A stretch of 32,976 nucleotides of DNA from Crocinitomix sp. (GTDB taxonomy: Bacteria; Bacteroidota; Bacteroidia; Flavobacteriales_D; Crocinitomicaceae): NCBI GenBank assembly GCA_013138735.1, contig WTCE01000154.1:1-32976 (forward strand). The letters are read 5' to 3'. Numbering within the stretch: the stretch's first letter is position 1; every line of letters begins with the position of its first letter. The position numbers and the translations under genes were made by a program. This document shows, piece after piece, positions 1 to 32,976 of this stretch. Below the pieces are notes generated by a model, which ran no database searches, was not told the origin of the DNA, and saw only the letters and a list, made by a program, of their open reading frames with translations.

Positions 1-141
1 TTGGAAAAATGTAGGGCATTGTTGGGAAAGAAAGGGGAACATTTAACCGATCAGCAAATTGAGCAAATAGCGAAGGAACTCAAAAGACTTGCCCGAATAA
101 ATATCAAAATCATCCAAGAACAGAAAAACAAAAAGAAATGA
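1..141 (+). CDS. Small unknown protein, possibly cut by the window edge
   Basis: An open frame runs from the first base (a TTG codon) to TGA at 139-141 and would give 46 residues; the true start may lie outside the window. The peptide is Lys/Glu-rich, has a predicted helix around residues 16-40 (KKGEHLTDQQIEQIAKEL and following) and ends QKNKKK. It overlaps the next gene by ATGA at 138-141, and its A-rich 3' end is nearly the same as the 3' end of that next gene, so the two were probably made by the same kind of junction and may be translationally coupled. I do not recognise the family. Position directly before a recombinase suggests a gene of the integrated element, perhaps a small helical accessory or DNA-binding protein, but nothing in it proves this. 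Confidence 0.5.
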   Translation: MEKCRALLGKKGEHLTDQQIEQIAKELKRLARINIKIIQEQKNKKK

Positions 142-509
142 GTGTATTAGAAAAATACAAGGTTAGATTTCATTTGCACGATATACTTAAAATCAAAACT
201 ATGTCATCAACGGATGGTTGGTTATCAGCTTATGTCACATCCACATCTTATAATTCATCAATCGCTATGGATGTTTTAATAGCCGCCTGCGATTATTCGA
301 TAGCAGGTGGCGAAGAAATAACACCAATGGACACGGAGGAAATGTATATGGCTGAGATTGGGGAAAAATCAACCAGAATTTATCGAGATATAGATGTATG
401 GGGAGCAGGAGGTGCTACACCTGATTTCGAATTACCAACCTCAGACTTTAGAGAAATTGTCTTAGGGTGGAAGGATTACATTGAATCAGAAAAAAACAAA
501 AAGAAATGA
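138..509 (+). CDS. Unknown 123-residue element protein upstream of recombinase
   Basis: The gene begins with the ATG of an ATGA overlap with the preceding small gene and ends with an ATGA overlap (506-509) with the recombinase start, so the three genes look like one coupled operon. The product has no signal peptide or membrane segment. It is acidic in the middle (GGEEITPMDTEEMYMAEIGE) and ends in a lysine cluster (SEKNKKK). Aromatic and Gly-rich stretches near residues 85-95 (DVWGAGGATPDFELP) suggest a small globular domain. I do not recognise a family. Location suggests a role tied to the mobile element, for example a recombinase accessory factor or a cargo gene; this is inference from context only. 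Confidence 0.65.
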   Translation: MSVLEKYKVRFHLHDILKIKTMSSTDGWLSAYVTSTSYNSSIAMDVLIAACDYSIAGGEEITPMDTEEMYMAEIGEKSTRIYRDIDVWGAGGATPDFELPTSDFREIVLGWKDYIESEKNKKK

Positions 510-2143
510 AGAAGGTAACAATCATGTGTCGGGTAAGTTCAGACGAGCAAGCCAAAGGATATAGCTTGGACGATCAATATGACCGTTTAACAGACTATTG
601 CAAAAGATGGGGATATGAGATTGTCCATGTCATTCGCGAAGATCATTCTGCTAAATCATTTGATCGACCCGAATGGAAGAAATGGATGAAGCTGGTTAAG
701 AAAAATGAATTGGAGACAGATGAATTACTCGTTACTTCATGGGACAGATTTTCAAGAGATTTAACAGACGGACTAAATGTAATAAGAGATTTAAGCAAAC
801 GGGGAATGACAGCGCAAGCAATAGAACAACCTGTTGACTTAAACATTCCCGACCAATGGATCATGCTAGCCGTTTACATGGCTGCCCCTGACGTTGACAA
901 TCAAAAACGTTCGATTAAAATTCGGCGCGGTGTTCGTCAAGGATTAAAAAATGGCTACTGGCCTCGTAAACCTTTCTTCGGTTTCATATCAGCTAGAAAT
1001 GAAGAAGGGAAACATATCATAGTTCATGATCCTGTAAAAGCACCAATCATTCGAGAGATATTTGAAGAGGTAGCCAAAGGCACACCCCAAAACGAAATTA
1101 GAGCTGACCTTGCTGAAAGAAAGATTAAGATTTCGCGGAACAATATGAGTAAAATGTTAAAGCGAATAATCTATATGGGTAAAATAGAAGTTCCTGCTTT
1201 AGACAAAGAACCAATGAAAATTGTAGAAGGAAGGCATGAGCCGATTGTAAGCGAGACTTTGTTCTATGAAGTACAACAAGCACTAGCAGGAAACCGAAAA
1301 GCAAGAGGTAAGTTTGAACCAAAATACACTAAACTGCGTGACGATTTCCATTTACGCGGTGTATTAAATTGTGACAAATGCAGTCACACCATGACGGCAA
1401 GCTATTCGAAAGGAAAATTAGGAAAACGTTACGGATACTATCATTGCAACCATTGTAAAAAACAAAGGGTATCAGCAATCAAAGTTCACAACGCTTTTGA
1501 TGAATTGTTAAAATCCATTCAAATTGAGCCTGAAATCATGTTGTTATATAATGCGCACTTAGAAGATGAAATGAAAATTTCGGAAGTGGACAACAAAGCG
1601 GAACTAAAAACACTCAAAGCGAAACTCGAACAAATTGAAAGTCGCTTGATAAAATCACAAGACTTGATGTTGGACGACATGCTAGATCCTTCGGAATATG
1701 TAAGTATCAAAGCACGCTATTTGAAACAAAAGAAAGACATTAAAGAGAGAATAGCCGATTTCAAAGCTTCTAAGCGAGAATTTTTAGACTTAGTAGAAAG
1801 TGGGCTACACTTGCTGGAGAATGTACGGGAAACCTACACCACAGGCAGCATTTATCTCAAACATAAGATCGTGGGTTCGATATTTATGGAACAGTTAAGT
1901 TTTGACGGAAAAATTTGTCGAACCCCAAAACTAAATCGAATATTTGACCTGTTTCCCAATATAGACAAAGGATTGGGAAAAGAAAAAAGGGGACAAGTTA
2001 AAGAAATTTTCAACTTATCCCCTTCTGCGGAGAGAGGGGGATTCGAACCCCCGTCATGTTACCATGAACACGCTTTCCAAGCGTGCGCGTTCAGCCACTC
2101 TGCCACCTCTCCTTATGTTTTGGACCGTTCAGCCTCCCGATAG
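506..2143 (+). CDS. Large serine recombinase (site-specific integrase) of an integrated element
   Basis: The 545-residue product has the resolvase/invertase catalytic domain: RVSSDEQ at residues 9-15 with Ser11 as the likely nucleophile, and WDRFSRD near residue 80 carrying the family's active-site arginines. Next comes the Recombinase domain (NQKRSIKIRRGVRQGLKNG, then GYWPRKPFFGF), a zinc ribbon with C289-x2-C292 and C314-x2-C317, and a coiled-coil-rich region from about 355 to 440. This is the standard order of large serine integrases, which join attP and attB with no high-energy cofactor. The start overlaps the upstream gene by ATGA. The C-terminus is odd: from about residue 508 the frame reads through the antisense of the tRNA-Ser gene (ERGGFEPPS is the reversed T-arm) and stops at 2141-2143 in a palindrome beyond the tRNA 5' end. 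The last ~45 residues are therefore probably site-derived rather than family sequence. Element cargo would lie to the left of the window. Confidence 0.9.
   Translation: MKKVTIMCRVSSDEQAKGYSLDDQYDRLTDYCKRWGYEIVHVIREDHSAKSFDRPEWKKWMKLVKKNELETDELLVTSWDRFSRDLTDGLNVIRDLSKRGMTAQAIEQPVDLNIPDQWIMLAVYMAAPDVDNQKRSIKIRRGVRQGLKNGYWPRKPFFGFISARNEEGKHIIVHDPVKAPIIREIFEEVAKGTPQNEIRADLAERKIKISRNNMSKMLKRIIYMGKIEVPALDKEPMKIVEGRHEPIVSETLFYEVQQALAGNRKARGKFEPKYTKLRDDFHLRGVLNCDKCSHTMTASYSKGKLGKRYGYYHCNHCKKQRVSAIKVHNAFDELLKSIQIEPEIMLLYNAHLEDEMKISEVDNKAELKTLKAKLEQIESRLIKSQDLMLDDMLDPSEYVSIKARYLKQKKDIKERIADFKASKREFLDLVESGLHLLENVRETYTTGSIYLKHKIVGSIFMEQLSFDGKICRTPKLNRIFDLFPNIDKGLGKEKRGQVKEIFNLSPSAERGGFEPPSCYHEHAFQACAFSHSATSPYVLDRSASR
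1983..2022 (-). terminator. Intrinsic terminator of tRNA-Ser, inside the recombinase reading frame
   Basis: Arms 1989-1999 (GGGGACAAGTT) and 2012-2022 (AACTTATCCCC) pair with one A-C mismatch and a 12-base loop. Read on the minus strand the hairpin is followed by six T. It begins 5 bases past the tRNA 3' end, so it fits a terminator for the tRNA transcript. It lies within codons of the plus-strand recombinase, so both genes use the same bases. Confidence 0.75.
2028..2112 (-). tRNA. tRNA-Ser, anticodon GGA
   Basis: Read on the minus strand this is an 85-base class II tRNA: acceptor GGAGAGG pairs with TCTCTCC (one G-T pair), discriminator G73, anticodon stem CACGC/GCGTG with loop TTGGAAA (anticodon GGA, reads UCC/UCU), a long variable arm (TCATGGTAACATGA), and T-arm GGGGG-TTCGAAT-CCCCC. 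The 3' CCA is not encoded. The 3' end abuts the integrated element, in line with use of tRNA genes as attachment sites by integrases. The recombinase frame runs antisense through the full length of the gene. Confidence 0.96.
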
Positions 2144-2165
2144 CTATCGAGACACCCACCTCTCC
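2126..2165 (-). repeat. tRNA-Ser 5'-end copy carrying an 18-base palindrome, in the tRNA leader
   Basis: On the minus strand 2165-2156 is GGAGAGGTGG, identical to tRNA-Ser bases 1-10, and 2134-2126 is GGCTGAACG, identical to tRNA bases 17-25. Between them, in place of the six D-loop bases CAGAGT, are GTG plus the palindrome TCTCGATAGCTATCGGGA (2152-2135). A 13-base linker then leads to the real tRNA. The arrangement closely matches the tRNA-Leu leader at 8957-8993. Confidence 0.8.
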
Positions 2166-2193
2166 AATAATTTGCGTTGTTTAACGCGGGCTG

Positions 2194-2223
2194 CAAATAT
2201 AGTGATTTGTTGCAACTGACAAA
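2194..2223 (-). promoter_or_regulatory. Promoter of tRNA-Ser
   Basis: On the minus strand TTTG (2223-2220), an 18-base spacer and TATATTTG (2201-2194) match the Bacteroidota primary sigma consensus TTTG/TAnnTTTG. Transcription would start near 2187, leaving a leader of about 75 bases. A small hairpin GCGTT-AAAC-AACGC follows directly. Confidence 0.75.
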
Positions 2224-2524
2224 CGACGTGCAATACATTAAAGCAGTAGGGGAGAAATATTTCTCATTCGACTATAGCATACACCAATAAACTGTTTTAT
2301 GAAACGACTACCAACTTATCTTTTGATTACATTTTTGTTACTGGCCTTTTTTTCCTAGAATTTAAGTAACTGTTATTTAATCGGCTTAAAATCAAGATTT
2401 TCGTGTAGCGCCACTGACCTAAATCATAATCCAAATTATTTTTTTTATCTAAATTTAATGGTGTAGGGGTATAGTAAAATTGAAACGACTTAATATTGAA
2501 AACTAACAATTAATATATAAAATC
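2224..2524. other. Intergenic stretch with no gene seen
   Basis: AT-rich spacer between the tRNA-Ser promoter and the next lipoprotein gene. I see no RNA gene, no convincing reading frame and no clean TAnnTTTG promoter; the best partial -7 match is TAAATTTA near 2451. The promoter of the lipoprotein gene is presumably here but cannot be placed. Confidence 0.5.
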
Positions 2525-3211
2525 ATGAAAAAATTAATTTTTGCATTTTTGGCACTTGGGTTGATTTTCACCTCATGCGAAAAGGAAGACTCGTCAGACG
2601 TAAACCAAAACAAAGTGTATAGCGATTATGAATTGTTTTATAATCAAAATGAAGATAAAACGCACGTTGTTGCACGTTTTAGATTTGGAGGACCAACTGG
2701 AACTTTATTAGAATTAGCAGATACATCAGACGCCTCGGTAACATTTGAGGAAGACCCATTACCTTATAATATTTGGTACGGTGGTCATCATAAAGAATTT
2801 GCAGGCCAATTGGCAGGTGGAACTTTTGTGTATACCAATACAAACGGTGTGTCTTATACAAATGAAATTCCAACAGGTGAGGCCATTGCTTTTCAAGCAG
2901 ATTTTGATACCATTACTAAAGGTATTGCAGAAGATCTAACTTGGGATGGTACGGCATTGTCGGCAAATCAACACGTAGGTGTTTTTGTAGGATCATGGAC
3001 ATGGGGTGAAGATGCCTCTTTTTGGACTGGTGATTTAGGTGCAACGGAAATTGTAATGGGCGTTTTGCAAAAAAATGATTTAGCATTAGGAAGCTCAACT
3101 GTATATATGGATCGTTCAACAGCTCTTGATGTTGCACAAGGAACACCTGAAGGCGGCAGAATTCGTTATAAATATAGATGCACAAATGCTGCAGTTGCAG
3201 TAGTTGAATAG
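2525..3211 (+). CDS. Secreted lipoprotein of unknown function
   Basis: The 228-residue product starts with a lipoprotein signal peptide, MKKLIFAFLALGLIFTSC, with Cys18 as the lipidation site and a charged EKEDSSD linker after it. The rest is rich in Gly, Thr, aromatic and acidic residues in short alternating strands (FRFGGPTGTLLEL, GGTFVYTNTNGVSY, VFVGSWTWGEDASFW), which suggests an all-beta domain exposed at the cell surface or in the periplasm. No catalytic motif is seen. It stands alone: the integrated element is to the left and a convergent hydrolase is to the right, separated by a hairpin repeat that could stop both transcripts. Family not recognised. Confidence 0.8.
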   Translation: MKKLIFAFLALGLIFTSCEKEDSSDVNQNKVYSDYELFYNQNEDKTHVVARFRFGGPTGTLLELADTSDASVTFEEDPLPYNIWYGGHHKEFAGQLAGGTFVYTNTNGVSYTNEIPTGEAIAFQADFDTITKGIAEDLTWDGTALSANQHVGVFVGSWTWGEDASFWTGDLGATEIVMGVLQKNDLALGSSTVYMDRSTALDVAQGTPEGGRIRYKYRCTNAAVAVVE

Positions 3212-3236
3212 AAGTAAGTAGTGCTTAGTTAAACAT

Positions 3237-3288
3237 AAAAATGCCCTGTGTACTTTGAGGTTATCGCAATGCACGTAGGGCGTTTTAA
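3237..3288. repeat. Hairpin repeat, copy 1, between convergent genes
   Basis: Copy 1 of a roughly 50-base repeat with imperfect arms (ATGCCCTGTGTAC ... GCACGTAGGGCGT), the central segment TTGAGGTTATCG and a T-rich right flank. The arms of this copy carry several mismatches. Copy 2 is at 4267-4318 in the same orientation. It lies between two converging genes, where it could work as a two-way terminator. Confidence 0.7.
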
Positions 3289-3330
3289 TTTGATAACAAA
3301 TTGGGATGGTTTAATTTCAAATTAGTACAA

Positions 3331-4212
3331 TTATTCGGCTAAAAACGTTCGAAGTACCTTTTGGAATGATTGGAAAGATTCAATGTTCATAGCATGGCCA
3401 GATTGAGGCATTGCAACAAAAGAGGAGTTTAAATATTCGGACAAAACACGACCTTCTGCAAGGGGGAAAACATTATCTTCTTCTCCCCAAATAACAATGG
3501 ATTTAGGTTTGTTTTTGAATTCATTTACCAAATAAGTATCCTGTTCAGTAAGTAAACTCGTCATAAGTTGCGTGAGTTCTTTATGATGTTGTGCGAAGTA
3601 GAGGTTATAAATTTCACGCAGAATCATTTTAGGAATACGTCTACTTTTATAAAAAGCTAAATTAAATAAACGTTGTACTTCGGCTGGATTTTTTGGTACA
3701 AAGATTTCGTCTATGGATTGAACTTTATAGGCTTGGCAAATGTCATTTAATAATGCGCTATTATAAGTAAAGCCAGGGCTATCAACCATTACTAATTTTT
3801 TCACACTTTCGGGATAATGATATGAAAAGGCCATGCTCACGAAGCCTCCATAAGAAACGCCAACTAAAGTAGCTTCGGTTATTCCAATTTCATCTAAAAG
3901 GAGTTTCAAAGTAGCTATTTGGCTCAGAAGATTAGGTTGAGAAGAGCTATGACTTTGACCGAACCAAAGTAAGTCTAGGGCAATTACATGAAAGTCTTTT
4001 TTAAGATCCAAAATTGTTTTTCCCCAAGTGACTTGTGCATCACCACCAAAGCCATGTATTAGCACGACAGTTTCACCCGAGCCACCTTCGAAATAATGAA
4101 TATGATTTCCGTTTTTATCCAACACGCGCTCGAATATCCCGTTTCGTTTAAATTTTTTAAGGCCTCTTTTTTGACTCCATTTGGTAAGATTGAAACGAAA
4201 GAACTTTGGCAT
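3331..4212 (-). CDS. Alpha/beta hydrolase (esterase/lipase-like)
   Basis: Using the ATG at 4212 the product is 293 residues (MPKFFRFNLTKW...). It has the alpha/beta hydrolase core: oxyanion-hole motif HGFGG at 53-57, nucleophile elbow G-V-S-Y-G with Ser120, acid Asp246 in WGEEDNVFP, and His273 in SGHAMN. The fold hydrolyses esters, amides or C-C bonds; the substrate cannot be told, and it resembles monoacylglycerol-lipase and MhpC-type members. The frame stays open upstream to 4305, but that extension would translate the hairpin repeat at 4267-4318, so I reject it. The N-terminal 25 residues are basic and hydrophobic and may touch the membrane. The gene follows the oxygenase on the same strand but the repeat between them probably ends that operon. 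Confidence 0.88.
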   Translation of the reverse strand: MPKFFRFNLTKWSQKRGLKKFKRNGIFERVLDKNGNHIHYFEGGSGETVVLIHGFGGDAQVTWGKTILDLKKDFHVIALDLLWFGQSHSSSQPNLLSQIATLKLLLDEIGITEATLVGVSYGGFVSMAFSYHYPESVKKLVMVDSPGFTYNSALLNDICQAYKVQSIDEIFVPKNPAEVQRLFNLAFYKSRRIPKMILREIYNLYFAQHHKELTQLMTSLLTEQDTYLVNEFKNKPKSIVIWGEEDNVFPLAEGRVLSEYLNSSFVAMPQSGHAMNIESFQSFQKVLRTFLAE

Positions 4213-4266
4213 AATTGTGATCGGCAATATTATGGGAGTTATTTGATATATAAAATTGAATGAAAC

Positions 4267-4318
4267 AAAAAACGCCCTGTGTACATTGAGGTTATCGTAA
4301 TGCACGCAGGGCGTTTTA
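4267..4318. repeat. Hairpin repeat, copy 2, behind the oxygenase gene
   Basis: Near-identical to copy 1 at 3237-3288 and in the same orientation. The arms AACGCCCTGTGTACATT and AATGCACGCAGGGCGTT pair over 17 positions with two non-Watson-Crick positions; the loop is about 11 bases (GAGGTTATCGT). On the minus strand it is followed by a run of T, so it can end the clpP-clpX-oxygenase transcript, whose last stop codon is at 4333. Confidence 0.75.
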
Positions 4319-4332
4319 ATTTTATAAGAAGA

Positions 4333-5298
4333 TTATTTCTTTCGTAATCCCAATTCAATTAGGCGCTCAGTTAAAAATTCTCCCGCAGTCATGTCAGTAT
4401 ATACTTTTGGACTGGCATCACTAATACAAGCATCTAAACAAGTCAGGTCCATGTCTGAACGCGGATGTAAGAAAAAAGGTGTTGAATAACGCGGTTTCGT
4501 CCAAGAAGCTTCATCAGGTGTAATTACTTGATGCTGCGTTGATCTTAAACGATCATTCGTTAAACGCGCTAACATGTCTCCAATATTAATTACAATTTCG
4601 TCCGCTTCAGGATCAACAGAGATCCACGTTCCGTCCAAAGATTGCGCTTGCAGTCCTTTCGCACTACCACCCATTAATAACGTTATCAAGTTAATATCTC
4701 CGTGTGCAGCAGCTCTCACCGCTCCTTCCGGAATTTGTGATTTATCTGTTACAGGATAATAATGTAACAAGCGTAAAATACTATTTCCGTTGTGAATTTT
4801 AATGTCAAAATAGTCTTCGTCTAGATCTAAATAAAGGGCAATGGCACGCAATAAATTACGCCCCGTGTTTTCAAAAGTATCATAAACTTCTTGGCCAACT
4901 GCCTCAAATTCTATGACTTCTTTTGGCCAAATATTATCTGGATATTCTGCTTTAATCGGATCATTATCCTTAACCGTTTGACCGATATGATAAAACTCCT
5001 TTAAGTCTGGAACAGATTTGCCTTTTGCACTTTCTTTGTTCTTTGAGATATAACCACGTTGTCCGTGCAATTTTTCATGCTCGTAACTCGCCTTAACGGC
5101 GTCAGGTAATTCAAAGAATTTTTTAGATACCTCAAAAAGTTTCGCTCTCAATTCAGCAGTAACACCATGATTTTTTACAATGGCAAATCCCATGTTCGAA
5201 AACGAATCTCCAAACTCTTGTATGAAATTAGCTCTTGATTCTGCTGTACCTTCGCTATAATTGAGGTAGTCTACATTGGCAATCTTGTTCTTGTCCAT
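4333..5298 (-). CDS. 2-oxoglutarate/Fe(II)-dependent oxygenase, isopenicillin-N-synthase-like
   Basis: The 321-residue product has the two parts of this family: an N-terminal domain with GFAIVKNHGV at 37-46 and RGYISKNKES at 81-90, and a double-stranded beta-helix core. Metal ligands are His199 and Asp201 (HGD) and His256 (STQHQV), and Arg270-x-Ser272 (RYS) would bind the 2-oxoglutarate carboxylate. Such enzymes hydroxylate, desaturate or close rings in small molecules; the substrate here is unknown. The ATG is two bases past the clpX stop, so it is the third gene of a clpP-clpX operon, an unusual partner. The hairpin at 4267-4318 follows it. Family assignment is firm; the physiological role is open. 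Confidence 0.92.
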   Translation of the reverse strand: MDKNKIANVDYLNYSEGTAESRANFIQEFGDSFSNMGFAIVKNHGVTAELRAKLFEVSKKFFELPDAVKASYEHEKLHGQRGYISKNKESAKGKSVPDLKEFYHIGQTVKDNDPIKAEYPDNIWPKEVIEFEAVGQEVYDTFENTGRNLLRAIALYLDLDEDYFDIKIHNGNSILRLLHYYPVTDKSQIPEGAVRAAAHGDINLITLLMGGSAKGLQAQSLDGTWISVDPEADEIVINIGDMLARLTNDRLRSTQHQVITPDEASWTKPRYSTPFFLHPRSDMDLTCLDACISDASPKVYTDMTAGEFLTERLIELGLRKK

Positions 5299-5300
5299 AA

Positions 5301-6533
5301 CTATGCAATTTTTAGTTTGGCCATTTTCGATCCAGCAAATTTAGATTCTGCATAGTTCAAGTCTACTCTAAAGGTTTTTATCTCTTTTTGAGAAGGAATA
5401 TCGAACATAGCATCATTTAAGATTGCTTCACAAATTGACCTAAGTCCTCTGGCGCCCAATTTATATTCAAGCGCCTTGCCTACTATAAAGTCTAATACAT
5501 CTGCATCTAACTGTAATTTTACACCGTCCAATTCAAATAAATGAACGTATTGTTTTACCAATGCGTTTTTTGGTTCAGTTAAAATTCGACGAAGTGCTTT
5601 TTCATCTAATGGATGCAAATAAGTTAAAACCGGCATCCGTCCAATTAATTCAGGAATTAATCCAAATTCTTTGATATCTGTTGGAATAATATATTCTAAC
5701 AAATTTTCTTCATCTGGCTTTTCCGTGTCTTTAGATGCAAACCCAATCATGTTTCGGTTAACGCGACGTCCAATAATCTTTTCAACGCCGTCAAAAGCAC
5801 CACCCGCAATGAACAAGATATTCTTTGTGTTTACCTTGATCATTTTTTGCTCTGGATGCTTACGTCCGCCTTGCGGTGGAACGTTAACTTCAGTTCCTTC
5901 GAGTAATTTAAGCATAGCTTGTTGCACACCTTCACCAGAAACATCTCTTGTAATAGAAGGATTGTCTGATTTTCGCGCAATTTTATCGATTTCATCAATA
6001 AAAACAATGCCTCTTTCAGCTGCTTCTACATTAAAGTCGGCCGATTGTAATAAGCGCGACAATATGCTTTCCACATCCTCTCCAACATAACCAGCTTCGG
6101 TTAAAACCGTTGCATCCGCAATACAAAAAGGGACATTTAAAGTTCTAGCAATTGTTTTTGCTAAAAGCGTTTTTCCCGTTCCCGTTCGCCCAACTAATAT
6201 TACGTTAGACTTGTCGATTTCCATCTCCTCACCTTTATTTGCAACCGATAATCTTTTATAATGATTATAAACTGCAACAGAAAGTACTTTTTTGGCCTCA
6301 TCTTGTCCAATAATGTACTCGTCCAATTGTTCCTTAATTTGTGCAGGTTTCAACAAATTGAAATCAGTACTCAATTCACTTGGATCGTCAAATTTGACTT
6401 GCTCATCAACAATTTGATGTGCCTGCTCAATGCAGTTTTCACAAATATGCCCGGTAACTCCAGCGATTAAAATGCCAACCTCATTCTTTGGTCTGCCACA
6501 AAAAGAACAATTTATCCCCTCATTTTTAGCCAT
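5301..6533 (-). CDS. clpX: ATP-dependent Clp protease ATP-binding subunit ClpX
   Basis: The 410-residue AAA+ unfoldase feeds proteins into the ClpP chamber in the cytoplasm. The N-terminal zinc domain has C9-x2-C12 and C31-x2-C34. The AAA+ module has Walker A GRTGTGKT at 115-122, pore loop GYVG at 148-151, Walker B IVFIDEID around 176-183, the IGF loop that docks on ClpP at 263-265, and sensor-2 GARGLR at 360-365. Length is normal for the family. It starts 11 bases after clpP on the same strand, the standard pairing, and the oxygenase gene follows two bases after its stop, so all three are probably cotranscribed. Nothing is missing or damaged. Confidence 0.98.
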
Positions 6534-6544
6534 AACTATTTTTT

Positions 6545-7237
6545 CTATTTGTCTGGATTATGTGTTTCAGCAACAATTGGAGTTCCTAATACTTCATCTA
6601 CCATCCCATACTTCTTTGCTTCATCTGCAATCATCCAATAATCACGATCAGAATCTTTCCAAACTGTATCATAATCTTTTCCTGAATGCTTCGCAATAAT
6701 GTCGTACAATTCTTTCTTTAATTTTTGAATTTCACGTGCTGTAATTTCAATATCAGATGCCTGACCTTGTGCACCACCTAAAGGTTGGTGAATCATAACG
6801 CGCGAATGTGGCAATGCAGATCTTTTTCCTTTTGTTCCAGCACATAATAGTACAGCACCCATTGAAGCTGCCATACCTGTACAAATTGTTGCTACATCTG
6901 GAGCAATGTACTGCATAGTATCATAGATTCCTAAACCAGCGTAAACGCCACCACCTGGTGAATTCAAATAAATTTGAATGTCCTTTTTAGGATCTACTGA
7001 CTCTAAGAATAATAATTGAGCCGTAATAATATTAGCCACGTGATCATCAATCCCTGTACCTAAAAAGATAATTCTATCCATCATTAAACGGGAGAACACA
7101 TCCATTTGAGCAACATTTAATTGGCGCTCTTCAATGATATATGGCGTTAGGGATGAGGTAATGTAATTGTCAACTACAGTACCATTAATTCCGTGATGCT
7201 TTGTAGCGTATTTTCTAAATTCGTCTTTTCCAAACAT
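6545..7237 (-). CDS. clpP: ATP-dependent Clp protease proteolytic subunit ClpP
   Basis: The 230-residue serine protease has the catalytic triad Ser125 (GMAASMGA), His150 (RVMIHQP) and Asp199 (DSDRDYWM), plus the oxyanion glycines in [11 protein letters not shown] at 91-101. It forms the tetradecameric degradation chamber used by ClpX. The N-terminus is about 25 residues longer than in E. coli ClpP after propeptide removal ([19 protein letters not shown]), which may be a propeptide; this is inference. First gene of the clpP-clpX-oxygenase operon. The upstream spacer of about 220 bases contains the tig terminator and must hold the clpP promoter, but I see no clean TAnnTTTG element there. Confidence 0.98.
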
Positions 7238-7390
7238 GTAATTAGTTTTCGTTTTATTAAGTGTTTTGTAATTACTTTAATAATGCCATTTGTCCTGTGA
7301 AAAAAATGATCCTGATCGACAAAATTCGATTGGCAAATGTTTAAACAACTTAGTTCAACATTTTATTGCCATTTCACTCGGATTTAAAGC

Positions 7391-7429
7391 AAAAAAAATA
7401 ATACCCATAAATATAGGTATTATTTTTTC
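7391..7429 (-). terminator. Terminator of the trigger-factor gene
   Basis: Perfect 9-base arms AATAATACC (7397-7405) and GGTATTATT (7416-7424) with a 10-base loop. On the minus strand a run of T follows, as expected downstream of tig. T residues also follow on the plus strand, but no plus-strand gene needs it. Confidence 0.8.
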
Positions 7430-7459
7430 GAATAATAATGTGAAATTGTATTTCGTAAA

Positions 7460-8797
7460 TTAGTTTTGAGCGTAAGCCACCTTGATGAAATCATCATAAG
7501 GCATTGACTTTTCGTTCAATTTAACCGTGTTTTTGAAAAAGTTCAACATTTTAACTCCGTAAACGTTGTCATAAATCTTGTTTGCTTCTTCTTTATTTTG
7601 AAGTACATTTTTTGCTTGTTCAACCAATACATCTTCCTCAGGAGCTGGCATGCCATATTGAGCAAATTGATTGATCAATAGTCCTTTAGTGTATTCAAGA
7701 ATTTCTTCGTTTTCTACTTTTATTTCGTTTTCCTTAATCAGTTTATTTTGAATTAACTGCCATTTTAAACTCTTTTTGTAGTTTTCAAAATCTTTGTCAA
7801 TTTCTTCTGGAGAAATTTCTTTCTCGCTTGAAGCCATGATCCAACGCTTTAAAAATGCATCAGGTAATTCAAATGAAGTTTTTTCAATTAATGCATCCGT
7901 AATCTTTTGGCTAAATAAACGATCTGAATCGTTTCCGAACATACGTTCTAAATCTCCACTGATTTTCTCTCTTAGTTCTACTTCAGAATTGATAACACCT
8001 TCTCCAAAAAGTTTGTCAAATAATGCTTGATCAACTGCGGCAGGTAACATTGTTTTGATTTCGGTAATTTTGAATTCAAACTCTCCTTCAAGAACCTCAG
8101 CTGCTTCTGGTGCAATGGCTAACATTGAAGCCATATCATCATTTCCTTTAGAAACCTTGCGAGGATCAACTTTTAAAGTAGTGCCCGCTTTTTGTCCAAC
8201 TAACATTTTCTTAGCTTCCTCATCTTCGATAAACTCAAGCGAGATAGTAGATGTGTTTTTAATTTCTCCACCAACTTGAGTGAATTCACCTAAAACCATA
8301 TCATTTTCGCTAGAAACGTCAGCTGCAATCAATGTTCCATATCTCTTCGCCAAATTTTCTACTTCTTTGTTTAACATTTCATCAGAAACCTCAACTTTTA
8401 AATAGTCAAACTTGTTGCTTTTAGATAATTTAACTTCAAATTCTGGTGCAATTCCAATTTCATAAGCAAATTCAAATTCAGCAGGATTTATAAAATCACC
8501 TTTTACTTCCTCGTCTGCTTTTGGCAAAGGATTTCCCAATACGTTTAATTTATTGGTTGTAATAAATTCATTGATGGATTCATTCACCATTTTATTAAGC
8601 TCCTCAGCTAAAATAGCTTTACCGTATTTCTTTTTAATTACGCTTACAGGAATTTTTCCAGGTCTAAACCCAGGGATAGTAGCCTGTTTGCGGTAATCAC
8701 TCATGACTTTATTTACCTTTTCTGAGTAATCCTCAGGAGTAATAGTAACTCTAAGAATTGCATTTAAATCGTCAATTTTTTCCTCTACAACATTCAT
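7460..8797 (-). CDS. tig: Trigger factor, ribosome-bound chaperone and prolyl isomerase
   Basis: Using the ATG at 8797 (the frame stays open to a TTG at 8806) the product is 445 residues. The N-terminal ribosome-binding domain holds the signature GFRPGKIP near residue 40, which contacts the ribosome at the peptide exit. The middle FKBP-like domain is divergent (FTQVGGEIKNTSTISLEFIEDEEAKKMLVGQKAGTTL region, roughly 150-240), as is common in Bacteroidota, and may have weak isomerase activity. The C-terminal helical chaperone domain follows to residue 445. tig, clpP and clpX in line on one strand is a widely seen order, here with terminators suggesting tig is its own transcript. The gene begins just past the tRNA-Leu terminator. 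Confidence 0.95.
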   Translation of the reverse strand: MNVVEEKIDDLNAILRVTITPEDYSEKVNKVMSDYRKQATIPGFRPGKIPVSVIKKKYGKAILAEELNKMVNESINEFITTNKLNVLGNPLPKADEEVKGDFINPAEFEFAYEIGIAPEFEVKLSKSNKFDYLKVEVSDEMLNKEVENLAKRYGTLIAADVSSENDMVLGEFTQVGGEIKNTSTISLEFIEDEEAKKMLVGQKAGTTLKVDPRKVSKGNDDMASMLAIAPEAAEVLEGEFEFKITEIKTMLPAAVDQALFDKLFGEGVINSEVELREKISGDLERMFGNDSDRLFSQKITDALIEKTSFELPDAFLKRWIMASSEKEISPEEIDKDFENYKKSLKWQLIQNKLIKENEIKVENEEILEYTKGLLINQFAQYGMPAPEEDVLVEQAKNVLQNKEEANKIYDNVYGVKMLNFFKNTVKLNEKSMPYDDFIKVAYAQN

Positions 8798-8820
8798 TGT
8801 TATCAAATTTTGTTTTAAAC

Positions 8821-8855
8821 AAAAATGGCCTATCCGCCTAAAGCGTACAGGCCAT
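8821..8855 (-). terminator. Terminator of tRNA-Leu
   Basis: Arms ATGGCCT (8825-8831) and AGGCCAT (8849-8855) with inner CGC/GCG pairing; on the minus strand the hairpin is followed by TTTTT. It starts about 6 bases past the tRNA 3' end and just ahead of tig, so it separates the two. Confidence 0.8.
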
Positions 8856-8861
8856 CTGTAG

Positions 8862-8943
8862 TGCGGGTGGAGGGACTCGAACCCACACGCCGTGAAGCAC
8901 TAGATCCTAAGTCTAGCATGTCTACCAATTTCACCACACCCGC
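8862..8943 (-). tRNA. tRNA-Leu, anticodon UAG
   Basis: An 82-base class II tRNA on the minus strand: acceptor GCGGGTG pairs with CACCCGC, discriminator A73, D-arm GTGGTGAAATTGGTAGACAT, anticodon stem CTAGA/TCTAG with loop CTTAGGA (anticodon TAG, reads CUA-type leucine codons), variable arm GTGCTTCACGGCGT, and T-arm TGTGG-GTTCGAG-TCCC. CCA is not encoded. A strong promoter and a terminator make it a single-gene transcript. Confidence 0.96.
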
Positions 8944-8956
8944 AATAATCTAAGTG

Positions 8957-8993
8957 ATGTCTACTTACCGAAAGTTATCGGGATCATCACACC
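8957..8993 (-). repeat. tRNA-Leu 5'-end copy carrying a related palindrome, in the tRNA leader
   Basis: On the minus strand 8993-8984 is GGTGTGATGA, matching tRNA-Leu bases 4-13 (GGTGTGGTGA) at 9 of 10, and 8964-8957 is GTAGACAT, identical to tRNA bases 19-26. Between them the D-loop bases are replaced by TCCCGATAACTTTCGGTA (8983-8966) plus one A. A 13-base linker, CACTTAGATTATT, leads to the real tRNA; its CTTAGAT resembles the anticodon loop CTTAGGAT. The layout matches the tRNA-Ser leader at 2126-2165. Confidence 0.75.
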
Positions 8994-9025
8994 TTTATAA
9001 TTCTTCACTTTTGAAGAAGGGAGTG

Positions 9026-9056
9026 CAAAGATAAGGGGATTTTTTATTCAACCAAA
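9026..9056 (-). promoter_or_regulatory. Promoter of tRNA-Leu
   Basis: On the minus strand TTTG (9056-9053), a 19-base spacer and TATCTTTG (9033-9026) match the Bacteroidota consensus. It is followed by a hairpin with 7-base arms, TTCTTCA-AAAG-TGAAGAA (9018-9001). The distance from the -7 element to the tRNA is 82 bases, against 81 for tRNA-Ser. Confidence 0.8.
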
Positions 9057-9120
9057 AAAATGATAAAAAAAACGTAGGTATTAATTGGTTTCGTTGTATT
9101 TCATTTCAGATCCTAAACAC

Positions 9121-10194
9121 CTAAAATTTAAAGAACCACGAGCACATTGGAATTGGGAATGAGAAATTATAGCTTCCTCCTTCGTTAGAAGCCCATCCAA
9201 AAACGGAAACTCCTGCGAGTGACACTTGAAAAGCACGGCGTTCTGTACTTTGAAAACGCATGCCCGGCATTACAAATAAAGCGGTTGTTTTATTCTCATA
9301 ATGCGTAACAACATGCTGATAGCTATTAAAGTCATTTTCTACAGTAGGTGTAATTGCCGTGCTTGTTCTCTTGGAATCGGTTTGAGAAAATACTCCGATC
9401 ATTGAATCAAATACAAAGCTTGCTCTGGCGCCCACTTTAGTAATACCTGCAATTGAAAATATTGGCCCTTTAATTAATGGGCTTGTAATCCGCTCGTAAC
9501 TATAAAAATATTGGTCTTCCGAATAATAAGTTCCTTCTGCATCTAATCTGTTTTTAGATCCAGGTTGAAGATAGGCATAGCCGCCGGCAAGAGTTACATT
9601 ATTCATGCGAGATCCAAAAGTCACATTTGCAAAATGGAGTCCTCCATAACCTCTAAAATTGTTTAAATAGCCAGAGGTTCCCATTAAGGTTCCTAAAGAG
9701 AAATTTATCTTTTCATTTTTCGTGTTAATGGTATATTTTCCAGCAAGCAGCATTGGACTAACAATCCAACTGGACATTACGCCCAATGAGAATTTATCAC
9801 TCATGGCAAAATGCACTTCAGGTCCATACAGATTAATCATGGCATAATTTTCACCTTTTTTTATAGGTAAGGCATTGGTCGTAAATGTATACCTCGTAGT
9901 AAACGGTCCATCTTGTTGATATTCGCCATTGATAATGTCTTTTTTGTTAATGATTCTAGTAATACTCTTAATCTCTGATTTTGGCAGATAGATTTGACCT
10001 AAATTTTCGGTTTCTATAAGTAGTTCTCTAGCATTGTCAATAAGAATTTTGCCAATGTATTCTACGCCGTCATGCCGTTTAATGACATAGAGTTGTTCGG
10101 TGTTTGAAGAATCAGCAAAGTTAATTTGTGCCGCGGCTTGGTTTGAAAATGTACTTAAGAAAAATACAAAAAGTGAAAAAAGGAGCGTTTTCAT
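9121..10194 (-). CDS. Secreted protein, probable outer-membrane beta-barrel
   Basis: The 357-residue product begins with a signal peptide (MKTLLFSLFVFFLSTFSNQAAAQ, cleavage after the alanines). Residues 35-80 form a small beta module (YVIKRHDGVEYIGKILID, then TENLGQIYLPKSEIKSI) of the SH3/LSm-like type often seen at the N-terminus of Bacteroidota envelope proteins. The remainder alternates polar and hydrophobic residues in strand-length blocks rich in Gly, Tyr and Phe, and the protein ends in Phe (WFFKF), the usual last residue of outer-membrane barrels. I infer a barrel in the outer membrane. Family and function are not recognised. It is transcribed alone, divergently from dxr, with a TAnnTTTG element at 10221-10228. 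Confidence 0.8.
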   Translation of the reverse strand: MKTLLFSLFVFFLSTFSNQAAAQINFADSSNTEQLYVIKRHDGVEYIGKILIDNARELLIETENLGQIYLPKSEIKSITRIINKKDIINGEYQQDGPFTTRYTFTTNALPIKKGENYAMINLYGPEVHFAMSDKFSLGVMSSWIVSPMLLAGKYTINTKNEKINFSLGTLMGTSGYLNNFRGYGGLHFANVTFGSRMNNVTLAGGYAYLQPGSKNRLDAEGTYYSEDQYFYSYERITSPLIKGPIFSIAGITKVGARASFVFDSMIGVFSQTDSKRTSTAITPTVENDFNSYQHVVTHYENKTTALFVMPGMRFQSTERRAFQVSLAGVSVFGWASNEGGSYNFSFPIPMCSWFFKF

Positions 10195-10220
10195 AGAACT
10201 AAATTAATTGTTAGGTGTTT

Positions 10221-10228
10221 CAAATGTA
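10221..10228 (-). promoter_or_regulatory. -7 promoter element for the barrel-protein gene
   Basis: On the minus strand TACATTTG matches TAnnTTTG and lies 26 bases before the ATG at 10194. No good -33 TTG is found at the usual spacing, so this is a partial match. Confidence 0.45.
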
Positions 10229-10291
10229 GTTTATTTAGACAATTAATTAGGATTCAATTCTAATTTCAAACTGTTTGTAGTCAACAAACCT

Positions 10292-10299
10292 TATTTTTG
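10292..10299 (+). promoter_or_regulatory. -7 promoter element directly before the dxr start codon
   Basis: TATTTTTG matches TAnnTTTG and ends five bases before the dxr ATG at 10305. If used, transcription would start at or next to the ATG and the mRNA would be leaderless or nearly so. The best upstream TTTG is only 14 bases away, shorter than usual. Confidence 0.4.
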
Positions 10300-10304
10300 T
10301 GTTA

Positions 10305-11465
10305 ATGTCAGAAAAGAAAAAAATTGCGCTTTTAGGTTCCACTGGATCAATAGGAACTCAAACCTTAGAGGTTGTAAGAACTTATCCTGAGATTTTTGAA
10401 TTTTCTGTTTTAACAGCCAATCGTAATGCTGATTTATTGATTGAACAAGCTTTGGAATTCCAGCCCAACGTGGTGGTAATTGCTGATGAAAGTTTATATG
10501 AAAAAGTAAGTAATGCATTATTCGAGGCAGACATTAAAGTATATACGGGTGAGAAAGCTTTAGCAGAAGTCACGCAAATGGATGAAGTGGACATTGTATT
10601 AACAGCTTTAGTCGGATTTGCTGGTTTAAAACCAACAATTGCTGCCATAGAAGCAGGTAAAAATATTGCTTTAGCCAATAAAGAGACTTTGGTTGTAGCG
10701 GGAGAAATTATCACAAAATTAGCACGTGAAAAAGGGGTGAATATATATCCCGTAGATTCAGAACATTCGGCAATTTTCCAATGTTTAACAGGGGAATATC
10801 AAAATCCAATTGAGAAGATTTATCTAACAGCTTCGGGCGGTCCTTTCCGTGGTAAAAAGCGAGAAGATTTGCTGAGCACCACAAAAGAACAAGCGCTAAA
10901 ACACCCAAATTGGGAAATGGGTGCGAAAATCACAATTGATTCTGCATCAATGATGAATAAGGGTTTAGAGGTGATTGAGGCAAAGTGGCTGTTTGGATTG
11001 AAAAATGATCAAATTGATGTCATTGTGCATCCACAATCTATCGTACATTCTTTAGTGCAATTTAAAGATGGCTCCATGAAAGCACAAATGGGTTTGCCTG
11101 ATATGAAATTGCCCATTCAATACGCCTTAACATATCCTAATCGTTTAGAAACTGATTTTGAGCGTTTCAATTTCATGGATTATCCTAACCTCACTTTTGA
11201 GCAACCAGATTTAGAGACGTTTACAAATTTACGTTTGGCCTATGAAGTCATGGAAAAAGGAGGGAATTTAGCTTGTGTTTTAAATGCTGCAAATGAAATA
11301 TCCGTAGCGGCTTTTTTAAAGGATCAAATTAAATTTTTAGAGATTGCAGAAATCAACGAAAAGACAGTAAATGCTATCCAATTCATAAATAATCCAACAT
11401 TGGAACAGTTATTTGAAACGGATGAACTAGCGCGCAAATATGCTTCAAACCTAGTCGGCAAATAG
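10305..11465 (+). CDS. dxr: 1-deoxy-D-xylulose-5-phosphate reductoisomerase
   Basis: The 386-residue enzyme turns 1-deoxy-D-xylulose 5-phosphate into 2-C-methyl-D-erythritol 4-phosphate with NADPH, the first committed step of the non-mevalonate isoprenoid pathway. Seen: NADPH-binding GSTGSIGTQTLEVV at 11-24, NKETLVVAGE at 125-134, metal ligands Asp151 and Glu153 (PVDSEHSA) and Glu222 (NKGLEVIEA), the flexible-loop and substrate region TASGGPFRG at 175-183, and His200 in KHPNWEMG. Length is normal. A GTG at 10299 is also in frame, but it overlaps the -7 promoter element, so ATG at 10305 (MSEKKKIALLGS) is preferred. It is divergent from the barrel-protein gene. Confidence 0.97.
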   Translation: MSEKKKIALLGSTGSIGTQTLEVVRTYPEIFEFSVLTANRNADLLIEQALEFQPNVVVIADESLYEKVSNALFEADIKVYTGEKALAEVTQMDEVDIVLTALVGFAGLKPTIAAIEAGKNIALANKETLVVAGEIITKLAREKGVNIYPVDSEHSAIFQCLTGEYQNPIEKIYLTASGGPFRGKKREDLLSTTKEQALKHPNWEMGAKITIDSASMMNKGLEVIEAKWLFGLKNDQIDVIVHPQSIVHSLVQFKDGSMKAQMGLPDMKLPIQYALTYPNRLETDFERFNFMDYPNLTFEQPDLETFTNLRLAYEVMEKGGNLACVLNAANEISVAAFLKDQIKFLEIAEINEKTVNAIQFINNPTLEQLFETDELARKYASNLVGK

Positions 11466-11472
11466 CAATTAC

Positions 11473-11503
11473 TTTGATTTCATGGTAATTAACATTATAT
11501 TTG
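11473..11503 (+). promoter_or_regulatory. Promoter of the cytochrome/monooxygenase-like gene
   Basis: TTTG (11473-11476), a 19-base spacer and TATATTTG (11496-11503) form one of the best consensus promoters in the window. Transcription near 11509 would give a leader of about 80 bases before the ATG at 11589. It starts eight bases after the dxr stop codon. Confidence 0.75.
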
Positions 11504-11588
11504 GTGGTTGTCTATCAAATTACTAGAACTTATAATCTGTAGTTCATGATTGATTTCAGTTAAGACAATCTTAAAAAAAATGTACTGC

Positions 11589-13157
11589 ATGAAACAACTT
11601 TTACTCTCTAGTATTTTAGCATTTGCATCAATTTCAGCTTTGGCTCAGCCAACTTGGAGTGAGGATGCTGCGGAAGTCTTTTTCGACAAATGCGCGAAAT
11701 GCCACAACCCTGATGGGGTTGGATCTTTTTCATTGTTGGATTATTCCACCGCTTACGATTATCGTTCTCTAATTCAATCGTATGTAGAATTTAATATTAT
11801 GCCGCCTTGGTTTGCTGATTCGTCTTTCCAACATTATTTTGACGAAAGAATATTGACAGAATACGAAAGAAACACAATCATTGATTGGGCAGACGGCGGA
11901 GGATTAGAAGGTGATCCCGAATTGGCACCACCACCACCTGTTTTTGATGCTGAGCAAATTTTGCCAGGCACACCAGACTTGGTGGTAGAGATGCCCTTGT
12001 ACATGAGTAAGGCTACTGAAGGTGCTGATGACTACGTTTGTATATCACTTCCAACTGGTTTAACAGGAGATAGAATAGTGAAATCTATTGAAGTAATTCC
12101 GGGTAACCCTTCTATCGTGCATCACTGTTTGGTGTATGTAGATGATAATAATGATTATGCGACTGACACGATAGGTGGAAATTGCGGCGGACCAACTGTT
12201 GAGCCATTAATGGCTGGATATACACCAGGTGCGCGTCCAACAATTTTTCCTGGCGGAGATGACTTTAATGCGGGGATGATTTTAGCCGAAGGTTCTAGTG
12301 TCGTATTAGCACTGCATTATCCACATGGTAGTTATGGCGAATATGATCAAACAAAAGTTCATTTTTACTTCTATGAGGAACCTGTTGCTGATTTTAGAGA
12401 AATATTAGCAGGGCCATTTATTCAAAACTGGGATTTTGAGTTACCTGCAGATGAAATTACGCAAGTAGATGCTGCCTATGATGATGTAGCTTTTGACTTG
12501 ACGATAATGAGTGCATTCCCTCATATGCATCTTTTAGGAAAATCAATTGAGACCTATGCCTTAGACCCTATTGGTGATACAATTCCTTTTGTACGTATTC
12601 CGAAATGGGATTTTGATTGGCAAGATTTTTATTGGTTTGAATACATGCAAAAAATGCCAGCTGGGAGTGATCTAAGAGGACATGCGTCATTTGACAATAC
12701 AAGTGCAAATCCACACAACCCTTCAGATCCACCAGTAGATGTTTACCCAGGATTTAATACGACTGATGAAATGTTCTTATGTTATTTCCATATTATGGGA
12801 TATGAAGATGGAGATGAGTTTGTGAATTTAGATAGCTTAAATACAATTTATTTAGAGGACTTAAGTACTGGCGAAGCGGCTTTACCTGATAAGAAAATAA
12901 CAGTTTATCCAAATCCTTTTGATGAAACAATTGCGATTGAGTATAACTTGGCAGAGCAAAGTCACGTGAGTTTATTCGTTTATGACTTGAGTGGGAAAGT
13001 AGTACGTAGACTGTATCGTGGAGAACAAGAACAAGGAGCACAAAGTGTTGTTTGGGACGGTAATACGGATGCAGGTACAGAAGTGGCCAATGGAGTCTAC
13101 AACTACTCAATGCTTATTGAAGGAAATCATTATTCGGGAAGAATTATAAAGAAATAA
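11589..13157 (+). CDS. T9SS-secreted cytochrome c / copper monooxygenase-like protein
   Basis: From ATG 11589 the product is 522 residues, with signal peptide MKQLLLSSILAFASISALAQ. Residues 35-39 are CAKCH, a haem c site, with a possible axial Met71 in IMPPWF. The middle region resembles the two-domain copper type II, ascorbate-dependent monooxygenase fold of peptidylglycine/dopamine monooxygenases: HHC at 178-180, HYPH at 243-246 and HMH at 312-314 supply candidate copper ligands. From about 435 there is a T9SS C-terminal sorting domain (KKITVYPNPFDETIAIEYN, DLSGKVVR, ending IIKK), so it should cross the outer membrane and be anchored at or released from the surface. Substrate is unknown. 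In-frame TTG (11550) and ATG (11580) starts exist; 11589 gives the cleanest signal peptide. A strong promoter and terminator make it a single-gene unit. Confidence 0.85.
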   Translation: MKQLLLSSILAFASISALAQPTWSEDAAEVFFDKCAKCHNPDGVGSFSLLDYSTAYDYRSLIQSYVEFNIMPPWFADSSFQHYFDERILTEYERNTIIDWADGGGLEGDPELAPPPPVFDAEQILPGTPDLVVEMPLYMSKATEGADDYVCISLPTGLTGDRIVKSIEVIPGNPSIVHHCLVYVDDNNDYATDTIGGNCGGPTVEPLMAGYTPGARPTIFPGGDDFNAGMILAEGSSVVLALHYPHGSYGEYDQTKVHFYFYEEPVADFREILAGPFIQNWDFELPADEITQVDAAYDDVAFDLTIMSAFPHMHLLGKSIETYALDPIGDTIPFVRIPKWDFDWQDFYWFEYMQKMPAGSDLRGHASFDNTSANPHNPSDPPVDVYPGFNTTDEMFLCYFHIMGYEDGDEFVNLDSLNTIYLEDLSTGEAALPDKKITVYPNPFDETIAIEYNLAEQSHVSLFVYDLSGKVVRRLYRGEQEQGAQSVVWDGNTDAGTEVANGVYNYSMLIEGNHYSGRIIKK

Positions 13158-13179
13158 CCAACAACCCCCTATGAAGGGT

Positions 13180-13218
13180 AAGAGGCATTTGCGTTTACGT
13201 AGATGCCTCTTCTTTTTT
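13180..13218 (+). terminator. Terminator of the cytochrome/monooxygenase-like gene
   Basis: Perfect 9-base arms AAGAGGCAT (13180-13188) and ATGCCTCTT (13203-13211) followed by C and six T. A degraded copy of this terminator together with the end of the gene is found at 15208-15315. Confidence 0.85.
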
Positions 13219-13235
13219 GGTATAAATTAGCGCAC

Positions 13236-15068
13236 TTATTTTGCAACAATATAATAAGTGCCTTTGGTAAAATTGTCGATATATACACTAATAAACTCCA
13301 GGTCATTTTTTGTAAATACAGCTCCTTTATAATAGCGAGCAATTGTCAAATCCGATTCGAAGGGATATTGTTTATTCATTGCACTCGTAGATTGTGTTAC
13401 TTCATTTCCGCTATATCTAAGTTTCATATAGAGGTTAGGTTCCCCCCAAAAATAGTCGTCGCGATCAAAAACAATAAATACACTTACTTCTGTATACCCG
13501 TACAAATCTTCATGGGCATATCTGAAATAAAGATTTTTATCATTTGGCGTTTCCTTGAATTCTTTTTCACCGAGTATGGTATATCCGCTGTCATTAAAAT
13601 ATTGCTTCGTATTCATAACTGTGCCTGCAAACGGTAACTCCTTTTCCATTTTGAGCATGTTTGATTGAAGGATAGCCTCTTCATTTCTTAACTGATCTGC
13701 CAGCTCACTGTCTTCAATTAGTTGTGTGTACAACTCGTCGTCACCTTTAAAAAGGGCAACAGTCATTATTGGAGTATCACCTTCATGATCAACATCAATC
13801 CACATATAAACCAGTTTTTCATTTACATTAAATAAATAAACATAACGATCATGACCAGACTCTACGCGAACGTCTCTTTTAAAACCTCTTTCCATATTTA
13901 TGCCAGTTGGCAGGTACGATTTAAAGTGTTTTTGATTGGAGCCTGTAATTGTTTCAAGCATCATAAACCCATCTATTCCATAGGTTTGGCTAATAACTTT
14001 ACTTTTATTTGCAATGCCACTATCATAGATGCTACTTCCTGGCAACAACAAGTCTCTATTAAATGTTTTTAAATCATTAGATGCCATAAATGTCTTTAAA
14101 ACCGTAGCAAATTGTTCCGCAATATTTTTTGTCCGATAGTCTATAACTTCAAAACCCGTTTCATCAAGTTTAACATTATAATAAGCTATAATTTCACCTG
14201 TGCTGTGTTTTTTGACCGGGTAGTAGCCCTCTAAAAGAGGGTTTTCGTCCTCTGTTCTTGTAAAATAAAAATCACCTTTGGTAACAGCTAATTCGATCAA
14301 TTCGAAGTAGTAATTTAAAGAGCCTGTGAAGTGCGGTTCGCCTCCAGTTCTATGTACCTTAACCCGAATTAGGCCTGTGCTTTCATTCTGTTCAAGTATT
14401 GTTTTTGTGTACGGAAATTCGAATGATGGGATTTCGTAGGTGACATTAAAAAGTTTTTCACCGATCGTTTTATTAAGATTGATATTAGGATAATTCGAAT
14501 CTATTTCGGTTAAAAGTGCATTCATGGTTTTGGCGTAGCCTTTTACTTTTTTATAAGAATTGCTTTTGTCGACTTCTATTTCTCTCTCGAGCATAGCAAA
14601 ACTCATGTCACCTGATATTCGACCGAGTTCATTTTGGCCTATTTTAGCAATTTCCAACATGCGTCGCATGCTATCATAAAAATCTCCTCGTGGTCCTTTA
14701 GGTCTTATTTTAAATTCAATTTGGTATTTCTCGAAGTAGGAAGTGTCTGTACCTCCGACAGAATAGCTAACTATTGCCTTATTCGACGGTTCCTCAAACA
14801 CATAACGCGCAAAATTCTTACCGTTAGACTGCCATTCATATTTAAGTCTGTCCGTTATTTGAATAACTGTCTCAGAATCAATTGATCTTAGAATGAATGT
14901 TTCCTTTTCCCAATCAACTGAAAGTGATTTCTCTTTTTGATATTTTTTCAGAATGGCTTGGCAAACCGCTAAATGTTCGTTAAAAGTTGTATTCCGCCAA
15001 TCAGAATTAGATGTACTCGAAAAACTTAAATGACTAATGAATAAAAGTAGTAGGGTGCTTATTTTCAT
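13236..15068 (-). CDS. Large secreted protein of unknown function
   Basis: The 610-residue product has a signal peptide (MKISTLLLLFISHLSFSST) and no later membrane segment. It is of mixed charge, rich in Tyr, Lys and Glu. The C-terminal third alternates short strands (YFRYAHEDLYGYTEVSVFI, YLFNVNEKLVYMWIDVD) and helices (ELADQLRNEEAILQSNMLKMEKEL). I see no catalytic motif, no T9SS sorting tail and no lipobox, so a soluble periplasmic location is likely. It is transcribed towards the cytochrome-like gene, with that gene's terminator between them. No family recognised; a full-length gene of this size with no frame damage is most likely real. Confidence 0.75.
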   Translation of the reverse strand: MKISTLLLLFISHLSFSSTSNSDWRNTTFNEHLAVCQAILKKYQKEKSLSVDWEKETFILRSIDSETVIQITDRLKYEWQSNGKNFARYVFEEPSNKAIVSYSVGGTDTSYFEKYQIEFKIRPKGPRGDFYDSMRRMLEIAKIGQNELGRISGDMSFAMLEREIEVDKSNSYKKVKGYAKTMNALLTEIDSNYPNINLNKTIGEKLFNVTYEIPSFEFPYTKTILEQNESTGLIRVKVHRTGGEPHFTGSLNYYFELIELAVTKGDFYFTRTEDENPLLEGYYPVKKHSTGEIIAYYNVKLDETGFEVIDYRTKNIAEQFATVLKTFMASNDLKTFNRDLLLPGSSIYDSGIANKSKVISQTYGIDGFMMLETITGSNQKHFKSYLPTGINMERGFKRDVRVESGHDRYVYLFNVNEKLVYMWIDVDHEGDTPIMTVALFKGDDELYTQLIEDSELADQLRNEEAILQSNMLKMEKELPFAGTVMNTKQYFNDSGYTILGEKEFKETPNDKNLYFRYAHEDLYGYTEVSVFIVFDRDDYFWGEPNLYMKLRYSGNEVTQSTSAMNKQYPFESDLTIARYYKGAVFTKNDLEFISVYIDNFTKGTYYIVAK

Positions 15069-15185
15069 GGTCGTAAATTCAGATTAAATCAATGATTATT
15101 GCTTCCTAATAAAGTTAACCATTCTATTAGCAAATGCACTAAGGTGAATCCCGTATTTTGCATGTAAGCGGCTGTTAGGGCTTGA

Positions 15186-15315
15186 TTATCAGTTGTGATA
15201 CCAATAGAATTTGAAGAAAATCATTATTCAGGAAGAAGTATTAAGAAATGTGCTGCCAAATCCTATGAAGAGTGAGAGGGATTTGCGTTTGCGTAAAATG
15301 CCTGTTTTCTTTTGT
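15186..15315 (+). pseudogene. Relic: degraded copy of the 3' end and terminator of the 11589-13157 gene
   Basis: Bases 15213-15248 read EENHYSGRSIKK in frame, against EGNHYSGRIIKK at the end of the intact T9SS gene. The stop is lost (TGT) and the frame runs on to TGA at 15273-15275. Further matching segments are CCTATGAAG, GAGGGATTTGCGTTT and ATGCCTGTTTTCTTTT, corresponding to the intact terminator region at 13168-13218; its hairpin arms no longer pair well. No matching upstream coding sequence is visible. Confidence 0.65.
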
Positions 15316-15324
15316 GAAAAATTA

Positions 15325-15864
15325 TTACTCTATCACAATAAAATCACCACTAGTATGCTTCGACTCTAGAATAATAACCGTAGCATCTTCCTTGTTGATG
15401 TCAAATCTTACCCAACCTAAATCATCCTCAGAATTGTCGTCCAATAAATAACCTAAGTAATACGTTTTGTCAACTACTGCATTCACCGTCCACAATTCAT
15501 CCCAACGATCACCATCCCAATTTCTTGAAACAATTTTTCGGTTATAATAAACTAAGTCCATAAACCCACTCGGTCTTTTGATCGTGTCTCCTTGTGACAA
15601 TTTAAAGGTTTCACCACCAAGATGAGGCACTATCAGCGTTGATCGAAGTTCTATAAAACTGCCTATAATGATGGATTCAGAAACAGGTATATCTTTGCTA
15701 GATACTTGTGAAAAATTATATGCAAAATCGGCGGTTCCATTTCCGTTTACATCAAATGTTTGGGTTTCGGCAGGATAATGCACGCGATCAAACTTTTTCA
15801 GGTTTTCTTTTTTACATGAGAAACTGATTCCAACTAAAATGGTAATGACGATTAAGAATTTCAT
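15325..15864 (-). CDS. Small lipoprotein of unknown function
   Basis: From the ATG at 15864 the product is 179 residues: MKFLIVITILVGISFSC is a lipoprotein signal peptide with Cys17, followed by a basic KKENLKK linker. The body holds FDVNGNGTADFAYNF, a pattern like the Asp-rich calcium-binding loops of EF-hand/FG-GAP-type sequences, then strand-rich sequence. It starts 60 bases after leuS on the same strand and could be read from the leuS transcript. The frame is open further upstream to 15897, but that start would put 11 extra residues before the signal peptide. Family not recognised. Confidence 0.8.
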   Translation of the reverse strand: MKFLIVITILVGISFSCKKENLKKFDRVHYPAETQTFDVNGNGTADFAYNFSQVSSKDIPVSESIIIGSFIELRSTLIVPHLGGETFKLSQGDTIKRPSGFMDLVYYNRKIVSRNWDGDRWDELWTVNAVVDKTYYLGYLLDDNSEDDLGWVRFDINKEDATVIILESKHTSGDFIVIE

Positions 15865-15923
15865 AAGCGCGTTCTTTTTATTATTAACGCAAATCAATTG
15901 AATAGGGTTTGGTAGTCTTTCGA

Positions 15924-18824
15924 TTACACCACAATATTCACAATTCTTCCAGGTACAACAATTACCTTTTTAGGCGGCTTACCATCTAAATATTTAGCAG
16001 ATTGCTCATAAGCCAAAACAGACGCTTCAACATCATCCTTACCCATATTCGTTGGCAATGAAATTTTGAAACGCATTTTACCATTAAAAGAAACCGGATA
16101 TTCGAAATTAGCTTCTACTAAAAAGTCAGGGTTAAAGGTTGGGAAACTTGCTTTTGTAATGCTTTCCGTATTACCTAGTTTAGACCATAATTCTTCTGCA
16201 ATATGCGGAGCGTAGCTTGAAACCAAAATCAATAATTCAGACAAAACAGCTTTATTATTACATTTTTGCTCCGTAAATTCATTGGTGGCAATCATGAAGT
16301 TAGAAACTGCCGTGTTAAACGAAAAACGCTCTAAATCTTCCTGAATTTTTTTTATGGTTTTGTGCAGCGTTTTTAAAGCAGCCTTGTCCGGTTCAGCATC
16401 TGAAACTTCAAAGTTATTCTCAGCATCATGGAATAAGCGCCAAAACTTACGTAAGAAATTGTGTACGCCATTAATCCCCTTAGTATCCCAAGGTTTTGCT
16501 TGCTCTAATGGTCCTAAAAACATTTCATAACAACGTAAGGTATCTGCTCCAAATTTTTCTACTAAATCATCTGGAGTTTGAACGTTATAATATGATTTCG
16601 ACATCTTTTCAACTTCAGCTTGACAAACAAAACTCCCATCCAATTCGGGTAATATATCTCCTTCACCAAGATATTTGAATAAAGGATCTTTGGAGGCTCT
16701 ACCTATTTCCAATCTGTCGTTATCTACATATTTAATATCAATATGTAATTTGTTCCAAAAGATTCCGTCATTTTCAATTCTCTCAATTAATTTTTGTGCA
16801 TTTTCTCCGCAAATATTATTTGAGATATGATTGAAAATTTCTTCTTTTTGATTCATATATGCAGCTCCTTTTCCAATTTCCCGTAGAATAGAATGGGAAA
16901 CATATATTGGTCGAATCTTTTCAGAAAATTGAATTCTGCCGATAATACTACTTCTCCCCAAAATCATCCCCTGATTAATCATTTTCTTAAACGGCTCATT
17001 AAAATTAATGAAACCCATATCATTCAAAAACTTCGTCCAAAAACGGGAGTACAATAAGTGCCCCGTTGCGTGCTCTGATCCTCCAATATATAAATCAACT
17101 TGGTTCCAATAATCCGCTTTTTCTTTCGATACAAAAACATCCTCATTCTTAGGATCCATATATCTTAAAAAATACCATGAAGAACCTGCCCAACCTGGCA
17201 TGGTATTATACTCCATTCGGTCGCCCATAAAAACATTCCAAGCACTATCTTCAGCTCGCGCCAAAGGTGGCTCGCCATCTTCAGTTGGTAAATATTTATC
17301 CACCTCAGGAAGTGTAACTGGCAATTGATCATCTGGCACTAAATAAGGCGTGCCGTTTTTATAATAAACTGGGAATGGTTCTCCCCAATAACGTTGTCTT
17401 GAAAAGACAGCATCACGTAATCTATAGTTCGTTTGACCTTTTCCAAAGCCGCGTTTTTCAATTTCGTATATAGCTAATTTGATTGCTTTCTTAGCTGGCA
17501 AGTCGTTTAAGAAGTCAGAATCTGTAATTACCACATCTTTTTCAGCATAAGCCGTTTCTGATATGTCAACGTCTTTAAAAATATTCTTAATGTCAATTCC
17601 AAAGTGTCCTGCAAAATCATAATCACGTTGGTCACCGCAAGGAACTGCCATAACTGCACCTGTTCCATATCCGGCTAACACATAATCAGCAATCCAAATT
17701 TCAATTTTCTCACCTGTAAATGGATGCAAGGCATAAGCTCCTGTAAAAGCACCACTAATGTTTTTTACATCTGCCTGGCGATCACGTTCTGTCTTTAAGC
17801 TTGCTTGTTTTTGGTAAGTTGCAATTGCATCCTTGTATTTATCTGTTGTCAATTCAGAAACCAATTCATGTTCTGGCGCTAGCACCATAAATGAAACCCC
17901 ATAAATTGTATCTGGGCGGGTTGTAAACACTTCAATGTCGTGTCCACTTTCTGTTTTAAATACAACAGAAGCTCCAACAGATTTTCCAATCCAATTGCGC
18001 TGTTGATCTTTAATAGAGTCCGTCCAATCAACCGTGTCTAAATCATTAATTAAACGTTCGGCATAAGCAGTAATTCGCATGCTCCATTGGCGCATTAATT
18101 TTTGCTCAACAGGATGCCCGCCGCGTTCTGAAACGCCGTCTTTAATTTCATCATTTGCCAAAACAGTTCCTAGCGCAGGGCACCAATTCACCCATGAATC
18201 TGCCAAGAATGTCAAGCGGTAATTCATTAAAATTTGTTGGCGTTTTGCCTCAGAATAGCCTTTCCAATCTGCCGCAGTGAAGTCTGCTGTTTCTGCGCAA
18301 TCAGCATTCACATTCGCATTCCCTTCGTTTTCAAAAATAACTTCAAGGTTGTCAATCGTTTCTGCTTTATTAGCGTCTTTATTATACCAAGCATTGTAAA
18401 GCTGCTTAAAAATCCACTGAGTCCACTTATAATAAGAAGGATCGGAGGTTCTAACTTCACGATCCCAATCAAAGGAAAATCCAATTTTATCCAATTGTTT
18501 CCGATAACGATTCAAATTGGTTTCAGTTGTAATTGCTGGATGTTGCCCTGTTTGAATAGCATATTGCTCAGCCGGTAATCCAAAAGAATCATAACCCATT
18601 GGATGAAGGACATTGTGACCCGTTAATTTTTTATAACGCGCATAAATATCCGAAGCAATATAACCTAATGGATGACCAACATGTAAACCTGCACCAGAAG
18701 GGTAAGGAAACATAGACAAGCCATAATATTTTGGTTTGTCAGATCCGTCTTCAGCACTAAATGTTTTGTTCTCTGCCCAGTATTGTTGCCATTTGGCCTC
18801 AATCTCGTTAAAATTATACTCCAT
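15924..18824 (-). CDS. leuS: Leucyl-tRNA synthetase
   Basis: The 966-residue class I synthetase charges tRNA-Leu. Seen: HIGH-type motif HVGH at 48-51 within PYPSGAGLHVGHPLGY, the CP1 editing domain with TTRPDTIYG near 300 and GTGAVMAVP(C)GDQRDYDFA near 400, WGEPFPVYY after SRQRYWGEPF, and KMSKS at 740-744. The segment between about 635 and 735, just ahead of KMSKS, is a long lineage-type insert (GRSSIIGRIQFSEKIRP ... LDGSFVCQAEVEKMSKS); Bacteroidota LeuRS have an insert here and this one looks on the long side. The C-terminal domain ends VVVPGRIVNIVV. A -7 element lies at 18850-18857, 25 bases before the ATG. Confidence 0.97.
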   Translation of the reverse strand: MEYNFNEIEAKWQQYWAENKTFSAEDGSDKPKYYGLSMFPYPSGAGLHVGHPLGYIASDIYARYKKLTGHNVLHPMGYDSFGLPAEQYAIQTGQHPAITTETNLNRYRKQLDKIGFSFDWDREVRTSDPSYYKWTQWIFKQLYNAWYNKDANKAETIDNLEVIFENEGNANVNADCAETADFTAADWKGYSEAKRQQILMNYRLTFLADSWVNWCPALGTVLANDEIKDGVSERGGHPVEQKLMRQWSMRITAYAERLINDLDTVDWTDSIKDQQRNWIGKSVGASVVFKTESGHDIEVFTTRPDTIYGVSFMVLAPEHELVSELTTDKYKDAIATYQKQASLKTERDRQADVKNISGAFTGAYALHPFTGEKIEIWIADYVLAGYGTGAVMAVPCGDQRDYDFAGHFGIDIKNIFKDVDISETAYAEKDVVITDSDFLNDLPAKKAIKLAIYEIEKRGFGKGQTNYRLRDAVFSRQRYWGEPFPVYYKNGTPYLVPDDQLPVTLPEVDKYLPTEDGEPPLARAEDSAWNVFMGDRMEYNTMPGWAGSSWYFLRYMDPKNEDVFVSKEKADYWNQVDLYIGGSEHATGHLLYSRFWTKFLNDMGFINFNEPFKKMINQGMILGRSSIIGRIQFSEKIRPIYVSHSILREIGKGAAYMNQKEEIFNHISNNICGENAQKLIERIENDGIFWNKLHIDIKYVDNDRLEIGRASKDPLFKYLGEGDILPELDGSFVCQAEVEKMSKSYYNVQTPDDLVEKFGADTLRCYEMFLGPLEQAKPWDTKGINGVHNFLRKFWRLFHDAENNFEVSDAEPDKAALKTLHKTIKKIQEDLERFSFNTAVSNFMIATNEFTEQKCNNKAVLSELLILVSSYAPHIAEELWSKLGNTESITKASFPTFNPDFLVEANFEYPVSFNGKMRFKISLPTNMGKDDVEASVLAYEQSAKYLDGKPPKKVIVVPGRIVNIVV

Positions 18825-18849
18825 GTCCTTGATTCTTATTATAAAGGCG

Positions 18850-18857
18850 CAAAGGTA
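18850..18857 (-). promoter_or_regulatory. -7 promoter element of leuS
   Basis: On the minus strand TACCTTTG matches TAnnTTTG and lies 25 bases before the leuS ATG. TTG triplets at 14 and 22 bases upstream come from the repeat at 18865-18905, so the repeat may supply the -33 part. Confidence 0.5.
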
Positions 18858-18864
18858 GTAAATT

Positions 18865-18905
18865 CAATGTGCAATTGTGCAATTGTTCAATTATCAATGT
18901 GCAAT
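18865..18905. repeat. AT-rich CAATGTGC/CAATTG interspersed repeat, copy 1
   Basis: Built from tandem-like units GTGCAATT, GTGCAATT, GTTCAATT and ATCAATGTGCAA. A related copy in the other orientation is at 32780-32810, sharing ACATTGATAATTG and TTGCACATTG. Both sit in gene-free DNA. Confidence 0.55.
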
Positions 18906-18994
18906 ATTTCAATTAGGAAGGGGGAATTAGTTCAAATGCAAGAGGTTTTGGGCAAAAGGTAAAAATGATCCAAAATGTGTCACAGCCTTTAGCG

Positions 18995-19052
18995 TCAGTT
19001 CGAGTGATTTTTAAAAAAGCGAAGCTAATTTAAAAAGCGTATCGAGAACAAG
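18995..19052. repeat. Intergenic REP-like hairpin with TTCGAGTGAT core
   Basis: CAGTTCGAGTGATTTTT on the left and AAAAAGCGTATCGAGAAC on the right form an imperfect inverted repeat that ends just after the cytochrome-like lipoprotein gene (stop at 19057). From memory, elements of this form are scattered in many Bacteroidota genomes; I could not check it. It may serve as the terminator of the lipoprotein gene. Confidence 0.5.
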
Positions 19053-19056
19053 CGGG

Positions 19057-19413
19057 TTAGTTCTCTGGATAACCTTGCAAAATCCAGCATCTCATTGTTT
19101 GATATTCGTCGTTTGTCAATGAATCGATCCCAAAAAGATTCGGACTGATAGGCATTGTTTTTTCAACGAGTACTTCATTTTGCCAATTTCCTGAGTTAAG
19201 TTGAGATTGGACTTGAGAATAATCATCTATCCATGCATCATGGCAACCTGTTCCACCGCCAAGTCCTGTTTTACACGAGGATTCAATAATTGGTCTGATT
19301 TCAAATTCATAGGAAATGATCGTGTCACAACCAAATGGAGAAACCTTATCCTTTAAGCAAGAAGTAAGACTGATGATGGCCAAAATTAGAATTGGAAGTG
19401 TAATTTTTTTCAT
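19057..19413 (-). CDS. Cytochrome c-like lipoprotein with an expanded haem motif
   Basis: The 118-residue product has lipoprotein signal MKKITLPILILAIISLTSC (Cys19). The body resembles small Bacteroidota cytochrome-like lipoproteins: FEIRPIIESSC, then GCHDAW, then TMPIS, LTNDEYQTMRCWI and QGYPEN, where TMP would supply the axial Met and the LT..E...WI..G.P block is the usual C-terminal helix. The haem-attachment motif is stretched: C47 and C57-H58 are nine residues apart (CxxxxxxxxxCH) with a Gly-rich insert, in place of CxxCH. It may bind haem with an unusual site, or may have lost haem. It follows the sod gene on the same strand but the terminator at 19425-19474 lies between them. Confidence 0.75.
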   Translation of the reverse strand: MKKITLPILILAIISLTSCLKDKVSPFGCDTIISYEFEIRPIIESSCKTGLGGGTGCHDAWIDDYSQVQSQLNSGNWQNEVLVEKTMPISPNLFGIDSLTNDEYQTMRCWILQGYPEN

Positions 19414-19424
19414 GGTATAAATTC

Positions 19425-19474
19425 AAAAAACCGCCACTCTAAAGCAGTTTTATTAAAAGTTTAGAGCGACGGTT
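19425..19474 (-). terminator. Terminator downstream of the superoxide dismutase gene
   Basis: On the minus strand AACCGTCG-CTCTAAA pairs with TTTAGAG-TGGCGGTT (5 plus 7 base pairs with an internal loop) and is followed by TTTTTTG. It lies 80 bases past the sod stop codon and 12 bases ahead of the next start codon. Confidence 0.7.
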
Positions 19475-19552
19475 ATAAAATTGTTTTGATACAGCTTATT
19501 TAGCGTCTGATAATAAAGTCAAGTGTTTGAACTCGATCTTTATACACAAACA

Positions 19553-20158
19553 TTATTTATTGGCCGCGTATCTGTTAGATACTTCATCCCAATTGATCAC
19601 ATTAAAAAATGCGTTCACATAATCAGGTCTTCTGTTTTGATATTTTAAGTAGTAAGCGTGCTCCCAAACATCCAATCCTAAAATCGGCGTTCCACCACAT
19701 CCAATTCCATTCATTAATGGATTGTCTTGATTTGGTGTTGAACAAACTTCAACAACTCCTCCAGCGTGAACGCAAAGCCAAGCCCATCCTGATCCAAATC
19801 GTGTTGCAGCAGCTGTCGAAAAAGCAGTTTTGAAAGTTGCAAAATCGCCGTAAGCGGCATTAATTGCATCAGCCAATTCTCCTGATGGTTCACCACCACC
19901 ATTTGGCGACATAACCGTCCAAAATAAAGAGTGATTGTAAAAACCACCACCGTTATTTCTAACAGCTGGGTTGTCAGCACAGTTGGCCAAAATATCTTCG
20001 ATTGAACTTCCTGCTAAGTCAGTTCCTTCAATTGCAGCGTTTAATTTAGATGTATATCCAGCGTGATGCTTTCCATGATGAATTTCCATGGTTTGTGTAT
20101 CAATGCTTGGTTCTAAAGCGTTGTGTGCATATGGTAATGCAGGTAATTCAAATGCCAT
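19553..20158 (-). CDS. Superoxide dismutase, Fe/Mn family
   Basis: The 201-residue enzyme converts superoxide to oxygen and hydrogen peroxide in the cytoplasm (no signal peptide). Metal ligands: His27 (MEIHHGKHH), His76 ([11 protein letters not shown]), Asp163 and His167 (LDVWEHAYY). Gln144 in PNQDNPLM together with Gly in GGGFYNH is the arrangement typical of Mn-type enzymes, where Fe-type enzymes carry the glutamine in the other position; manganese or cambialistic use is therefore likely, but metal choice cannot be read reliably from sequence. Length is normal. A TAGATTTG element at 20197-20204 is the likely -7 site. Divergent from the small lipoprotein gene at 20283. I leave the symbol open between sodA and sodB. 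Confidence 0.96.
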
Positions 20159-20196
20159 TATAGTATAGTTTTAAGTGTTAAATATTTATCTCTACC

Positions 20197-20204
20197 AAAT
20201 CTAA
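20197..20204 (-). promoter_or_regulatory. -7 promoter element of the superoxide dismutase gene
   Basis: On the minus strand TAGATTTG matches TAnnTTTG, 38 bases before the ATG. No clear -33 element at the normal distance. Confidence 0.45.
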
Positions 20205-20232
20205 CAAGAATCAACCATATTATGTTCTAATA

Positions 20233-20262
20233 TTGAAAAAATTAAAGTTTTTCATACATTTG
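20233..20262 (+). promoter_or_regulatory. Promoter of the small acidic lipoprotein gene
   Basis: TTG (20233-20235), a 19-base spacer and TACATTTG (20255-20262) match the consensus. Transcription near 20268 gives a leader of about 15 bases, with GAGGAAAAT in it. Confidence 0.7.
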
Positions 20263-20282
20263 AGGAAAATTAAAATTAAAAG

Positions 20283-20582
20283 ATGAAGAAATTAGTATTT
20301 TTTATGATGGTTGGGGCGACTGTAGCCTTGACGTCATGTGGGAATGATGAGCCAAAAGTTGAAGACGTAATTGAAACAACTGAAAACGGAAACAACATGT
20401 TAAACAACATGATGGAGCAAGGGTTGAATGAAGTTATAAATGAAGCAACTGAGCAATTAGGTGATTCTACATCTGCTTTAAACAACATGATGGACACATT
20501 GAAAGATGTGATGGAAGACAACAAAGATTTGATTGAAGACAAAGTAGGAGAAGGAATTGATGCATTAAACAATTCTTTCTAA
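20283..20582 (+). CDS. Small acidic lipoprotein of unknown function
   Basis: The 99-residue product starts MKKLVFFMMVGATVALTSC with lipidation Cys19, then GNDEPK. The mature part is acidic, rich in Asn, Met and Asp/Glu, and predicted to be almost all helical, with repeated NNMM-type segments (NNMLNNMMEQGLN, ALNNMMDTLKDVMEDN) that could make a helical hairpin or coiled coil. It has its own promoter and terminator. It is not a recognised family; an envelope stress or outer-membrane-associated role is only a guess. Confidence 0.82.
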   Translation: MKKLVFFMMVGATVALTSCGNDEPKVEDVIETTENGNNMLNNMMEQGLNEVINEATEQLGDSTSALNNMMDTLKDVMEDNKDLIEDKVGEGIDALNNSF

Positions 20583-20609
20583 GAAAAGTCAATTAATTTC
20601 AAGAATTCA

Positions 20610-20654
20610 AAACCATTCCTTTCGTCTAAGACGGATAAGGGATGGTTTTTTTTT
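20610..20654 (+). terminator. Terminator of the small lipoprotein gene
   Basis: Arms AAACCAT (20610-20616) and ATGGTTT (20642-20648) with further inner pairing CGTC/GACG, followed by a run of T. Confidence 0.8.
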
Positions 20655-20730
20655 GGTCGATACTAACGAACCAAGGTTGAAAAATACCGTAACCTCACCG
20701 TTTTCTTGCACTATTATTACGATATATTGC

Positions 20731-20746
20731 CGTCTTATACAAGACG
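20731..20746. promoter_or_regulatory. Inverted repeat upstream of the AsmA-like gene
   Basis: CGTCTT-ATAC-AAGACG is a perfect 6-base inverted repeat with a 4-base centre, 29 bases before the ATG at 20776. It could be an operator or an RNA hairpin in the leader. TATATTGC just upstream (20723-20730) is a weak -7 match. Confidence 0.4.
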
Positions 20747-20775
20747 TTGATTTCCGCAATAAAATATTTTAAGAG

Positions 20776-23472
20776 ATGAATCGGGTGAAAAGTGTGTGGA
20801 GGATATTAAAAAAGATTGCTTTTTGGGTCTTTTTTATTAGCCTATTTTTAGTTACCGTAACCACAGTTATCTTGCACATTTACGAGGATGACATTAAGGA
20901 ATACGCCATTTCTGAATTAAATAGTCACCTTAAAACAGATGTTCAAGTAAGAAATATGGAGGTTTCCATATTTCACGATTTTCCAAATGCATCCATTGCT
21001 TTTGAAAACGTATTTATTGCTGATGCTTATGAAGAAGTAACGAGTGATGACACCTTGCTTTTTGCACGGGAGATGTATTTTCATTTTAATTTATGGGATA
21101 TTTGGAGTGGTGATTATAAAGTGAAACGCGCCAGTATTCATCAAGGACAAATTAACCTTAAGACAACCAAAAGTGGTGATATTAATTATGGTATAATTAA
21201 ACCTGTAGAAGACTCTATTCCTAAAGAAAGTAATTTTTCTTTTTTACTAGACTTATTGAAAGTAGAGGATGTTGACTTTGTTTTTATGAATCGTTCCACC
21301 AATCAGGATTATCGCTTAAAAATTCATGAGGCGTTCATTCGTGGCGACTTTGCTGAAACAAATTATCAATTAAATGCTGAGGGTGATTTGTTGGTAGAGA
21401 AATTAAAGAGTGGATCTTTAACGTTGATTTCGAATAAAGAAGCGAATTTAAATTTGGCTTTGGATATTAATACGTTGGATAAATCCTATCGCTTTAAAAA
21501 AGGGGATTTAGGAGTAGAGGATATGGCTTTTGATATTACTGGAATAATTGATTCATCACAAATTGATTTAGACGTAATTGGGAGTCAAATTCAAGTTTCA
21601 GAATTAGTGAATAGTATCATTCCAGAAGAATCCGAACATGCTGGGAAATATCAAGGCGAAGGTCTGGTCAACTTTAATGGGAAAATTAGCGGGCCACTTT
21701 CGCGAACAAAAATGCCCTCAATTGTGGCGGATTTCTCAGTAGACCAAGGAGCCTTGCTAGAAGCCGAACACAAGCTTAAAATTCATAGCATTAATGTGCT
21801 TGGAAATTATCAAAACGCCTTCGAGGACCGAAAAGAAGTGCTTGATTTTAAAACATTTAGTTTTAAATTATTAAACAGTCATTTGACCGGAACAGGGACT
21901 ATGGAAGATTTTTCCCAACCGAAACTCACTACTCAAGCTGTAGGTGATTTAGATTTGGCTGCTTTTCACCGCTTTTTTGGCTTTAAAAATGTTGAAGAAT
22001 TAGCCGGTAATGTAAAACTCGATCTTTCATGTGTCATTCTGTTTTTTGATCCTGAATATAGAAAAGATCTCTTTGAAATTCAATCATCCAATGGAAATAT
22101 AGCCCTAAGCAATGTGGTTTATAAGGCAGAAGGGGATGCTTTGAGATATACCAATATTAGTGGCGATATTTTAGTCCAAGGAAAAGATGCCGCTGCTAAA
22201 AATTTATCGATTAAAACACAAAATTCAGATTTGATTTTAAATGGCGCATTGAAAAACTTTGTCCCTTTTGTCGAAGGTTCAGGGAGTCTTGGCCTAATTG
22301 CTTCACTCGAATCTTCCAATTTTGATTTAAATGAATTTTTAGGAACAGCCAATAAAGATAAAGAAGGCCCTTTAACCATGTTTGAACTCCCAGGTGATAT
22401 TAATGTCAACATTCAAATGAATATTGATCGATTTTTGTGGGATAACCACACATTTGAAGCAATTACGGGGCAATTTTTACTGGCCAATCGCAAGGTAACC
22501 GTGAATCAAATGCGTTTAAGTACGTTGGGTGGAAATGTGAAAGGAAAATTGATTTTAGAAAACCGCTTAGAGAATGGAAATATCATTGACGGTCAAATTG
22601 CATTCAATTCAATCAACGCTAAAAATTTATTTAAAGAATGGGATAATTTCCAGCAAAAATCTATTACAGACGAACATATTTCAGGAACAATAAGCGGAAA
22701 TATTGATTTATTGCTGCTCTTTAATCCATATTTTTCATTGGTTGAGGAACAGATATTGGCAGTTTCTGACCTTACAATTATCAATGGTGAGTTGAATGAT
22801 TTGGAAACTATGAAATCGATTACCGACTATATGCGTTCAAATAATGTGCTAAAAATGATGTTGAATAAACATATTGATCGATTTGAAGAAAAGTTAATGC
22901 ATTTGAAATTCTCAGAAATGAAGAATACAATTGAAATTAAAGATCGGCGAATAACAATTCCAAAAATGACCATAAAAAGTAATGCCTTAGATGTTGATTT
23001 ATTTGGATGGCATGACTTTGATAATAATATTGAATATCATTTCAGTTTTAGATTTAGACAACTCAAAACCAAAGCCGAGTATACAGAATTTGGTAAGGTA
23101 GAAGATGATGGATTAGGAATTATTATTTATATGACCATGGGCGGAACAATTGATGAACCAACCTTTAGCCTAGATTCGGATGAGCGTAAAAATGATATTA
23201 AGGAGAACATTCAGTTAGAAAAAACCAATATGAAGTCCATGCTAAAAACTGAATTTGGACTGTTTCAAAAGGACAGCACGGTTCAAAAAGTTGCCGAAGA
23301 CAATAAAAATGAAGTGGAATTTATCTTCTATGAAACCGATATTGAAACGGAAGAAATTGATACCACCTCTAAAAAGAAAAATAAAAAGCGCGTCGGTAAG
23401 TTTTTCGATAAATTGAAAGAAGAAGCAGAAAAAGACAAGGATAAAGTGGAGTACGAGCAGGACATACAATAA
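20776..23472 (+). CDS. AsmA-like inner-membrane protein
   Basis: The 898-residue product has a single N-terminal membrane helix (about 12-33, FWVFFISLFLVTVTTVIL) followed by a long region with the AsmA hallmark: residues 38-60 with IKEYAISELNSHLKTDVQVRN, then VSIFHDFPNASIAFENVFI, and repeated beta strands. The C-terminal part has the AsmA-type sequence MRLSTLGGNVKGKLILENRL and the end is Lys/Glu-rich (KKKNKKRVGKFFDKLKEEAEKDKDK). AsmA-like proteins are now viewed as bridges that move lipid between inner and outer membrane; this role is inferred from the family. The histidine kinase gene starts 38 bases later on the same strand, so the two probably form an operon. Confidence 0.85.
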   Translation: MNRVKSVWRILKKIAFWVFFISLFLVTVTTVILHIYEDDIKEYAISELNSHLKTDVQVRNMEVSIFHDFPNASIAFENVFIADAYEEVTSDDTLLFAREMYFHFNLWDIWSGDYKVKRASIHQGQINLKTTKSGDINYGIIKPVEDSIPKESNFSFLLDLLKVEDVDFVFMNRSTNQDYRLKIHEAFIRGDFAETNYQLNAEGDLLVEKLKSGSLTLISNKEANLNLALDINTLDKSYRFKKGDLGVEDMAFDITGIIDSSQIDLDVIGSQIQVSELVNSIIPEESEHAGKYQGEGLVNFNGKISGPLSRTKMPSIVADFSVDQGALLEAEHKLKIHSINVLGNYQNAFEDRKEVLDFKTFSFKLLNSHLTGTGTMEDFSQPKLTTQAVGDLDLAAFHRFFGFKNVEELAGNVKLDLSCVILFFDPEYRKDLFEIQSSNGNIALSNVVYKAEGDALRYTNISGDILVQGKDAAAKNLSIKTQNSDLILNGALKNFVPFVEGSGSLGLIASLESSNFDLNEFLGTANKDKEGPLTMFELPGDINVNIQMNIDRFLWDNHTFEAITGQFLLANRKVTVNQMRLSTLGGNVKGKLILENRLENGNIIDGQIAFNSINAKNLFKEWDNFQQKSITDEHISGTISGNIDLLLLFNPYFSLVEEQILAVSDLTIINGELNDLETMKSITDYMRSNNVLKMMLNKHIDRFEEKLMHLKFSEMKNTIEIKDRRITIPKMTIKSNALDVDLFGWHDFDNNIEYHFSFRFRQLKTKAEYTEFGKVEDDGLGIIIYMTMGGTIDEPTFSLDSDERKNDIKENIQLEKTNMKSMLKTEFGLFQKDSTVQKVAEDNKNEVEFIFYETDIETEEIDTTSKKKNKKRVGKFFDKLKEEAEKDKDKVEYEQDIQ

Positions 23473-23510
23473 TAATAAGTAATTTCCGTTTCTTCAAAGC
23501 AAGGCTTTAT

Positions 23511-25106
23511 ATGAATTTATACCACAAAAAACAACGTTGGAAATTGGCCCTTTTAGGAGTGGCAACTATCATGGTGGCGGCATCTTTGTGGTTCTCATTT
23601 CAAATTGTACAAAAGGTTCAAAACAAAGAGGTAGATCGGGTTCAGCAGTGGGCTGACGCTGTGAAAAGAAAATCCGAATTGGTGAACTTGACCAATACAG
23701 CATTTAACGAACTTTCTGCTACATTAAAAAAAATGCAGGAACGCGATCGCCAAAAAGCAGAAATGTGGTCCTTGGCGATTAATGAAATTAATAAACCGCT
23801 TGACGATTATTCATTTGTCATTAAAGTGGTACAGGAGAATGGCGGAATCCCTATGATTTTGACCGATATGGAGGAAAATATTGTGTCTTATCATAATATT
23901 GACAAAGTGATAGAAGGTATTGAAAATCAGGTTGATATTGATCAACCTAACGGTTCGGATGACCTGAAAGATTCATTAATAACTCAAATCAGAACAGATA
24001 GTTTAAAGTCATTCTTGGCATTTTGGCGCACCAAACGAGAACCAATAGAAATTGACCTTTATGAAGGAGAGAAACAAAAGGTCTTTTATTTTGATTCGAC
24101 CTATTATAGGACCATCAAGCTGCAAGAATTGCAACGAAATAGAGATTCATTGAGCCAAGCATTTACAGATGAATTGATTGAGAATGACAATTTAGTTCCC
24201 GTCATGTTTATCGATAAAGGTACACGTGAGGTCATAGCCACCAATATTCCTGAATACGATTCAACAAACGCTGGAAAGATAATTCAAGAATTAGCTGCAA
24301 AAAACGATTCGATTGAAGTGAAGTTGGGCGATTTAAACGAAGGTGTGATCTATTTTGAATATTCGGCAGAAATTACCCAAATGAAATATTTTCCTTTTGT
24401 GCAGTTTTTTATCATTGGACTTTTTGTTCTAATCGGTTATATTGTGTTTAGCACCTTTAGAAAGGCCGAACAAGATCAAGTTTGGGTTGGAATGGCTAAA
24501 GAGACCGCGCACCAATTAGGAACGCCAATTTCATCTCTAATGGCCTGGAATCAATTGCTGGAAGCGCAAGGCGTAGACGCATCCATCACTAAAGAAATAG
24601 ATAAAGACATTGATCGCCTGAATATGGTTACCAATCGTTTTTCTAAAATTGGTTCAGAAGCCGTTTTAGAAGAAGAGAATATGGGCCTTATTTTAGAAGA
24701 AATTATTGCCTATTTACGTGTGCGGATTTCGGCGAAAATTAATTTAAATTATCAATTGCCAGAACAAGTATTTACGGCTATGGTCAACCGTTCATTAATT
24801 GAATGGGTGATTGAGAATATTGCCAAAAACGCCGTAGATGCTATGGAAGGTTCAGGAGATATTACTTTTGAAATTACTCAAATCGAAGACCATGTTCAAA
24901 TTGATATTATCGATAATGGTAAAGGAATTCCCTCCAACAAACTAAAAACCGTTTTTCAACCAGGCTACACAACCAAAAAGCGGGGTTGGGGACTCGGGCT
25001 TTCTTTAGTGAAACGAATCGTTGAAGATTTCCACAAAGGCAAAGTATACGTGGTAAAATCAGAACCTGGCGTTGGCACAACTTTTAGAATTAATTTGAAG
25101 GTGTAG
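23511..25106 (+). CDS. Sensor histidine kinase with periplasmic sensing domain
   Basis: The 531-residue protein has two membrane helices (about 13-31 and 296-316) enclosing an unrecognised periplasmic domain of roughly 260 residues. The first part of that domain is helical and charged (VQQWADAVKRKSELVNLTN). The cytoplasmic part holds the phosphorylated His334 in AHQLGTPISS, and the ATPase domain with N-box IENIAKNAVDAM, G1 DNGKGI, and GWGLGLSLVKRIVEDFHKG; a GTTFRI motif ends the fold. No response regulator gene is beside it, so its partner is elsewhere. It is probably cotranscribed with the AsmA-like gene, which hints at sensing of envelope state, by inference. Confidence 0.92.
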   Translation: MNLYHKKQRWKLALLGVATIMVAASLWFSFQIVQKVQNKEVDRVQQWADAVKRKSELVNLTNTAFNELSATLKKMQERDRQKAEMWSLAINEINKPLDDYSFVIKVVQENGGIPMILTDMEENIVSYHNIDKVIEGIENQVDIDQPNGSDDLKDSLITQIRTDSLKSFLAFWRTKREPIEIDLYEGEKQKVFYFDSTYYRTIKLQELQRNRDSLSQAFTDELIENDNLVPVMFIDKGTREVIATNIPEYDSTNAGKIIQELAAKNDSIEVKLGDLNEGVIYFEYSAEITQMKYFPFVQFFIIGLFVLIGYIVFSTFRKAEQDQVWVGMAKETAHQLGTPISSLMAWNQLLEAQGVDASITKEIDKDIDRLNMVTNRFSKIGSEAVLEEENMGLILEEIIAYLRVRISAKINLNYQLPEQVFTAMVNRSLIEWVIENIAKNAVDAMEGSGDITFEITQIEDHVQIDIIDNGKGIPSNKLKTVFQPGYTTKKRGWGLGLSLVKRIVEDFHKGKVYVVKSEPGVGTTFRINLKV

Positions 25107-25284
25107 TTTTTTTTAGGCAAAAGGGCAGAGGTAAGAGCAAAGAATAAAGATCAAAGATGCTTTGCAGGATTATTTCGTTTAGCATGATCTAAAAACCAGC
25201 TCAATCAGCGTCATCTGCGTTCTATTTACTGAAGTCCAATTCTTCGTACTTCGCCAGTCATCCCAAAAAACATAACACTAAACA

Positions 25285-25683
25285 CTAGCCTTTCTCCTCA
25301 CACAATTCAATCAAAACTCCATTGGTTGATTTAGGATGCAAAAATGCAATGCGTTTATTATCCGCTCCATCTTTCGCCTCCTTATGAATTAAAGTAAACC
25401 CACGTTCACTTAAACGTTTAATTTCAGCGTCAATATCATTGACTTCAAAAGCCATATGATGAATTCCTTCTCCCTTTTTCTCAATAAACTTGGCAATGGG
25501 GCTGTCAGCATTTGTAGCTTCCAAGAGCTCGATTTTGGACTCTCCAACTTTAAAAAAAGACGTTTTAACTCCTTCTGATTCTACCGATTCCATTTTATAA
25601 TGCGGTTCATCAAATAAGGCTGCAAATAATTCATTTGATTTTTCAATATCTTTGACTGCAATCCCAATGTGTTCCAATTTCAT
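25285..25683 (-). CDS. mce: Methylmalonyl-CoA epimerase
   Basis: The 132-residue glyoxalase/VOC-fold enzyme interconverts the (R) and (S) forms of methylmalonyl-CoA, linking propionyl-CoA and succinyl-CoA metabolism. It has two VOC repeats: LEHIGIAVKDIEKS (metal ligand His5, near the N-terminus), SKIELLEATNADSPIAKFIEKKGEGIHHMAFEVNDID region with His75/His76, and GVLIELCEE with Glu126. The sequence and length fit the epimerase better than lactoylglutathione lyase, which is the alternative. It is on the minus strand, converging with the histidine kinase; no mutase gene is nearby. The terminator at 25700-25734 separates it from the gene upstream, so it should have its own promoter. Confidence 0.9.
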   Translation of the reverse strand: MKLEHIGIAVKDIEKSNELFAALFDEPHYKMESVESEGVKTSFFKVGESKIELLEATNADSPIAKFIEKKGEGIHHMAFEVNDIDAEIKRLSERGFTLIHKEAKDGADNKRIAFLHPKSTNGVLIELCEEKG

Positions 25684-25699
25684 AGGCTATTTTATTAAA

Positions 25700-25734
25700 T
25701 AAAAAAATCCGTCTTAGCCAAGCCAAAACGGATT
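25700..25734 (-). terminator. Terminator of the T9SS cargo gene at 25759
   Basis: On the minus strand AATCCGT (25734-25728) pairs with ACGGATT (25712-25706), with extra pairing in the 15-base loop, followed by a run of T. Confidence 0.75.
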
Positions 25735-25758
25735 CTTAAATATCGTTGAAAGCTGTTT

Positions 25759-26568
25759 TTATAGCTTTATAAATTTCTCATTCTTATTGTCGTAGTTGAT
25801 ATAATAAGCCCCTTTTTTCAAATTTGAGCAATCAACTTCTGACCCGACACCTTTTTTAACAATGTTACCGTAGGCATCATAAATTTCAAACTTCGTTTCA
25901 ATTGGCGTATTACCAGATGTAAACGTGATTGATTTTCTTACTTTTTTAGGATTGACTTCGGGTTCAAGAATTGCAGTGTTCGTAAAAGATACTGCTTCTG
26001 AAGGTCGTTTTCTACCCGTATGGTCAGTCTGCACAACACGTACTTTATTTTCTCCTGAATGTGGTGAAACATTAAAAGTGTATGAATTAGTTGTTGCTTC
26101 GCCCGATCCGTCTACTTCTCCAATAACTACCCATTTATTCCATCTATACTGCTCTATAACAAAAGGCAACTTACCAGATTCACCAGTGGTTGACCAAGTT
26201 AACGTTCCGTCAGGTGTACAAGAAATCTCTTGAACTTCAAATGTACTTTTTGGAAGCAATACTTCTGGGTTTAGAACTTTAGGCTTACATCCTAAACCAT
26301 GCTCTAAAACAATAAATACAGGATCGCCAACTCTTAAACCAAAAGCAGCAAAGTCAATTTCAAATGCACTTGATTGCAGTCCATCTACAATTGGATCTCC
26401 ATTTACGGTTGCTTTTGTAACACAAAAACCAAATCCATCTTCATCTTCAGGATTCTGAACGTAAAGATTTTTTCCTTGATAGTGTCCTTCAAGTGACAAA
26501 TCCGCATAAGAAACGAAAGTGCCTCCAAGAAAAATCAAAAGGAACAATATGTTGTTTTTCAATAACAT
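25759..26568 (-). CDS. T9SS-secreted protein of unknown function
   Basis: From the ATG at 26568 the 269-residue product has signal peptide MLLKNNILFLLIFLGGTFVSYA. The first domain (DLSLEGHYQGKNLYVQNPED, then GFGFCVTKATVNGDP) has two cysteines spaced for a disulfide with later ones (Cys and SCTPDGTLTW). Residues 145-205 look like a fibronectin/Ig-type domain. The tail (FEIYDAYGNIVKKG, SNLKKGAYYINYDNKNEKFIKL) is a T9SS sorting domain, so the protein is expected outside the cell. The frame continues upstream to a TTG at 26751 but that part has no signal peptide start and overlaps the promoter region of the divergent gene, so ATG 26568 is used. Function not recognised. Confidence 0.8.
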   Translation of the reverse strand: MLLKNNILFLLIFLGGTFVSYADLSLEGHYQGKNLYVQNPEDEDGFGFCVTKATVNGDPIVDGLQSSAFEIDFAAFGLRVGDPVFIVLEHGLGCKPKVLNPEVLLPKSTFEVQEISCTPDGTLTWSTTGESGKLPFVIEQYRWNKWVVIGEVDGSGEATTNSYTFNVSPHSGENKVRVVQTDHTGRKRPSEAVSFTNTAILEPEVNPKKVRKSITFTSGNTPIETKFEIYDAYGNIVKKGVGSEVDCSNLKKGAYYINYDNKNEKFIKL

Positions 26569-26726
26569 ATGATAATTAAGCGTTTTTTTATAATCATTAT
26601 CAATTGCAATAATAAAGTTTACTTTAATAATAACCAAGATAAAACACCTATTTTTTTTAGCGGTTGCAATTAGTTCAGTGATATTTAATTTCCTAAAGAT
26701 AATTAAGGACTTATAAAAAATTCGGT

Positions 26727-26734
26727 TATATTTG
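26727..26734 (+). promoter_or_regulatory. -7 promoter element of the peptide-binding lipoprotein gene
   Basis: TATATTTG matches TAnnTTTG, 34 bases before the ATG at 26769. There is only a weak TTAAGG in the -33 position. Confidence 0.5.
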
Positions 26735-26768
26735 AAAAGATATAGCACCAAGCGATTTACCCTTTACC

Positions 26769-28511
26769 ATGACAAAAAACATATATTTAACCTTAATTTC
26801 ATCCGTTTTTCTCCTGTTCAGCTGTGGAGGTGAGTCAAGTGAAAATCTTGATGAAAACAACGATACTGAAGATGTAATCCCTATAGGAGGAGTCTTTACA
26901 ATGCCTATTGCGAGCTACAACAAAGAAGTGCAAGTCAATGAAATTCAAAAGCTTGAAGAATCACAAATCTATTCGCAAATATTTGAAGGGCTCGTTAAAT
27001 ACAATGCGAAAACTTTAGAAATAGAAGCTGCAGTTTCGAAGGAATGGTCGGTTTCTGATGATGGTTTAACTTATACTTTTGTTTTGAGAGAGGATGTTTA
27101 CTTTCATGACAATAGCTGCTTTGAAGGTGGAAAAGGAAGAAAGGTGACTACAGAAGATGTAGTTTATTCGTTTGAACAAATTTATGATGATAAGTCAACT
27201 AATAGTGCTTATTCTATTTTCAAAAACACAATTGCAGGTGGAGATGCTTTCCATAATGGCGAGGTAGAAACGATTGAAGGGATTACAATTGACGGAAATA
27301 AGGTTATGTTTCAATTGGAAGTTCCAAGTTTAGCATTCATTAAAAAGTTGGCAAGTATTTTCGGATCGGTTGTAGCGAAAGAGGCTGTTGAAGCTGATGT
27401 TTTTATTCCAATTGGAACGGGTCCGTTTGTATACGATCATATAAATTCAAATTCTGAATTGGTCAAATTAGCCAAAAACACCAATTATCACGGTGTTGAT
27501 GAGAAAGGAAATAAGTTACCGTATTTGGACAGTGTTGTTTTTGCTTATTATGATGATAATGATGAACAAATGGAACTTTTTTGGAATGGTAAACTAAGTT
27601 TCATGCGCCGAGTTCCGATCACAAAAATTTCTGAAGTATTAGAAGAACGCATTGGAGATTTCGAAAGTAAGCCACCTAAATTCATTTTGAATAGTGAGCC
27701 TGAACTAACCACTACTTATCTAGAGTTGAACATGACCACACCGGTTTTGAAAAAACGGAAAGTAAGACAGGCGCTGAATTTTGCGATTAACAGAAAAAAG
27801 ATATTCGAAAAAATCTTGAAAAATCAAGCCTACGAAATAGGTAAATTTGGTATTGTTCCGCCACTTCCAAAAGTTTTTGAAGATTATGATTTCGAAGGAG
27901 TCGAGGATGTGTCTTATGTGTATAATCCACAACGCGCCAAAGAACTATTGGCCGAAGCTGGATATCCTGAAGGGAAAAATTTCCCCTCTTTGCAAATGCA
28001 GTTCAAGAGCGGGAGTACAGATTATCTGGTCGCTTCTGAACTTCAAAGCCAATTGCGAAGTGTATTAAATATTAATTTGGATATTGAAGCAGTAGAATTT
28101 AACCAAATGCTTGAAAATAAAGCTATGGGAAATGCAGATATCTTTAGAACGAATTGGGCTGGAGAATATGCAACTCCAGAGGCTTTTTTATCAAATGCCT
28201 ATGGTAAAGGAGTGCCTAATAATACAAATGAACCTTCTTATCCAAACAGTGCGCGTTATCAAAATCCAGAATTTGATGCATTGTTCGAACAAGGTGCTAA
28301 TGCTAAAGATGCAGCTCAAGCGAATGAGTATTTTAGCGCTGCTGAAAAAGTATTGATGGAAGATGCTGTCTTTATTATTCTTTGGTATGGCGAAGATTTG
28401 GCCCTAGAACAAGCCTTTGTTAGAGACTTCGAAACGAACAGTATCGGTTATATCGACTTAAAGAAAGTTTATTTCAAAACTCCAACTGCTGCCGAATACA
28501 CCAGCAATTAA
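26769..28511 (+). CDS. Family 5 ABC-transporter substrate-binding lipoprotein (peptide-binding type)
   Basis: The 580-residue product has lipoprotein signal MTKNIYLTLISSVFLLFSC (Cys19) and then a bacterial family 5 solute-binding fold: VNEIQKLEESQIYSQIFEGLVKYN, EWSVSDDGLTYTFVLREDVYFHD near 110 and the late motif RQALNFAINRKKIFEKIL, all typical of OppA/DppA relatives. Ligands in this family are peptides, nickel or sugars; the ligand here cannot be told. There are no permease or ATPase genes beside it, so it is an orphan binding protein. The hemW gene starts seven bases after its stop, so the two share a transcript. The lipid anchor places it in the outer or inner membrane facing the periplasm. 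Confidence 0.9.
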   Translation: MTKNIYLTLISSVFLLFSCGGESSENLDENNDTEDVIPIGGVFTMPIASYNKEVQVNEIQKLEESQIYSQIFEGLVKYNAKTLEIEAAVSKEWSVSDDGLTYTFVLREDVYFHDNSCFEGGKGRKVTTEDVVYSFEQIYDDKSTNSAYSIFKNTIAGGDAFHNGEVETIEGITIDGNKVMFQLEVPSLAFIKKLASIFGSVVAKEAVEADVFIPIGTGPFVYDHINSNSELVKLAKNTNYHGVDEKGNKLPYLDSVVFAYYDDNDEQMELFWNGKLSFMRRVPITKISEVLEERIGDFESKPPKFILNSEPELTTTYLELNMTTPVLKKRKVRQALNFAINRKKIFEKILKNQAYEIGKFGIVPPLPKVFEDYDFEGVEDVSYVYNPQRAKELLAEAGYPEGKNFPSLQMQFKSGSTDYLVASELQSQLRSVLNINLDIEAVEFNQMLENKAMGNADIFRTNWAGEYATPEAFLSNAYGKGVPNNTNEPSYPNSARYQNPEFDALFEQGANAKDAAQANEYFSAAEKVLMEDAVFIILWYGEDLALEQAFVRDFETNSIGYIDLKKVYFKTPTAAEYTSN

Positions 28512-28518
28512 ATTCTAA

Positions 28519-29643
28519 ATGGCAGGTATCTACGTGCACATACCTTTTTGCAAGGTAAAGTGTCATTATTGTGATTTTCATTTTTCAGTTCAGCTTAAAA
28601 ACAGAGAAGCCCTTATTCATGCCATTTGTGATGAACTAATAATTCGCAAAGATTATATTGGTGATGAAAGTGTGCGAACCATTTATTTTGGAGGTGGTAC
28701 ACCAAGTGTGGTTGAGGTAGAATTGCTTCATGAGATCATTCAAGCAATAGAGCAGAATTATACTATTGCTCCTGATTGTGAAGTAACACTAGAGTGCAAT
28801 CCAGATGATTTAGATGAAGAGAAATTGATCGGGTTGCGCGAATTCGGCGTAAACCGACTGAGTATTGGCATCCAATCGTTCAATAATAAGGTGCTGCAGT
28901 TTATGAATCGGGCACATAATTCAACGCAGGCATTGGATTCTGTGAAGTTAGCGAAGGCGTGCGGATTTGAGAATATTACCATTGACTTAATTTATGGTGT
29001 ACCTGGTACAAGCATGGAAACTTGGAAAAATCAATTGGATCAAATGATCGAGTTGGGAGTTCCGCATCTTTCTGCGTATTGTTTAACGATTGAAGAAAAT
29101 ACTGTTTTTGGAAAATGGCAAAAAACCGGAAAACTGAAACCTTATGAGGATCAGGAAAGTTTAAAGCAATTTCAATATTTGATGGATTATATGAAAAGTC
29201 ACGGCTATGAGCAGTATGAAATTTCTAATTTTGCGAAGCCAAACTTTATTTCAAAGCACAATTCGGCCTATTGGTTAGGAGAAAAATATTTGGGGATTGG
29301 ACCTTCTGCACATTCATTTAATGGTGCAAAAAGAAGTTGGAATGTAGCGAATAATCCGAGATACATTCAATTAATTAATAAGCATGAATCATTCAATGAG
29401 ACCGAGGTATTGTCTAAAAAGGATCAATTTAATGAGTATATCTTAACCCGTTTGCGTACCAAATGGGGCATTAATTTGAATGATATGAAAGCCATTTCGC
29501 CAGAAATGTTGACCGATTCAATGCCAATTTTGAAAGAATATCTGGAGGAGGGTTGTGTTGAAGAAAACGGAGATGTATTTACTTTAACAAACGAAGGTAA
29601 ATATATTGCAGACGGCATTTCAGCAGATTTGTTTGCGTCATAA
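28519..29643 (+). CDS. hemW: Radical SAM haem chaperone HemW
   Basis: The 374-residue protein begins MAGIYVHIPFCKVKCHYCDFHF, with the iron-sulfur/SAM motif C11-x3-C15-x2-C18. Further family motifs: TIYFGGGTPSV, LECNPDDL and GVNRLSIGIQSFNN, GFENITIDLIYGVPG, and EQYEISNFAK. The lack of an N-terminal extension and the shorter length favour HemW, a haem-binding chaperone for respiratory enzymes, over the true oxygen-independent coproporphyrinogen oxidase HemN. It follows the binding-protein gene by seven bases. Radical SAM family is certain, HemW naming is likely. Confidence 0.93.
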   Translation: MAGIYVHIPFCKVKCHYCDFHFSVQLKNREALIHAICDELIIRKDYIGDESVRTIYFGGGTPSVVEVELLHEIIQAIEQNYTIAPDCEVTLECNPDDLDEEKLIGLREFGVNRLSIGIQSFNNKVLQFMNRAHNSTQALDSVKLAKACGFENITIDLIYGVPGTSMETWKNQLDQMIELGVPHLSAYCLTIEENTVFGKWQKTGKLKPYEDQESLKQFQYLMDYMKSHGYEQYEISNFAKPNFISKHNSAYWLGEKYLGIGPSAHSFNGAKRSWNVANNPRYIQLINKHESFNETEVLSKKDQFNEYILTRLRTKWGINLNDMKAISPEMLTDSMPILKEYLEEGCVEENGDVFTLTNEGKYIADGISADLFAS

Positions 29644-29688
29644 GTATATTTTGTCAATACAATCAAAGCCAATTCACTCTAAAAACTC

Positions 29689-29696
29689 TATTTTTG
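29689..29696 (+). promoter_or_regulatory. -7 promoter element of msrC
   Basis: TATTTTTG matches TAnnTTTG, 14 bases before the ATG at 29711, so the leader would be short (about 8 bases). No good -33 match. Confidence 0.45.
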
Positions 29697-29710
29697 CTCA
29701 AAATTAGCTT

Positions 29711-30190
29711 ATGGCGGATGAACTAATCCTTAGTGGCGAATCACGTGAAGAGAAATATCAAACCTTGATTCCGCAAATCAAGGCACTTATTGCAGATGAA
29801 CCAGACCTAGTAGCAAATTGCGCTAATATTGCAGCCGCATTGCGACAAACGTTTAACTTTTTTTGGGTTGGTTTTTATTTTGTTAAGGGAGATGAATTGG
29901 TTCTAGGACCTTTTCAAGGTGAGATTGCGTGTACACGAATAGCAAAAGGACGCGGAGTCTGCGGTACTGCTTGGCAAAATGCTGAAACACTTGTGGTGTC
30001 AAACGTAAATGATTTCCCAGGACATATCGCTTGCAGCGCAGCAAGTCTATCCGAAATAGTTGTTCCTATAATAAACAAGGGTCAAGTGCGTTCAGTACTT
30101 GATGTTGATAGTGACAAATTAGATGATTTTAATGCAATAGATCAAAAATATTTAACCGACCTAGTTGAAATAATTGCGGATAGGTTTTAG
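29711..30190 (+). CDS. msrC: Free methionine-(R)-sulfoxide reductase (GAF-domain protein)
   Basis: The 159-residue single GAF domain has the features of fRMsr: FWVGFYFVKGDELVLGPFQGEIAC, and the three reactive-site cysteines Cys74 (GEIACTRI), Cys84 (RGVCGTAW) and Cys108 (HIACSAAS), with VVPI and SVLDVDS after them. It reduces free L-methionine-(R)-sulfoxide to methionine with thioredoxin. It is the first gene of a tight plus-strand operon: the next start follows the stop by three bases. The co-placed genes do not suggest a wider redox role. Confidence 0.93.
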   Translation: MADELILSGESREEKYQTLIPQIKALIADEPDLVANCANIAAALRQTFNFFWVGFYFVKGDELVLGPFQGEIACTRIAKGRGVCGTAWQNAETLVVSNVNDFPGHIACSAASLSEIVVPIINKGQVRSVLDVDSDKLDDFNAIDQKYLTDLVEIIADRF

Positions 30191-30193
30191 ATA

Positions 30194-31792
30194 ATGAAAA
30201 GAATACACTTAAAATATTACGGTTATTTTTTATTCGGCTTGCTATTGATAAGCTGTGCACAAATCAACCCATTGCTTGGCGGAGAAAAGGATGTCTTTGC
30301 CCCAAGTATCGATTCGGCCGGCACATATCCGCAAAATGGCCAAACGAATTTTACCGGTAATGAAATCATCATTAAGTTTCAGGAATATATTGCCCTCAAT
30401 AATCCAAATGACAACATCATAATAACACCGCAACTCAAAAATAAACCAGAGATTTCTGTAAAAAATAAAAAGCTAAAAATTTTCTTTACAGACACCTTAC
30501 AAGAAAACACAACCTATACAATTAGCTTTAACCACGCCATAACAGATATCACCGAAAAAAACGACTCCATTTTCCAATATGTCTTTTCCACTGGCGATTA
30601 TATCGATTCATTAACATTAAAAGGAAAAATCACGGATGCTTTTAACAATAAAGGGGCAGAAGGGTATTTGGTTGGACTTTATAATGCCAACTCAACTTTT
30701 CAATACGATTCAATCCCTTTTAATGAACGTCCCATCTATATTGCGCAATCAGATCGAACAGGTAATTTTAACATGAATTATTTGAAGGCTGGTGACTATG
30801 TTATTTTCGCGATTGAAGATCAAAATAGAAATTTAAGATTGGAGCCACTAGAAAGGCGCGCTTTTTTACTGATGGATACACTAACAATTGCTGCAAAAAA
30901 TAAAAATGTAATCCTTCGCGCTTTTCGTCCTGATGTAGGTGAGTCGAAATTAACGACCACAAAGTTTCAATATCCTGGACGTTTAGAGTTTATTTTCAAT
31001 AATCCACCTGAGAAGTTTGAGGTGTCTAGTGATTTAATGGCAATCAATCAAGAAGAAACTGGTGTAAAAGATTCGCTCGTATATTGGTTAGAGGGGAAGC
31101 CACAGGGGAGAATGGAATTTATAGTAAATGTTAATGGTGAAATTGATACGATAAAACCTTTATTTAAAGGTGCTCCTGAGAAAGGTGCTTCAAAAGTGCT
31201 GATTTTAACCAATAATTTAAAGGGCGGAAATTTATTACCCAATGCGCAGTTCACGTTAATTTCTCCTGAGCCATATGATCAGGTGTTGGAAGATCACATT
31301 CATTTTATGGACAAAGATTCGGTTGAATTAGATCCTGTGACTTATACAATTGAAAATGGGCGGTCTTTGATATTTGACACGCTTGATCCTCAAGTGAATT
31401 TCATAAAATTAGATTCATTAGTAGCAACTTCTAAATTTGGCAATTCAGTTGAAGCCGACCAATGGATTAAACTCAAATTATTAGAAGCAGATTATTTTGG
31501 ATCATTAATAATAAATATTGACACCCTATTTGATCAACCAGTATTTGTAGAGCTTTTAAATGAAGAAAATGACGTTGTTGTTTTAAAATCCTTCCAACAA
31601 AAATTAGTCTTTGAAGAACTAATACCAGGCAAATATCAAATCAGACTTATCTTTGATGATAATGATGATGAGAAATGGACAACAGGCTCATTAAAAGAGA
31701 GGCGATTGCCCGAAAGGGTAATTTACAATCGAGAATTAATTGATGTCAAATCAAGGTGGGAAAAGGAAGTAGATTGGATTATTGAAAATTAA
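30194..31792 (+). CDS. Bacteroidota Ig-like domain lipoprotein
   Basis: The 532-residue product has lipoprotein signal MKRIHLKYYGYFLFGLLLISC (Cys21), followed by AQINPLLGGEKDVFAP, close to the CA...P.GG.KD..pP signature of a family widespread in Bacteroidota. Residues about 35-135 resemble a bacterial Ig-like (Big_5/SbsA) domain (SIDSAGTYPQNGQTNFTG, IIIKFQEYIAL, TLQENTTYTISFNHAITD). Residues 140-230 look like a carboxypeptidase-regulatory-like beta sandwich (LKGKITDAFNNKGAEGYLVGLY, DRTGNFNMNYLKAGDYVI). The rest is of mixed strands. It starts three bases after msrC and ends just before the methyltransferase start (overlap of the TTG start option only). Role unknown; cell-surface location likely. 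Confidence 0.87.
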   Translation: MKRIHLKYYGYFLFGLLLISCAQINPLLGGEKDVFAPSIDSAGTYPQNGQTNFTGNEIIIKFQEYIALNNPNDNIIITPQLKNKPEISVKNKKLKIFFTDTLQENTTYTISFNHAITDITEKNDSIFQYVFSTGDYIDSLTLKGKITDAFNNKGAEGYLVGLYNANSTFQYDSIPFNERPIYIAQSDRTGNFNMNYLKAGDYVIFAIEDQNRNLRLEPLERRAFLLMDTLTIAAKNKNVILRAFRPDVGESKLTTTKFQYPGRLEFIFNNPPEKFEVSSDLMAINQEETGVKDSLVYWLEGKPQGRMEFIVNVNGEIDTIKPLFKGAPEKGASKVLILTNNLKGGNLLPNAQFTLISPEPYDQVLEDHIHFMDKDSVELDPVTYTIENGRSLIFDTLDPQVNFIKLDSLVATSKFGNSVEADQWIKLKLLEADYFGSLIINIDTLFDQPVFVELLNEENDVVVLKSFQQKLVFEELIPGKYQIRLIFDDNDDEKWTTGSLKERRLPERVIYNRELIDVKSRWEKEVDWIIEN

Positions 31793-31796
31793 GAAA

Positions 31797-32660
31797 ATGG
31801 GATTTATCAAGGATTTTTTAAAGAATCGAATGTACATTTTAAAGGTGAGAAATCGATTTTCTGCCGAAGTACAAATTAGTCAGCGCGAACTCTTTCTCAA
31901 CTATCAACAATGGCATAAAAAAGGGACTCTACCAAGTATTGATGATACTGGTTTTCGTGTGTTCTCGCAATATGAAGAGGATGGAAAACTGCTATTTATA
32001 TTGTCTGTAATTGGAATGAAGAATAAAACCTTTGTTGAAATTGGATCTGATGATGGAATTAATAGTAATTGCGCAAATTTAGCTTTGAATCACGGCTATC
32101 ATGGTTTGTTTTTAGATGGGAATCCAAAAGCGATTAAACGTGGCGAACGTTTTTATGGTAAATATCCACATCCATGGATGTATGCACCAAAATTCAAATG
32201 CGCAAAAGTACAAGTCGAGAATATTAATGCTTTAGTAACTGAGGCGGGCTTAAAAGGTGATATTGATGTTTTGTCAATCGATATTGACGGAAATGATTAT
32301 TGGGTTTGGAATGCGCTTGAAGCGGTGAGTCCGAATATTGTAATTATTGAAACACATGTCGAATTTGGTATGCGCAATATTGTCGTGCCTTATGATAAAG
32401 ACTACTTCTTTCCAGGCAAACATCCAGTTTACCATGGTGCATCTCCTATCGCAATGGTTGGATTAGCCAAAAAGAAAGGGTATCGATTAGTTGGTGCAAA
32501 TGAACTTGGCTTTAATTTCATTTTTGTTAAAAATGGCTTGGCAGACGAAGAAATTCCAGAAGTTTCGGTTGAATCTGTGCTCACACATCCATCAGTTAAA
32601 GAGTCATGGGAACGTTTTGAACCAATTAAAGATTGGGAATTTGAAACACCTGAATCTTAA
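31797..32660 (+). CDS. FkbM-like SAM-dependent methyltransferase
   Basis: From the ATG at 31797 the product is 287 residues (MGFIKDFLKNRMYILKVR). The Rossmann SAM site is FVEIGSDDGINSNCANLAL with the acidic residue of motif II in LFLDGNPKAIKRGE; further on are DVLSIDIDGNDYWVWNAL and VIIETHVEFG, both common to FkbM-type methyltransferases that act on sugars or polyketide oxygens. The substrate is unknown. It follows the Ig-like lipoprotein by four bases, in one operon with msrC. A TTG at 31782 gives an alternative start five residues longer but would overlap the previous gene. Confidence 0.8.
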   Translation: MGFIKDFLKNRMYILKVRNRFSAEVQISQRELFLNYQQWHKKGTLPSIDDTGFRVFSQYEEDGKLLFILSVIGMKNKTFVEIGSDDGINSNCANLALNHGYHGLFLDGNPKAIKRGERFYGKYPHPWMYAPKFKCAKVQVENINALVTEAGLKGDIDVLSIDIDGNDYWVWNALEAVSPNIVIIETHVEFGMRNIVVPYDKDYFFPGKHPVYHGASPIAMVGLAKKKGYRLVGANELGFNFIFVKNGLADEEIPEVSVESVLTHPSVKESWERFEPIKDWEFETPES

Positions 32661-32680
32661 ATAACTTCACTAGCGGTCAC

Positions 32681-32819
32681 TTCGAGTGATACAAAGAGCA
32701 CTTCGATAGTTCGACAGGCTCACCAACCTAACCTCAGTGTTCTTTGTGTTGAAACTAAAAAAGACCGAGTCAAAACGCATTGAACATTGATAATTGCTCA
32801 TTGCACATTGCCCCCCCCC
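32681..32819. repeat. Composite intergenic repeat cluster ending in a nine-C run
   Basis: The stretch from 32661 to 32883 has no gene. It holds TTCGAGTGAT (32681-32690, also at 18999-19008), an inverted repeat ACAAAGAGCACT (32691-32702) / AGTGTTCTTTGT (32736-32747) enclosing GATAGTTCGACAGGCTCACC, a form I recall from Bacteroidota intergenic repeats, then the repeat TTGAACATTGATAATTG (32780 on; related to 18865-18905) and a run of nine C (32811-32819). The hairpin could stop the operon transcript. Confidence 0.55.
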
Positions 32820-32883
32820 GTCAAACGTATTAAACATTGTACACTTCGACAGCGAGATTCTAAAAATAAAAACATTACTTGCT

Positions 32884-32976
32884 ATGCGGGAAAACTTTGT
32901 TAAAGTCAGAACACAGTTTAAAAATGCTAAAAAAGCATTGGAAATCTCTGATCTAACCATTTCGCTTAAAAAAGAA
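32884..32976 (+). CDS. Partial gene start at the right edge
   Basis: ATG at 32884 opens a frame that is still open at the window end: 31 residues, MRENFVKVRTQFKNAKKALE and on, basic and helical. I see no -7 element close by. Too short to place in a family; it could also start elsewhere. Confidence 0.45.
   Translation, partial: MRENFVKVRTQFKNAKKALEISDLTISLKKE

Follow-up and report, generated by a model that had tools for sequence, protein, structure and literature searches.

Two tRNA genes lie in the 32,976-nucleotide stretch of Crocinitomix sp. DNA that we analysed (hereafter the window), and each is preceded by a partial copy of itself that is interrupted by a related palindrome. How such a layout could arise at two different tRNA genes, with each copy matching its own neighbour, is the question that this locus raises, and the initial annotation had left a choice between a recurrent process and a conserved regulatory layout. 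The features of the two leaders are as follows, with the basis of each in brackets.

8861..8943, minus strand: tRNA-Leu(tag), intact (ARAGORN; Rfam RF00005)
8944..8956, minus strand: Leu linker, 13 nt, with GATTATT at its tRNA-side end, compare GAATTAT before the copy (sequence)
8957..8964, minus strand: Leu copy of nucleotides 19-26 of its own tRNA, GTAGACAT, 8/8 (sequence)
8966..8983, minus strand: Leu variant of the palindrome PAL18, TCCCGATAACTTTCGGTA, three mismatches to the family sequence (palindrome search)
8984..8993, minus strand: Leu copy of nucleotides 4-13 of its own tRNA, GGTGTGATGA, 9/10 (sequence)
9001..9018, minus strand: Leu hairpin at the transcript start, TTCTTCA-AAAG-TGAAGAA (sequence, congener comparison)
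9026..9033, minus strand: Leu -7 promoter box, TATCTTTG (sequence; Bacteroidota promoter type)
2027..2112, minus strand: tRNA-Ser(gga), intact (ARAGORN)
2113..2125, minus strand: Ser linker, 13 nt (sequence)
2126..2134, minus strand: Ser copy of the 3' side of its own tRNA D-arm, GGCTGAACG (sequence)
2135..2152, minus strand: Ser PAL18, one mismatch, in place of D-loop AGT (palindrome search, copy alignment)
2153..2165, minus strand: Ser copy of nucleotides 1-13 of its own tRNA, GGAGAGGTGGGTG, 11/13 by eye and 11/14 by script (sequence)
2174..2187, minus strand: Ser hairpin at the transcript start, GCGTT-AAAC-AACGC (sequence, leader folding)
2194..2201, minus strand: Ser -7 promoter box, TATATTTG (sequence; Bacteroidota promoter type)

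The element common to both leaders, PAL18, is an 18-bp perfect palindrome, TCCCGATAGCTATCGGGA, that lies inside partial copies of the adjoining tRNA gene; at up to three mismatches it occurs at 2 places in the window and at none in 100 dinucleotide shuffles of it. All parts of the two leaders (-7 box, hairpin, copy, palindrome and 13-nt linker) re-read as first described, including the 14 of 18 identical positions between the palindromes and the matches of the two Leu copy parts to tRNA nucleotides 4-13 and 19-26; the -7 boxes are of what we take to be the Bacteroidota promoter type. The Ser copy fits the loss of three D-loop bases, and the best alignment of the Leu copy has four tRNA bases (AATT) missing at the PAL18 site, not three. 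The 22-nt distance between palindrome and tRNA is indeed common to both leaders but coincidental, as the corresponding gap of upstream copies spans 15 to 131 nt. That the pair is not one shared element pasted twice is true of the tRNA copies, which are local, but not of the palindrome, which both have in common.

The genome of the window (G000; 6.84 Mb, 188 contigs, 44 Rfam tRNA matches) contains 43 matches to PAL18 at up to three mismatches, whereas the reversed control gives 2. At up to one mismatch, five of its six places lie in tRNA leaders (Leu(gag), Ser(gct), Met, Ser(gga) and Arg(tcg)), and at the sixth, on contig C70, AGT is by eye swapped for the palindrome within a sequence that occurs twice nearby. 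The congener G007 has 8 of 10 such sites in the leaders of Leu(taa), Gly, Leu(gag), Leu(caa), Leu(tag) and Gln, the other two, on contig C8, having no tRNA within the 1.6 kb inspected. One of three PAL18 sites in G009 is a tRNA copy; no own-tRNA copy was found at the three sites of G003 or the single site of G005.

In one set of loci, 143 distinct PAL18 sites at up to two mismatches were scored; 72 have a tRNA within 250 bp, and in 64 of these the flanks match the neighbouring tRNA at 13 or more of 18 positions. The typical upstream copy runs from nucleotide 1 to 13 or 14 of its own tRNA, continues with PAL18 and resumes the tRNA from nucleotide 17 or 18. Exactly three tRNA bases are missing in 50 of 54 upstream copies (49 of 53 on a recount in which one tie falls otherwise), in a sample many of whose loci (L117-L148) were preselected by a GCTC-PAL-TGG pattern that favours the three-base result. 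Once L117-L148 are removed, the gap is three in 16 of 20 upstream copies, across 12 anticodon types, and the four deviating copies are a Cys copy with gap 2, two Leu(taa) copies with gap 4 and the Leu(tag) copy of L173 with gap 5; the window Leu copy, with three palindrome mismatches, lies outside the 54. The missing triplet is always A-N-Y in the 55 gap-3 copies (50 upstream, 5 downstream), as AGT (33), ACT (6), AGC (6), AAT (5) or ATT (5).

Upstream copies precede tRNAs of 21 anticodon types, and on average 16.1 of 18 flank positions match their own tRNA, compared with 11.2 for other isoacceptors. Taken alone, the 13-of-18 threshold is lenient, since D-arms are similar to one another: of 2160 pairings with other isoacceptors, 388 passed it too. 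A stricter test masked the tRNAs and searched each leader for the 5' 14-mer of its own tRNA at 12 or more matches, with tRNAs of other amino acids as controls. Own copies were present in 8/46 leaders of G000, 6/39 of G007 and 0/30 of G006, and control copies in 4/1956, 0/1414 and 0/838, respectively. The two window leaders fall below this cut-off because their copies have drifted. The phenomenon extends beyond the pair noticed at the outset. Downstream, own 3' 18-mers at 14 or more matches were found in 3/46 (G000), 2/28 (G006) and 1/38 (G007) cases, with controls at 1/1956, 0/780 and 1/1376. The recurrent process proposed in the initial annotation is strongly supported by these data, given that many tRNAs, in several families of the phylum, are accompanied by copies of themselves in which PAL18 interrupts the D-loop at the same position.

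The D-loop is not the sole position involved. PAL18 also occupies the T-loop of 3' tRNA copies located after intact Ala, Gly, Leu(caa) and Asn genes, a terminator-like hairpin separating gene and downstream copy at Asn of G012, and a decayed T-loop copy lies downstream of Trp. Tandem units occur at Leu, Gln, Ala and Val leaders, together with a Gly-like array at a contig end (L129), and in some leaders (fMet of G000, L148 and L123) the copy is longer and has a different palindrome in its anticodon arm.

Several related arrangements were observed alongside these. A second palindrome family, TCCGTC..GACGGA, occupies the anticodon loop of the leader copy in L018 (G000 fMet) and L148. A second hairpin module, TACGCC-GGTT-GGCGCAC, and its relatives sit in the D-loop of own copies in L025, L013 and L010, which are the Gly(gcc), Gly(tcc) and Ala(ggc) leaders of G000; the part after the hairpin is common to the Gly and Ala leaders, yet the 5' part matches each own tRNA. 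The Arg(tcg) leader of G007 (L222) contains an own copy, GGCTCCGTAGTTCAAC, followed by the inverse complement of its end; this arrangement is present twice in tandem, lacks PAL18 and has the form of a foldback or template switch. Finally, odd tRNA genes (Ser, Cys, Gln, Leu, Pro and Tyr) form a compact array in L049/L020 (G000:C175:1-1900), where the spacers contain additional Pro and Cys 3' ends.

Relatives of the window genome differ in whether they carry the unit at all. Orthologous Leu(tag) leaders beside trigger factor were recovered at 30 loci, from 59 genomes with a match, and a PAL18-like sequence is present in three of them (G000, G007 and G055), with differing gaps and linkers; conservation among relatives, which the regulatory alternative had implied, was not observed. 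In the nearest congener examined, G006, whose trigger factor is 88% identical, the unit is absent from the Leu(tag) leader, and no PAL18 at up to one mismatch was found in the assembly (98% complete). Leader lengths after the -7 box in G000 and G006 are 113 versus 45 bases at Gly(gcc), 158 versus 51 at fMet, 119 versus 51 at Gly(tcc) and 82 versus 36 at Leu(tag). According to the alignments, the excess in G000 (68, 107, 68 and 46 bases, respectively) corresponds in each pair to one block composed of own copy, hairpin and linker; the Ser(gct) pair could not be usefully aligned, and Leu(caa) only partly. Filled and empty alleles of the copy-plus-hairpin unit are found in near relatives at these four tRNAs. 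The inserts at Gly and fMet contain hairpins other than PAL18, so that the filled and empty pairs support the unit as such, and PAL18 itself only at Leu(tag). The unit of own copy and hairpin is the general phenomenon, and PAL18 is one of its hairpins. By eye, the Gly(gcc) block is flanked by direct repeats of ~21 nt with one mismatch, and since tandem duplication can create such a repeat-flanked unit and recombination can remove it cleanly, the direction of change is not polarised. Judged from these sequence comparisons, the PAL18 leader unit does not appear to be a conserved element.

PAL18 is not confined to tRNA neighbourhoods. The extended pattern GCTC-PAL18-TGG yielded 32 stretches in 84,980 species genomes, every record labelled as a Bacteroidota group, isolates (Aequorivita, Gelidibacter) included; in 27 of these stretches a tRNA is preceded by a copy that resembles its own sequence. 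Of 198 genomes sampled across the phylum, 18 contain exact PAL18, all of them among the 49 genomes of the window's class and none among the 149 others. In samples not chosen for tRNAs, a tRNA lies within 250 bp at 1 of 36 viral-contig sites and, taking the first locus in each of 17 class genomes, at 1 of 19 class sites. Only certain lineages, above all G000 and G007 among those seen, thus show a strong association with tRNAs. Elsewhere, PAL18 occurs in unrelated intergenic repeats, including GAATTAC-type heptamer repeats in G011, and in the loop of some terminator-like hairpins or inverted repeats (L124, L273, L275 and L289), and by eye the A-N-T swap recurs in non-tRNA repeats. Pairing between flanks is better at 25 viral-contig sites than in all 500 permutations, weak at the first 45 sites (9 of 300 permutations reach the observed value) and not exceptional at 17 class sites (where 91 of 500 permutations do so at flank 14, and 69 at flank 20). 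Targeting of hairpin loops is likely for some sites and not proven as a general rule. In G012 (L179 and L180), small reading frames, several of them lipoprotein-like by eye, stand in rows with an intergenic repeat between them, and PAL18 occupies a constant position in this repeat.

The leaders that accommodate these units are themselves structured. After exclusion of 18 leaders without a -7 match and 6 that are too short, the 22 scored of the 46 G000 leaders, some of which include an upstream tRNA gene, fold with a mean z of -3.01, all 22 below -1, compared with +0.16 for 60 random windows of the window sequence. The 30 orthologous Leu(tag) leaders, 27 of which lack PAL18, have a mean z of -1.81 with 24 below -1, counting one (L173) that was trimmed to 11 nt. 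Comparison of the hairpin at the start of the Leu(tag) transcript across four congeners reveals T-A pairs replaced by A-T and by C-G, and two of 28 cells are unpaired. Given these changes on both sides of the stem and leaders that fold better than shuffles, the structured leader is probably under selection, and hairpin-rich leaders are supported as a general feature that reaches beyond PAL18. The small hairpin near the -7 box, first reported as a shared peculiarity of the two window leaders, is present in both but not special: most of the 22 scored G000 leaders have one within ~10 bases of the transcript start, often with CCGC or CTCGC stems, the sequence varying and the structure staying.

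Selection on RNA structure could in principle explain the units as well, with the leader stabilising the 5' end of the precursor tRNA, aiding its processing or insulating it, and PAL18 copies being one source of hairpins. The folding scores of G000 and orthologous Leu leaders and the two positions with both-side changes in the start hairpin agree with this account, as does the Ala leader, where the flanks of the copy are kept in G000 and G006 while the hairpins differ. It leaves unexplained, however, the own-tRNA copy, the three-base replacement and the 3' copies beyond a terminator-like hairpin, and the nearest congener manages with short leaders that lack a second hairpin at Gly(gcc), Ser(gct) and Leu(tag); as an explanation of the units, we regard it as rather unlikely. 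Hardly credible, in our estimate, is a leader copy that regulates its tRNA as a decoy or attenuator competing with the tRNA 5' half. The copy is located between a promoter-like box and the tRNA, and pairing with the tRNA 3' half is possible in principle, but the predicted folds keep leader and tRNA apart (0.79 expected leader-tRNA pairs for Leu and 0.47 for Ser), the minimum-energy fold leaves the tRNA as it is alone with the PAL18 unit adding one more hairpin, the two tRNAs are the only Rfam matches at gathering score in the window, and the copy is not conserved at orthologous leaders. A T-box or other tRNA-sensing leader was rejected for the window leaders, which have no family-model match and no predicted tRNA pairing. 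Of the conserved regulatory layout, the general hairpin-rich organisation is supported, with both-side changes in the Leu(tag) start hairpin; for the copy-plus-palindrome unit, which is sporadic among orthologues and variable in spacing and linker, such a layout is not supported.

Two further accounts invoke known mobile elements. Integration of phages or islands into tRNA genes also leaves partial tRNA copies, and a partial copy beside a complete gene is a usual trace of it (PMC9897764); the occurrence of T-loop and anticodon-loop places fits as well. Those traces nevertheless bracket ~9-23 kb (PMC9897764), as opposed to the 46-107 bp blocks of the four pairs compared here, in none of which an integrase-bearing element lies between the two tRNA copies. 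The same palindrome moreover recurs at D-loops, T-loops, hairpin loops and intergenic repeats, a 40-nt query of D-arm plus PAL has no match in the plasmid collection, and a tRNA copy accompanies 1 of 36 PAL sites in viral contigs, so we give integration scars very little credence. Movement of PAL18 as a REP element by a RAYT/Y1 transposase seems quite improbable. The palindrome is short, dispersed and sometimes in tandem pairs, Y1_Tnp matches exist in 31 of 40 genomes, and a Y1_Tnp frame at a contig end contains PAL18, or has it at its edge, at L079 (G009:C31:206-223). Among the PAL places listed, which end within G012 and include none from seven PAL-bearing genomes, however, this G009 site is the only one that touches a Y1 match (the next nearest noted is 2.7 kb away, G011:C55), no constant GTAG or CGTC tag stands beside PAL18 in the scored copies, where GTAG is near it only as part of some tRNA sequences and flanks vary with the host sequence, and Y1_Tnp occurs in 16 of 18 PAL-bearing and 15 of 22 PAL-free genomes, two PAL-bearing genomes having none. 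The comparison of Y1 transposases across these 40 genomes thus gave no clear association and no mobility enzyme tied to PAL18.

The IVP four-helix protein (PF05635) was likewise dismissed, its matches being present in 35 of 40 genomes whether or not they bear PAL, so that no association exists. An intervening sequence of the 23S rRNA type, for which a linked IVP (PF05635) gene would be expected, was set aside on the same grounds, though one PAL does lie beside one IVP gene, in a duplicated terminator-like hairpin. At L184 (G012:C1:3402000-3403200), an IVP (PF05635) gene directly follows the terminator-like hairpin of a tRNA-Leu, with a PAL18-bearing hairpin copy on its far side. Intervening sequences of rRNA have degenerate inverted-repeat flanks, and several IVP genes of relatives (L185-L202) are flanked by degenerate inverted repeats, for instance AGTACTTGGTACT in L185.

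We favour, with a probability of about 0.6, the view that PAL18 units derive from a tiny dispersed palindrome that is recurrently inserted together with a short duplication and is kept where hairpins are tolerated or favoured. Alignment of the copies and alleles demonstrates, as far as sequence can, that the segment is duplicated, that most copies have the triplet replaced, that this recurs at many tRNAs and that whole units are present in some congeners and absent from others. The leader element is a partial tandem duplicate comprising the leader end and the 5' part of the tRNA, usually nucleotides 1 to ~26 and sometimes more, in whose D-loop PAL18, a member of a palindrome family dispersed in this bacterial class, has replaced A14-N15-Y16, as a rule exactly three bases. 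Insertion and duplication may represent one event or two linked ones, through template switching or a transposition-like process at hairpins. Insertions would be found beside intact tRNAs because a palindrome in the sole copy of a tRNA would be lethal, and leaders would retain the units because hairpins are tolerated or favoured there. The units resemble what a very small DNA hairpin would leave behind on inserting again and again, and not a switch acting on the tRNA; a gene-regulatory role is not needed, and selfish or mutational insertion, tolerated by hairpin-rich leader space, explains them most simply. Pairing between copy and linker speaks to some extent against the insertion reading, as 6 of 50 pairings have z below -2, which selection on structure would also predict; the mean over these 50 units (of 54) is -0.57, and general linker-copy pairing (for example AGGTGCT/AGCACCT at Leu(gag)) was set aside with so mild a signal. 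A bolder form of the insertion reading, which we hold only tentatively and consider doubtful, is that PAL18 could be a mobile hairpin of 18 nt, one of the smallest known, which would recognise the loops of stem-loops in DNA or RNA, swap A-N-Y for itself and duplicate the target edge in the same event, rebuilding essential tRNA genes beside the interrupted copy.

The 16-nt core of PAL18 has no occurrence that we could find in the open-licence literature, where titles and abstract starts, among the matches listed, also hold no report of palindromes in tRNA copies of Bacteroidota; PAL18 tRNA-copy units are likely to be new in print. They point to a mutational or mobile process that would repeatedly strike the same few D-loop bases and leave an intact gene, in one bacterial class. 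The filled and empty alleles in congeners provide a testable case for the spread of tiny palindromes, which is an open question for REP- and SDR-like repeats, and the units are relevant to the annotation of tRNAs and to the question of why these bacteria have such structured tRNA leaders.

Among known systems, the Rickettsia palindromic elements are palindromes inserted into genes and form hairpins; they are longer than PAL18, lie in reading frames and belong to another phylum. The small dispersed repeats (SDR) of Nostoc and its relatives are dispersed hairpins of ~20 nt, often within tandem heptamer repeats, and are thought to be mobile. PAL18 resembles them as a dispersed hairpin of ~20 nt inserted in repeats, including the GAATTAC-type heptamers of G011, but occurs in another phylum with another sequence, and it differs in being a perfect palindrome with a usual A-N-Y replacement that in some lineages lies within partial tRNA duplicates. 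High copy numbers are typical of REPs, whereas PAL18 reaches up to tens of copies per genome. Partial tRNA genes generated by integrating elements share with PAL18 units the partial copy beside a complete tRNA (PMC9897764), but in the accessible part of that source kilobase islands lie between the copies and no common palindrome is described. SDR are named in PMC3116915. REP/REPIN sequences with their RAYT are, in the sections of PMC3733652 and PMC3116915 available, short palindromic repeats spread through the genome, as is PAL18, which lacks their constant GTAG/CGTC tag and has no consistent RAYT link. By analogy, PAL18 appears to work like the smallest of the dispersed hairpin repeats, SDR and REP/REPIN.
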